From: Micractinium sp. NFX-FRZ
Lineage: Eukaryota > Chlorophyta > Trebouxiophyceae > Chlorellales > Chlorellaceae
DNA length: 64,000 nt
Assembly: GCA_029339195.1 (NCBI GenBank)
Contig: JAPTJF010000219.1
Location: 34,136-98,135, forward strand
Direction of reading: 5' to 3'
Under the pieces are notes generated by a model that was given only the letters and a program-made list of their open reading frames with translations, was not told the origin of the DNA and searched no databases. A program made the position numbers and the translations under genes. Position 1 is the stretch's first letter. Each line of letters opens with the position of its first letter. Below are positions 1 through 64,000 of this stretch, in pieces.

Positions 1-1282
1 GGCGCCACCTGTGGTGCCGCCGACCCCAAACAAGCCGGCGCCTGCGTGCCCCCGGCAGGCGAAGCGGGCGACGCCTGCTGCTCCCTCCCTGAAGACACCT
101 GCAACACCGAAGCCCTGCTGGCATGCAGCGCCGATGCCGGCGTCTGCCAGTGCGCGGGCGCGACCTGTGGTGCCGCCGACCCCAAGCACGCCGGCGCCTG
201 CGTGCCTGCTCAGGGCGCTCTTGGCGAGCCGTGTTGCACAACGCCCAGCGACTCTTGCGGTGCTGGGATGGAGTGTGATGCCGGTACCGGGCTGTGCAAG
301 ACGAATGGTGAGTGAGGGACCCTCCCGCCCCACCTCCACCCCCCGCCCTGCAGCACACGTGGACCCCACCCCTGCAACCCACACCTTATGACATGGCACT
401 TCCTCCCTCCCTATCCTCTACACAACCACCCCTTCACCGCAGCGCCCGCATGGACCGCCACTTGGGCGGCTGCGGGCTGGGCTTCCCCCCCATCCTGGGC
501 TGTGAGCACCGACGAACACACGCTCACTGCACGCTTCCAGGTGGGGGGTGGCAGCGATGGAGAGTGAGGGAGGCAGTGGCGGGGGAGTGCAGCAGGCAGT
601 GGCGGGGGAGTGATGGAGGCAGTGGCGGGGGAGTGCAGCAGGCAGTGGCGGTGGAGTGGGGGAGGCAGTGGCGGTGGAGTGGGGGAGGCAGTGGCGGGTG
701 ATCCCAGGAGCGGCACGCTCTCCCCCCCTTCCTTGCCACACACTTGGCCCGCCAGAAGCCTCTGGCTGCGCCCGCTAGCGCTCCACCCATGCTGCCCACC
801 CCCCACCCGCCACCAAGCACCGAAACTTCAGCGAGGCCCCATCCCCCACCTGCCCTCTCTGCAGGGTCCCGGCTCCTCTCACTGCGGCGGCACCCACTGG
901 GGCAACTACGACCGAACCGGGTTCAGCGACCAGCTGTACATCATCATTGCCAGCTGGCAGCCAGCTGGGCATGAGCCTGGAGCTGCGGGCCAGCCTGCCC
1001 TGGAACGGCAATGCCTGGGGCAACTCTGCCGCCTATGCGAGCGTCAAGCCGGCAGGCGGCGTGATGGACTATGCGGTCGCTCTGATGGCTTCCAACCACG
1101 GCTGGATTCCAGAGACTGACACCTTCTGCAGCCTGGTGCCTGCAGTTGTGCAGTTCAACCGCCCCAACTCGTTCCAGCTGCCGCCCGGCGACAGCCAGGT
1201 GCAACGGTATGCCTACTGGGGGCAGGAGTTCCCGCCCGAATCTTTCTTCGAGTTCAAACTGCACATCGTGCCGGCGGCTTGA
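1..1282 (+). CDS. Cys-rich repeat protein, 3' part (left edge of window, frame break)
   Basis: Partial gene entering from the left edge. Exons: 1-307, 443-501 and 865-1282 (phases 1 and 0 join correctly). Exon 1 encodes two copies of a Cys module of about 50 residues, each opening with GATCGAADPK and followed by ACVP and a CC pair. The last exon encodes a non-repeated domain with CGGTHWGNYDR and ending FKLHIVPAA. Within that exon the plausible frame shifts by one near 951-970. A 10-base imperfect tandem repeat (CAGCTGGCAG then CCAGCTGGGC) sits exactly there; losing one copy would restore the frame. This is either an assembly error or a real lesion. The many cysteines suggest a secreted or wall protein, but I do not recognise the family. 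The middle exon is the least certain. Confidence 0.55.
560..705. repeat. Minisatellite in intron 2 of the Cys-rich repeat gene
   Basis: Imperfect tandem copies of about 24-27 bases built on GGCAGTGGCGG(G/T)GGAGTG. The stretch lies inside the intron between 502 and 864 and carries no coding signal. Confidence 0.8.
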
Positions 1283-2050
1283 GAAATGCTGAGCTGGCAC
1301 CAACGCTGAGCTGGCGCCGGCGCCAGCACAGCGCCGGCGCCGGCGCTGGCGCCATGCAGCACTGCGTGCCAGCTCACGAGTGTCCGAACTGGCACCGGCC
1401 CTGCATGCAATCCCACTCTGGCCGCGGCCCCTGCTGGGTACACATTCACCAGTCGGCTGTGCTGGCAACGTGCAGGCCAGCCTCTTCTGTTTCGATTCGA
1501 GCCAGCAAGGCCCCAGATTCGTCTACCCTCCCTCGTTGGCAGTGCCCCACCAATGCCGCCTGCAGCTGTTTCTTCCTCAATACTGCGCAATACTACTGTG
1601 CGGCCATATTATTGTGCTTCTGCCAGCTCCTCATCCCATCCATCACCGTTCTACGCAGCCTGGCACTCTCTTGATCCGTGCCAACATCCGTCCTATCACC
1701 ATGCATGTGTGCTTCGCCACGCCCTTTGTTACCCTTTCTTACCAACACAGCATTTCGCCAGCTGTCCATCCAGGCCTCTCCATACCCACCGTTTGCTCGC
1801 TAGCAGCAGCCAGCCTTTCATCAGGTGCCCATCAAGTCTTTCATGCACACGTCCATCGTGTGTTCTCAGCAGTCAGCCCTGCCCACGCATGACCCCCACG
1901 ATCCATGGATACAATTGTGTATAGCCGCGGGGCCACCCAATGGCCATTCGGCCTTTTTATTTACTCCAGCCAGCCAGCCCTCACGTCACCCCAGCAAGCC
2001 CTTTCTAGCCAGCCGCCTTGAGCAGCAGCCTCTTGAATTCGGTGACACAT

Positions 2051-2055
2051 TGTAA
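2051..2055 (+). terminator. TGTAA poly(A) signal, candidate
   Basis: TGTAA, the usual chlorophyte signal, first seen about 770 bases after the stop codon of the upstream Cys-rich gene. Confidence 0.4.
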
Positions 2056-2206
2056 GTTGTTGTCAGCCAAGTCGGCCCCTGTGCGTATCCCTACCACCTG
2101 GCCTAAACAGAGGCAGTCCTGTCCTGCCTGCTTGCACATGCGCCCCAGCTCCACCACTTGGTGTCGCCTGTGCCTTTCCTTGCCTGGGGGCACTTCGAAT
2201 GAGCAC

Positions 2207-2211
2207 TTACA
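2207..2211 (-). terminator. TGTAA poly(A) signal, candidate
   Basis: TGTAA on the minus strand, about 490 bases past the stop of Cys-rich paralogue 1. Confidence 0.4.
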
Positions 2212-2696
2212 GCTAAAAAAGGAGACACGCAAGCCCCGGGGCCAGCTGTCAGGAGGAAGACAAATGCGATGGAGGGGTGGAAAAGAGTATGAACGCAGCT
2301 AGGCATCCGTTCGTGCAATGCTGCCTCACAGGGCGGGTGCACGATGCGACACGCAGCGGATGGTCGGACGGTAAGTAACTTGTTGGCTTCGGCTTTGGTG
2401 AAAGAATGGTGCGGCCGGTTTATGCGTTATGGGGTGGGCAGGTACAGAAACAACAGCAGACAACAACAGCAGAGGGAGGGGGGGGCGGGGGGAGAGACAT
2501 GGGGGCTGGGGCGCTAACACCGCTCACGAGCGCCTCTGGAGCAAGACGGGTGAGGCGCCCCTGACTCGACGGATTTGCCAAATCTGCAAGGAACGCCTGC
2601 GCGCCTGCACCGGAGCCGGCACGCACAGGTGAGTCCCTGATTCGCCAGCGGCTTTGCCAGAGCGCGGACCCGGCACAGCTCGCGGGTTGCTGCCAC

Positions 2697-5375
2697 TTAG
2701 CGGCGGCCGTTGGCATAGGCGGGGTCGCGCTCAGTGCAGGCGCGGGCCGTGCACTTGCGGCAGCCGATGCCGTAGAGCTGCCTGCAGGGCAGCTGGCAGG
2801 CGCCACCCACGATGCTGCGCGCGCCGTTGCACTCCAGGCACAGCATGCCGGGCGCAAAGGTGCCGGACTGGGCGGTGTTGCAGCGGGCGCAGTAGGGGCG
2901 GAATGCCAGGGCGGCCGCGCACTTGCTGCCAGTGGTGGTGATGGGCTTGCACTGCAGGTAGGCAAGGCAGGATGACGGCATAGCTGAGCAGTCAGTGCTG
3001 TGCAGTAGGCTTGCGGGGGTGCATCTACCAGAGCTCTGCCTTTTGTGATTGATTGAACAGAGCACGCAATGTTGGCAGCGGCGGCAGCACCCGCAACTGT
3101 CACAGGTTCTCCTCTGCCTTGCCGCACCCACCGCTGCCACAGAGGCGGGCTGGAACCAGCTGCAGCACTCTGGGGCCCTGAAACGACAGCAAGGCTCAAG
3201 CAACCAGCTATCATAGTGCGCTTACCGTGCCGCCCGTCAAGCTCTGCTCTGCATTGGTGGAGCTCTTCCGGCAGCGGTTGCACTTGAACTCTGCAGGGGG
3301 GGGGAGTGGAAGTCGCAGTTTGTCTCATCAACCAACGCATAATGCCTGACAGTCACAGCAATGCATGCAGGATGATGGGAGGGGCGGGCGCAGGAAAGGA
3401 AATGCAAGGCCGGCAGCGTGCTTGCAAGTCCCTCTCCGCGTAGCCTTGACCCAACCTGCCCCTGCTGCCACCCAGCCCCGCCCCGCCCCCCGCCCACTCT
3501 GCGCACCCGAGTCCACCTCCGCGCAGCCTGTGGGCACCACGGCGTTGGCCCAGGTGATGGACTTGGCCTCTGCATTGATCTGGGCGACGGTGAGGCACTG
3601 CAGGGGGGGGCCGGATGGGGGGCAAGGCTGGTGAATGGCAAGCTGGGAGGCAGGCGGGGGCTTGACGGCAGTCGTGCAGTGCGGGGCACGCGTGTGGGTG
3701 GGCACACAGGATGAGAGGCTGGCAGGTGGGCTGGCAGGGTGGGGTGACATGCTCAAACACTGGAGGCATGCAGTCGGCCAGCACAGCAACTTTGTCCATA
3801 GCGGATCGCAGCAGAAGCGTGGCAGCAGGGTCGCGGCGGGCGAAAGGGCTCGTAGCGGCATCGCGCCCTCACCCTGGACTCGACCCATGCGGCGTTGATG
3901 AAGGCAGCATTGGTGGTCATGAGGATGAGGTTGGCGGAGCACAGGTTGCAGGTGCCATCTACACACACAGGCAGGCAGGCAGGGACAGGAACCGGGGCAC
4001 GGGTGGGAAGGCAGGTGCGGTTTAAAAGCAAACGGGTTGCAAGCGCCGGCGGCTGTGGGAGGGCCGTGAGGCTCCCAGAAGCCCAACTCAACACAAACTG
4101 ATCAACACGCCCCAGCGGCACACCGCCCGCATCTATCGGCACACACGGCTTGCACCCACGTGCGCGTGAAGGCAGATTCACAAGTGACCCATACACATGT
4201 GCGCGGTATCAAGAGTGAGCCTCCCAGCCAGCCAGGCAGCCAGGCAGCCAACAGGAGCAGCTGGCCACCTGCTCACCAGGGTTGCACGCCTCGCAGTTGG
4301 GGTTGCGCGAGGTGCCCCGGCAGTTCTCCCTGACCCGCAGGGCAGCGTTGGTGTTGGTAGAGGTCACGCACTGCAGGACACGGAGCAGGGCAGGCAGCAA
4401 TGCGACACACGGGCAGTCAGGACTCATACCTTTACATGACACAAGGGCGGCTGAGACAGCAGTGGAGAGGACACGCGCCGGCTGCTCAAATTTACATTCC
4501 TTGCAGGTGGTGGGCGCCAAAGAGCATGTCTTCCAACCTCTGAAATGCCAGCACGCAGCCGGCGGTGCCCGCCACACATTCTACCAAACAGTGCCCAGTA
4601 AAGCTGCTGTGTGCCGCTCGGCAGCACCAGCAATGCATTAGCCACACCAGCACATTACCTTGAAGTCGTTGTTGAACCAGAAGTTCTTCACGCACTCCAC
4701 GCACCACGGGCCGTCGGAGCGTGCGCACCTAGGGTCACCGCTGGCGGTGATGGCCGCGCCACCCGTCGCCGTGGTGCGGCACTGCAGGCAGGCGGCCAAA
4801 CAAATAGATCCCAGTTGAGCAGCAGCAGGCAGCACGAGCAGTTCACTGCAGCTTGGGCACGAGAACGGAGGTGCCCTGCTAGTGGCATCAGCTCGAAGGA
4901 CACAGCAGGCAGCCGTCCTGGTGCCGTGACGGCCGCGGCAGCCCAGGCCGCGACATCGCTACAAGGCATGCAGCAGACTTTCATACACATGGTGGCAGAC
5001 CCAGCCTTATCATATGCTCAGGCCGAAACACCTGCCCATCGAACCTTTGTGCACCAGGCAGGCAAGAGCTCGCTGCCACCCCAGCAGTGCGCCCGCCCGC
5101 CGCCCTCAGGTGGCCGTTCAACAGCAAGCGGCACGCAGCCCTCCCCGCCCCCGCCCCTCACGCACCTCCGTTACCCTGCCGTCAGCGGCCCACGAGGCCG
5201 CGCGGTCCTTGTGGCAAGCCAGGCACCTGGCACCTCCAGCCCCGCTGGTGCACTCGACACAGCCGTCGAGCTTTGTCAGGTCTTCGCAAGCGACATTCAG
5301 AGGACCGGCCCGGACCACCAGAGGCGTCGCGCAGGCCAGCAGGAGGGCCGCAAGGGCGAGGACGACCCGCGGCAT
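2697..5375 (-). CDS. Secreted CxxC cysteine-rich protein, tandem paralogue 1
   Basis: Seven exons, in transcript order: 5166-5375, 4659-4781, 4277-4370, 3873-3958, 3507-3597, 3226-3290 and 2697-2951. This gives 307 residues with all phases consistent (0,0,1,0,1,0). The start ATG opens a clear signal peptide (MPRVVLALAALLLACATP, then Ala-Gly). The mature protein is a string of paired cysteines: CVEC and CLAC in exon 1, CVEC in exon 2, CEAC and CNLC bridging exons 3-4, CNRC in exon 6, CARC, CLEC and CRKC in exon 7. It ends AYANGRR. The next two genes upstream on the same strand are paralogues with the same plan, so this is a local family expansion. No transmembrane anchor or enzyme motif is visible. 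The CxxC spacing recalls TNFR/VSP-like Cys modules, but I cannot assign a named family. Confidence 0.8.
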
Positions 5376-6229
5376 TTTAGCACAGCTGCTGTTTGTGCGG
5401 CGTATGACACCAAGCAAACAGCTGTCGTTTGGAGCCCGTCAGAGTTACAGGGAGGGGCTGCCTGGGCAGTTACCTCTGCTCTGCTGACCGTGCTGAGCCG
5501 CTGGCCGGAGTCGTGATGTGGTCCGCCCCCTTTGGAAGGTGCAGCTCGTGCAGACGGAGCGTGAGTACACCCCAGTGGCGAGCGGCGGAGGGCCGCAAAG
5601 CCATGCACGGTCAGTGCCCGTGGTGGCAGAGGGTGCGGGCTGCGCTGGCACCTGTGACTGCCGGCGTGCCTTCTCTTGTCCATCACGCTGAGAAGGTGAA
5701 CTTACAGCCGCTGCCTTGGGTATGGTGCCGTCATTCAAATAGGTGACAGTGTGGTCTAGAAGGTAGGTGGGACGCAAGCGCACAGGTGCATGGAGCGTAT
5801 GCCACGCTGCGCGGAGCACACCGGCGGGCCGGGTTGCAGTGCTCAAGCGAGCAAGATGGATAGTTGGTGCAGCTGGGAGGTGAAATAAAGCAAGACAGGG
5901 GCGGGCAAGGATCAAAGGAGGTTGGGTGAAGGGTGCGCGCCATGTAGGGCAGGGCGTAAGGGGCGAGGTGTGAAGCGTGGGGTTGGCCGGCACAGGCGGC
6001 CGGCACACAACAAGGGGCTGGGCGGAAGTCGGGGTGAAGAGAAAGGAGGGGGCAAGGCGCATAAACAGGCATAGAAACTTATATAAAGGGAGGCTTTCCC
6101 AGGAGCCCTCACAGTGGGTCACAGGGGCAACATTGGTTGTTGTAAACAGCAAGCAAATGCGGCGGGGCAGCACGCTGAGCCACAGGCGGCTCATCATCAT
6201 TATTGGGGGCGCGCTGTGCTCCGCACCGC
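5376..6229. other. Intergenic: promoter of paralogue 1 and 3' UTR of paralogue 2
   Basis: No gene recognised. It contains a minus-strand TGTAA at 5702-5706. The rest, up to the start of paralogue 1, should hold that gene's promoter; I see no TATA box. Confidence 0.5.
5702..5706 (-). terminator. TGTAA poly(A) signal, candidate
   Basis: Minus-strand TGTAA, about 520 bases past the stop of paralogue 2. Confidence 0.4.
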
Positions 6230-9200
6230 TCAGCGTCGGCCGTTGGCGTAGAGGGGATCCGCGCCGCTGCACACGCCAGGCTTGGCTGCTGACCCCACAA
6301 ACGACGCTGTTGGCAGCACGGCAAAGTCTTTGCAAGACACGCACCCGATGCCAAAGCTGCAGCAGCAGGCGAGGGAGGGGGGTGCCAGGAACAGGGAAGC
6401 AGTGAGGGGCAGCCGGGGCAGCGGGTGTGCAGGGGGGTGCGGTCTGCTGTCTATCTGACTGCACACTGCTCTTCATGTCCCGCAGGAAACTGGTGGCGCT
6501 AGAAAATGATATACAACAAGAGGACACGACTCACAGGTGCTTGCAGTTCACGCGGCACTCGTTGGCCAGGAGCATCCGCCCCCAGCCGCACTCGAGGCAC
6601 TTGTTGCCGGCACACTGCAGCGCAAGGGGCGGGCAGGAGGCACATCATTTTTAGCAGCCGGCGCGGGGGGAGCGAGGGCAAGCCAACCATGAGCGGGCGC
6701 CAGCCTCTTGCATCTCTGCCTGTTGCGCTCCCCTTGGTGCACTGCTTGTGGTACCGCCCAGCAAGCGTCGTGGCAAGAGCAGAAGCAACGTGGCACAGAA
6801 TGTGAGATGTCGGGCTCCGCCCCCCTCCCCCCCCCTTCCCTCCCTCCCGCTGAGGCACCTTTGTGCAGTACTCGCGGTACCGCAGGCCAGCCGGGCAGCC
6901 TTGCTTCAGAGCAAGGATGTCCTTCTCAGGTATGCACTGCACCAGGAAAGGGAGACAGCAGGACGGTGAGATCACATGAGCATGCATGCACTGATAGGGT
7001 AGGGTATAGAGGTTTGTCCAGTGGCATGCACTGATAGGGTAGGGTTTAGCGGTTTCTTTCAGGGTAAACAACCCTTGATACCCCTCCCCTCAGTGAAGGT
7101 CGTTGACATGCAACTGCCGTGGAAGGCATGCAGGCGAGCGGCCCGCCTTGCACACGGCACATGGAAGGCGGCACCAGGTGGGGGCACGAGCACAGCGTCA
7201 TGCGTGCTGCGCCATGCTGCGACCCCCTGACGACGATGCTATTTGCCACCGCCCGCCTATCATTGTCGAGGGCCTCCAAAACAGGGCGCAGCCCGCACCT
7301 TGTCGCCGGCCTTTGTTGGATAGAACTTGGCCGCGCACTGAGCGCACTTGAAGTCTGCGCCAGGTCAGCGGTGGGCATGGCAGCAGGCAGCTCAGCAGGG
7401 GGGTGTGTCAGTACATCAAAGTCATGTGTGCTACAGTCACCCCCCTGCCAAGGTCCTGCCTGCGCCTCTGCCGCCAGAGCTGTGCAAGCATGCCTTGCAC
7501 CGTGCACATGGCGGGCGGGACACAGATGCACGCACCCGAAGCGTGCGCACTTGCCCACGCAGCAAGCACCACACGCACGCACGCCCCGCGGCGGTGGTGC
7601 TTGGCAGTGCGCTGCCCGCCTGTCAGCACCCACCATTGGTGTACTCGACACAGTTTGGGATGAGGGCCCAGTTGGTCACGCCGCTGATCTGGCGCGCCTC
7701 GGCGACCAAAGCAGGGGCCGCCATGCACTGCACGCAGGCGGGGTGGAGCACAGGCGGGCCGGGGCATCAGCAGGGTTCAGGAAAGTGCGTGCATGCCGGC
7801 ATGTGGTGCGGTACGCATACGTGTGCATGCGATGCTAGCAGGGCGGCACAGCATGGAACAACCGTGGGCATGGCCGCAGGGCGGCACAGCACGGAACAAC
7901 AGTGGACGCGGCAGCGGGGGACGGCAGAGCCTGAAACAACAGTGGGCATGGCGGCAGGGCAGCACAGCACGGAGCACCAGTGGGCATGGCAGGATGCCCA
8001 GGCCACGCACCATTGACTCGTGGCCCGGCACATTTATGTACACGGCCGCAGTTGGGATGAGGAAGGTGTTTTTGGGGCACGCCTTGCACGTGCCATCTGA
8101 GAGGGCAGGGCGGGGTTGAGGGGCGGGGCACGGTGACGTGGCTGGCAGGCGGCGCACATTGGGAGGGCTTTTGATAGCAGGTCTGTATAGACAGCTGTGT
8201 GCGGTCTGAGACGTGGTGGGCGGGTGGGCTGGCGATCCAAATGTCCAGCGCTTGCGCACGGTTGCTTCCGACAGGCGGCAGCATTGCACCCCAGCATGTG
8301 GACCAGCTGCCCCACCACAGCATGCACAGCAGCATGCTGCGCCCCGCACGCTCACCCGGGTTGCAGGCCGTGCACAGCTTGTTCCTGGCAGTGTTCTGGC
8401 AGGGAGTCTTGAGCTCGCCGTTGGCACCCGTGGCGACGCACTACGGCAGCGGGGTGCGGCGACCAGGGTGCGGCGCAGTGCCAGGTCAGCGGAAGGCGTG
8501 GCAGCATGCATGCATGTCTGCCAATTCATGTATGTTCTTCAGCCGTGTGCAGCCCACTACAGAACTGGGCACCCTGGCAAGCATGGTAGTCCCAGCTGCT
8601 GCTTCCTGCAGTACCACAAGGGCGCTGAAGCAGTGTCCAAGTGGTACCGGAAGTGGTTGGCATGTCATACGTGGCAGCTAGCTGGTAGGTTGCTGCCATA
8701 AGCTCACCTGGAATTTGTCATTGAAGTAGTGCCCAGCCACGCAGGTGACACACCACGGGCCGTCGGCACGCAGGCATTTAGGGTCATTCGACGCCTTCAC
8801 GGCGGGAGCACCCTCAACGGCTGGGTTGCACTGCAGGCAGACAGCAAGGGGCGGATCGGGGCGTGGAGCAACTTGCTAAGAGGGGCCTGTGCGGTGCAGG
8901 TGATTCGGCCGAGGTGAAGCGGCGCCCTTGGAGAGCTGGGCAGTGATGCGGCTGGGTGAGCATAGGCCGCCAGGCACCACCCGTCGAGCCCGCCAGCTTC
9001 CTGCCCAGCTCTAGCTGCGCCGGCGCTCCAGCGCCGACACCTGCCCGCGTTTCCGGGCACTGGGTGGCGCTGCCCGAGGGCGTGAGCCCTGGCAAGGGCG
9101 CCTTGCGCGCGCAGACGGCCTCCCGACAACACCCTCCCGAGCCTGCCAACCCACCTTTGTTATCTTCCCAGTCACAGACCACACTGCCACACTTGTGTGT

Positions 9201-9367
9201 GAGCATAGCTGGCACGTCGCGCCTCCAGCAGTGGTGCACTCGATGCAACTCTCTATCTTGGTTAGCGTCTCGCAGGACACTTTCAGGGGAGCGGCCTGGA
9301 CTACAGACGATCCCGCCCATGCCAGCACGAGGGCAAGGGCAAGAGGGAAGAGCACGCGGGACGCCAT
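6230..9367 (-). CDS. Secreted CxxC cysteine-rich protein, tandem paralogue 2
   Basis: Nine exons: 9155-9367, 8708-8830, 8356-8440, 8011-8096, 7634-7727, 7299-7354, 6859-6936, 6535-6614 and 6230-6356. This gives 313 residues with consistent phases. Signal peptide MASRVLFPLALALVLAWAG, then CIEC and CQLC. Exon 2 is 123 bases and exon 4 is 86 bases, as in both paralogues. The single last exon of the sister genes is split into three here, so introns were gained here or lost in the sisters. The C-terminus diverges (LFGIGCVSC, then an insertion) but still ends YANGRR. Later Cys pairs include CTAC, CKAC, CAQC and CLEC. Introns carry tandem repeats (6984-7063, 7840-8000). Function unknown; a secreted or wall protein is likely. 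Confidence 0.8.
6984..7063. repeat. 40-base tandem duplication in an intron
   Basis: Two near-identical 40-base units starting GCATGCACTGATAGGGTAGGGT, within the intron between exons 6 and 7 of paralogue 2. Confidence 0.85.
7840..8000. repeat. Minisatellite, about 40-base unit, four copies
   Basis: Diverged copies of a unit containing GGCACAGCACGGAACAACAG and TGGGCATGGC, in the intron between exons 4 and 5 of paralogue 2. Confidence 0.8.
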
Positions 9368-10107
9368 CGCTTGCGCGGGTGCTTGACTTGCAGGCCTCAC
9401 AGTCAGTTAGCAGGTTTCGAGCGTGCCAGAAATGTGGAAGGGGGGAGCAGGCGGTTGCCTTGGGGGCCCTCCGGTACACAGGCCCTGCTATGCCTGACCC
9501 GCTGGACCAGCCTGTTGTCCTGTGTTTACAAAACATGTGCTCGGTTCTGCCTGTATAATCTCTTATTTTCCACGGCGCCAGGCATACGCGAGGAGGACGA
9601 AGTGGGTCTTGAGGAGGTGGGTTGGTACCTGCGGGCGGCGGCAGTGCTGGCCCCAGGCCAGACGGCGTCTGAAGGTGCTGGTCATGTGTGTTTGAAGGTG
9701 CTGGGCATCTGGAATTAATAACATGTCGACATCTTGATACGTGTGCCAGCAGCAGGCTGATCGTAGGCTTCAGCTAGCATAGGGAGGTCAGCAAACTCCA
9801 CTTGCACCGCTGGCGTGCAAGCCCATCCGGCACTGCGTGAGTGTGGCACGTGCTGTTGCACACGGGGCCCAAAATGGAAAACAATTACAAGAAAGTGGGC
9901 ACGCATTCTACGCACGTGGTGGCAATAGTGTGCGATAGTGGCATCAATGCAAACCGCATATGTTGTTAAACAGATACCCAATTGCTTCACTGCTTATGCG
10001 TGCGCAGTTTTATTTCGTTTTGTTGCAAGTCACGACGGCTGTGCACGCCCACGGTGGGGCATGGTTCAATGCTGTGGACGTCAGTGCTGCATGTTGCACC
10101 GAGCAGC
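9368..10107. other. Intergenic: promoter of paralogue 2 and 3' UTR of paralogue 3
   Basis: No gene recognised. It contains a minus-strand TGTAA at 9885-9889, about 220 bases past the stop of paralogue 3. Confidence 0.5.
9885..9889 (-). terminator. TGTAA poly(A) signal, candidate
   Basis: Minus-strand TGTAA downstream of paralogue 3. Confidence 0.45.
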
Positions 10108-12928
10108 TCAGCGGCGGCCGTTGGCGTAGGCTGCGTCGCGCTCTGTGCAGGTCACTGCCGTGCACTTCCGGCAGCCGATGCCAAACAGCTGCTTGCAGGG
10201 CAGCTTGCAGCCGGCGCCTTCGACGCTGCGCGCGCCGTTGCACTCCTGGCACAGCGTGCCGGCAGCGTAGGCGCCAACCCGTGCGGTGTTGCAGCGGGCG
10301 CAGTACTGGCGGAAGGGCACAGATGCCGCGCACTTGCTGCCCTGAGCAAACGTCTTGCACTGCAGTAGAGTGAAGGGGTGTGCAGGGTCAGGCAGGGTAG
10401 AGGCAGGGTTCAGGCGGAGGACAGGTGAGCACCGGCACGTTTGGGGGTAGGTCGTAGGCGGGGGCCAGCGACGCCAATGCCAGGTGGCAGCCAGCATTGC
10501 GCCGCTGCAGCCACTGCAGCATGCCGGAGCCGGGCCGGGTAGGCGCAGCGGCAGTGCTGCCAACCCACGGCTCATTGCCACCGCTGCGCCTCTTACCCGC
10601 CCTGGCTGCGCCCCCCTCGCTGGTCAATCCCCGGTGGGGCGATGAACACACATTGTCAACCAGTAATGCCCCCTGCTTGTGATACCAGCACTGCCTCTGT
10701 AAGCCAAAGTGATGTTGTGCTGTAAAGTGGAAAGGAACGTAAAAGGCAACCGCAGCCGAAGGGCCCTGCTCACCACGCCGCCTGTCAAGCTGTACCCATC
10801 CTTGCACCGGTTGCACTTGAACTCTGCGGGGAGAGGAGGGCAGAGAGAGGGGGAGACAAGGGGTTTGGGGGTGGGGGTGGGCTGAGGGTGAGGATGCCCG
10901 GCACATCCAGCGTGCATGCTGGTGCTCCCTCCCCAGCAGCACACGCGGCACGCGCTGCCCGCTCCAGAACCTGCACCAGAACCTGCAGCTCCGCCCCCGC
11001 CCACACACTCGACCACAATGCACCACCGCCTTCCGCCCAGCTGCCCACCTGAGTCGACCTCGATGCAGTTGGTGGGCACCACGGCATTCTGCCACGTGAT
11101 GCTCCTTGCCTCGAGGTTCAGGGCCGCCAATGTGAGGCACTGCGGGCGGGGCGAGGCGGGGAGGTGGCAAGGCAAAACGTACGGGGGTGGAGGGAGAGTT
11201 GGGAGGCGGAATGAAGGGCAGAGGCAGGAGGAGGAGGAGCTGGGAGGCGGAAGGGCAGAGGGGGGATTCGGAGGGAGAGTTGAGGGGCGAGAGCAGTGCA
11301 GAGTGACGGCATCTGGCACTGGGGGAAGCGGGGCACAGTCAGCAGCAAGGCTGAGTGCTGGAGAGAGCAGCAAATGCAAGACTTGTCGCGTGCAGCCTGC
11401 ACCGCGGCAGCAAGGGCCGCCCCCCCTTGCCCCCCGATGGCGGCGCCTTGCCTTGGATTCTGTGTACGCAGCATTGATGTAGATGGCGTTGAGGGGCACC
11501 AAGATGAGGCTGCCGCGGCAGCGAGTGCAGGTGCCATCTGCACAGGCAGGCATAGGCAGGGGCGGGCGCGGCCGGGAGGTTCAGCAGCGTGGGCAGCGCA
11601 GGTTTGCCGCTAAGCGAGCGCCCTGGCCCCGCTGCCCTCCCCACCTGGGTTGCAGGCGGCGCAGTCCGGGTTCCTGGACACCTTCTGGCAGTTTTCAAGC
11701 GCCCTGGCTGCCGCTGTGGCCAGCTTGGAGGTGATGCACTGCAAGGGGGCGCGGGATGAGGTGGGGTGAGGGCGCGGCTTAAGGGTGCAGGTGGGCAGGC
11801 ATGAGGCGGAGGGCCTGAGCCTGACCTGCTCACACGCCAACTGCCCGAGACTGGGTGTGGCGTGCAGGTGGCTGTGAGGTGGTGGGCAAGCGCAGTGCGG
11901 GCTGGGCAGGGTGCCAACCGTGCGTCCTGGCGGCCCAGCCACTAGCGCTTCCCCCCGCCACAGCGCGCGCAGTTCGTGACGGATGCACAGGCGTTGGTTG
12001 CCCGCGTGCGCATCGGTAGCTCAGGCCGCTGCCATGCACCGCACGGCGTGGCGAGGGGCCCAGCAGCACTGCCCACCGCCAGCGCAATCACCGCCCTCCA
12101 ATGCATATATGCATATATATGCCGTGCACTCCGCGGGCCCTCCTTTCTATATGCCACCCGCGCCATTCCGGCCAGCCCAGCCCAGCCCAGGCACCTTGTA
12201 ATTGGGATCGAACCAGTAGTTCGGCCGGCACTCGATGCACCACTTGCCGTCGGCGCGCACGCAGTTGGGGTCGCCGCTGGCTGTCACAGACGCCGCGTTT
12301 GCCGTGGTGGGCTTGCACTGCAGCAAGGCAGGCGGGCAGGCAGGTAAGCGAACAGCAGTCTGTCAGGCAGGGGCGGCCAGGCATTTTATACGAGAGTTGT
12401 GGAATTTGGGAGGGAGGGGTGCATCTCGAGGAGTGGAATGATCTTCGGAAGCCTAACCCACCATGACGACGGTTTCGCCGGTTTCGCCAGTGCCGCCGGC
12501 GGGCGCCGGCAGGCGGAGAGCTGCCTTGCACGACAGCCCGCCGTCTTCCCGCGCCCAAAATCCCTACCACCGTGCTCTCACGATATATAGTGATCCAGGC
12601 GGCAGCCCGGCGGGGTCGCCCGCCGAAACCCAGCTGGCTTCCGCTCAAAGTGGAGGCAGGACAGGTGCCGGGGGCCGACCGACGCAAGACCCGCAAGCGA
12701 ATCCCGGATCACCTGAGAGACGGTGCCGTTGGGCAGAAATGCAGGCGTCCGGCTCTTATGGCAGCTCCAGCAGGAAGGCTTCCCACCAGTGGCACCGGTC
12801 CCGAGCTCGCTGCACTCGGTGCACCACTCGAGTTTCTGCTCACAGGCGACGTTTATTTTGGCGCAGTGCGCCCGGGGACACAGAGCGGCCAGACAGGCGA
12901 CCAGCGCAGCGAAACCGGAAAGGCGCAT
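10108..12928 (-). CDS. Secreted CxxC cysteine-rich protein, tandem paralogue 3
   Basis: Seven exons: 12713-12928, 12195-12317, 11645-11738, 11452-11537, 11049-11139, 10774-10823 and 10108-10359. This gives 303 residues. Five introns fall at the same phases and four internal exons have the same lengths (123, 94, 86, 91) as paralogue 1, so the two are close duplicates. Signal peptide MRLSGFAALVACLAALC, then CTEC, CWSC and CIEC, with later pairs CAAC, CTRC, CNRC, CARC, CQEC and CRKC; it ends AYANGRR. The intron after exon 4 begins with GC (AAG|GCAAGG), whereas the sister gene has GT at that place. Function unknown. Three copies in a row on one strand suggest recent amplification of a secreted protein family. 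Confidence 0.82.
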
Positions 12929-13674
12929 GTTGCGCAAGAACCGGCCAGAGAAGGGAAGGGTGGAGAGGCTTGGTTCTTGCTTGAAGAGACAGAAGAGAAG
13001 ACGGTGGGGAGTTGCAACCGATGACGAAAGCAGCTGTGACACCAGGGGGCAAATGGGGGCCTGGATGCAGCTGAGCGGCGCTCAGGAGCTGCCGCCGGTT
13101 GGCTACGGCCGTATACAGCAGCCAGTATGGCTACAGGTTGCCCGGTCACATGGCCTGACTGGGCGACGAAATCGAGGGCGGTGGGATACGCCTGGTGTTG
13201 AGCTACTTGCAAGCCTTTCAAGGGCCTGCAAAAGTTGCTGTGACTACGTGGTGATGGGGCACCGCTTCACGGGCGGTACCCCGGCCCACGGCTCCGCCAA
13301 CCCCAGTTTCCTCTCAATCAGGCCCTGGCTGCCCAGAAGTAACACCACTGCCCCACTCCAACGATGCCCTTGACCACGAGACATCTTTACAAGTACAATC
13401 AATGCGCTGTAATGAACACACTTCCAGTCAAAGCAGCTCGCTCACGCGCTCCGCACAGCTGCCGGCAGCTGCAGGGACACCGGCCTCCACCACCTCCCCT
13501 GCCCTCTGCATCCTCTGATAAGCAGGGACCAAGGAGGGGTTTCCCACGTGCGCCTTCAACCGCCTGTGGAGGTGCTCCCAAAGCGGCACGGGAGTTCAAA
13601 AGCCGGTCTTACACGGGCATCAGGGCGCCCACAAAGGGGCCCACACAACGCTCTCGGAGGGGCAGGGAGCACCG
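12929..13674. other. Intergenic: promoter of paralogue 3 and 3' UTR of the methylesterase gene
   Basis: No gene recognised. It contains a minus-strand TGTAA at 13387-13391 (a closer one is at 13609-13613). Confidence 0.5.
13387..13391 (-). terminator. TGTAA poly(A) signal, candidate
   Basis: Minus-strand TGTAA, about 285 bases past the methylesterase stop codon. Confidence 0.4.
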
Positions 13675-16600
13675 TCAGAAGGGGCACACGCGGCTTGCCA
13701 TGTCGATGAGCAGCGCGGGCAGCATGGGCAGCTGCCGGTGGCGGCACTCCCGCCCCATCACCTGCAGGTGGGCAACCAGGCAGTGCGGGCAGGAGCTTGT
13801 GAAGAGGGTGAGCACAGCCAGGCAGGGACTACAGAGGCTGCGCGCCTGGAGACAGCCACAAGGGACGCTGCACCGCCGACACATACATGCTGGGGGGGGG
13901 GGGGGGGGGACATGCTAACAACATATTGTGCACACACTCGACCGCAGCGGCCCTGCATCCGCCCCTCACCATGGACAACACGTCATCCATCAGCTCGTCC
14001 TGCCCGCCCCGCACTGCACACACACACAAGCAGACACACGCATGAGAAGGGCGGGCGGAGGGGAAAAGCCGTGATGAGACTTGTGGCAAGCAGGCGAGGG
14101 CACAGGTGAGAGGCGGGCGCGGGACGTGGTGGGGCACCACTCCTGGCCTGCGCCTGATTGTGCGCGCGCACTGCATGTCGCCGCCTGCCAGCCGCACACG
14201 GAAGCAAAACACCTCTTTATACCCGCTCCCCGCAGCCGACCCTGTCCGCCGCACGATGCACTACTGTCAACCCCGCTCCACTATCCAACGCCCACCGTCG
14301 GCCAGGTGTCTGACTCTTGACTCACAAAAGCAAACTCCTTGGGTCCACCCACCCGACCCCAACCCTTGCGCTCTGCAGCCCAAACGACCAGTTAACGGCA
14401 GCACCCCGCTCACTGGGGTCCTCCACGATGGGCATGGTGTGCAAGTAGCCTGCACACAGCTCAACCCACCCCACCACATTCCAGCGCTATTCATGCAGGC
14501 TCATTGGCAGCGCAGCTCACTGGGGTCCTCCACGATGGGCATGGTGTGCGACTTGCCCTTGTACAGCTTGAGCCGCGCATCAGCCCCCGCCTCCTGCAAG
14601 GGGCAACGGTCAGGGCACGGGCACAGGTGCGACAGGATGAATCAAGGCTAGGCACCCCTTCCTGCGGCCATCTGGGCGGGTCGCTGGGGCGGTTGAGAGG
14701 CACTGGTGCAAGCCGGGTGGGAGGAGGGCGCCTTGGCATGGCGTGCACGCAGCAAGCAAGGTGTCCATTGAGCGGGCACCAGGAACTCCTCAACCATGCC
14801 AGCCTACCCAGTCCAGCTGCACATGGGCCTATAGAACATAAGAGAACCTTCCCAGCCCCGGGGCCGCACCTTCAGGGCTGCCACAAACTCCACCGCAATC
14901 TCCATGGGCACCGACTTGTCCACGGTGCCGTGCAGTACCAGCACAGGAGGCAGGCGGGAGCCCACTGCCGCGCCCAGCTTCCTGCAGCACAGGCAAAGAG
15001 GCAAAGGGCAGGGCAGGGTGGGCATGGAGAAGTGGGCAGGGCAGGGTGGGCACACTTACTAAAGCGGGCAGGGCAGGGTGGGCACACTTGATACGGTGGG
15101 CAGGGCAGGGTGGGCGGGGCTGCCAGTGGAAGGATTCTGAGTCTCCTCCCCGCCTCAAGCCCTGCCCCCACCCAACAATGACATCGGCACATGACTGCTT
15201 TGCCCCTGCCCCAACTTGACCACGGTTGACCACTCTCTGTCCCTCCCACCCGCCTACCAACCTGAGCTGGAACGTGGGTGACAGCTCCCGCAGCCGGGGC
15301 TCGCCGTCTAGCGAGTGTATTGCCTCAAACATGTTGCGGTACAGCCCCCGCTGGTGCAGATGATCCGCCAGCGCGTACAGGTTGTAGGCGCCGCTGCACA
15401 TCAGGACATGTGGGAGTATGTGTGAGGGTACTGCCTTCACGTTTGCTGCGAAACAGCCCTCCCTGTGCAGTTGGTTAGCTAGAGCGCACAGGTTGTGGGT
15501 GCCGCTGTACGGTCGAATTCCTGAGCGGGCTGGCAGGCGTCAAGGATAGGAGGTGGGTACACTCGGGTCAGCAGGCAGGCGGGCGGGCGGGGGCGCCGGG
15601 CATGGTACCGGGCAGACAGGCCGGAGGCTGGGAGGCGGGCAGCATCAGAGCAGGCAGCGCCTCCCAGCGTGCCGCTTACCTTACGCCCACAAAGCTGCTG
15701 ATGCGTGCTGGGTCCCAGGCGGGGGAGGCGCCCACGTGGGGCCGCTCCTCCATCACCTGCTGCACCTGCGGCGCGGGCACGCGAGGGAGTGCGGGGACCC
15801 GCAGGGCAAGCAGAGAGGTGTGTCGGCAGCAGCCGTGGCAGCAGGTGCCTAATGGACTGCGGCAGGCCCTTGACCCCTCAAAAGGACTGGTGGCCACCAG
15901 CGCAGCCACCCACCTGTGAGATGAGGGCCATTGCCCCCAGCTGCCCCCCCGCCGACTGCCCCACAATGTGGAACGTCTTGCCGTCGCCGCCAAAGGCCCC
16001 CGCGTTGCGCAGCACCCAGGCGATGCCGCTGTTGATGTCTTGCAGCATGTCCAGCGCATTGCCCTGAAGGGGGGCGGGGGAGGGGGGCGGCAACATGTTG
16101 CATGGTGTTACGAATTTGCACAGTGCTCAGCACCCGGGAGATGCCCCCGCTGGCATCTTGCGGAATCTCTGGCGCGTTGCCCCCTGGATTGAATGGGGCA
16201 GAGAGGTGCTGTGGCGGAGGCAGAAGTGTTGGCATCCATCCCACCACACCTGAACACACAGTGCAGTGCCGTTGCCCTGACTGCCGGGCAGCGAGGCAGA
16301 ACCTGCTGTCCCACCCGACCACCCCACCTGCGGAAAGTTTCGGTAGTCTAAACAGAACACCAGCACGCCGCGCTGGCTCAGCCGCCGCGCCAGCAGCGCG
16401 CCCCAGGCTGCAGGGCAGCAGGGCGCAGGCAGGAGGGCGTGCACGCGGTGGCACTTGGCAGCAGCGCAGCCTGATCACCAGCACAGCAGCAGGCTCAATC
16501 ATGGAGATGCAGTGTGGAATGTGTCGCTGTCGGTGGAGCTGTGCAGCAGGAGCACCCCCCGCACCTGGCTGCAAACAGCCTGCCAACCACTCGCCCCGCT

Positions 16601-17754
16601 CCTCCCCCGTCCCCCAGCCAGCCCTACCCTTGTATCCAATGGTCCAGGCGCCGCCTGTGATAAAAATGACAGTAGGGCGCAGGCCCTGCTGCCGCCAGGC
16701 CTTGCGTGGCAGGAAGATGTCTAGCCGGTTGCGGGCCTGCAGGGGGGGATGTGCGGGGGGCAGCCAGCAGCTCAGTGACTGGCAAGACTGCTCTCCCCTG
16801 ACCTTGCTCCCCAGGGCACAGCCCACCCAGCAGCAGCAGCACCCAACCAACTCGTCAGGCCAACTCCACAGCTGCAGCACCCGACTCGTCAGGCCTACTC
16901 CACCGGCAGCACCCAACTTGTCAGGCCTACTCCGACTGCGGCACCCAACTTGTCAGGCGTACTCCGACAGCGGCCCCAGCTTGTCAGGCCTACTTTGGCG
17001 GCAGCACCCACCTCCAGGCCGTAGGGCACCGAGCGCAGCAGGCGGGGGCTGAAGAAGTAGAAGACAATCATCTGAGCAAACCCGGGCATCAGCAGCGTGG
17101 CAAACAGCACGAGCCGCCAGAAGCTGACCGTCCACCGCCAGCCTGGCAGAGGGAGCACATTGGCGGGTGGGTGCTGACGTTTAGTACGATCATAGCCGCG
17201 GGACATGCAGCACACAGTGAGGGCCTGCAGAGTAGGCGTGGCAGCAGACTAGGCATGGCCAGCCCACAAAAGCAGTGCACCCGAGTTTGCACCCGCGCGC
17301 CGACAGCACTTACCGAGGCCCACGTAGGTGTACAGCTGGGCCGCCAGCTTTGACACCACTGCCACATCCTTAAGCCGGTTCTCCCACACTTGTAGCAACC
17401 TGCAGCAGGGGCAAGAAGTGAGCGTTAACAGCGTGGGCACGTCAACCTGCGCACCGCCGCCGGCGCCGGCACTCTTTTGACCAGCGCTCACGTTGCTCGC
17501 GGCAGCTGCGCCTGTGCCTCAGGCGAGAGCTCGGTCCGGACTGACTGTCTGCTCAGCCGCCCCGACTCCGCGACGGTGCGCGAAAGCTCCGCGAGCGCTT
17601 GAGTCGGAGAGAAGGGCTCTTTTCTCTCGGAGCTCGCGAAGTCAACCTCCTCTATGCTCTCAGAAACGGCCACCGCAAGCTGGCCCAAGGATGGCGGCAC
17701 AGGCAGTCCACCAGCCCGCCCAGCGAGCAGGGGCTCCGTCCTGGGCGTCTCCAT
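13675..17754 (-). CDS. ICME: Isoprenylcysteine alpha-carbonyl methylesterase-like hydrolase
   Basis: Twelve exons: 17492-17754, 17314-17399, 17012-17142, 16628-16736, 16328-16407, 15914-16063, 15680-15765, 15262-15393, 14870-14981, 14521-14593, 13970-14013 and 13675-13761. This gives 450 residues, close to the plant enzyme (about 430). A hydrophobic segment lies near residues 117-150. An alpha/beta-hydrolase fold follows: VIFITGGAW (oxyanion loop, about 180-190), [15 protein letters not shown] with nucleophile Ser260, HGTVDKSVP with Asp367 and GKSHT with His399. The order and spacing match ICME. In plants these enzymes sit in ER/Golgi membranes and remove the methyl ester from carboxymethylated prenylcysteine, reversing the last CAAX-processing step. 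Three exons (6, 8, 10) have diverged copies in adjacent introns, listed separately. The identification is firm; substrate specificity is inferred from the family. Confidence 0.88.
13892..13909. repeat. Poly-G run of 18
   Basis: Uninterrupted G homopolymer in the last intron of the methylesterase gene. It is a likely site of length error or polymorphism. Confidence 0.95.
14408..14442 (-). repeat. 35-base perfect copy of methylesterase exon 10 end plus donor
   Basis: Identical to 14515-14549, which is the 3' end of exon 10 and its GTGAGC donor. It lies 107 bases downstream in the intron. Confidence 0.9.
15004..15120. repeat. GGGCAGGGCAGGGTGGGCA minisatellite
   Basis: Four tandem copies, about 26-35 bases apart, in the intron between exons 8 and 9 of the methylesterase gene. 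Confidence 0.85.
15436..15510 (-). repeat. Echo of methylesterase exon 8 start with acceptor
   Basis: Diverged copy of the first 65-70 bases of exon 8. Read from 15504 it encodes [14 protein letters not shown], against [14 protein letters not shown] in the real exon. It lies 111 bases (37 codons) upstream with an open frame through to the real exon. Confidence 0.75.
16119..16187 (-). repeat. Echo of methylesterase exon 6 start
   Basis: Diverged copy of the 5' end of exon 6: [17 protein letters not shown] against [17 protein letters not shown]. The offset is 118 bases, which is not in frame. Confidence 0.75.
16845..17010 (-). repeat. 33-base minisatellite derived from an intron donor
   Basis: Five diverged tandem copies of a unit containing G(T/G)TGGGTGCTGCCG and GGCCTGAC. 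The first copy is the actual intron start after exon 3 of the methylesterase gene, so the donor-like GT is repeated along the array. Confidence 0.8.
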
Positions 17755-18292
17755 TGCCCTGTGCTCGATGAAATAATTGTAAGGCGAATTTGGCGGCCAC
17801 CAACATGGCGCCAGGGAGGCGCCAGGTTGTAATAAGTATGGCAGCGGCGCCCGTCTGTCGCGCCGGCTGCCGCTGTCGTGCGACATGTCGTGCGACATGT
17901 CGTGCGCCCTGCTGTCGCACGCTTCAACAAATCCCCTGGTGTTACAAAGACGGTTTGGCTGGTCATATAGGTACAGAGGAGACAGGAAGGAAGGTCTATA
18001 ACAGGCAGAGCATGGGCGCTGGCGGTGCAGGCAGTAGAGGGTTGGGAGTAGGGGGAGGAATGAGCATATACGTATGCGGGGGAGAGTGTGGCAGTGTGGC
18101 GGGCAGGCAGGGTGTGAAAAAATCACCGCACGGCAAAATTGGAAAATAGAACCACACTTTGCTCAGACTTGGGTGCAGGGAGGAGGCATCATGTGTATAG
18201 GGGGGCAGGACATTGCACGTGCTATAGGCAAAGACCGTGAGGACCGGCAGTGTGCGCTGCTGTGTGCGCTCCACATGCGGCATGCTCTGTGC
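17755..18292. other. Intergenic: methylesterase promoter and 3' UTR of the PP2-A10-like gene
   Basis: No gene. It contains a minus-strand TGTAA at 17942-17946 and overlapping copies of TGTCGTGCGACA near 17874-17905. Confidence 0.5.
17942..17946 (-). terminator. TGTAA poly(A) signal, candidate
   Basis: Minus-strand TGTAA, about 350 bases past the stop of the PP2-A10-like gene. Confidence 0.45.
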
Positions 18293-20896
18293 TCAGCCCA
18301 GCAGCATGCCCAGCATGCGCTGCGCCATCCAGGCCAGCACCAGCATGGCAAAGGCAGCCAGCAGCAGCCACTCCAGGCGGAAGCGGTCGGCCAGTGCGGC
18401 GCTCGCGCCAGCAGCCGCCTCCTTGGCTGCTGTTGCGGCAAGCTGCACCATCACCGTGCGTCCCTGCGGGTGCTGCGCCACCTGCAGTGACATCAAATGG
18501 ACACGGGAGGGGCCAGGGACAAGGCAAGAAGTGGGCAGTGATGAGAGAGGGGCCGGGAACATGCGACCGGTAAATGTGTGAGCAGGCACGACACGGGCAA
18601 ACAAGCAGGACAGGTGCGCTGGTAGGCCAATGAGGAGCGAAATGCTCCGCCACCCCTGGCGCGAGGGCTTCGGGCTCCCACGGTCCTCTCCATCCCTGCA
18701 CCCCACCCCGCCCACCCACAACCCCAGCTCTGCCACGCCCAGCCCCTCGCTTCCCTGCCCCTCCCTCTCCACGCACATTGAGCCACTCTTTGCTGACAGC
18801 CGAGATCCACTCCAGGTTGCCGCTGCCCTCGCGCTGCATGCCAGCGCCAGTTGCCTGCGCCGCCTGCGCCCGCACGCGACGCAGCTGCGGCAGCGCGGGT
18901 GCCGCTGCGCCACTGCCGCGCGCCGCCTCCGCGGCCGCCGGCGGCGTGCACACTGCCCAGGAGCTGGCCTGGCTGCGTGCGCTGTCGCCGCTGTATGGCA
19001 CCTTGCCAGCCGCCACTGCCGCCGCCGCTGCCGCTGGGTGCAGCAGGACATCGCTGTCCATGTCAGACCCAGCTGGCGTCACCACCTCAGCGCCTGCTGC
19101 CTCGTCCACACCAATTGAGGGATGCTCGGCTTGCTCCTGCTGCTGCTGCTGCTGGCGCTGCCACTCTCCCGAGGCGCTGCTGCCGCAGGGGCTGCCTGTG
19201 TCAGCGGGCCCCTCGTCCTCGCCTTCCCCGGACGCCTGCGGGCCACCCCTGCCTGAGGCCACACCATTGAGCAGCTCGCTGGACAGCCTGCAGAGGGTGG
19301 CAGCAGTAAGCAGGGGCAGCAGCGATAAGCAGGGGCGGAACGGCTTTAGCGCCCAGGAGGTCAGAGCAGGAGGCCATGAGCGCGCTACAGCAGTAATAAC
19401 AAGGGCGCGAGAGCATGCTCACATACGACACAGGAGAGGCCACACAGCGGGAGGGCCAACCGACAGAAACCGCAGCAGCCTTACCTGAGCTGCGCGCGCG
19501 GCACCTGGGCTCCCGCGCCTGCGCCTGCCATTGCAGGGTACTGCTGCTGCTGTGCGGCGGCAGCGGCGGCGGCGGCGGCTGCAGGCCCTGAGGGCCCCGC
19601 CAGGTAGGTCCCCACCACATCGCGCGCAAACACCCCCACGCAGGCCTTGACCGCCTCCAGGTGCTCCGGCCGGGCCATGGCGCTGAACAGGTCCTGTGGA
19701 GAGGACGGAGGCAGGGTTGTGGGCATGGGTGGAGGTTGTGAATAGTGCAGAGTGAGAGGACTGGGGCCGGCTGAGAGCCTCGGGGTGCTCAGAGGCAGGG
19801 CAGGTTGAGCAGGTAGGCCAACCAACGCTCCAAACCACCCAACCAACCTCGTAAAAGTTCATGTCCAGCGTCTGGTCCAGGTAGGCGCGCATGCCGCCCG
19901 TCACAAACGCCGTCACCGCCAGCACCGCCACCTGCTGCCCGCGGGGTGATGCCAGGAAGTCAAGCAACCGGTTGGTGAGGTCGGGCTGCGGTGGTGGCGG
20001 CGGCGGCAGCATGGTGCCATCGGCACTGGCGGCCATGCGCGACGCGACCTCTGCCGCTGCATCGGCGGTCGACAGGCGGTGCTGGGCGTCGCAGAACGCG
20101 GTGACGAGGTTGCGGGCTCCCAGGGAGACGACCACTGACACCAGGCTGTGCCCCCGATCGCTCAGCAGCGCATCCAGGATGCGGTCCAGAGCGGGCTTGC
20201 TGGGTTGCTGGGTGCTCAGGCCGCCGTCTGTGGCGTCGCCGTCTGCCGCTGCCGCGGCGAGGGCTGCACCGCCGCCGCCGACTCCGCTGGCTGCAGGCGG
20301 GAAGGCGCAGAGCTAGATGTGAGAAAGCAGCGGTGCATGGGAGGCATGCCAACGGTAGCAAGAAGCAGGCATCCGGGCAAGCACTGGCACAAGCCAAGGG
20401 CGGTTCCGTGGGCCTGGTGGGCCTTCCTCTGCCCGCCTCGCCCGCTTCCGACCTTCCCGCAGGCACCCCACCCTGGGCCCCACTCCAGCACCAGCCCTCT
20501 CGCACCTGTCACGCCGCGTATGAGCGCCGCCACAGTGGAAGAGGTGGTGCCCGCCACCTCGGGCGACTGCATGAGGCGCGCCAGCTGGCGCAGGCTGGGC
20601 GGCACCTGGGTGCGGTCGGAGGCTAGGAAGGCGCGCAGGTCGGAGGCCAGCAGGGCCAGGGTGTCGGCGCCGGTGCCAAAGGCCTCAGCATAGGCTGCCA
20701 GCGCGGCGCGCAGACGGTGCGCTTGTGCGCGCCAGTCAGCCAGCGTTTCAGAGCGGTAGAGGCGGTAGGCGGCGTAAGCTGCCGCGCCGCCGCCCGCCGC
20801 AAGCAGCAGCGTGCGGGCCACTGCTGCCCGCCGCTCCGGCCGCCCCAGGCCCAGTGGCCACTGCGGAGCGACCGGTAGCCCCGTCGGCGTCGCCAT
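18293..20896 (-). CDS. PP2-A10-like protein (protein PHLOEM PROTEIN 2-LIKE A10 homologue)
   Basis: Five exons: 20506-20896, 19848-20290, 19485-19693, 18777-19287 and 18293-18481. This gives 580 residues, longer than the plant relatives (about 400). A possible membrane segment near residues 25-45 (ARTLLLAAGGGAAAYAAYRLY) is followed by the family core: DLRAFLASD and PPSLRQLARLMQSPE; then LVSVVVSLGARNLVTAF; then AYLDQTLDMNFYEDLFSAM. A long, poorly ordered insert follows (about 320-515) with Ala and Gln runs. The C-terminus has a hydrophobic segment (LEWLLLAAFAMLVLAWMAQ). Despite its name the plant protein has no lectin domain I can see and its biochemical role is unclear. Here it is probably a membrane protein. 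The start was chosen as the first ATG in frame with the hydrophobic segment. Confidence 0.8.
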
Positions 20897-22526
20897 AGGC
20901 GGCTCCTAGGGCTGGGAGGGGCCGCTAAGAAGGAGCTGCAAGCACCTTGGCCAAGATTTCGTGGCCGCCACTGAATGACGGGCTAAGACGCCAGGGGTAG
21001 TAGGCTGCACCGCCTTGACGGTTGTCGGAGGCGCCCCGAAAGGCTGCGCACACAGCCGGTGCGGCTCTCAACCGCTGCGCAAAGCTCAAAACCTCGTGAA
21101 GAACCAGAATCGCGGCCTCGAACGTGGGAATGGTGTTTGTGGGGCGACACGGGAGCCCGCGAGTTTGAAGGGCTGCGCTGCGCTGCACTGCGCTGCGCAA
21201 CGTCAGCACAGCGGGTGGCAGCGGCGGCCGGCAGCTCTACTTGCCAAGCATCCTCCACTCACTGGAACTTCCGCCTGCATGGCACCCTATCATCAGCAAT
21301 GAGACATTCTTACAGTTTGTGTCTCACGTGACTATCCGGAGAGAGGTTGTCGCCTCGGCTGCAAGCCGCAAGACTTGCGCCGCAAGTCGGCGACCCACCT
21401 GCGCCCTGCAAGCAGCCTATGCACCCTGGTCTCACCCTTGAGCGGAATGAAGATCATGTCTTTCCTGGCCATCCGTGTAAGATCCATTGGCATCAAGAAT
21501 ACCTTTTGCAGTGCCGCTGTCAAACGCGGAGAGATGTTTTTGTCGACAGCAGTGCTATGGTGAACATGTGGTGGGCAAGACCAACAGACGGCGTGCTCCC
21601 CGTGGTCTGAGGCTTGAGCACGGCTTGGCATCCCAGTCGGCCACGCCCAACGAGAAGTGACAAGCGTGGCTCAGCCGTGCATCTACGCTGACGTGTCACT
21701 CCTGCCTTGGCTCAGTGTGCCGAGGCAAACCCAGCAGTGCCGTAAGAGTGAACAGGCCCCGGCCCTGTGCTAGTTGCCCATCAAACTAGTGCATTTCTGG
21801 ATAATTGGTAGGCTGTGCGCCTGCCAGCCCCACAAGAATGCAGCTGCTTCTGCCTCCGGGGGCCGCCGCCGCCTGACCGCCGCACCGGTACAGGGCACCC
21901 ATATATTCACCGACCCTCCTCCACGGCAGTCATAGCAACACTGACAGCCCTTAAGGCGTTGGGAGAGGCGGAAACATCACGTGCCGCACGTGAAGCCAAT
22001 TAGGCATCGCTGGCACTCGGCTGAGATCCTGCAGGACCGCATGCGCGACAACAGTCGCCATGTTCAGGGCGTGAACATCTTACGCTACAATTGTGCAGCG
22101 CTGGCGCACCCCTGCAACAGCTTCAGCTCTGGGCAGCGAGGCGGAAGTGCTCGACTCACCCGGCTCAGCAACTCCCGGCCCCCTTTGACACCCAGGGAGG
22201 TCTGGTATCCGTGTAGGGCTCCTGCCGGCGGCCTGCGCCCACTGGACCCCTCCGCAGCCGCCAGCCCGTCGGCCTGAGCTGCAGAAGGGCCACCTTGCTC
22301 CTGCGTCGCGCTTTGCGCGGCCTGTTAGCATGTGCTAGGCTGCCGCAGCGCACCTAAAGGTGAGCGCGCGCGCCGAAAACTGGGCTCCTCAGCCTGCCAG
22401 CCGCCTGCTGCCGCCCCGCCCCATTGCCGGGCGCACCCCTCAGGCGGCCCAGCCCCCGTGCTGTTGCCCCTCTTTCCGATCACTGCTGTGTGCACGCCAC
22501 CCACTACCTCAGGCAGTGGCGCCGCA
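20897..22526. other. Divergent intergenic region (PP2-A10-like / kinase promoters)
   Basis: About 1.6 kb between divergent start codons. It holds only short open frames with no family motif and a GCTGC-rich stretch at 21173-21202. It is presumably the promoters and 5' UTRs of both genes. Confidence 0.5.
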
Positions 22527-25500
22527 ATGGGGTGCTGTGTGTGCGGGTCAGAAGATTTTGATGAGGGGTGGCAGCGGTGGGACGACCACCCCGCGCGGCG
22601 GCAGTGGCACGTGATCAAAGACCTGGGCTCAGGGGCCATGGCACAGGTGGGGGGGTCCAGTTGATGCCTTGGAAGCCGACTTCTAATGCGGGTGCTGGGA
22701 GTGCGGCAAGCGCGGGCAGGCCAGCTGAAGCAAGCACTGCCATAGGAGGGTGCTGAGTCGCCCCCGCTGGTTTGCATGTTGCACCTCCCGGCACGCCGCT
22801 GCCTGCTGGATTCCTTGCCGTCACTCCCTGCCTGCCTGCGCACGCCGCTGCTGCCGCACTTGCAGGTGGTGCTGGCGCAGCACCGCGAGAGCGGGGAGAT
22901 GGCGGCTTTGAAGGTGGTGTGGCTGCAGAGCCCGGCGGTGATTGACGACCCGGAGCACCTCGCGCTGCTGCAGCGGTGCGCACGCGGGAGGCTGCCACGT
23001 GGGCTGCCGCTCCCGCTGCTCCTGCTGTTTTCTGAGGGACGCATGCGCTGCCACCACCTGATGTTTCTGCGCTTGTGTTCGTGCACGGCGCACCCAATCA
23101 GGCATTTGACAGGCTGTCGTGTGCTGTCCATCTGGCCTATTGCCCCACCCCCCCCATGCACGGCGTCTGATGTGCTCTCAGCGCTTGCCAACCCGACAGG
23201 CTTACTGAAGGGCCTCTCACCCCACCCAACATGTGCACCTCGTCTCGTGGTCTGTACACTTGTTACTTACTTCATACAAGCAGTTGGACCTGCTGTCCAT
23301 GCTGCCCCCGGCGCTGCCCCACAGCGTGCTCATGATGATGCGCGCCTCTCTGCTCACGCCCCGTGATGCTGTGCAGGGAGTCGGACCTGCTGTCCATGCT
23401 GGACCACCCCAACGTCGTGGAGTGCAAAGACGTCGTGCGCTCGCCCAAGCAGCTCGTCATCGTGCTCGAGTGGCTGCGGTGAGTGAGCGATGGCATGTGC
23501 CGGGTGCATCAGGCACCAGGGATGTTCGGATGCTGCCGTGTGGAGCTATTGGTGGCGCGAGCCTGGTGCATCAGTAGCAAAGGATGTTAGATGCTGGTCG
23601 GTCGCCTGCTTGAGCCGCGGCTGCGGTACAGCATCTATGCTGCATGTTCTTGTGCTTGCTGCTGGCTTCTTTCTTGCCCACTTGCAGCCAGCGGCGGCCA
23701 GGCGATTGCCTGCCTGGACGAGCTGGGCCCGCACTGCAGCGCCCTCCACGCATGTGTTGTGGTCCTTGCTTCTTGAAACACACACCCACACGCCACCCCC
23801 TGTGCCTGCCTGCAGCGGCGGCCAAGTGATTGACCGCCTGCACGAGCTGGGCCTGCAGTACAGCGAGCAGCAGGCGGCGGCCATCTTTGTGCAGGCGGCA
23901 GAGGCGGTGGCGCACCTTCACGAGTACCGAGTGCTGCACAGGTGGGCCTGGGCGGGCGGAGGTGCACGCTCTTCTGGAGAGGTGCACACGGACAGTGCGG
24001 ATGGGGGCGCCACTTCTAATCCAGCAAATTGACCTTGCTCCTTGTTAAGTTTACCAGCACCTGCGGGCCTGCGCTGAGGCATCGGCGGAGGCCAAGGCAA
24101 CGCTCTCCAGTCAGGCTCATGCCACTTGATTTCTGTGGCGTCACTAGTACCATGCGCGTGTCCCTATCAGTGTTCCCATGACGGTTCCTACTAGATCGTT
24201 CACATCACGAGTGTTCCACATCTCTGTTGCAGGGACATCAAGCCGGAGAATGTCATGTTTGCCGAGCCGCCCGCAGAGGCCAAGGCGGCGCCCCTCACAG
24301 CGGCGCAGCTGCAGGCGGGGCGGCCAGCGGCCGCGGCGGGCAAGGGCGGGCAGAAGGCGGGGGGGCAGAAGATGCCGGTGGTGAAGCTTGTGGACCTAGG
24401 GATGGCCTGCCTCTATGACCCGGCAAAGCCAGTGACAGGTGGGGCGGGTGGGCGGCCCGGCTGAGGTGGCTGCTGCGAGGTGCGGGCAGTAAGCTGGAGT
24501 GGCAGGGAGGGCAGCGTGAGGGGGGCCCAGGAGGCTGCGAGGGGCGTGGCGAGCGTGGGTACGTTTTGCTGGTTTGAGGAGAGGGTGCCTGTGAGTGAAG
24601 CTGCGGTGTGAGGCTGGTTGGTGTGGGAAGATGCTGTGCCGGGTGGCAGGGCAGGTGGGGGGGAGTCGAGGGGTGGACGAGGGTGGATGAGCTTGGAGGG
24701 TTGAAGGGCACGGGGTGGGGCGGGGCGCACAGCATGCGGGTTCACGGTTGCCCTCGCCCTCGGCGCAGCACAGCCCCCCGTGCCGCTCCCCACCCGGCAT
24801 TGGTGTGCTGCCATGGCAGCCGCCGGCCAGCCCTGCCCTGTGTCAAACTGCCTGCGACCTGCCGTCATCCGTCCTCCACCCTGCCCCCCTTTTCAACAAC
24901 CTGCTTTCCGTGCATCCGTGTGCCAACGTGCAGGCCCCCTGGGCTCACCCGGCTTTGTGGCCCCAGAGATCATTGCGGGCGCCCCCCACGGCCCGCCCAT
25001 GGACGTCTTTAGCCTGGGTGTCCTCCTCTTCATCATGCTGGTGTGTGGCCAGTATGTGTGACCAGTGTGTGTGAAGTAGTGTGTCTATGTGCATGCGTGT
25101 GTGTGCTGTTGAGGGATGTGCTCGTCGGCACCATGCTAGTGCGCCCGCATGGGTGTGTACGCGCGCGTGTGTGCGTTGGGTGCCGGGTGCCGGGTTCTGC
25201 TGTTCACCATCAAGCATCAACACGAGAGAGCTTAACACCTGCACCACCGCCTGCCCTGATGCACCTGCAATGTGCCCACCCTTCATGTGTGTGTGTGTGT
25301 GTGTGCTCTGCAGGTGGGGCGCAAGCCCTTCAACATCAAGGAAAGCGAGAACCTGCGGTACGCGCTGACGCCGCTGCCCGAGGCGCCCGGCCTCAAAGAC
25401 CCACGGTGAGGATACGTGCTCTGGGCTGCTGCTTTGGGGGTTATGCATCCTGGTTCTCGGAAACAAATCGCATGCGGGTGGGTGGGGTTCGGAGCCCTGC

Positions 25501-28500
25501 TGTGCTGTGCTGTGCTGTGCTGTGCTGTGCTGTGCTGTGCTGCTGCTTTCTGGGGTGTTCAGCCTGATGGCCGCAAACACAGCGCACTCGGTGGGGGTTG
25601 GTGGGGGGCGCGCGGTGGTGTCGCAAGGCGAGGCACACACACAGTGGGCGGTGTTGTGGTCGAGGTGCCGTGACTGGCAGGGTGGGCCGGGGCCTGGGAG
25701 CGGATGCTGGCGGGCCTACTTGCTTACCCGCACCACATTTCACCCTGTCTCATGTGCCTGACCTTCCCTGCCCCTGCAGCTGGCTGGACCTCTCCCCCGA
25801 CGCCAAGCACCTGCTCATGGGCATGCTGGCCTACGACCCGGCCCGCCGCCTCACCATGCAGCAGGTGCGTCGTGCAGCAAGCCACACCCGTGGCCGTCCC
25901 GTGGGCTGCCTGCTCCTGGCCTGGCTGACGCCTGGATTGGTTGCCCTGCTCTGAATCTGAACGCTCTCCTGTGTGTGTCTCACCTGACTGCTCTCATGCC
26001 CGGCCATCCTCTTGCAACGTACTTGGGCCCAGCTGTGCGCCGCCCCCAAACCCTGTCTAACCCCTCCTCCCCCCCCCCCCGCGCACCCCCTCATCCCGCT
26101 CCCCCCGCTCCCCCCCGTTGCAGGTGCTGGAGCACGAGTGGGTGGTGAGCCGCGGCGGCATCCTGCCGCGCCCGCTGGGGCGGGACGTGGTGTATGGCGC
26201 CGCCACGGTGGCATCCATCCGCCGGCTGCGCAACCTGTGCGGAGGTGCGGCTGGCTGCCTGTGGATTCAAGGGGTGTCTGCCTGGTCTTCATAGTGCCCA
26301 CGGCAGTATTGCTGGCCTGCTGCAGAGCGGGGTGCCGAGCGGGAGGCGAGGGGGTGCGCCAAGGGGCTGGCCACCCAATGACTCTGTCGCTAACCCCTGC
26401 CCCCCGCCCTCCCCACACCACTCACACCATGCGTGCCCGCCTTTGCCTGCCATTCCCATGCCCTCCCCCCCTTCTGTGCAGGCGTGGTGGCGTTCAACCG
26501 TGCGGCGGCGGCGTCGGGCGCCGCCAAAGCGGACGGCAAGGCTGGCAGCAAGTCTGCCGAGGGCAGCCAAAAGGTGGCCATGCCGGGCGACAGCGCAAAA
26601 GACGCCTACCTGCGCCGCCTCAAGCAGTCCCAGAGGTGGGCACGAGTTGGGCTGTAGGGCGGTGCTGGGCATGCTGTGCAGCGCTGCGCGTGGCACGCCG
26701 GGGAGAGCGATGCACCCGAGAGGGGCGGTTGCTGCGTGCGCTCAGAGGGGTGCCTGGCTGCTGGGTTTGCTGCAAACATCGGGCGGGCCTGCTGCTATCG
26801 TTGGTGCCTCCTTGCCCGCCCCTCTGCCCGCCTGCCCGCCTTGTCACCTGTCTGCCCTGCCTGCCCGCCTCCCCACCTGACCACCCGTCTGCCACATGTG
26901 CCTGTCTGCCGGCCTGCCCACCCTATTTGCCATGGCTCCGCTCCCTCCCGCAGGCTTGACGCCAGCTCGCGGCGGGGCAACGCGATGCACCGCTTTGCCA
27001 CGAGCCTGGCCAGCAGCGCGTATGCACGCACGCACGACGCGGGCGGGTCCATCAACCCTTCAGGCACGCCCCGCCCTGCCTGCTATTGCCTGCTACCCGG
27101 GGTGCAAAAGTCAACGTGTCATACTGTGCCTCAAGGCTCTTTGCCTGCCCGCCTTGCCTGACTGGCACTGTGCTGTAGGCATTGCATGCCATGCAAGCGT
27201 GTGCCTGCCCGTCTCCCTGCCGTGCCGCGTCCCCCTCCCGGGCCCTGCCCGCCTCACCCCGCCCCTCCCACCCTGCCCCGCCTGCCATGCAGCCGACATC
27301 AGCAACCGGGCCGGCCGGGCCTTCTTTGCAGGGGCCGATGCCGCGGGTGCAGGCGCACAGGCGGAGGGCAGCGTCAGCGCTCGGAAGCTGGGCGGGCTGG
27401 GGGGCCTGGGCTGGAGGCGGGGCTCCTCCCAAGGGGCGCGCATGGGCGGCTCTGTGCGCGGCGGCTCGCTCCATGGGTGGGTGCCCTGGGTGATGCTTCC
27501 ATGGGTGGTGGGAGGGAGGGGTTGGCTGGCTAATCATGCACGTACACATGGGGCCCGAGCCAGTTCCAGTGCTGTCCATGTGTGGGAGTGGCGCCACGCA
27601 AGCCTGCCAGCCTGGCATGATTCGGCAGCAGCCTTCCCGTGTGGGGTTGCATCTCTATACAGAGGCCGCTGGCTACCACCCCTGCCTGCCTGCCCCACCT
27701 CCCCGCCTCCCGTCCTTGACCCCAGCAGGCAGCAAGCCGACCCGTCCTCCTCCCGCCGAAACCGGTTCAACGCGCTGCCCAACGGCATGCCCCGCGCCGG
27801 CACGACCATCATGCTGAGGTGAGCACAGTGGACAGGGCGGGGATGGTGGCCTGGGGAGCCAGGAAGATGTAGAGGTCAGAGGAGCGGGCAGGGTGAGCGC
27901 TGAACCGCTGCCTCACACGCTACGCCGCTGCTGTTGCTGCTGCTGCTGCCTGCCGCCGTACACGCTGCTGACTGCTGCGCTCGTGTCATAACCCACCACA
28001 CTGGCTGCGGCGACGTGAACGGAGCCTCCCGCCGCCGCCGCTGCTGCTGCTGCTGCTGCTGCTCTACACTCACTACTGCCGCCACTGTCGTCCTGGTTCC
28101 GCGTCCTCTGTTCCCTGTTGCTGCAGCGAGATGGACCGCGCCTCCAGCCGCTCGCTGAGCCGGAAGGGCAGCGGGCGGGGCGCGCCCTTGGACCCCTGGG
28201 GCGCCCAGCCGGCGCCGCAGCAGGAGGGCAGCACACGTGGCGGGGAGGCGGGCCTGCAGCGCCGCCCAAGCACGCTGCAGCTGCTGGGTGCCGCGGCGAG
28301 GGCGTACATCGACGCCAGCACGCACGGCAGCCGGCGGGGCGGCACGGCATTTGCTGCCGCCGCCGCAGCCGCAGCCGCTGCTGCGGGCAACAGCAGCGGC
28401 AGCGGGGGCAGCAGCGCACTTCGGCAGGTCGCTGATGATAGCAGTGTCGGCCGGCGGCAGCGCCAGCAGCAGCAGCAGCAGCAGCTGGGGGCAGGGCCGG

Positions 28501-29514
28501 CAGGGCTGCCGCAGCAGCTGAAGGCCGTTTTGGACAGCAGCGGGGAGAGCGGCAGCGGCAGCGCCGAGAACGGCAGCAGGCACAGCAGCGCGGGGGCGCC
28601 GGGCGACGAGGAGGGCCGGCGGCGGGGGGGCCTGGCGGTGGGCAGCAGCAGCGTGGGCGCCGCCCGCAGCAGCTGCGACAGCCTGCGCACCCCGCTGAGC
28701 GGCTCCGGCAGCCTGCGCACGGCGCAGCCGCCCTCGCCGCTGCCCGCGGGCAGCGCGGGCGCACCGCTCCTGGCGCCCCTCTCGCCCGCAGCCTCCACCG
28801 CCCCGCCCAGCGCGGCTGGCGGCAGCTCTTCTGGCCAGCGCAGCATGGACCGCCAGCTGGCAGATGCCCTGCAGCGTGCCTGCTCGCCTCCCCCTTCCGG
28901 CGGCGGTGCCGCCCCCTCCGGGCAGCGCAGCTTTGATGTGCCGGACAAGCTGCTGCAGGGGCTGAGGCCCCATGTGGTGGTCAAGCGCAAGAGCCTGGAC
29001 AATCCAATGCTGCCAGGTGGGCTGTTTGGGCACGGTTTGGTCACGCTGCGCGTGTTCGGGTGTTTGGGTGGGTGGGCGGCTGGCAGGGGAGGAAACCTGC
29101 ATGCGCCCAGGGTTGCACTGTGTTGCGTTGTGTTTGGGGAAGAGAGGTGCCACAGCCGGTGAGGCGTGATGCAGCACGGTAGCAGCATGGCTAAGCACCC
29201 CGGGTGTAATTGCCTTCACTCAGCCCACACTGCCGTGGCGTACATTACTGTGCCAAACACCCTCGCCTGGCCCGCTCGGCCCCAACCTACCTGTGCCCCG
29301 CCCTCCCCGCGCCAACCGCCCCCGCGCCAACCTTGCCTTGCTTGCAGGCTTTGCCGCCGCCGCCGCTGCCGCCGCAGCGTCGCCGCCCTCTGGGCGCACT
29401 TGGACCGAGATGCAGGCTGTGCTCAAGAAGGAGCAGACGCCGCGCACGAGCAGGGAGGGCACCACCAGCGGCACCCCCGCCACACGTGTGGTGCGCATCA
29501 AGCCCCTCCAGTGA
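22527..29514 (+). CDS. Ser/Thr protein kinase with N-terminal MGCC acylation motif and long low-complexity tail
   Basis: Fifteen exons: 22527-22646, 22866-22975, 23377-23478, 23816-23941, 24233-24438, 24934-25040, 25314-25405, 25780-25864, 26124-26244, 26482-26635, 26954-27063, 27293-27476, 27726-27818, 28127-29016 and 29348-29514. This gives 888 residues. It starts MGCCVCGSE: Gly2 fits N-myristoylation and Cys3/Cys4 palmitoylation, so membrane anchoring is likely. Kinase domain about 28-325: GSGAMAQV loop, ALKVV with Lys56, HRDIKPEN (about 152-159), VDLGMA replacing the usual DFG, FVAPEI and PMDVFSLGVLLF. It resembles CAMK/CDPK kinases but has no EF hands. The 550-residue tail is rich in Ser, Gly, Ala and Gln. 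Intron 11 begins with GC; exon 13 has a CAGCAG double acceptor. Echoes of exons 3, 4 and 14 lie in upstream introns. Confidence 0.85.
23279..23304 (+). repeat. Echo of kinase exon 3 start
   Basis: GGACCTGCTGTCCATGCTG occurs here in intron 2 and again at 23383-23401 in exon 3, 97 bases apart. Confidence 0.8.
23506..23600 (+). repeat. Direct repeat in kinase intron 3
   Basis: Two diverged copies of GTGCATCAG...GGATGTT.GATGCTG, one near 23506-23537 and one near 23566-23600. Confidence 0.7.
23684..23745 (+). repeat. Echo of kinase exon 4 start with acceptor
   Basis: Copy of the first 50 bases of exon 4, 124 bases upstream: GGQAIACLDELG against GGQVIDRLHELG. The frame closes soon after, so it looks decayed. 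Confidence 0.85.
25499..25541. repeat. (TGTGC)n microsatellite
   Basis: About eight perfect 5-base units in kinase intron 7. Confidence 0.95.
28005..28036 (+). repeat. Weak echo of kinase exon 14 start
   Basis: CTGCGGCGACGTGAACGGAG resembles the acceptor and start of exon 14 at 28120-28152, about 115 bases downstream. Confidence 0.5.
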
Positions 29515-30671
29515 ACGCCCCTCCAATGAAAGTTGGACTGGAAACCAGTGCAGTAGGGCAGCTGATGTGATGTGGCGCCAAGTGAGGAAGCCAGCCTGGC
29601 TGGCCGGCGCTCGATCGTGGCAGCGTGGCATGCTGTGCCTGCTGCCCTTCCCAGCCTCGCTCTCCCCCGCGTTTGTCAGGCATGCACGCCTTGTGCTGCT
29701 GGCCTCTCCCAGCCTCCACCCTCCCTCCCAGCTCCCCGCCTTTTCGTGTCCACACCCGGAAGCATTGCAGTTCTTTCCACCTAAGAACAGCCCTCATAAA
29801 CCCACATGACCTCCCGCCTGCTTTCATGCAGCACCTCTCGATTTTACCCCCAGCCCCTGCGACTGGCCCCGCCCGGCTGGCAAAGCTTTGACCCCTCTCT
29901 GCCTTTCCTTGTTGCAGCCGTGCTGCGCCGCCATACCCAACTGTTTTTTCTGTCGGTGTGCGCACACGCACGCCTCATCCCGGGCGCCACGTTGCCTTGC
30001 CATTCACCGCCCCATTGCTGGGTGGCCGCATCACCGCTCATGGGCCCGCTCCCACCGTTGCTTCGTCCATCCTCCCCGTTGCTTTCCAGCCGAATGCCTC
30101 CCAACGCATGGACCCGCAATCCCCAGTTTATGCCGCATGTGCTGACGGCGACCCCCGCTAGTGCCCCGTTTTCCCCTCCGGGTGGCTCGAATCTTGCACC
30201 TCCCTCTGGCTGTGCGGGTACCCTCTACAGCTGTACCCCCCCACCGCACACCCCAGCCTCTGCACCGGCATGCTTGCACCAACTCTGTCACCTCCCGCTG
30301 CGCAGGCGCGCCCTTCCTCCCGCCCGGCTACCGACACTAATCCCACCCACCCATTCATGCATGCATGCACCCATGCATGCAAATGCCAGCCTACCTGCAC
30401 TCCTGGCTGCCTGCCAGGCTTCAACGCCCCGACTTCAGAACACAATTGTACAAGACGAGTGAGAGCACTACGACAGATTACACCCTCTCTTGTTGAGTGG
30501 CACACAAACCCCGCCCTGTGTGCATTCCACATCTCCCTTGCCCTGCCCGCTCCATCTCCCAGGGTTCAAGTCCTGTTCAAACCGCACTTCGTTGGCCCCT
30601 CCCCTACCTGCATTGTTCACTCCCACAGACTGTCACTCGAGTGCCTCTAGGCATGCCAGTGCTGGTGCGTG

Positions 30672-30676
30672 TGTAA
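30672..30676 (+). terminator. TGTAA poly(A) signal, candidate
   Basis: First plus-strand TGTAA I found after the kinase stop codon, about 1.16 kb downstream. Confidence 0.4.
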
Positions 30677-30691
30677 TGCCCTTCCGTTGCG

Positions 30692-30696
30692 TTACA
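30692..30696 (-). terminator. TGTAA poly(A) signal, candidate
   Basis: Minus-strand TGTAA, about 410 bases past the phosphodiesterase stop codon. Confidence 0.45.
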
Positions 30697-31103
30697 GGGC
30701 AGCATCACTGGGGAGGTGCGCTTGCGCTGCAGCAGGCGGGGCGCACGAGCGCGCAGCCCGGCGGGGCGGGGTGGCTGTGTTGGGCACGGATGAAATGGTG
30801 GGGAGCAGTGGGGCCGGCCCCCGCAGTTCTGCAAGTGCACGAAGAAACAGTGGCTCCGACGGAGGGCCGGGAAAACAAAACAAGTACAAACAGGCATGGT
30901 GCGTGAGTTCTTGTTGTGGAGGAGTGGTGTGCATCAGTCGGCAGAGGTGTGTGCAGGTTATGTGTGTATGTGTTTTGTGTACCGTGTCCATGGGTGCCAG
31001 CTGTCGGGCAGGCTATCAGTGCTGATTGGCATGTTGGTTTCGACAGTCAAGTCAGGGTCAGTCGTGTTCCATCTGCGGCAGTTGTCGTCAGGGAGCCGAG
31101 CGG

Positions 31104-34100
31104 TCACACCGCATCGTCCGGCGCCACCCGGTTGCCGCCTGGCATGCAGCTGGCAGCTGCCGTGAAGCTGTTGTCCGCGCTGCGCTGCATCGCATGTACC
31201 GCCAGGTCGGTGGACGTTGCGCTGGACCGCCCACTGGCCGTGCTGTAGCCCCCCCGTATGCTGCCGGTGCGGCTGCCCCGCAGGCTGGCCCGCATGCCGT
31301 TGATGTTGGCCTGCAGCGCATTGCCCAGCCGGTTCAGTATCCCGCCGCCGGCAGGCACCGCGCCGCTGCCGCTGTGGGCGCGCCCAGTGCCCAAGCTGGC
31401 CCCGCTGTGGTCACGCTGCGCCATCCCAGCGGGCGGCGTGCCCTGGCTGCCCGCAAACAAAGAGGCGCGGCTGCCGCTGTTGGCTGAGACCAGGCGGTCC
31501 AGCTGCAGGGAGAGACAGGGAAAGAGGGAGGGAGGGAGATGGGGCAGGGAAGTGTGTGAGATGGGCAGTACTGGGGTACGCCTGCCGCTGTTGTTCCACA
31601 ACAGGCGGTCTGGCCAAGGCATCCCGCACCGTCCCCGCTTGAAACCAACCACACGCGCATCCCCTCACTGCAGCTGGCTTGTGTTTGCCCACCTGGTGCT
31701 TGCGACGGGACGGCACGTCTAAATACACTTCACTGCTCTTGTACTCGTGTCCCCCCACCCGGCCCCTCACTCATCTGTTGCATTTCAACAACCCCACCTG
31801 GTGCTTGCGACGGGACAGTATGTCCTTGTACTTGGTCTGGAAGTCGCGCAGCCGCTTGTCCGCCTTGGCCTGAACAGGTGTTGGGAACATTGGGGTGTGA
31901 TTGAGTCTCAAGAAAACGGGGTTTACACACCGGGGGAAGCGGCAGAGGAACGAGTCACGGATGAGGCTGCCAGCCTTGCTTGCCCTGCAAGGCACAGGTG
32001 ACGGTGAAGCTTTCCGTGCGGCTCACTGACGCCCCTGCAAGCAGACGCCGCACACTGACCAGCCGAGGCTGCAGGTGTGTTGCGAAGTGCTTGCAAGCGA
32101 GTGAAGAGCATGCTGCCCCCCCTCCTCACCAGCTCCTCGTTGCGGCGGTCGGTGGTGAGGAGGTCGGGCGACCCCGGCATGCTGCCGCTCGCCAGCTCAG
32201 CACACAGTTCGTCCTGCTCAAGAGGGGGCGGGAGTTTGGGGGGAGGGGGAAGAACATGGCGCGTAGTCGGTTTGACGCCCGGGTACAAGGTTGTCCACTG
32301 CCCACTGAACGGTGGCACACATTAGTGTACCGCACCAGGTTAGCCTGTGCCGCCTACTGTGGGTCCCAATGGAGGGCAGGGGCAGTTTCCAATACGCACA
32401 AGAACACGATGCCACGGCATGAACCTGGCCGGGCCAGCAGGGCATCAGGGGCTGGAGAGCATGCATGCAGGCTGATCAGTTTGTGACACACCTGCCAAAA
32501 GTGCCGGTTGGCCATGAGGTGGTCCACGACCTCGCCCAGCTCTGGGAAGATCTTGTATACCTGCAGGTGGTTTCAAGAGCAGGCAGGGGAAGAAGTAGTG
32601 AAGTGGGCGTCAGTGGGGGGCTGGCAAGAGCAGCATGGCGTCACCGCCAGTGGGAGCGCCCCACTCGCACCCATTGTCAGCCATCAGCCAAACGCAACGT
32701 CTCCCCCCAACAAAGAAGCTCACAAACGATCAACCTGGTTGCCCGCACACCGCCGCATCCACCAAGAGCGAGAACCAACCCACAACCGACCGACCTGGGC
32801 ATAGATGGGCGCCACCACAAACTCGATAAAGTTGATTTGGCTGCCCGGCCGGCTGGTCTTGTGGCGGTCGCACATGGGGCTGCGGGCGCCCGGGGGAGGG
32901 GTGGGGCAGGAGGACACGTGGTGGCCATATGTTTGGTAATGAACATGCACCGGACATGGCAATGCTTGAGAAAGTCACGTGGTCTTGCAACGGCTGCACA
33001 TGGGCAGGCCTGCCGCACGCTCCCGGCTGACCTTGGCCTGCCCTGCCCACATTCATCTGTTTCAACCACACCCATGCTTGCAGTGAAATGTCACGCCCCG
33101 CGCCCCTCACACCCACCTGATGGGCAGCCCCGCGGCCCGCTCCCGGTCTCCCTGCTCAAAGAACTCTCCCAGCACGCGGTCAGACCACCTGCACGGCCAG
33201 GCGAAGATCAATACGTTGGGTCGCTTAAATCGTCGCTTCTTGAACGCGTTGCCCTCCAACCAGCCTCCCCCCTCGCTCGCAAGCTAGGTTGGCACTGCAG
33301 ATGCCCTTCCGCAGCACAAATGTGCTTATTGTGTGCACGGGACAGAGGACTTTGTGCTGCAGTGTGGCCGCTTGGTACTGCTCGCCACCTGCCCACCCGG
33401 CTGCCGCCAGCTGGCACGCGCTCACTCACTTTTCGGCGATGGAGGTGGGCTTGACCGGGTTGGAGATGTCGGCGCAATGCAGCAGCAGGTTGAGCAGCAG
33501 CTGGCGCTCCTCTGCGCTGTCAAACAGGCGGGGCAGGCTGTCCCTGCAGAAAGCGGAAGTACGGGGCAAGGTGTGGTGGGTTGTTGCAGCAGCAGCAGGC
33601 TGAGCAACAGCTGCAGGCAACATGCGTACTCCTTGTTGCACTTCTTCCTGCTCCTTGTTGATCCCTTTATTTAAAAAAACACCCTTGCGCGCAGCCCCTG
33701 GCACTGCGAAATGTCCTGTGGGCCCCCCCCTGGCGCAGCGCACGGTGGCGCTTACGCACCGCCTACCACCTCAGTCACACCGCCCTCCTCCCCCTTCCCC
33801 GCCCCTGCCCACCTGGGCAGCCCCTGGCGCAGCGCCCTGTGGTGTGCGTGGATGGTGGATGCGTGCAGCTCGTAAAACACCTCCAGGCGGGACACCATTG
33901 GGAAGTGGTGCACCATGTCCGTCGCCAGCACCGCGTTGATCACCGCCTTGCGCACCTGCGGCGTGTGGGGCAGAAAGGGGGACGGATGTGTGTGCTGGGG
34001 TGGCGAGAGCATGTGAAAGTGGCGCAAGTCGTATTCTGACAAATGCAGCTTTCTGAAACATCCGACAGCACTTTGTACAGGCACGGCAGAGCCAAATTGC

Positions 34101-37100
34101 GTGGACAATGGCAGCCGAGGTTACCACAGCGCGCGGCACAACAGCTGGCCCTGCCTGTGCAGGTCCCCTCCCGCACACCGCCCAGCTCAGCAACCCGCTC
34201 CATCCCACGCTCGCCATGGGCAGGGTCCCGCCTGTCACACACTCGTCACCTCACCCCACCCCGGCCCCTCCATGCACACACCCTCACGCACCTCCTTCCA
34301 CTGGGCAGGCGTCAGCCTTGCAAAGATGTTGAGGTGCGGCTTGGCCAGCATGAGGCCGTACAGGCAGGCCACGTGGCGGTTCTCCAGCACTGCACAGCGC
34401 GCACAGCATGGGGACAACAGGCATGTCAGGCTTGGCGTCACCCATGCCGACATACATACGCCGCCAGTCTGCCCGGCCCCCTCCTGCTCCCCAAATCTCA
34501 CCCAGCCACGAAGGGGACATACACGCTCTGTACCACGCCATGCACCCACCACGCACGTCCCAACCAATCCATCCCAACCCAAGCTGCCAACCTGGGGCGC
34601 GGGCAGCCACAGCCCGAGCAAGCACCCCGGCTTCTTCTTCAGAGCAGCCATTCCCGGACTCACCCGAATTGTCGTTGTATGTGGTGGCCAGAGGATCGCG
34701 CGTGTTCACCAAAAAGGCGTTGTTCAGGCCTGCAGCAGCAGAACAGCTTGTTTATGCTACGGTTACTCTCCCGGAAATGCATGAACCTGCTCCAACATTC
34801 CGACGACAAGGGAAGGGTTGTTCAGGCCTGCATGTTCAGGGTGCGGCTTTGGCAGAGGGATGCAGGGGCGGTGCCACCCCTGCGTCTTCAAATCGAGGGC
34901 GGCATCAACACGGTCACTGCGGTACCGCTGCCAGCTCAGCGCCGGCACAGCTCACCTGGGTGGTCCAGCTTGCAGGTCACGGGTGCAGCCCCTTGATTAA
35001 CTTTACCAAACTTGGATGTTCATCCTGCCATGGCACATCATGCATTCATGCCCCTCCCTCCCCACAACAGGACCCAGGTTTGTGCCCTTGCTCACCCGGG
35101 TGGTCCAGGTCGTGGCTGATGGCTGCCACCATGAGGGCAAAGCGCTCCATGTCGGACAGGGACACCTTGTGGCCCACGCGCCTGCGGGAGAAGCAAACAA
35201 GTGCATAGCATTCACTGTTGGTTGCACTTGAGGAGGGAAGGAGTGCAGCACGCAATGCCTGACAGAGACCCTGCGGTACGGTGCGTTGTCAAGCATTGCC
35301 GGCCTGTCCTCCGGCTTGGACAAACTGTTGACAAGATGTCTGAGCTCAAGGACAGTATCCCCACCCCACGCCTCCCCGCTTCAATCAACACACATCAATC
35401 AGCAGGACCCTTGTGGGTGCATGCCTCACACGCACCCCCCCTTCCCCCCCCTCTCTCACTTGATGAACATGAAGGTGGTGTGTGTGACGTCCATGCAGTG
35501 CTGGAAGTTGTGGTAGGTGACGGGGCGGTAGATGGTGGTGACCTGCGGGATGGACGGGGGGCAGGTGAGCGGGAGGCACAGGCGTGGTGTAGGGTGGGTT
35601 GATTTATGCGAAGTGAAGTGAAGGTGCAGGACAATCGCAGGGGAACAGGAGTGAACTCCTTGCATCAGCACCCCATTCACGCCTGCACCCCGAACCACAT
35701 CCCACAGGTTCAGATGACCCGCTTCAAGCACAAAGTCAGGTAGGCACCACCCCAGCGTCCACCCCTTGCAGCGGCCCAGCGCACCAACCCAGCACCTCAC
35801 CTCGTCCACAAAGGCCCACAGTGTGGCCACGTCCACAAAGCCATCGGGCTCGCCGCCCTGGTCTGGGTCGCTGTCGTCGCCGCTACAGGGAGGACGGCGG
35901 TGACATGGCGATCCAGTGCGTAAGAATCAAGGGAGCAACCCACCGCCTTGTGGCTCGGGTTGTTCAATGCATTCAATCCCCCTGGCCGAGCACACTGGCA
36001 TTGCCGCTTGCGGAGATGGGGTGGGTTGGGTGGGATTTTGGGATGACTTTCCTGCAACTGACGCAGCTTAACCAAAGCCCTTGCACCCACCCAAAGGCGC
36101 CAGCTCAACACGGCAGTCAACCACACTTGAAGCGACCCCTGAAGAGACGAAAAACAAAATTGGCATGGCGTGCACCCACCTGAAGAAGGCCAGGTCCAGC
36201 TCCAGGAACATGGCCACCATGTAGGCGGGCAGCAGGGGGCGGGGCACGCCCAGGGCGTCAAAGCTGCACACCCAAGGGGAGCAGGGTGCAAGGAGGGGCA
36301 AGGGCGACGGAAGGTTGTTAGAAAAGGGGGGACCAGGGGGCCGGTGCACTGCTTGTCCATGCAAGCTGCACCGGTACTGGAGCAAGAGAAGCAGCGCGCG
36401 TAAGCGGGAAACAGCGGGGGAGGAGGAGGCAGGGCTGGCGGGCAAGGATTGGGAACAGCGAGCAGCAAGCCACAGGCGCAGCCAACCATAGCCACCCGAG
36501 TGGTGCGCGCTTGCGGCAGTGCGCCCACCCAGCTTCCGCCCAGCTTCCCGGCAGTACCTGAAGCTGTGCAGGTAGTCGAGGTCCACCTGGGACAGCAGCT
36601 GCATCTGAGTGTCTGTCAGGCAGCTGCCGCTGTAATCCCCCCACGCTTCCACGCCCGTGCGGGCTTCGCCCCGCTGCTGCGCCTGCCCCGCCAGCGCAAG
36701 CACCATGTCAGCCACGGCGGCCGCATCTGAATCAGCAGACATCAGCTGCGTGCCAGCGGGGGTGGCGCCAGCCTGCCCCGGTTTGAGGCCCGCCGGCACC
36801 CCGCTGCCCGCGCGCCCCAGGCCGCCTGCGCCGCCGCCGCCGCCGCTGCTGGCTGCTGGGCCGCCCGCCTCGCCATGGGGCATGTGGGGCGGGGGGTGCG
36901 CATCCATCGACCCACTGGNNNNNNNNNNGGCGCCTTCTCGGCCGCCGCCGCCTGCTGCTGCTGCAGCAGCAGCTGCGGCTGCTGCATCGACTCTGACATG
37001 CGGCCCAGCCGCGACTGGCGCGGCCCCGAGGCACGCGCCGGCGCGCCTGGCGACGCCTGCCGCCCCGTCGCCACAGAGGTGCCCGGCGACGGCCCCCGGC

Positions 37101-40100
37101 CGGCGCGCAGGGCCGGCAGCGCTGCCATGGCACCCCCCTTGGGCGTGGAGCCCCCTCCGCTGGTGCTCTTGGACCCCCGCATGCGCCCGCCTCCAGGGCC
37201 GCCGCTGCCGCCGCGTGGGCCGCCGCTCACAACCTCCTCCGACCCGGGGCCAGCCACCATGGTTGCTAGCCACTCCTTGGTGGACTGGTCGGCGTGCTGC
37301 AATCAAGGGGGGGAGGGCAGGGCAGGGCGGGGCGGGGCACAGGGCCAGGGCTGTAAGAAATTTTGGTTTGGCATTGCCAGAACCCTGCAATCATACCGTG
37401 GCAATCTGCTTCACTGCCCTGATCCCCACCGCCTCCTGCAACTTCCCACTTCCCCTTTTCTTCTCCATCCTTCCCCAAACATGTCCCCTCTCATTGAGAC
37501 AGCATCTCGTCATCCACCCACCCAGCATGGTCAACCTCTTCCTTGTGTTGTTGAGATCCACCCACCCCTGCTGCAGGCCACTCTCCCCCACCACCACCTC
37601 CCTCCCCCCAAACCCCTGCCACCACACCTCCCTTCCTTCCCCCAAACCCTACCACGTCATTTCCCATTCACCGTGGCCATCTTCTTGACCGTGTTCAGCC
37701 CCACCCCTCCGGTAGAGGTGTACTGCTCCAGGATGCGTGACATTTTCTCCACGGCTGCAGGCAGCAAGGGGACACAAGAGAGGTCACGTGTACTGCAGGC
37801 GGCTGGGAGTGTGAAAGTGTACTGCTCCACAATGCCTGACAGCTTTCCCACGGCTCTCAACAGCGGGACACACCAGGGCGTTGAATAAAGGTTCTTGTTG
37901 TGTGCTTGTAACATGCGAAACATGACACAGATTGGCAGGAGCGACAGAGAGGTGCAGGTGCAGTGGCAGGCCTGGGCATGGCAGGAGGGAGGTGCTGCCG
38001 CCCCGGGCCCAACCCCAGGCCAGGCAATGCCCCACGCGAGCTTGCCCACCTGCTTCGATGGTGTGCATGTCCATGTTGTCCTCCTTCTTGCCACGCAGGC
38101 TGGTGGGGCCCCCGCTCTGGTGCGCCCCCTTCTGCCCCCCCTGCACCGGGCCGTGGGGTGTGACATGTCAGCACAACAACAAGGCTGGGCGGAGACGTTC
38201 GCCACAGTAGGTGCGCACTTTACAGCATCACAGCCGCGGCAGCTGCAACCCCCACATTGCGGCGGCCCCCGGTGCAACCCCCCTCCCCACCTCCCCCGCC
38301 TGTCAAGCCGTTCTGCATGGTGTGTGCGCCCTCACCTCTGGACCAAGCGCCGCCACCACCTGGGCTGCGTTGGTTCGGATGGTGTTGAAGATGCGGTCCA
38401 GGGGCTGGACCAGCATCTGCAGTGCGGGGCACAGCAGGCACAGCAGGGAGGTGGCGTGGTCACAGCACGGGCACAGCGGGACAAAGGAGACCGTCGGAGG
38501 TGGTCCCGGCGGGGCGCAGCATGGCACGGTGCATGATGCCCGGCGATGCGACCCAAGGATCCAGGGATTTAAGGATTCAGGGATTTGAGTGACAAAGGAT
38601 GCGACCAGCATTTGCGGTGTACTGTTGCTCCATGCGGCACAGCATGGGCAGCATGAGAAAGACCAACAGCAGCGCGCACCCAGCTGCACAGGGGCAAGGA
38701 AGGCAAACAGCCCCAAACACGGGCACACCTGGAAGATGGTCCAGTTGAGCAGCACCACGAAAGAGAGCAGCATGACGATGACCATCAGGGCCAGCAGCAT
38801 GTTGTACCGCGCCCTCAAATGGTTGGCGTGCTCCACAGTCACCGCCAGGTGCACCAGAGGCTGGGGGGACGTGCCATTCAGGGGCATGCTGCCTGGTGGC
38901 AGCGGGGGGGCTGTGCCGTGATTGAGGTCGAGCCTGCGGTGGCGGGGGGTGGGAGGGCAGGAAAATGCGGGGGTGATCAAGGCGAGGGAAGTGGTGGGCG
39001 GGGCGTTGAAGGGGGCATGCCGCCTGGTGCAGCGGCCGAGGGGCCTGAAAGAGCCCCAAACACAGCTGTCCTGTTTACACAGGAATTTACATGCGTGAAG
39101 ACCTGCCCACCTGTCTGTGCTGCGCCGCGTCCAGCCGCCGTTCAGCTCCGTCCAATCCCAGCTGCCCACGCCGGCGACGTCCAGCAGCATGGGCAGTTGC
39201 TGCATTTGGTAATGGGGGGGGGGCAGTGGGTTGTGTGAGCTGATGTGGTGGCATGGTCCGTGTCGAGGGTGGCAGAGGGTGCATCACTGCACTGTTAAAT
39301 GCATGCTTGTGCATGCAACAGGAGCTTCTTGCTCAGCATGCCTTGCCCTGCGGGGTGCCATCCTGCACAAGCTCGCACCCATCACACATGTCCATCGCCG
39401 GCCCTGGGCACCCTTCCACCCCCGCCTGCATCGCTCTTCCATGCCCCGCTTTGCCCAGCACACCTTGCCCTGCAGGGTGGTGTCTGAGAACGCCAGCATG
39501 GCGTCGATGGTGGGCTGGAGCTGCAGGGACATCGGGCAGGAGCGGGAGGGCGGACAGGTGTTCGCGGTGAGATCAGAAGGCGCCTGGGTGGCGCGTAAGC
39601 TCTGGCAGCGGGCAGTGGGTGGCCTGGGTGGGTGGCACGGGCGGGGGGTGCATGTGCGGGAGGAACCAAGGTACCACTCAACAGACAATGGCGCACCCGC
39701 GTCTGCTGCACTGTTCACACAGCGTGGCATATGCAGCTATTGCAACCCGCTGGACGTGTTATGGCAGCCCAGCTGACAAGCAGCACCGCCGCATGCCACC
39801 CAATACGCACCATGTGCAGCATCTTTACCTCCCCGGCATCCCGACCTGCACACCTTAAGCCTCCCTCCCCATCCTGCCCAGTACCCTATGCGCTGACTCA
39901 GATCCCACCCACCTCCCACCCAGCCACCCCCATCCGCATGCCCCTGCCACGCGCGCACGCACCTGCGCCGCGCTGGCCCCCGCAGCCGCTGCGGCCGCCA
40001 GGGCTGCCGCAAAGGCGTCCAGCCCCTCGCTGCCCCCGCTGTTCAGGTCTGCCCCCACCAGCAGGGAGGTGCCCACCACGGTGCCTATCACCACCAGCGC

Positions 40101-42631
40101 GACTTGCGTGGTGGTCACGACTGCAAGGAGGGAGGGGTGCGGTGACCAGGACAGGGAGCTAGGGTCAAGCAGGGGCTGGGCACTGGGCCCGGGGACAGGA
40201 CGGGAGCCAGCGCAGGACGGCAGCACCAGTGGCAGCAGTAGTGGCAGCGCCAGCAGTGGCAGCACAGCAGCAGCAGTGGCATCAGCATCAGCAGCAGCAT
40301 TAGCAGCAGTGGCAGCGCAGCAGCAGCAGTGGCATCAGCAGCAGCAGCAGCATTGGCAGCAGTGGCAGCGCAGCAGCAGCAGTGGCATCAGCAGCAGCAG
40401 CAGCATTAGCAGCAGTGGCAGCGCAGCAGCAGCAGCGCCGCCTCAGCTGCCACCTCAGCTGCCACCTCGGCTCACCCCCGATCTTCTTCCCAATGTTGCT
40501 CGGCTCCAGCTGGTCGCTCTCGTCTGCTTCCATGACTGCCGCGGCCTTGCTCTTCCGCTGCTGGTCCCACTGCAACAGGGAAGGCGGAAGCAAAACCAGT
40601 TGAAGTTCAGGCTGGCTCGACACGGTGGGAAGGGGTGCAGCCGGGATGCCGTGCAGCCGGGACGCAGTGCAGCCGGGATGCAGTGCAGGCGGCAAGGCCA
40701 GTGCAAGGTACCAGCTCCACAGTCGTCGCAGGTTTGCGCCTGCACTACGCGACGCTGCACCCACCGCGGCGCCTCAGGAGCAAGAGGACCCCACGTTCCC
40801 AACAGGCCCTGGCTCGCACCCACCCACGGTGCCACCCTGCACCCAGCATATCACTCCAACTTCACAGCACGCCAAAGGGCCAGCCTTCTTCAATCGTCTT
40901 CTACGTGTCAAGTCCACGCAGCTAATCCACCTCACCCCACACCTGCGGTGCTGGTTGCACTAGGTAAAACCACTACGAGAGCCGCCCAGCACCCACCTGC
41001 CGAATCTTCCACACCAGAATGTCCACGACGGATGCCACCCGCACGAGGCGGAGCACGCGGACGGCCCTGGCTGCGTCGCTGGTGGTGCCGTCGGCGCGCA
41101 GGCCCAGGGCATCGGTGAACCAGGTGATGGCAAAGAGCATAGAGACGTTGGACAGCACGTCAAGGGCAATGCCCAGCCACAGCACGTGAGACCTGCGCAT
41201 GGGGGTGGGACAGTGCAAAACAGTTGGGGCGTGGCAAGGAGGGGTTGGGAGGAGGTACGGGTCGCTTCTTCCCAGCGACGGCACAGTCAAAGTTTGTCGG
41301 TCGGCCCGGAGCAGGGCGAATTGCGTATCCCAGCGTCCCGGCTGCCGGCAGCAGCCACCAGATCAGAGCACCCACCTGCAGGTGACGTCAACCAGCGTCT
41401 CTGCTGCAAAGATGACCATGATGGCAATGATGATTCCATTGAGGATGTTGTTGACCGAGTCGGGGGCTGCAGGGGGTGGGGCAGATTCAATGGTGAGCGG
41501 CAGGAGCGGCCGGCAAGTGGCGGCACCTGGCGCCGCTGCTGACGGCAGCCGGGAGGACCGGGGCGGGCTGCACCCGCTGTGGCCAGTGACGACATCTCGG
41601 TATTAGAGCAGAGCGAGCAGCCGAATAGCAGGCCCACGCGGCCTGCCCTTCGCGCACCGGAGATGACGGTGGCGATATCTGGCGCGAAGACGGCGAAGAT
41701 GGTGATCAATAGGATGAAGAAGTTCCAATAGAGCGTGTCGCAGCAAGCGACGATGGCCTGCAGGCGCACGGGAGGGCGACGGCGGTGAGGTGGCGGCATG
41801 AAAATGTCGGAGCATGCCCGGCCGACTCTGCCACAGCAAGTGCCTCCCGAAGCAACAAGCTGAACACATCCTACATGCTGCCCTGCTCCAGATCACCTGC
41901 TGCCATTGCTCGGGCAGGAAGCAGCGGCGGAGGCACGGCAGGCCGCACTTGGTCTTGACCCCTTTTGCCGCCTCTGTCATGGCCGGGTCGGCCGCTATCA
42001 GGCTGTCCCGGTAGTAGCTCTCCCGAGTCACGAACGGACCCATGCCGTAGATGCTGCGGAAATAAGAGGGCGGGATTGGGGGGGAGGACAGGCAGTGGTG
42101 TAGGTGGGAGAGAGGTCGTGGGCGGGAGGGGCAGCAGCACCGGTGAGACTGGGTGAGGCGCGCTGAAGCCTGGCGGAAAGGAGCACAGCTTGCCAGCATG
42201 TGGCCAAGGTCACTTAGGAAACACGTCATGCAACACAACACAGCACAAGAGTGCAAGGTGGGTCAGCCTGCAGGCGGCACGTGGGCAGCAGGGGTGGAAC
42301 AACACGTCCTCGCTGTGCCTCACCTGCGCCGGATGCGACGGCTCGCCCGCTTCAGAAAGCTAATCTTGCTGCCCCCACCCATTGAGCTGGTGGGCCGGCT
42401 GTCCTCCTCGCCGTTGCTGTACCGCCTGTCTCCCAACGGCGCCACGGCATTCGGAGTGGAGCCCGCACTGACGAGCACCTCCACGCCACCGCCGCCGCCG
42501 CCCCCGCCGTCTCCCGCCCGCCCACTCTTCTTGCCCTCGTGCTCCCCCGGCCACTCGGGGTGCGCCGACGGCTGGCCTCGGTCGCTGCTCGACATAGAGC
42601 CCTCCCGGATTGCCCCAAGCGGGTCGTTCAT
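31104..42631 (-). CDS. Voltage-sensor-like membrane domain fused to class I cyclic-nucleotide phosphodiesterase
   Basis: Exons: 42324-42631, 41897-42053, 41658-41757, 41376-41466, 40997-41192, 40476-40569, 39963-40120, 39464-39520, 39111-39199, 38729-38933, 38336-38416, 38050-38140, 37672-37754, 36558-37296 (with a 10-N gap), 36180-36263, 35801-35882, 35460-35542, 35096-35181, 34664-34729, 34292-34389, 33813-33955, 33430-33543, 33117-33188, 32795-32879, 32492-32560, 32130-32213, 31798-31869, 31104-31502. About 1,330 residues. Four helices (about 160-280) look like S1-S4; S4 reads RAVRVLRLVRV, four Arg at every third residue. There is no S5-S6 pore. Two more helices (about 317-340, 458-482) flank a probable outside domain. 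The PDE domain (about 800-1150) has YHNFQH, HDLDHPGLNN (HDxxHxxxxN), HCADISNP and SQINFIEF with the substrate Gln. All metal ligands expected of class I are present. Predicted to hydrolyse cAMP or cGMP at a membrane; control by voltage is inference. Confidence 0.82.
31688..31711 (-). repeat. 24-base perfect echo of phosphodiesterase exon 27 end plus donor
   Basis: Identical to 31793-31816, 105 bases away. It encodes SRRKHQ followed by a GTGGG donor in both copies. Confidence 0.9.
34817..34832 (-). repeat. Echo of phosphodiesterase exon 19 start with acceptor
   Basis: The 16 bases GTTGTTCAGGCCTGCA also span the real acceptor at 34719-34734. Confidence 0.75.
34950..34969 (-). repeat. Echo of phosphodiesterase exon 18 end plus donor
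   Basis: Nearly identical to the exon 18 donor region at 35090-35109; it encodes LDHPG followed by GTGAGC. It sits in the same intron as the exon 19 echo. Confidence 0.8.
36919..36928. other. Assembly gap (10 N) inside phosphodiesterase exon 14
   Basis: Ten Ns within a coding low-complexity stretch. The open frame before the gap and the one after it do not match at the nominal length, so the true gap is not 10 bases. Confidence 0.95.
37812..37861 (-). repeat. Echo of phosphodiesterase exon 13 start
   Basis: AVGKLSGIVEQYTFT against AVEKMSRILEQYTST in the real exon. It lies 99 bases (33 codons) upstream, in frame and open to the real exon. Confidence 0.8.
39330..39357 (-). repeat. Echo of phosphodiesterase exon 8 end plus donor
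   Basis: GCATGCCTTGCCCTGCGGGGTG resembles the exon 8 donor region at 39452-39480, about 120 bases away. Confidence 0.7.
40200..40440. repeat. AGC-rich minisatellite, about 54-base unit
   Basis: Tandem copies mixing GGCAGCGCAGCAGC and GTGGCATCAGCAGC, in the intron between exons 6 and 7 of the phosphodiesterase gene. Confidence 0.85.
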
Positions 42632-43463
42632 CGCTCCCCAGCCCACGGCTGCGCCGACATGCGAATGGGCAAAACGCCACTGCCTCGGAAGGCTGCTCTC
42701 GGGGCTGCAGATCAATTTGCAAGACGACACTATACTCGAGGCGCGGACACCGTGATCGGACGTCAAGGCAAGGCAAGGCCGTGGGGCGGTCAGAGCACCC
42801 AGCCAGGCTGGCGCTGCGCCAGTGCCCCCTGAGTTTCGTCGTCTTCTCGGCTTCCCTGCGGCTCTGCAGGCAGGCAACTACTGTGGAAGCGTCAACTATA
42901 CATCAATTGTGCGTGGGGCAAGTGCCCGGAGTCTGGTGGGGCTGGCTGCCCCTCGCCGCCGACCTTGTTCACCTGTTGCTCACTGGCAGCGTGCTGTTGA
43001 TGTCAACTTCAGATGCCGGCCATGCAGATGAGTCACTCTAATTAGGATGTAGTGATGCATGTTTTCCTTTTTGTATGTACTCACTGGTATCAATCAAAGT
43101 CAACTCTGCACCTTGGTGCCAGCGGAAATTTGCATGCCGACGGCTGGGTCGCCACTCTATTGGCCCCCGCCCTTGTCAGCCCACCTTCCTGGTGCCGCCA
43201 GACCAGGTGATGGTCCAGAAGAAGCTTGTTATCTGACAACGCTGCGGGTAGCACAGAGGAGCGGGGGGTTCTGCAGCATGCCCGTGATGCAGCGCCGCTA
43301 CCTGGCGTCGGCAGCATTCGCCCTGCTGGCGCCGTCGGCCCTTTTCCCCTCGGACGCCCTTTGGCGCTCCTAACCTGCGCTCCGCTCTCTCCGGCACGAT
43401 CCCATCTCCCGCCAGCTCGGCAAGGGTCGGGGACCGAACCGAGCAGGGCGAGCGAAAGACGCA
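42632..43463. other. Divergent intergenic region
   Basis: No gene recognised between the phosphodiesterase start and the plus-strand membrane-protein gene. It presumably holds both promoters. Confidence 0.5.
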
Positions 43464-46400
43464 ATGGCGGTGCCGCAGCCTTCGCAGCAGCAGCCACGCG
43501 ACATACCCTTCTCCACACATGTGCGTGTCGGCGTAGGCAGTGCCTGCTTGTTGCGCGCTGGCAGCCCGCCGCCGCCACTGCCGCCGCCGCCGCTGCCTGC
43601 GGTGCTTTGCCCCGTCAACAACCCTCAAGCCACCCCGTTGGCGCGCTTGGCTTTGCCAGAACCTTTGCCACCTGCTGTGCAACCCACTGACCTGCCACCG
43701 CCGGTCCTCGGAGGGCTGCCGCCGCCCCTCTCCCATCCCGTCGTGGCAGGCCCGCACCCTACCGCTCCCTGACCTGCTCTCTCCTGCCTCCCTCCCTGTA
43801 CCACGCTACGTCTGCCTACACGCCTCGCTTCGTCGCAAGGCCCCGTGTTTCTGTACCGCCCTCCCTGCCTGCATGCCACACAAGTGCTGGTTGCTCTCCC
43901 TCCCTCGACCCCACCCCGCCGCCCCCCTGTGCCTGCACCACCCGCCCGCAGGCCCGCGGCGTCCCGCTGTTTGACAAGGGCCGCTTCTTCGACGTGCCCC
44001 GCCACGCTGCGCGCGCCCTGCTGGACCTGCGGGACATCTCCTCCTCCTTCCTCTGGTTCCTCAACTGCCAGACCTGGCTCACGCTGTGGTCATTCCTCAT
44101 CACCCTCATCTCAGGTGAGGCGGCCAGGGTGGTATATGTGTGGGTGTGGTTGAGTGGGGGACAGTCGGTGCAAAGGGCTAGGGCTAGCCTTCCTCATCGC
44201 CCTGATCTCGGGTGAGGGCGGCCAAGGGTGGGCTGCCTGGCGTGGGTGGGTGGGTGGGTGGGAGAGGACAGCTGTTGAACTGCCAAACCTGGCCACCCTT
44301 CCTCGCCGCATCTTAAACACGTCCCGCTTGCAAGCCCACCTTGCGCATTGCAACAGCTGCCAGGGGAGTCAGGTGCCCTGGGCCTGGTGCTCCTGTGCCA
44401 CTTGTGTGCTCATGTGAGCCGAGTATGCTCAGGTCACCCTTCCCCTGTTGAATCCTCCTGCAGTCACTTACTTCACTTTACTCGAGGCAACCCAGCAAGC
44501 CCCGGGCTGACACCCCCCTCACTCTCGCCTCTTCACCTCTTCCACCTTTCGCCTGCAGTCACCTTTTTCACTTACTACAAGCAATACGGCCGGGCGCTGG
44601 CCGCCCCGCTGGACTGGGTGCTGCTCTGCTCCGTGGCCGTGCTGCCCGCCGTCGGCTTCCTGCTCATCGCCTACCTGCGGCGGGAGCGTGCCCTGGCAGA
44701 GCTGGCCAGAGGTGGGAGGGGAGGGGCGACAGCTAGGCGGGGGTGGGGCGAGAAGGGGAGGGGTGACAGCTATCGGTGGCGCTGGGGGAGGCTGACATTT
44801 TGAGGGGTTTAGGGCTACTACAGGGAGGCTGACGAGTGCAAAGTGGGGGGGCCCGCGATGAGGAAATCAGCAGCGTCACACTTCCGTTTAGGCACACCAG
44901 GAGTACTCTGTAGCCTGCAAGGGGTTTCGGGGCCAGGATGGATCCGCCTGCTCCCACCCCACCTGCCCCTGTCTCACCTCCTGTTAGCATAGCCTCCCCC
45001 TGCCCTGCCCTCCCCGCCCCCTCCCCTCCCCCTACAGCCAAGGTGCTGATGGGTGCGCCTGTTCCCAGCCCACCTGCCCCTGCCTCACCTTGCGTTTGTA
45101 TTCGCCTCCCTGCCCCCTCCCCTCCCCCTGCAGCCAAGGTGCTGATGGTTCGCTTGTTCAGCGCCCACAGGGACTGGGTGCCCGAGGCGCAGCGGCCGGA
45201 AGGGCACCTGGAGGCGGTGCAGGTGCGCCATCCGGGTGGGGCAAGCTCGGTTGGGGCAAGGCTGGGGCATCAGGAGGCAGTGCGGGGGCAGCGGGCAGGC
45301 GGGTGGCGGAAAGAAGTATAAGATGGATACGTGAACTGCGACTGCCATGTGCGCCTGCTGTTGCCCCGTGCACCAACCCTCCCCACTCATACTCATGGCC
45401 GTGAGCGGTGCAGGAGTGCCTGGCGGTGAGCTGCGAGGCGATGCGCGCCTACTTCTGCCCCATGCGCTTCTACTCCCGATACTATCCATATATGGGCAGC
45501 CGGGCAGCCATGGTGCACATCGCGCTGGAGCGCACGCGGCAGGTGGGTGGGTGGTATGTGGGGTGGGTGGCTATGTAGGGGTCTTGTAGAGGGAGGGTTG
45601 CGTGAGGTTGTGGGTGGGTGGGCAGTCTGCAGGAGTATTTTCAACCGTGATGCTGAGTTGAAGTGATAGTGAAGTTGGGGTGAGAAGCACAAGGGAAGGT
45701 GGTGCTGCATTGCAGTCCCAGGGAGGGGGAGGAGCAGTGGGTGGGCAGGCTCATGGTGCTGGGGCGCACGCGGCACGGGGGTGTTGAGGACGCCTCTGAT
45801 TGCCCACCTGCATTTTCCCTTCCATCCACCCCTCGCAGATGCGGCGCATCAGTGCCAGCATGGACGGGCTGCAGGCAGCAACCACAGCGCTGCACAGCAC
45901 CAGCGTCAGCCCCGCACTGCTGGCGCAGGTGACTGCACGCCGCGCGCCTGCGCCCTGCCCGCTTCGCCACTGCTGCCGCACACGTCTCTGCGCCCGCTGC
46001 TCAGACCGCTGAGCCATTGCGCACGCCAAGGCAGATGTTCATACACACCTTACCTGCCTCCCAGCCTGCCCGCCTGCCGCGCCGTGGCCCTCCACCGTTC
46101 TTCATCTCGCGCCGGCTGTATGATCGCATGTTGCAGCTGCCTCTGGTACACCTGTGCCCAAATCCACGTCCTCCCCCTGCGCTGCCCCCTCACCTCTGTC
46201 CCGCTCCGCTACCCCCCACCCCCCACTCCACACACACCGCAGCTGCACGAGCACACGCTGCAGCTGCAGCTGAGCATTGAGCAGATGGCCAACATCAAGG
46301 AGTTCCGCACGCCGCAGGTGGGTTGCCTGCAGGCAATTAATGTCTTACTGCTACTCGACTACTGCATTGTTTCACTGCTAGTGAGTGTTGCCTCACTGCC

Positions 46401-47528
46401 AGTAGCTATTGTCCTCGCTGCCAGGTGAGGTCACACACAGCTGACTATTGTCCGCGGCTAGTGACCAATGCTTCGGCTGACTGTTGTCCCGCGGCTAGTG
46501 ACCAATGCTTTGGCTGACTATTGTCTCATGGCTAGTGACCAATGCCTCACTTCTAGCAATGATCATCTCACTGCTATGGACTGTTGTCTCGGTACCAGTG
46601 ACCTTTGCGTTGCTACTAGTGCACACTGCATGTGCGTCGCTCTCATCCACTGCCCCTCTTATCTCCCTTGTTCTCCTGAGTGCAGGGCGTGCGCTCTCTG
46701 ACCCGCTTCTACCTCTGCCTCTTCCTCCCAATCTTCTTCGGCCCCTACTGGGCCTGGGTGTCAGACAACACCAATTTCGGCTTCGCCTTCTTTTTCTCGA
46801 TACTGGTGAGCAGGTATTTTTCTCAATACTGGGGAGCACAGTACTGGTGAGCAGGAAGAGCAGGCGTTGGGTGGGACGATGGGGTGGTGAGGCGTGGGAG
46901 GAGGGGGTCAAAAGAGGCCCTCCCTAAGGTCTGCAGCCAATGGCATCCCTCCGTCTGGCCCGCTTCCCAACCCCATGCCTGCCGCGCCTGCTTGCCTACT
47001 CACAGATACAAATGGCGGTGACTGGCCTGGTCAACACAACCGTTGCGCTGGAAGGTGGGAGGGCACACGCAAGGTACTCTGTGCTCCACACCGCCTTGAT
47101 GCTCCGTCCTGCTCCGCACCGCTTGGGGTTGCACCACCCTGCAATTGGCAGAGAGCTGGCCTCAGCCGGCAAGCGACGGAGTGGGGAGCGCAGCGCTGCT
47201 TTGATCAAGGCCTGCACGTTGCTTAGCAGGATTCAGTCAATTCAAGAAATGTGTATCCTCCCTCTGTTGCTGTGCAGACCCCTTTGACAACAACGGCATG
47301 GATGGGGTGTTCCTGGATGAGGCGCTGTACGAGGTGGAGCAGCTGGTGGGGAGCTGGGAGGAAGCTGGGGAGGAAGCTGGGTATGGTACTGCCGAGGGGC
47401 ATGCGGCTGCGGCGGCGGGGCAGCACCAGGGGGCCACTGCGACGGCGGCGGTGGGGCTGGGGCACACCTCCCTGCCGCTCCCCAGCAAGCTTCCTCTGGC
47501 GCCGGCGCCCGTCACTGACACAGTGTGA
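43464..47528 (+). CDS. Multi-pass membrane protein of unrecognised family (DPFDNNGMD motif)
   Basis: Ten exons: 43464-43520, 43952-44114, 44559-44711, 45134-45222, 45414-45542, 45839-45928, 46243-46317, 46686-46805, 47006-47054 and 47278-47528. This gives 391 residues. The start exon is the least certain part; the other phases are consistent. Hydrophobic segments: WLTLWSFLITLI (about 60-73), WVLLCSVAVLPAVGFLLIAYL (about 92-112), FYLCLFLPIFFGPYWAW (about 260-276), and FGFAFFFSIL running into QMAVTGLVNTTVALE (about 283-308). These are followed by DPFDNNGMDGVFLDEALYEVEQL. Placing that acidic motif after the last helix recalls the post-helix acidic segment of bestrophin-type anion channels, but the rest does not convince me. 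I leave the function open. Five splice edges of this gene (exon ends 2, 5, 8; exon starts 3, 4) have intronic echoes. Confidence 0.7.
44189..44230 (+). repeat. Echo of membrane-protein exon 2 end plus donor
   Basis: TTCCTCATCGCCCTGATCTC then GGTGAGGGCGGCC, against 44091-44130 (TTCCTCATCACCCTCATCTC then AGGTGAGGCGGCC). The offset is 97 bases. Confidence 0.85.
44454..44485 (+). repeat. Echo of membrane-protein exon 3 start with acceptor
   Basis: CTGCAGTCACTTACTTCACTT against CTGCAGTCACCTTTTTCACTT at the real acceptor. The offset is 95 bases. Confidence 0.85.
45031..45060 (+). repeat. Echo of membrane-protein exon 4 start with acceptor
   Basis: CTACAGCCAAGGTGCTGATGG against CTGCAGCCAAGGTGCTGATGG at 45128. 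The 96-base offset is in frame and open, giving a 32-residue Pro-rich insertion if used. Confidence 0.9.
45745..45776 (+). repeat. Echo of membrane-protein exon 5 end
   Basis: CATGGTGCTGGGGCGCACGC matches the end of exon 5 with a deletion. The donor GT is not kept. Confidence 0.65.
46436..46550 (+). repeat. 36-base minisatellite, three copies
   Basis: Unit CTGACTATTGTCC then GCGGCTAGTGACCAATGCTT, in the intron between exons 7 and 8 of the membrane-protein gene. Confidence 0.85.
46815..46853 (+). repeat. Echo of membrane-protein exon 8 end plus donor
   Basis: TTTTTCTCAATACTGGGGAG, then GTACTGGTGAGCAGG, copy the exon 8 end (TTTTTCTCGATACTG then GTGAGCAGG) immediately downstream. Confidence 0.85.
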
Positions 47529-48379
47529 GCACTGGCGCAGGGGGTTTGTAGCACACCTGCTGCTTAGCACGCGTTTCTGTTGACCCACATCCCTGCACTC
47601 TTCGACCGACCGACCGACAGGCACCTTGTGTCGCTGACTTCCTCCTATTGTTGACCCGCCCTCACCCAAGCCTGTAACAAGCGATGCCTCTCTTGTATGC
47701 GGTGCGGAACTGCGGAACACGCCTTCCTGCTCTGCACGGTTTCTCCGTCATGGAAGCCCACGTACCTCTCTGGCTCTGCCCCCTCTTAAAGCTGTGGCTG
47801 GACAGCCTTTGACAAGACTGTGGCTGGACCCGCTCACTGCTGCCCCTTGCGACAGCGGCAGTGCGCCAGATAGCAGTGCGCCAGCAATGCCCTGCGCCGC
47901 AAAGCCGGCACCCTGTTGGTGCTGCTGCCCAGCAGCCGCCGGGGGCTGCAGGCCGGGGCTTGGGGGGGTGTCACACACAAGGGAGGCAGCGAGCAAGCAG
48001 GGAACAACAGAGATGTGAGCAAACAACAACAGTCGTTGGGGAGGTCAGGTAGGTGAGGAGGAAGAGAGGAGGGGAGGGGGGAGTGCCCGGTAGCAGCAGT
48101 GTCACACCAGCGCTGGCACAGCAGTCAGGGAGGGGCAGAGCAGCAACAGTGGGAGACGCGAGGGCGGGGGGAGCTGGCTGGGTGAGCAGCACAGGATGGT
48201 AGGGGGTGTATCCAGGGGGGACAAGAGTTGAGGGGGGCGAGGAGAGGAGACGAGACAAAAGAGGAGCGGGGTGGGTAACCGTACAGGGGGGGCTGGCCCA
48301 GTGAGCGGGCCAGCAGTCAGACGAACAAAACACCTGCAGAGAGTGGGTCAGCGGTGGGCTGTTCGCCACGCGCGCTCCC
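47529..48379. other. Convergent intergenic region
   Basis: No gene recognised. A plus-strand TGTAA lies at 47673-47677. I found no clear minus-strand TGTAA for NOT2. Confidence 0.5.
47673..47677 (+). terminator. TGTAA poly(A) signal, candidate
   Basis: TGTAA, 145 bases past the membrane-protein stop codon. Confidence 0.5.
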
Positions 48380-51300
48380 TCACTTGGCGCCAGCACCCGC
48401 CGGTGCCGGCTGCCCAGGCTGCGGCGCGCCCGGCGGCGCGACCGCAGCAGCGGCGCCTCCCGCAGCGCCCGCTGCCGCGCGTGCAGTCAGGTTGGGCGGC
48501 CGCTCCAGGTGCTCAAAGTTGACCTGCGGCGGGCAGCCGCAATGTTAGGTGTCAGCATGCTAGGCACCTCAAAACGCTGCTGCATTGGCTGGTGCTGCCG
48601 CTCGCAACATCCCCCCAACGCACACACCCGGCACGCGTGTGCCTGCCCCCCACCCAACCCAAAATAACACCCGGCTGGATGCACCGACGCGCACTGCTGT
48701 GCCACGACGCGCATGTTATGCCATGCTGTGCCCCCTCTCCACCCAACCGTGCTGTGCGTGCTGTGCTGACCTGGAAGTTGTCCTTGCGCACCACCTCCCA
48801 GCTGCTGGGGTCAAACAGGAAGAAGGAGCCGCGCTCAAACCTGCGCAGAGAGGGGGGGAGGGAGGGAGGGAGGGCAGCAGGTGGAGCAGGGCAGGCTGCC
48901 GACCAGCAACCAATGCGGGCAGCCAGCGGGGGTGGGTCCGCAAACGGCGCTGGTGCCGCCCCTCTGCAGGATCGAGAGTCAGATCATGTCGAGTTCGCAG
49001 CGGCAGCAGCGGCGGTAGCGTCGGCAGCTGCGGCGCACCGGTCCGTCTTCTGCACCGGCTCCGTGTTGGGCGCCCGCGTGAGCCAGGCCTTGTACTCCTT
49101 GTGGTAGTACCACCCCCTGCAGTACAGCCACAGCCACACAGCGGTACCCACCACGTCAGCAACCACGTCAGCGTGGCTGCTGAAGCTGAAAATGGCTGCC
49201 GTGAGGGCATGTGTGAAGTGCCAAAGCTGCATGACAGCTGCAGAGCTGCTGGATGCTTGCACCAGCGTACCCAGCTGCCATTACACGCTCGCCAAGCAAT
49301 TCCCTACAGGCAGGTTGTGCAAGCCCTGGCGAGCGCCGCCCCAAATGTAGCACTCCCCTCCGCACCGCCTCCCTGCAAGGCCTTCCAACTGCCGCACTGC
49401 TGCTGGCTTCGCCCCGCTGCCCGAGCCCACCTGGCCGCCAGCTCATCCGCTGCATACATCTGCGCCTCATCTCCAGGCATGCCATAAAAGATGTAGAAGA
49501 GCGTGTCGGGCTGCAGGGGCAGGAAAAGGCAGGCGGCACGGCAGCACGCCGCAAGTCAACAGGCTGCGGTGGGCGTATGGGGTGGGCATGCGTGCATTCA
49601 CTGGCACGCACAAGTGCGGGCAAGCCCACACGCCGCGGCTCTTCCATTGCACCCGCCTGCGTCTGCGCCAGCTCGCCCCCTCTCCAGCCTTCGCTTTGCT
49701 TCCCATGCCTACCTGCACCCTCCCCCCCGCCTTGCTGCATTTTCAACCTTCACCCTCCACATGCCACCCCTCCACCCCCACATGCCACCCACACACACCC
49801 ACACACCTGGAACTTGGAGAAGTAACCGGGCTGCAGGCGCGGCGGCGAGTGCAGGTAGCACTGCGGAATCTGCGGCAGGGGCAGGGCAGGATAAGGACAG
49901 CAGCGGCAGACACGAGTCGGTGCGCCGGTCTCCAGTCGTGGCCGTGCACATTGCCCGCATCCGGTGCTCTGCCCGGCGCTGCTGCCTCTGTCCCGCTCTC
50001 GCCTTGCCATCTGCTCAGTCTGGGACCCTGGCTTGCAGCAAGCGCAAGTGGACGCAGCCACTCCCAGAGCGCACCACATCCAAGCACACACCCAAACCCC
50101 AACACAGGCCTCCCTCATGCACCACGGCTGCCCCCCACCCACCCCACCCCCACCTTGAATTCCGGCTCCGGCTTGCCGGGCCCGTCTGCCCAGGGGCTGG
50201 CAAACGTCTTCCACAGGGCCTCGGGCGAGTTGAGGTTCAGTCCCAGGGTGGTGAGGTCCGTGCCCAGCGCCAGCGTGGTGAGGTCGGGGTCTGAAGCAGG
50301 GGGGGAGCCAGGCAGTGCAACAAGGGTAAGGACCAGGGTGGTGAAATCGGGGTCTGAAGCAGGGAACGGGGGCAGAATGATGAAGAGGGGGTCGAAGTTC
50401 AAAACCCGGGTGGTGAGGTCAGGGTCTGAAGCGGGGCAGAATGATTGAAGAGAAGGTCGCAATTTGGAGCCCAGGTGTTGAGGTCTCTGCTCAGTGACAG
50501 GGTGGTGAGGTCAGGGTCTGAATTGAGGTGTGGGAGTGCAGAGGCAGCGGGGGAAATTGAGGGCTGCCACGGTGGGGTGTGGCATCAGGGGTAGCAGGGC
50601 GACACGCAGCAGTGGCGGCAGCAGGCAGCGGCACACTGGCGCAGATAGCTGGCTGCCCAGCCAGCCTCCCTCAAAGGGCTGCGCCGTCGCGCAGATGGTG
50701 TGTGTGTGCGCTGGCCAGCTAACTAAGGAACAACTTGCAGGAGCAGGGTGTAGACTAAGTGCCAGCAGCACATCCGGATGCTGCCCCACGAAAGGTCCGC
50801 CACACTACAGGCGCGGGCTGAGGCACGTGCAGGTCAGAACCCGAGCCCCCCGCACACCACAGCTCAGCACAGCGCAGCATGTCACCCACCCGTCATGCGG
50901 ATCACGCTCAGCAGGCCCAGCAGGCCAAACCGATCCGGCTGCGGCCCAGCCACCCCGCCGCCCATCTTGCCGCCCGCAGCCGCGGCGGCCGCCGCTGCAG
51001 CGCCAGGCGCGGCCCCCTTGAGAGCCGCCTGCTGCTGCTGCGCCGCCATCTGGCGCTGCTGCTGGAGGCGCACCATGTTCATGTCCAGGCCGCCAAAACC
51101 GCCGCCAGGCTGGCCGCCGCCGCCGTCTGCCAGGCTGCCCAGCTGCTGCTGCAGCTGCTGCAGCTGCGCCGCGCCCTCCGACCCGTCATGCTGCTGCCGC
51201 GCCGCCGGCTGCGCCGCGCTGCCGGGCAGCGCTGGGAAGTCCTCCTCACCAAACGAAGGCCCCGCCACCTGCTGCTGCGCGCCGCCGGCACCCAAGCCGG

Positions 51301-52980
51301 CTGCGCCCACGCCCTTCTGCTGGCTGCCCAGCAGGGCAGCAAACGTCTCGTTGCTGCCCGCGTCGTTGCTGCGGTGCAGGCTGCCAGGGCCAGCAGCAGC
51401 AGAGAGGGAGGGGAAGTCGGAGGCATCAAATGCCGGGCCGTCCTGGCCGCCGCCGCCGCCGCCGGCGTGCTGCTGCTCCTGCCGCTGCTGCGCCTGCCCG
51501 CCGGACTTGTTCAGCATGGAGAGCAGATCGCCAGAGGGAGCGCCATAGCCGGAGCCCCCTGCGCCCAGGCCGCTCAAGCCTCCCAGCCGCCCGCCCAGGC
51601 CGCTCAGCCCCGGCACGCCCGCCTGCGCGCCGCCCGGCCGTCCCTGCATGCCACAAACAAGCGCGGCACGTCAAGCCAGCTCATCTGGCACCCGCGGGTG
51701 CTGTAGCCATCTCTGGGAGGGCCAGGCTGACAGTGCCGCAACCAACGGGAACAACAGCAGCTGCACTGCGTCAAAGCTGGGCTGGGCCTGGCACGCACTG
51801 CTGAGCAGAAGGGGCCCATGCCATGTGCATGCGCAATGCTGCACCTGCCACCAGGCGCTAACCAACCACCACGTCATCTTTCCCTAGACGAGAGCACCTC
51901 GCTGCCGCCTGCAGGCCCTATTGTCTCCCTGCAGCATGCTTCCCCGGCCATGGACTGCCTCTGGCCTCTGCACATCTGCCCTCTGGCCAGCACCACACTC
52001 GCACCTGCAGCGCCGCCAGGTTGGCGCCATAGCCGCCCAAGCCGCCGGCCGACAGGCCCGCCACGCCGCCCGCGCCCGCCGCACGGTTGGCCAGCCCCTG
52101 CTGCGTGAGCGCCGGGTTCAGGCCAGCCATGCCACCAGCACCCATGCCCGCCCGTGCGCCAGCCAAACCTGCGCCGTTGGATTGCACACGCCAGAGGAAG
52201 CAGGCAGGGGTGGGCGAGGGAGCAGGAAGATGGCAGCCAGCGCTGTCACCCAGAGATGCGTCATCCCAGCACTGAATTAAAAGGCACAAGTCAGTCGTTC
52301 CAACAACCTGCCCCCCAGCACCGTTGGGCACGCCAGCGCCTGCCAGCAGACCGCTCACCGTTCACGCCGGCGTATTGCTGCGCAGGCACGCCCACGCGCC
52401 CGCCCGGCGCCTGGCCCAGCCCAAGCTGCTGCAGGCTGGGCGCCAGCCCGCCGGCCGTGCCTAGCCGCTGTTGCGCGCCCATGGCCCCTGCCTGGCTGCC
52501 GGCCGCACCCTGCAGCCCGCCCAGGCCGGGCCTGCAGGCAGGCAGCGTGGGAGACGGGAAGCATACAGGGTTGCTGAAAACAAGCAACAGGCTGCGCCTG
52601 CATCTTCAACCTCGCAACTTCACGATGCCACAGGGCCAGCAGCATCGTGCAAAAGGGCGCCACAAGTCATCCGGTGCCGCGGCCCGAGGGCGGTACACAA
52701 GCCCGTGCCGGCACAGCGGCACAGCGCCGCTCCGCCCCTCCACCCAACGCACGCCCTGCTGCCTCCTGCCCGCCCCGCGCCCCTCTCTAGTGACGACCTA
52801 TCCACCATGTCCCTCTCACCTGCCGGCCTGCAGCGGGTTCTGCAGCCCAAAGCCGCCGGCCTGCAGCGACTGCAGCGCCTGCATATTGCCGCCAAGGCCG
52901 GGGAAGCCGCCCGCAGGCTGCCCCTGCCCCTGGAACTGCGCAAACCTGTTGTCCAGGCCTGCGTTTGTGTTTCCAAGCAT
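48380..52980 (-). CDS. NOT2: CCR4-NOT complex subunit 2 (NOT2/CNOT2)
   Basis: Ten exons: 52820-52980, 52359-52531, 52005-52168, 50890-51643, 50154-50290, 49807-49869, 49431-49510, 49039-49116, 48771-48840 and 48380-48523. This gives 607 residues. The N-terminal two thirds are Gly/Gln/Ala-rich and probably disordered, with the short CNOT2-type motifs DFPSLS and DFPALPG, then RFGLLGLLSVIRM before the conserved domain. The NOT-box domain (about 418-575) contains LALGTDLTTLGLNLNSPE, TFASPWADGP, LFYIFYGMPGD, YYHKEYKAWLTRAPN, FERGSFFLFDPSSWE and FEHLERPP. In other eukaryotes NOT2 pairs with NOT3/5 and docks on NOT1 in the mRNA deadenylation complex. The start ATG is the first in a long open frame; an upstream start cannot be excluded. 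Three echoes of the exon 5 acceptor lie upstream in its intron. Confidence 0.9.
50328..50530 (-). repeat. Array of three echoes of NOT2 exon 5 acceptor and start
   Basis: Copies of the acceptor plus DPDLTT codons, with acceptor positions at 50354, 50426 and 50518 (real one 50291). The first two are in frame (21 and 45 extra codons) and open to the real exon. Confidence 0.85.
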
Positions 52981-53589
52981 GCTACAACCCTGTACCGCCC
53001 CGTGTCCGCGCCCTGCGGTGGGCAAGTGTGAGGGAGGCTGGGGCACATCAGCAGGGGTTCTGGCAGGGGCAGCGCTCGCTGGGCTGCGCTCTCCGCGTGC
53101 CATAGAGCCAGAGGTGGTGTCCCGGGGCGCTGCGCGCTTCGCAAACCGGCCCACTGCACCACAAACAGCTCGGCGAGAGCTGATCGAGAGTTTGGCGAGC
53201 CAGACGCCTCGGCCGTTGCACCTAGGGGCAACCACACACCTCATGCGCCTCCCGAGAGCTGTCAGCCTCCAGCCAGTGAGCGTTCGCTTCTGCTGTCGTC
53301 GAGCGGGCTTTGCCGGGAGGGAGGGGCGTGTTGCAAGACGCAGCGATGCACCTGCTGAGCACGATGGGGCGGGTAGGGGAGATGAAGGCCTTCTGCCAGC
53401 CACCGCCACATCATCACCAATTTTTGCGAGGGAAAGCTTCGCCATTACGACTGCACATTGTGCCTTTGCCTCTGATCGGCTGCAGTGCTCGCCACCGCCC
53501 GGGAGCGCTCTACAGCTTTCAAGCCCGGCTGAGCACTGCATCCTCACCGCTGGCCGTCCCAAACCCCCAGGGCGCTTCAGGCTATCACC
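52981..53589. other. Divergent intergenic region (NOT2 / eIF3j promoters)
   Basis: 609 bases between divergent starts of two housekeeping genes. No gene is seen, so a shared bidirectional promoter is plausible. Confidence 0.55.
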
Positions 53590-55959
53590 ATGGCAGACTC
53601 TTGGGAGGATTGGGAGACGGAAGAGCCCGTGGTGCCTGGACTGCCGCCGGCTGCTCAGGACCCGGCCAAGTCCAAGTTTGCGGACGAGGACGACGCGGAG
53701 GAGGAGCCCAAGTGGAAGGCCAATGTCCCCGAGCCGCAGCAGGTGCGGCGCTCAGCTGGGTGACGGCAGCGGCGGCGGCGGCTAGTGGCGGCGCCACCAG
53801 CGGCGGCAACCCTCGAAGCAGACCAGCGTCGGGGCAGGGGATGCATCCGTGACGTGCAGCTTGCCTGCCGCAGCCTGTTTGACAGCCCGCCATGCGCTGC
53901 AACTGCCCCCGCCCTGCCCGCCTCTTACCCTCTTCTCCCCTCTTCCCCTTCGGGCGGGCAGGCCAAGGAGAAGAAGGGCCTGTCCAAGTATGATGAGAGC
54001 AAGGGGGTGCAGCGGCGTGGCGGCGAAGACGACACCCCACTGGACGACCCGATTGCTGAGAAGCTGCGGCAGCAGCGGCTCATAGAGGAGGCAGACTACC
54101 AGGCAACCATGGAGCTGTTTGGCGCAGGTGGGTGCTGGCTGGGTGCTGGCTGGGGGTGCAACCTCTGGGCTGCATCAGCTGCAGATCGGGTCCAGGGTGT
54201 GGCGTGGGGCTGTGTTTGTTGTTGTGGCGTCCGGGGTGAGGTCCTGTAGAGCGGGGGCTGGCCACCAGGGCACCACGGAGCTGCTCACCGCAGGTGGGTG
54301 CTGCAGGTGAGCCGCCTTGCGGGCGTGGGGCTGCATGTGCCGTGGGGAGCAGGGGAAGATGCAAGGCGACATGCTGGGAGGTGGGGCACACTTGGTGCTG
54401 CACTTCTGCATCTTGGGTGCTGCCCCAAGTGGTATCTGTCTCAGTGGCTCTGGCAGCTGTTGGCCGGCAGGCAGGCACTCGGATCCTGTCCGAGCTGCTC
54501 TTCTTCTTGCTATCGAGATGCAACTTCGCGTCATAACATTTTGACTGTGCATGGGCCTGCACTGCCCGTCGAGGGTTGGTACGGGCACTACGCCGAGCAA
54601 ACCGTTGCAGGGACTGCCAGCCGCGTCCTGGAGGGGTCCATTCCCTGAAAGCCGTGCAAAATCCACGTTCGGATCATTTGCACACAATGCTGCAGGCGTA
54701 AGCAGGGCGTGCCCATCCCAGGAGACAAGCGCCACCCCTTTGAGGCAGCCCGCTTTCTCACAGGAACCCGGCTGCACCCATGTGTCTGCAGGCAAGGACC
54801 TGGATTCCTTCCTGCCCAAGAGCGCCAAGGATTTTGAGGAGCTGGGCAAGCTGGTGGCGGCCAAGCACCTGCTGCCCCACGCCAAGAGCAGCCACTACAA
54901 GGCGGCGATGAAGGCGCTGCTGCGGGCCGCGATGGGCATGATGCCGGCGCAGGAGGTCAAGGATGTGGAGACATGCGTGGCGGGTGAGCGGGGAGGGGGG
55001 CAGGCGGGGGAGCATTGTGGGTGCGGTGGGTGGGGAGGGAGAAGGCGGGGCGCTGGGCATGACGGCAGCGAAAGGAGGAGGCAAGTGCGCTGTGTGCTGG
55101 GCAAGCCAGCCCAGCCGTGCGGTGCGGAGCCGGCATGGGAGTTAAAAAGGGGAAACGCCGTAGTTGTCATTGGGTTTGTTTTGTGGGTGGGTGGGCAGGC
55201 GCGGGAGGAGTGCATCGTCTCTTGGTTGCCCGCCAGCCTGGCGTTTTGTTTATGTGCTTGGAACCAGCAGTGGTGCGGCTCCCTACATGCTGTGAGCGCC
55301 TGCCCCGCACTGCTCGCTGCCGATGCTCCCTATCCAGCCCAAATTGTGCATCTGTTCGCGCACACACACTCACTGCTGCTACTGCGTTCCCCCCTCCGGC
55401 TGCAGGCATCCGCGCGGACCGCCTGAAGGAGGAGAAGGCTGCGGCAGCAATGGGCAAGAAGTCCCAGAAGAAGATCTCGCTCAACATGGGCAAGGGCGGC
55501 GACGCAGCAGGTCAGGGATGATGGGGGTGGTGTTTGTGGTGCACAGCTTGCTTGTTCTGCTGTTTGGTTGTTATGCGTATGGCAATCTACACATGCATGC
55601 CGTGCAGTGGGCCCAGCTGCTCCCGGCTGCTTCAGGCTGAGCAGCCCGCTGGAGCACTGCCTGCAGACGCTGGCAGCGGGCTGGCGCCTCCTTGGGCATC
55701 TCCCTACCTTATTTGACCCTTCCGTGCCCTTCCCCTTGCCTTGTACCTTCCTGTCCTGCAGGTCTCGACGACTACAAGTACGCGGACGCAGGGGATGGCG
55801 ACGACTTTGATTTCATGGTGAGAAGGGTTTTGGAGAGGGGGGTCGGGTGAGGGGAGGGGATGGCGGGAGCAGCGGCGGCACTTTCAGCCCACGGCTGCCT
55901 TACTCGTCCTGCAATTGGTATTTCACATTTGTCTCCTCGCTGGGTGCCCTCTGCAGTGA
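53590..55959 (+). CDS. Translation initiation factor eIF3 subunit J
   Basis: Exons: 53590-53742, 53962-54127, 54792-54983, 55406-55510, 55762-55817, and a final exon at 55957 that begins with the stop codon TGA. This gives 224 residues. It starts MADSWEDWETEEPVVPGLP with the acidic N-terminus typical of eIF3j, followed by KEKKGLSKYDESKGV, EKLRQQRLIEEADYQ, DLDSFLPKSAKDFEELG, LLPHAKSSHYKAAMKALLRA, KKISLNMGKGGD and the family C-terminus LDDYKYAD...DDFDF. The last exon-exon junction falls exactly before the stop (TTC ATG|TGA). If intron 5 were retained, the frame would add ten residues and stop. eIF3j is a loosely bound eIF3 subunit acting at the ribosomal decoding centre. Confidence 0.9.
54262..54303 (+). 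repeat. Echo of eIF3j exon 2 end plus donor
   Basis: ACCACGGAGCTGCTCACCGCAGGTGGGTGC against ACCATGGAGCTGTTTGGCGCAGGTGGGTGC (in two runs) at 54098-54135. The offset is 166 bases. Confidence 0.85.
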
Positions 55960-56143
55960 TTGCGTGCCAGGGATGGCATGCATGGCGACCGTGGTGCCTG
56001 AGCTCGCCGGCATCGGCAGCTTCCAGGCGTCAAGAGTCGGCGCCATGGCGCACGGCGACCGCTCCGTTCCCTCCCCTTCTGCTCCTCTGTCGCTGCTCCC
56101 AGCCCAATTTTATTTTCACATATAGTGACCTGCCGTTCACGCC

Positions 56144-56148
56144 TGTAA
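56144..56148 (+). terminator. TGTAA poly(A) signal, candidate
   Basis: TGTAA, 185 bases past the proposed eIF3j stop. Confidence 0.5.
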
Positions 56149-56479
56149 AATGGCGACAAGCAGTACGCAGCGGCATCTGAGGGGACTTTGCCTCTGATCG
56201 GCTGGGGTGCGCTTTGCTGGCGACAGCTCAGCCCCTTATGTGAACCCCTGAGCCAGGCCTGGTTTATCTTGCTGCCCTGCATCGCTGCCTGGGAACTCAC
56301 GGTCGATTGCAAGGGCGGGTTCGAGTCACAAAAGTGCGAGTTGACGCGAGGACCCGCACCATTGCACCTCACTGACCCCCTCATTGGCAGAACCCTGGCC
56401 CACGTGTCATTTGCCCCCCGCTCACCCCCACGCTCCTCTGCCTGCAACGACTTGTCGCCCACGGTCAAGTGCTAACAGC

Positions 56480-56484
56480 TTACA
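56480..56484 (-). terminator. TGTAA poly(A) signal, candidate
   Basis: Minus-strand TGTAA, about 145 bases past the FEX stop codon. Confidence 0.5.
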
Positions 56485-56626
56485 TAACATGTATTCCAAC
56501 GTCATCGTCACAGCAGGGGGCGCAATGCTGGAGCAGCTGGGGGCTAAGGGAACCCACAAGCGGTGGGCCACATGGCCGTGGTTTGGTCACATGCTGCTGC
56601 ATGCAGTGAGGGGTTCTGGGGCTTGC

Positions 56627-59019
56627 TCAGTCGGCCCACACGGACCAGGCATAGGTGCCCAGGCCCAGCAGGATGCCTCCCCCAAGGGACATGAGGGTGT
56701 AGGTGTAGGCACGGTAGTTTTCGGGCACCGCTTCCGAGAACTTCACAACCTGGAGCGGGAGAGGGAGAGAGAGGGGGCAGAGGGGAGGGGGCAGAGGGGG
56801 CAGCTGATGCGAAGGAAACCGGCGTGTAGTTGTCAGCTCGGTAGTTTCCGGCAAAACGTCACCACCTGACAAGAGCGGGATGACCAGGGCAAGGAGGGAC
56901 TGTGCCAACCACTCCCTCCCTCTGGCTGCCCCCGAGGAGCGGCCCTGTAGCGTCCCAACGCCTCCCTCTCACCCACCACTCACCTCGGTGACAAATGTGC
57001 TGACCGTGGTGAGGCTGCCGCAGAAGCCGGTCTGCACGGCGCCCAGCATGAGGCCGCCCCAGTAGCTGAGGGGTCGGCGCTGCACCACGCACTGTGAGGG
57101 ATGGTCGAGGCGGGGCAAAAGGAGCGGGCGGCTAGGTGGGAGGGCGGGGATGGTCAGGCTGAGAGGTGATCTGAGCAGAGCGCAACATTGCATCCCCGGC
57201 CCGAGGGCGCCAAGCACCCCACCTGAGGAACCAATAAAAACAGCTTGCCTGCAGCACAAAGTCGATCAGCGTCCCCAGCATGTTGGCAGCAAAGGTGCCG
57301 ATTGGGAACCAGTCCCAGCCCCCCCGCAGCTTGTAGTTGAAGCGGCTCAGCCACCAGCGCAGCACACAGCTGCAGGGCAGGGGGCAGGGCAGGGGCCAGA
57401 GCAGGATGAGGCAGGGGCTAACATCCAGCTAAGCGCTACGGAGATATGACAGCTCAGCCACGAGCGCAGCAAGCAGCTGCAGGCATGGCAGGGCAGTGAG
57501 GAGCGGATGGGCGGGAGGCAGCACAGCGGTGTGTGCATGTTGCGGGCAGCAAGCTAGCAGGCAGGCAGGCGGGCAGGGGGCGGAGAGCAGAAGCACAGAC
57601 CTCAGCCGTCTGCCCCAGTGCGCTCCAGCACCGTCCCCTGCACATTCAGCTCCCAGCACCACACCATCGCAGAACATTTGCCTGCGCCCCCTCGCCCCCT
57701 CGCCCACCCACCCGCCAGTGGTCCCTCCCCCTCACCCAGGCGGCCCCAGCAGGCAGCACATCCAAACGGTGCGCAGCCACTTGTGGCGAGTCTCCACCCC
57801 CACCCCCGCAGCACAGGCCGCCGTGCATGCCGCCAGCGCCAGCAGCGCTGCGCCATCTGTTCGGTACCCACGCATGCTAGCCAGGAAGCTGCTTGGCGTC
57901 AGAGGCTTCTGAGGCTTGCCCATGGCCTGCTGCTGCTGCTGCTGCTGCCGCTGCTGCTGCCGGCGCTGATCCTCCTGCTCCTCCTCCTGCTGCCGCTGCG
58001 CGCTGAGCCGTCGTTGCGTCAGCCGCGCGCTCAGCCGTGCCAACACCACAGCCTCTGCCGCCGCCTCTGCCGCCTCTACGGTTGAATCCCCGCCATCCTC
58101 TGCCGCTGCTGCTGCCGCTGCTGCTGCCATCCCAGGGCTGGCACCTGCACGCAGGCTCAGCACCGGCCCCAGGTCTAGCTCACGCTCCCCTCCCCCATGG
58201 GCAGGCCTCAGCTGCGGGAGGTCCGGCTCCGCCTGCAGGGTTATACAGAGGACCCAAAGAGGACCACAGTTGCTGGGCATGGCTGGAGGTTCCAATGCAT
58301 ACTGTATGTCCGCACAGGAGGCACAGAGCGCAAGGCAGGGCGCACGCGTATGCAGTTGTGTGGGAGGCGATGCTGGCTGGCGCCCGGGAAGGGGGAGGAG
58401 AGGCCTTGCCCTAGTGTCGCTGGGCATCCTCTGCCCACAATCTGCTTACCCACCCCCAGAGCCTCGTACCCATTCACACTGCGCCCCCACCTGCTTCACC
58501 CGCTTCCGCATTGGCTTCTCTCCCACTCCCACTCCCGCTCCCGCCCTCCCGTCAGTACCCTGCTGTAACAACATGCAACAGCCCCACCTGTTCCATCAGC
58601 TTCTGTGCCGGCGTCTCCCCACCGTCGGCGCGCAGGCCCTGGATGAATGCCAGCTGGTCGTCGCGGTACAGCCCCATCTCATCCAAAACGTACCGCTCAC
58701 CCAGCAGCCACCTGCGGTACCATGCGGGCGGTAGGGTTGATGGCTCAAGGTTGCCATTTGGTGAGAGCATTGCGCCAGCCGCTGAAACCCCGCAGCCTCT
58801 CAGCGCCCAGCACTGACCCAGCAGCCGCTCGGCCGCCACCTGGAAGTGAAGCCATCTGGCGATGCGAGGGTGCTCCCTCCCGCTCAACCCTGCCGAGCAA
58901 CCGGCGCCACGCGCACCTGTCCACCGCCAGCGCTGTGTGCATGCCCAGCACATAGCAAACAATGGCGCTGACCAGGCCAGTGAAGTATCCCATGAAGGCC
59001 TCCACCCACTGCAGACATG

Positions 59020-59050
<31 letters not shown>

Positions 59051-60305
59051 CGGGCGGTCGCGGGTGCACATGCAGGCGGTGGTGGGAGGCAGGGGTGTGC
59101 GTGCAGGCGGGGCAAGGGGCGCACGCAAGTGAGCATGTGCATGCTGCATGCGCACGCAGCGCGACAGGGGGTACCCATTGGGTGGCAGCCCACACGTCTG
59201 CCTGCCCCACCTAGCGCAGTGCAGCCCCACTCAGTGTCAAGCAGCGCGGCACAGCATGGCACAGTCTTATGGCATGGCGTGGCACAGTGCAGCCTTCCAA
59301 TGCCCACCTCGCGTTGCCCACCCCCAGCGTGGTCAGCTCCAGCTGCCACAGCACAGCATGCAGCAGGGCACACCAGGGCACAGCATGGCATGCACAGCGC
59401 ACTTTGTTCTGTACCACCGCCAGCGTGATCAATTCCAGCTGCCAGCTGGCAAATGTGGTGAGGCTGCCGCAGTAACCGGTGCGGATGCCTGCAGCGGGCG
59501 GGGGTGCTGCGCTCAGCCTGCTGCACGTGGTGCAGCGCCCGCCGCAGAGCCCCTGCCGCAGTGCGCCGTTGCTCTTGCCAGGAGCAGGCAGCACCAACCA
59601 ACAGGAAACACCCAGCAGGCAGGCTACCGTGAAAGGCAACACCTCACAGGCAGGCAGAAACGCAGCATGCAGACGCCATCAACGAGGGGCACCCACCAAC
59701 AGGCAGCACACGGCATTCATTCATGACCCTTCCAGACACCAATCGCCCCACCCAACCTGGAGCTCCGAAGGCTTGTGCCGGGGCGCCCACCCTGGTGAGT
59801 GCATTGCTTGCAGGCCCAGGGAGCACCCAACAGGCAGCACCCACCAACATGCCTCGCCGCACCCACCAATCTGGAGCTCCAAATTCTTCTGCCAGGGGTG
59901 CCCCCGCGGCAGCACCGCCAGCGCTTTGTCCGTGGCCAGCCCCAGGGTGGAGGAGGCGGCAAACACGCCAATGATGTAACTGCCGAGCATGTTGGCTGGG
60001 AGGTCCTTGAAGTAGGCGCCGCCTGTGGGCGCACGGGGAGATGGTGCAGCGGCGACACGGAGTTGGAATTTTGGCAACAATGTGGCAGGGCGGCAGGCGG
60101 CGCCAGGCAGCGGCAGCAAGCGGGTACAGCAGCCTGCGCCGGGGCGCAACCCACCGTCCAGGCAAGGGCCCCAGTGGCCGCCGCATCCCAGCGCAAAGAG
60201 CTTGGCCATGAACACGCGCGTCACGACGCCCAGCTCGGCCCAGAGCGCCAAGTGGATGAGCGTGACCACCAGGCGGAGCCCCGGGCTCTCGTGCTTGCTC
60301 AGCAT
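56627..60305 (-). CDS. FEX: Fluoride exporter, fused double CrcB domain
   Basis: Nine exons: 60155-60305, 59867-60022, 59403-59488, 58917-59008, 58588-58711, 57736-58232, 57249-57369, 56984-57091 and 56627-56749. This gives 485 residues. It has two CrcB units. The first contains ELGVVTRVFMAKL, LPANMLGSYIIGVF and GIRTGYCGSLTTFASW. The second contains FPIGTFAANMLGTLIDF and GAVQTGFCGSLTTVSTFVTE. A linker of about 165 residues, rich in Ala, Glu and Gln, lies in exon 6, followed by a hydrophobic segment that may be the helix joining the two halves. Eukaryotic FEX proteins are single-chain versions of the bacterial dimer and export fluoride across the plasma membrane. The second unit has Val where the first has Phe after LTT, hinting that the two pores are not equal. 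The intron after exon 7 begins with GC. Five splice edges have intronic echoes. Confidence 0.9.
56824..56880 (-). repeat. Echo of FEX exon 9 start with acceptor
   Basis: GGTAGTTTCCGGCAAAACGT and ACCTGACAAGAGCGGG copy the exon 9 start and upstream intron at 56703-56760, 116 bases away. Confidence 0.75.
57451..57490 (-). repeat. Echo of FEX exon 7 start with acceptor
   Basis: GCTCAGCCACGAGCGCAGC then AGCTGCAGG, against GCTCAGCCACCAGCGCAGC then AGCTGCAGG at 57344-57378. Confidence 0.85.
58811..58846 (-). repeat. Weak echo of FEX exon 5 start
   Basis: GACCCAGCAGCC then GCCACCTGGAAG resembles CACCCAGCAGCCACCTGCGG at the exon 5 acceptor, with an insertion. Confidence 0.5.
59309..59350 (-). repeat. 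Echo of FEX exon 3 end plus donor
   Basis: WQLELTTLGVGN against WQLELITLAVVQN in the real exon, about 94 bases away. Confidence 0.8.
59747..59779 (-). repeat. Echo of FEX exon 2 end plus donor
   Basis: CCTGGAGCTCCGAAGGCTTG resembles the exon 2 end (TCTGGAGCTCCAAATTCTTC) about 115 bases away, with a donor-like site next to it. Confidence 0.7.
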
Positions 60306-61455
60306 TGTGTTTGGCCTTCCGATCGAATGCACATTCCAGCAGTTCTTCCGAAACAGGAGCAAGGAGGTGCAAAACCAAACTCTTCTCGTGACTTGTGGGG
60401 TGATGGTCGTGTTCTTAAATCTGTGAGTGTTGAGTGTGAACATGCGGCCTCCCTCAGGGGTGCGCAGCCTTCGCACAGCTGGCGCCTCGTCAGCTGCGGC
60501 CGCCGCTTGCTGCCGCCCCATCCAGGTTTGGCGCCCACTCAAGAACAGCACATCTGCTTGCTACCAGCCGGACTCCTGCATTTGATTGGGAACCTCTGAT
60601 GCCGTCTATGGGAGTGCCAGCGGCAAGCTACAGCATGGCAGGTGCCTAAGCCCACCTTCAACCCACCCCTCTCCAGGGGTGAAAGGTGCCCCTGCACATC
60701 ATTTGTTTGATTGGCGTCCTCTCACAACCTTGCCCCTGTTCCCCTGTTTTCGACTCGGGGGTTGCAATACAAGCGTACAGGAATTGATGCAAGTGCGCTC
60801 GCCAGGGTGGTTGTTTTTGCTTCCTCTTGGGCGCGTGCAGCCGGCTGTCGAACACTGGGCGCCGGAGATGACTGGTTCAGGCGGATTGTGATGCTGAAAT
60901 GTGCACCCTGGCGGATCGCAGCAGTAGAGCCCATTTCCAGTGCTGGTCTGCATGGCCGCCATGCCAGGCTCCCACAGCTGTGGCGCCTGCCTGGCCATGG
61001 ACTTGCCGCAGCAGTGCCTCTCCCTGCCTGTGCCACAAGCAAGAGGCGGGACAGTACCAACTGCCAAGCATATAGCCCAGCAGGTCTGGGAAGTATGACA
61101 CAGCTTCCTTTTCGTTATTTTCAGAAAGATTGACACACTGGGGATCAAGCTCACCTTCAGCGGCAGCACCAGCGGCAGCCAGCGGGCAGTGCTGCTGTTT
61201 ACGGCCGGTCAGCTGCCGGCCTGTGTTCAGGGTTGCAAGGCTCTCAGTCACTCAGATCCATCATTTCAAAGCACCAGGCTGAAGACCACCCGCCGTATCA
61301 AACACCCTCAGCGATCGTCCACGTGCAGCCGCCAGCTCAGCTGGCCGGAACTCCCATACGTACGCTCTCTCCCCCTCCCTTCCCGCCTGCATGTAGCCGC
61401 ATTCTACCTGACATGATGAGCACCTAGGCCGCCAGCAGAGCGTCCTGATACGGCA
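60306..61455. other. Divergent intergenic region (FEX / wall-glycoprotein promoters)
   Basis: 1.15 kb between divergent start codons. No gene recognised; the open frames lack motifs. Confidence 0.5.
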
Positions 61456-64000
61456 ATGTCACCCCGTCTCTGTCGCCCATGTCCTCTGCCCCGAGGCTCG
61501 GGCGGGCTTGTTCGGCTCTGCGTCTTAGCAAGCCTTCTAGCGACGAGTGTAGGTGCTCAGGCGCCAGGCAAGTGGGCGTCCGGCGCGCGCATCTGCAGAA
61601 CCAGCGGCGATTGGGCTGTCGCCCCACGTCTCAAGCATTCTGTGCCTCGTGCTCTCAGAGCGAGTTTGGGAGATTTCAGCATTCGGCAAGCACGGACCGG
61701 TGTGGCTGCCCGCTTCCACCCAATCAGCGCCAGTTCACGCCTGCCGCGCGCCGCCCGCCCGCCGAGTCACCAACCCACCTGCCCATGCCCCCGCCTGCAG
61801 GCTGCCAGCAGTGCCTGAGCGCCGACCTGGCCGCACCTGGCGTGCGCGTGCTGCTGCAGAATGCAAGCCACTACATGCAGCCCTGCAGCGGCGCCGGCTC
61901 GCAGGCCGCCGGCGTGTTAACGGCCTGCCAGGAGTGGGCGTTCACTGGGCAGCTCAACGCCAGCTCCTGTGGCGATGGCCTGTGCTACGCCCAGATCACC
62001 TCGGCAGCATTGATCCTACCCGATCTGGACACGACCAGGGATGGGCACTGGGTGCCGCTGACGGGCTGCGGCGCCGACGCCAGCTCAGCACCCAGCCTGG
62101 CACTGCCCATGCACGCTAGCTGCGGTGAGCCAGAGCAGGGGCTAAATAGGACGAGGAGGGTGGCAGTGCTAATGCCGTTTTCGGCGCGGCTGGTGCCCAA
62201 GCCAGCTGCTTGGCTCTTTCCAGCTGCCCGGGAAGCCAAGGCAGCCGGGGCAGCAGCCAGCTGGGCAGCCAGCTCAGCAGCCAGCCCTGTGCCGTGCTTG
62301 CCGCATTACAGTGCATTCCCGCCAGGTCACTCCACCCTGCCTCGCCCCGCCCCGTCTGCCCCCTAGACCACAAAAAACCCACCCACCCCTTGGCACCCTG
62401 CTCCCCTGCAGCACCGCCTGCCTACTGCGGGCGGCGGCTGGAGGGAGTAGAGCTGACCCTACTGGATCCCAGCCTAGAGTGGGAAGACGGCTGGCTGCTG
62501 GGCGTGGCCAGCTTTGCAGCCTGCTGCACCGCCTGCCGCGCGCGCCCCGGCTGCGCCGCCTTCACCCTCGACCTCATGTCCGAGAGCTGCCACCTGCTGC
62601 CGGCAGCACCGCTGGTGGTGAGCGAGCTGGGGGACCCCACAAGCGATGATGCAACAAGTGATCTGGCCACGCAGGGCACGGTGTCGGCCTTCATGCGAGG
62701 TGGGTCACTCATGTGCCAGGGAGGCGCAAGTGGGGTTGCGGGACAGCACATGCTTATAAATGCTGAGCCCTGCTGCTTGCACCACTGCAAGCAGTAGGGG
62801 GGAGGGGCGAGGCGGCAAGCACGGGGTGAGCAAGCTGTGGCGGGGGGGTGGAGGGCACCGCGTGCGGTGTGACATGCTGTGCTGTGCAGCATGCGCGTCC
62901 CCCAGCCTCGCCTGCACCTGTGCCCCCTCCTCTCCCCCTCACCTCCACCCTCCCCTCACCTGACCAGTGACGCCTCTCTCTGCTGGATGCCCCTGCAGGC
63001 TTCGAAACTGTCTTCACCAGCCCCCGCTACAACGGCCTTCCCGTGGACAGCTGCCAGCAGCCCTTGGGCGGGTGCTGGTTTGAAAGTGCAGCTGCCAACA
63101 GCTGGTGCCGGCTGCTGGGCTTTGACTCTGCCTCCGACTTTGACGAGAACGCAAGTGTGGAGGAGGCAATAGATCCAGCCAGCGGGGAAGAATGCTCCAG
63201 CGCACCGGGCGCCACCGAATGCGCTGCCTTTGCCCAGATCGTGTGCACGTCAGCGGCAGGTGGGCGCGGGTGGGTGGGCGCGCGCGTGGCTTGGCTTGGA
63301 GCGGGGCAGGTTGCAGGGGCGGCGTGGAGGGCGCACCAGGGGAAGGGGTACAAGTGCCTCTGGGGTGTGAACAGTGAGCTGGCGGCCCGGCGAGGTGTTG
63401 GGGCGTGCGTGCGGCTGGCCAGCAGGGTTGCAGCAGTCGGCGGGGCTTGGGCGGTGGGCAGGGAGCTGGCCACATGCCCGCCTGATTGCCTGCCTGCCGG
63501 CCGGCCGGCCGGCCGGCCAGTGCTGTTGGTGTCAACACCACCAGCGTGAGCTGCCCACCTCCAACCCACACTCTCTCTCCCCCATGCATTGCTCCCCGCA
63601 CCCGCCTGCCCGCAGAGAGCAGCTGCTCTGCCTGCAACGCGACTGGCGGCACGGCAGGGCCCCGCCAGGCGGCGGCAGCCAGCCACCTGTATCTGGAGCC
63701 CTGCCGATCGGCTGAGAGCGAGGCTTGGATGGAGGCGTGCACCCTTGTTTCCTACACAGGACGGCGGGAGGCCAGCGCCTGCAGCGAGCGGCTGTGCTAC
63801 GCAGAGGTGGAGGTGGAGGGAGAGGAGGGGACACTGTGGGTGCCGGATGACACATGTGCCGGTGATGGCAGCCCTGTGCTGGCGGAACCTGGGGAGGTGG
63901 AAGAATGCGGACCCCTGCCCCCGCCGCCCCAGCCGCCCGCGCCACCGGCCCCGCCGCCGGCACCCCCCGAGCCGGCCTCGCCGCCGGCGCCGCCCCCCGC
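61456..64000 (+). CDS. Secreted modular Cys/Pro-rich glycoprotein, 5' part (cut by window end)
   Basis: Exons: 61456-61567, 61801-62124, 62412-62699, 62999-63259 and 63616 onward (still open at 64000). At least 456 residues. An N-terminal hydrophobic stretch (VRLCVLASLLATSVGAQA) acts as signal peptide. Modules in order: a CxxC module (exon 2: CQQC...CGDGLCYAQI...GC); a PAN/apple-like module (exon 3: AYCGRRLEG...FAACCTACRARPGCAAFTLD); a module with PVDSCQQPLGGCWF...WCRLLGFDSA (exon 4); then a second CxxC module (exon 5: CSAC...CSERLCYAEV). A Pro-rich stretch (PPPPQPPAPPAPPPAP) follows, typical of hydroxyproline-rich wall or matrix glycoproteins of green algae. All four introns are phase 1, which favours module shuffling. 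Intron 1 begins with GC (CCAG|GCAAGT). The exact family is not assigned. Confidence 0.75.

Follow-up and report, generated by a model that had tools for sequence, protein, structure and literature searches.

A predicted receptor-type class I phosphodiesterase with the marks of a voltage sensor in a Micractinium genome

Few enzymes are known to be controlled by voltage, and to our knowledge the proven case is that of the voltage-sensing phosphatases. These are not known to have a TM5/TM6 pair or an ectodomain, and we know of no transmembrane voltage sensor in PDE4 or PDE9, the phosphodiesterases (PDEs) to which the catalytic domain described below is compared. According to the available excerpts of the papers cited, the Ci-VSP family (PMC13095418) fuses an S1-S4 voltage sensor to an enzyme with no pore, as does the protein predicted here, but the enzyme is a phosphoinositide phosphatase there and a PDE here. 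In the same excerpts, the ion-channel/adenylyl cyclases of Paramecium, Tetrahymena and Plasmodium (PMC10651576) join a voltage-sensor domain to a cyclic-nucleotide enzyme in protists, with the difference that the sensor is accompanied there by a K+ channel pore and the enzyme is a cyclase, and the rhodopsin phosphodiesterases of choanoflagellates (PMC8774190) are membrane sensors fused to a PDE, whereas their sensor is a light-sensing rhodopsin in place of a voltage sensor. Two Phytophthora proteins described in 2025 (PMC12223298, in excerpt) have a voltage-sensor part and a cyclase, with no pore-helix homology; one of them was immunolocalised mainly to a single flagellum, mass-spectrometry quantification giving no significant difference, and at least 90 organisms with flagella or cilia were reported to have similar proteins. 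Compared by description only, they share with our protein an N-terminal Ion_trans-like part with S4, the lack of pore-helix homology, a long middle stretch and a C-terminal cyclic-nucleotide enzyme, and differ in that their enzyme makes the cyclic nucleotide whereas the one predicted here would break it; by this analogy, the algal protein looks like a degrading counterpart of the voltage-sensor/cyclases. The first-pass annotation of this DNA had been aware of no described voltage-sensor/PDE enzyme, and none was recognised in the open-access literature as far as its available excerpts go (subscription journals and preprints lie mostly outside that scope); the word "phosphodiesterase" is absent from the main text of the papers on voltage sensors or voltage-controlled enzymes PMC13095418, PMC10651576 and PMC3440755. 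Voltage-sensor-enzyme fusions are known, and a PDE version with an ectodomain appears not to have been described.

The gene lies in the window, i.e., the whole stretch of 64,000 nucleotides of Micractinium sp. NFX-FRZ that was analysed (65% G+C, from a 66-Mb assembly in 838 contigs). It was rebuilt on the minus strand (42631..31104) from anchor peptides and splice sites, and the resulting model, with its ATG at 42631, its stop at 31104, 28 exons and 27 introns, reproduced the span and the exon count of the first-pass annotation exactly. Every one of the 27 introns has GT-AG ends and keeps the frame, with CAG acceptors and TAG once; the donor after 36558 was chosen by hand, the scripted choice being poor. 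A 10-N assembly gap (36919-36928) lies inside exon 37296-36558 and divides it, in such a way that there are 29 coding pieces for 28 exons; because of this gap, the length of that exon and the frame across it are uncertain, and the count of about 1,327 residues for the protein is approximate. The gene is genuine, and its features are the following (residues are those of the predicted protein; P numbers denote related proteins and A4 an alignment, both described below).

31104..42631, minus strand: whole coding span, 28 exons, predicted voltage-sensor/PDE protein of about 1,327 residues (spliced model with 27 GT-AG introns; pairwise alignment with P0001)
41897..42631, minus strand: exons 1-2, predicted N-terminal cytoplasmic tail, residues 1-155 (47 of 93 and 29 of 51 residues identical to P0001)
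41658..41757, minus strand: exon 3, S1, hydrophobic at 169-187, D182 in VFAPDIA (model, hydropathy, alignment)
41376..41466, minus strand: exon 4, S2 with F208-x-x-E211 (F and E invariant in A4)
40997..41192, minus strand: exon 5, S3 with D230 and S4 with R261, R264, R267 and R270 (model, hydropathy, alignment)
40476..40569, minus strand: exon 6, predicted cytoplasmic S4-TM5 linker with the motif PSNIGKKI (model, alignment)
39963..40120, minus strand: exon 7, TM5 (321-339) and start of the ectodomain (model, hydropathy)
39111..39520, minus strand: exons 8-9, ectodomain, with W-x-W and GGW elements common to P0001, P0002, P0003 and P0005 (model, relatives)
38729..38933, minus strand: exon 10, end of the ectodomain and TM6 (461-479) (model, hydropathy)
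37672..38416, minus strand: exons 11-13, conserved, predicted cytoplasmic helical linker (LVQPLDRIFNTIRTNAAQVVAALG ... TIEAAVEKMSRIL) (model, identity to P0001 and P0010)
36558..37296, minus strand: exon 14, low-complexity linker holding the 10-N gap 36919-36928 (model)
32492..36263, minus strand: exons 15-25, class I PDE catalytic domain (Pfam PDEase_I, 279 bits; PDB PDE4 matches, E ~4e-55)
31104..32213, minus strand: exons 26-28, C-terminal tail, ending in DDAV before the stop (model)

The introns were also compared with the exon edges. Several introns hold decayed copies of their own exon edge, for example (76-91% identical) at 31688-31719 (vs. 31793-31824), 37817-37855 (vs. 37718-37756), 39329-39357 (vs. 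39451-39479) and 34950-34986 (vs. 35090-35126). Eight of the 54 exon edges matched their own intron above all 26 others, 2 being expected (binomial P 8e-4), and 7 of these 8 copies sit 94-140 bases off. These copies suggest that introns within 31104-42631 may grow when a segment spanning a splice site is duplicated in tandem. A long GCA-rich repeat array (40212-40435), with a period of 53 and GCA as inner unit, occupies part of the intron that follows the exon of the S4-TM5 linker.

A complete class I PDE domain, with HDxxHxxxxN, HCADISNP and the purine-binding Gln, had been claimed for this gene, and the follow-up bore this out. Pfam PDEase_I was matched over its whole profile (1-238 of 238; 279.1 bits against a cut-off of 24.8; E 4.2e-83), and the metal-binding His/Asp motifs and the invariant Gln, in HNFQH, HDLDH (within HDLDHPGLNN), HCADISN and SQINFIEF, align to PDE4A. 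The class I fold and catalytic motifs are shared with PDE4 and PDE9; among the best 60 of 151 PDB sequence matches of the PDE, PDE4 was at the top (PDE4A, E ~4e-55) and PDE9A was found at 7e-53. In the structural model of the relative P0010, PDE4 structures were among the matches listed for the predicted PDE part (E ~4e-19). The predicted enzyme should break down cAMP or cGMP, and its likeness to PDE4 and PDE9 does not settle which. Two other identities were rejected: that of a voltage-sensing phosphatase, as the Pfam matches at E<=1 include PDEase_I but no phosphatase, such as a PTEN-like domain after S4, and that of a voltage-sensor/cyclase protein of the oomycete/alveolate type, with no Guanylate_cyc in the protein at E<=1.

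Regarding the genomic context, a cyclic-nucleotide messenger pathway is plausible in this alga, because domains that bind cyclic nucleotides are encoded in its genome (of 12 matches, 6 are above cut-off). A search of the genome with the Guanylate_cyc profile gave no match, by a method with many false negatives, and this says little, since a like search with PF00233 missed the PDE gene of the window itself. The same genome has a second, separate PDE gene (C217:91134-92726), 42-49% identical in the matched exons, and no voltage-sensor exon was detected in the 8,858 bases around it, of which about 6.1 kb lie upstream; the contig extends no further. Weaker PDE-like matches were found in C341 (E 0.029) and C603 (E 0.68).

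In the N-terminal half, hydropathy placed S1 at residues 169-187, S2 at 196-214, S3 at 223-241 and S4 at 262-280. The charged residues that the first-pass annotation had read there, an S4 with Arg at every third position, four in a row, together with a Glu in S2 and an Asp in S3, were all recovered: S4 (DAARAVRVLRLVRVASVVD) reads RAVRVLRLVR, with R261, R264, R267 and R270 at i+3 spacing, S2 has FAAE (208-211; F208-x-x-E211) and S3 has D230. The F-x-x-E of S2 has the pattern of a gating-charge transfer centre, and here it aligns with Kv1.2. When residues 160-284 were shuffled 100,000 times, 69 of the shuffles gave an i+3 run of at least four Lys/Arg; P0010 has a run of six, which arose in 2 cases when residues 1-147 of that protein were shuffled 100,000 times. 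With the window protein included, F-x-x-E/D was found in S2 of all 15 sequences covering the site (Asp in two), the S3 Asp in 16 of 16, and a run of 4-6 Arg/Lys at i+3 in 16 of 17, P0015 having three. In alignment A4, which takes 7 of 18 sequences, from green algae to the dinoflagellate protein P0016 and the similar P0015 and P0017, F208, E211, D230, R261 and R264 are five of the 22 invariant columns. The predicted protein carries, at residues 169-280, the sequence marks of a voltage-sensor domain, namely four hydrophobic helices, F-x-x-E, Asp and the Arg run.

A profile search of both halves had been proposed as a check, and its outcome was divided: PDEase_I was complete, whereas Ion_trans scored 13.4 bits in the window protein, below its cut-off of 25. 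Ion_trans was above cut-off in 3 of the 8 relatives scanned (P0010, P0008 and P0014), its matches covering the S1-S4 part only (profile 4-115 of 241 in P0010). When a profile of the S1-S4 module was run against PDB, 7 sequences were matched at E<=1, all 7 being Kv channels over S2-S4, and the best match aligns the FxxE and the RLVR stretch. A Pfam search gave no match when the query was a rough concatenation of the N-terminal half into a single peptide, and a plain sequence search of PDB with S1-S4 gave one unrelated match (E 0.57). As for structure, also proposed as a check, the predicted N-terminal bundle of a relative had channel voltage sensors as its best match among the families listed; the match is weak and mildly favours a voltage-sensor fold. 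Within the own genome the module was matched six times, all within this gene and nowhere else, by short-exon matching with many false negatives.

If S1-S4 conducted protons as in Hv1, the PDE would answer local pH or merely ride along. The Hv1 S4 signature is RxWRxxR, which the RAVRVLRLVR of the window protein does not fit, so the identity as an Hv1 proton channel was rejected, and we consider a proton-conducting S1-S4 most unlikely.

Beyond S4, the count of four helices in the first-pass annotation had to be corrected to six, as two strongly hydrophobic helices follow, TM5 (321-339) and TM6 (461-479); residues 349-367, with a hydropathy of 1.53, just above threshold, form an alanine-rich run and were not counted. 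Its statement that no pore helices follow S4 was wrong about the helices and right about the pore, whose absence holds as far as tested, because no potassium-channel filter motif (TxGYG-like) was found in the TM5-TM6 stretch of 17 sequences. This stretch has 100-137 residues in the 17 sequences (ends set by hand), and the ectodomain of the window protein has 121. In two structural models it is predicted as a folded alpha/beta unit, with block pLDDT of 76-93 in P0014, apart from a loop whose pLDDT is 42-62, and block pLDDT of 67-85 in P0010, apart from one block with 54. The order of its elements is reminiscent of a small Cache/PAS-like unit. We infer that the TM5-TM6 domain faces the outside and the PDE the cytoplasm.

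Six hydrophobic helices, S1-S4 and then two more, could also correspond to an ion channel with a PDE attached, in which TM5 and TM6 would be the pore helices S5 and S6, as in the Paramecium-type channel/adenylyl cyclases, and channel/cyclase fusions are indeed described (PMC10651576, in excerpt). The length of the TM5-TM6 stretch, its predicted alpha/beta fold in two models and the lack of a filter-like motif in 17 sequences argue against it, as does the fact that the Ion_trans matches end ahead of the pore part. We therefore regard a channel of this kind as very unlikely, and a true voltage-gated channel, with pore loop and selectivity filter, was rejected as an identity for the protein.

Compared with P0010, S1-S4 is less well conserved than the TM5-ectodomain-TM6 part and the cytoplasmic linker, and the linker (residues 483-580), with 79 of 98 residues identical to P0001 and 47 of 91 to P0010, belongs to the most conserved stretches of the protein. 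Motifs of protist cyclases are probably similar to PSNIGKK-TM5 and TIEAAVEKMSRIL. The stronger conservation of TM5-ectodomain-TM6 and the linker would fit a ligand-receptor PDE in which the ectodomain senses a chemical, TM5/TM6 relay it, and S1-S4 is vestigial or structural and serves for anchoring or pairing only. The predicted folding of the ectodomain points the same way, as do the N-glycosylation sequons found in the TM5-TM6 domain of 9 of 17 sequences and the S4 of the window protein, with four charges in register vs. six in 10 of 17 relatives. However, a vestigial bundle should lose the Phe and Glu of S2, the Asp of S3 and the Arg of S4, and all of these are among the invariant columns of the seven-sequence alignment, so a ligand receptor with an idle S1-S4 is a possible but rather unlikely explanation. 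The receptor-type layout of TM5, ectodomain, TM6 and linker makes a machine with two inputs likely. Because of the two further membrane helices, the ectodomain and the conserved cytoplasmic linker, voltage would be at most one of these inputs, the other being an extracellular signal received through the ectodomain.

Three protein searches, each scoring about 8,000 candidates, those with the most words in common with the query, gave 17 distinct relatives, a lower bound because of this limit; low-complexity words may also have crowded out others. In 15 of the 17, one predicted protein holds PDEase_I and, as a minimum, S4, TM5, TM6 and the linker, the exceptions being P0007, a fragment of 371 residues, and P0014, of 468 residues, which ends after TM6. 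Six relatives (P0004, P0005, P0006, P0011, P0012 and P0013) are without part of S1-S3 at the N-terminus, and P0002 and P0003 stop within the PDE. The closest among those found is P0001, which is annotated as a single protein (1,285 residues) in the chlorellacean green alga Micractinium tetrahymenae; it aligns along the whole length of the window protein, with 65% identity over residues 90-560, and in the pairwise alignment 26 of the 27 exon junctions have no gap within 4 columns.

The predicted join between the membrane part and the PDE runs through the low-complexity exon with the 10-N gap, and two adjoining genes, one for a membrane protein and one for a PDE, might have been falsely joined; adjacent PDEase_I and Ion_trans genes are reported in Euplotes, always as neighbours in four subgroups (PMC8670190, in excerpt). 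P0001, however, aligns through this junction and conserves the exons on either side of it, and in another 14 relatives a single predicted protein has both parts, P0001 being likewise a gene prediction. The two separate genes that the first-pass annotation had named as the outcome that would speak against it were thus not found, since P0001 was annotated as a single protein and the two parts are fused in 15 of the 17 relatives, all of them as gene predictions, and we hold a false join to be extremely unlikely. Speculatively, the Euplotes neighbours may themselves be a split or mis-annotated version of the voltage-sensor/PDE fusion.

The S1-S4 module was matched in P0015 (E 2.6e-7), P0016 (5.5e-3), from the dinoflagellate Effrenium voratum, and P0017 (0.14). 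S4 has the form RAARAAKVGARAGRLSRVLRFLR in P0016 and is alike in P0017, and both have the S1 Asp (FMPDL and FLPDI) in common with the window protein (FAPDI); this likeness suggests that the module may be old. Used as a query against the protein collection, the module alignment gave P0003 and one fragment and nothing else, and with P0010 as query no relative was found in viral contigs.

At the C-terminus (31104-31118 in the window), the window protein, P0001, P0004-P0006 and P0008-P0013 all end in Val (11 of 11), with Asp/Glu two or three residues before, the tails being otherwise poorly conserved. P0015-P0017 are without this pattern, and P0002, P0003, P0007 and P0014 are incomplete there. The pattern resembles a conserved anchoring motif of the PDZ-ligand kind.

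Taken from its sequence, the predicted protein shows, in this order, a cytoplasmic tail, S1-S4 with arginines like gating charges and the matching counter-charges, the short S4-TM5 linker, TM5 and TM6 with about 120 residues between them folded as a predicted domain, then the conserved helical linker and finally the whole PDE. The initial idea of a voltage-sensor-like domain fused to a PDE, and not a channel, is upheld by the gene model and the relatives, but it had overlooked TM5/TM6, the ectodomain and the linker. We propose a membrane-bound, receptor-type class I cyclic-nucleotide PDE whose first input module is a voltage-sensor domain, and we judge the chances of real voltage control to be evenly balanced. 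Such a protein would probably work as a dimer in the cell membrane or that of an organelle. A change in membrane potential would move S4, and this movement would pass through the S4-TM5 linker to the TM5/TM6 pair, which would twist the helical linker and so set the activity of the PDE. The ectodomain would be the second input, chemical or mechanical, and would tune the set point. The outcome would be a voltage-dependent decay of cAMP or cGMP, in which the sign of the effect of depolarisation is not readable from sequence.

Only tentatively, and with more doubt than the proposal itself, we extend this to an undescribed, ancient family of voltage-gated PDEs in green algae and dinoflagellates, with an ectodomain input, that would form an opposing pair with the voltage-sensor/cyclases, one partner writing cAMP or cGMP at the membrane and the other erasing it. 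A cyclic-nucleotide messenger may thereby be under the direct control of membrane voltage. If true, a single protein would lead from membrane potential to the decay of cyclic nucleotides, in cells whose potential shifts with light, touch or ion stress, and it would be the opposite of the voltage-sensor/cyclases in zoospore flagella. A conserved voltage-sensor/PDE would also lend itself as the basis of a PDE tool under electrical control.
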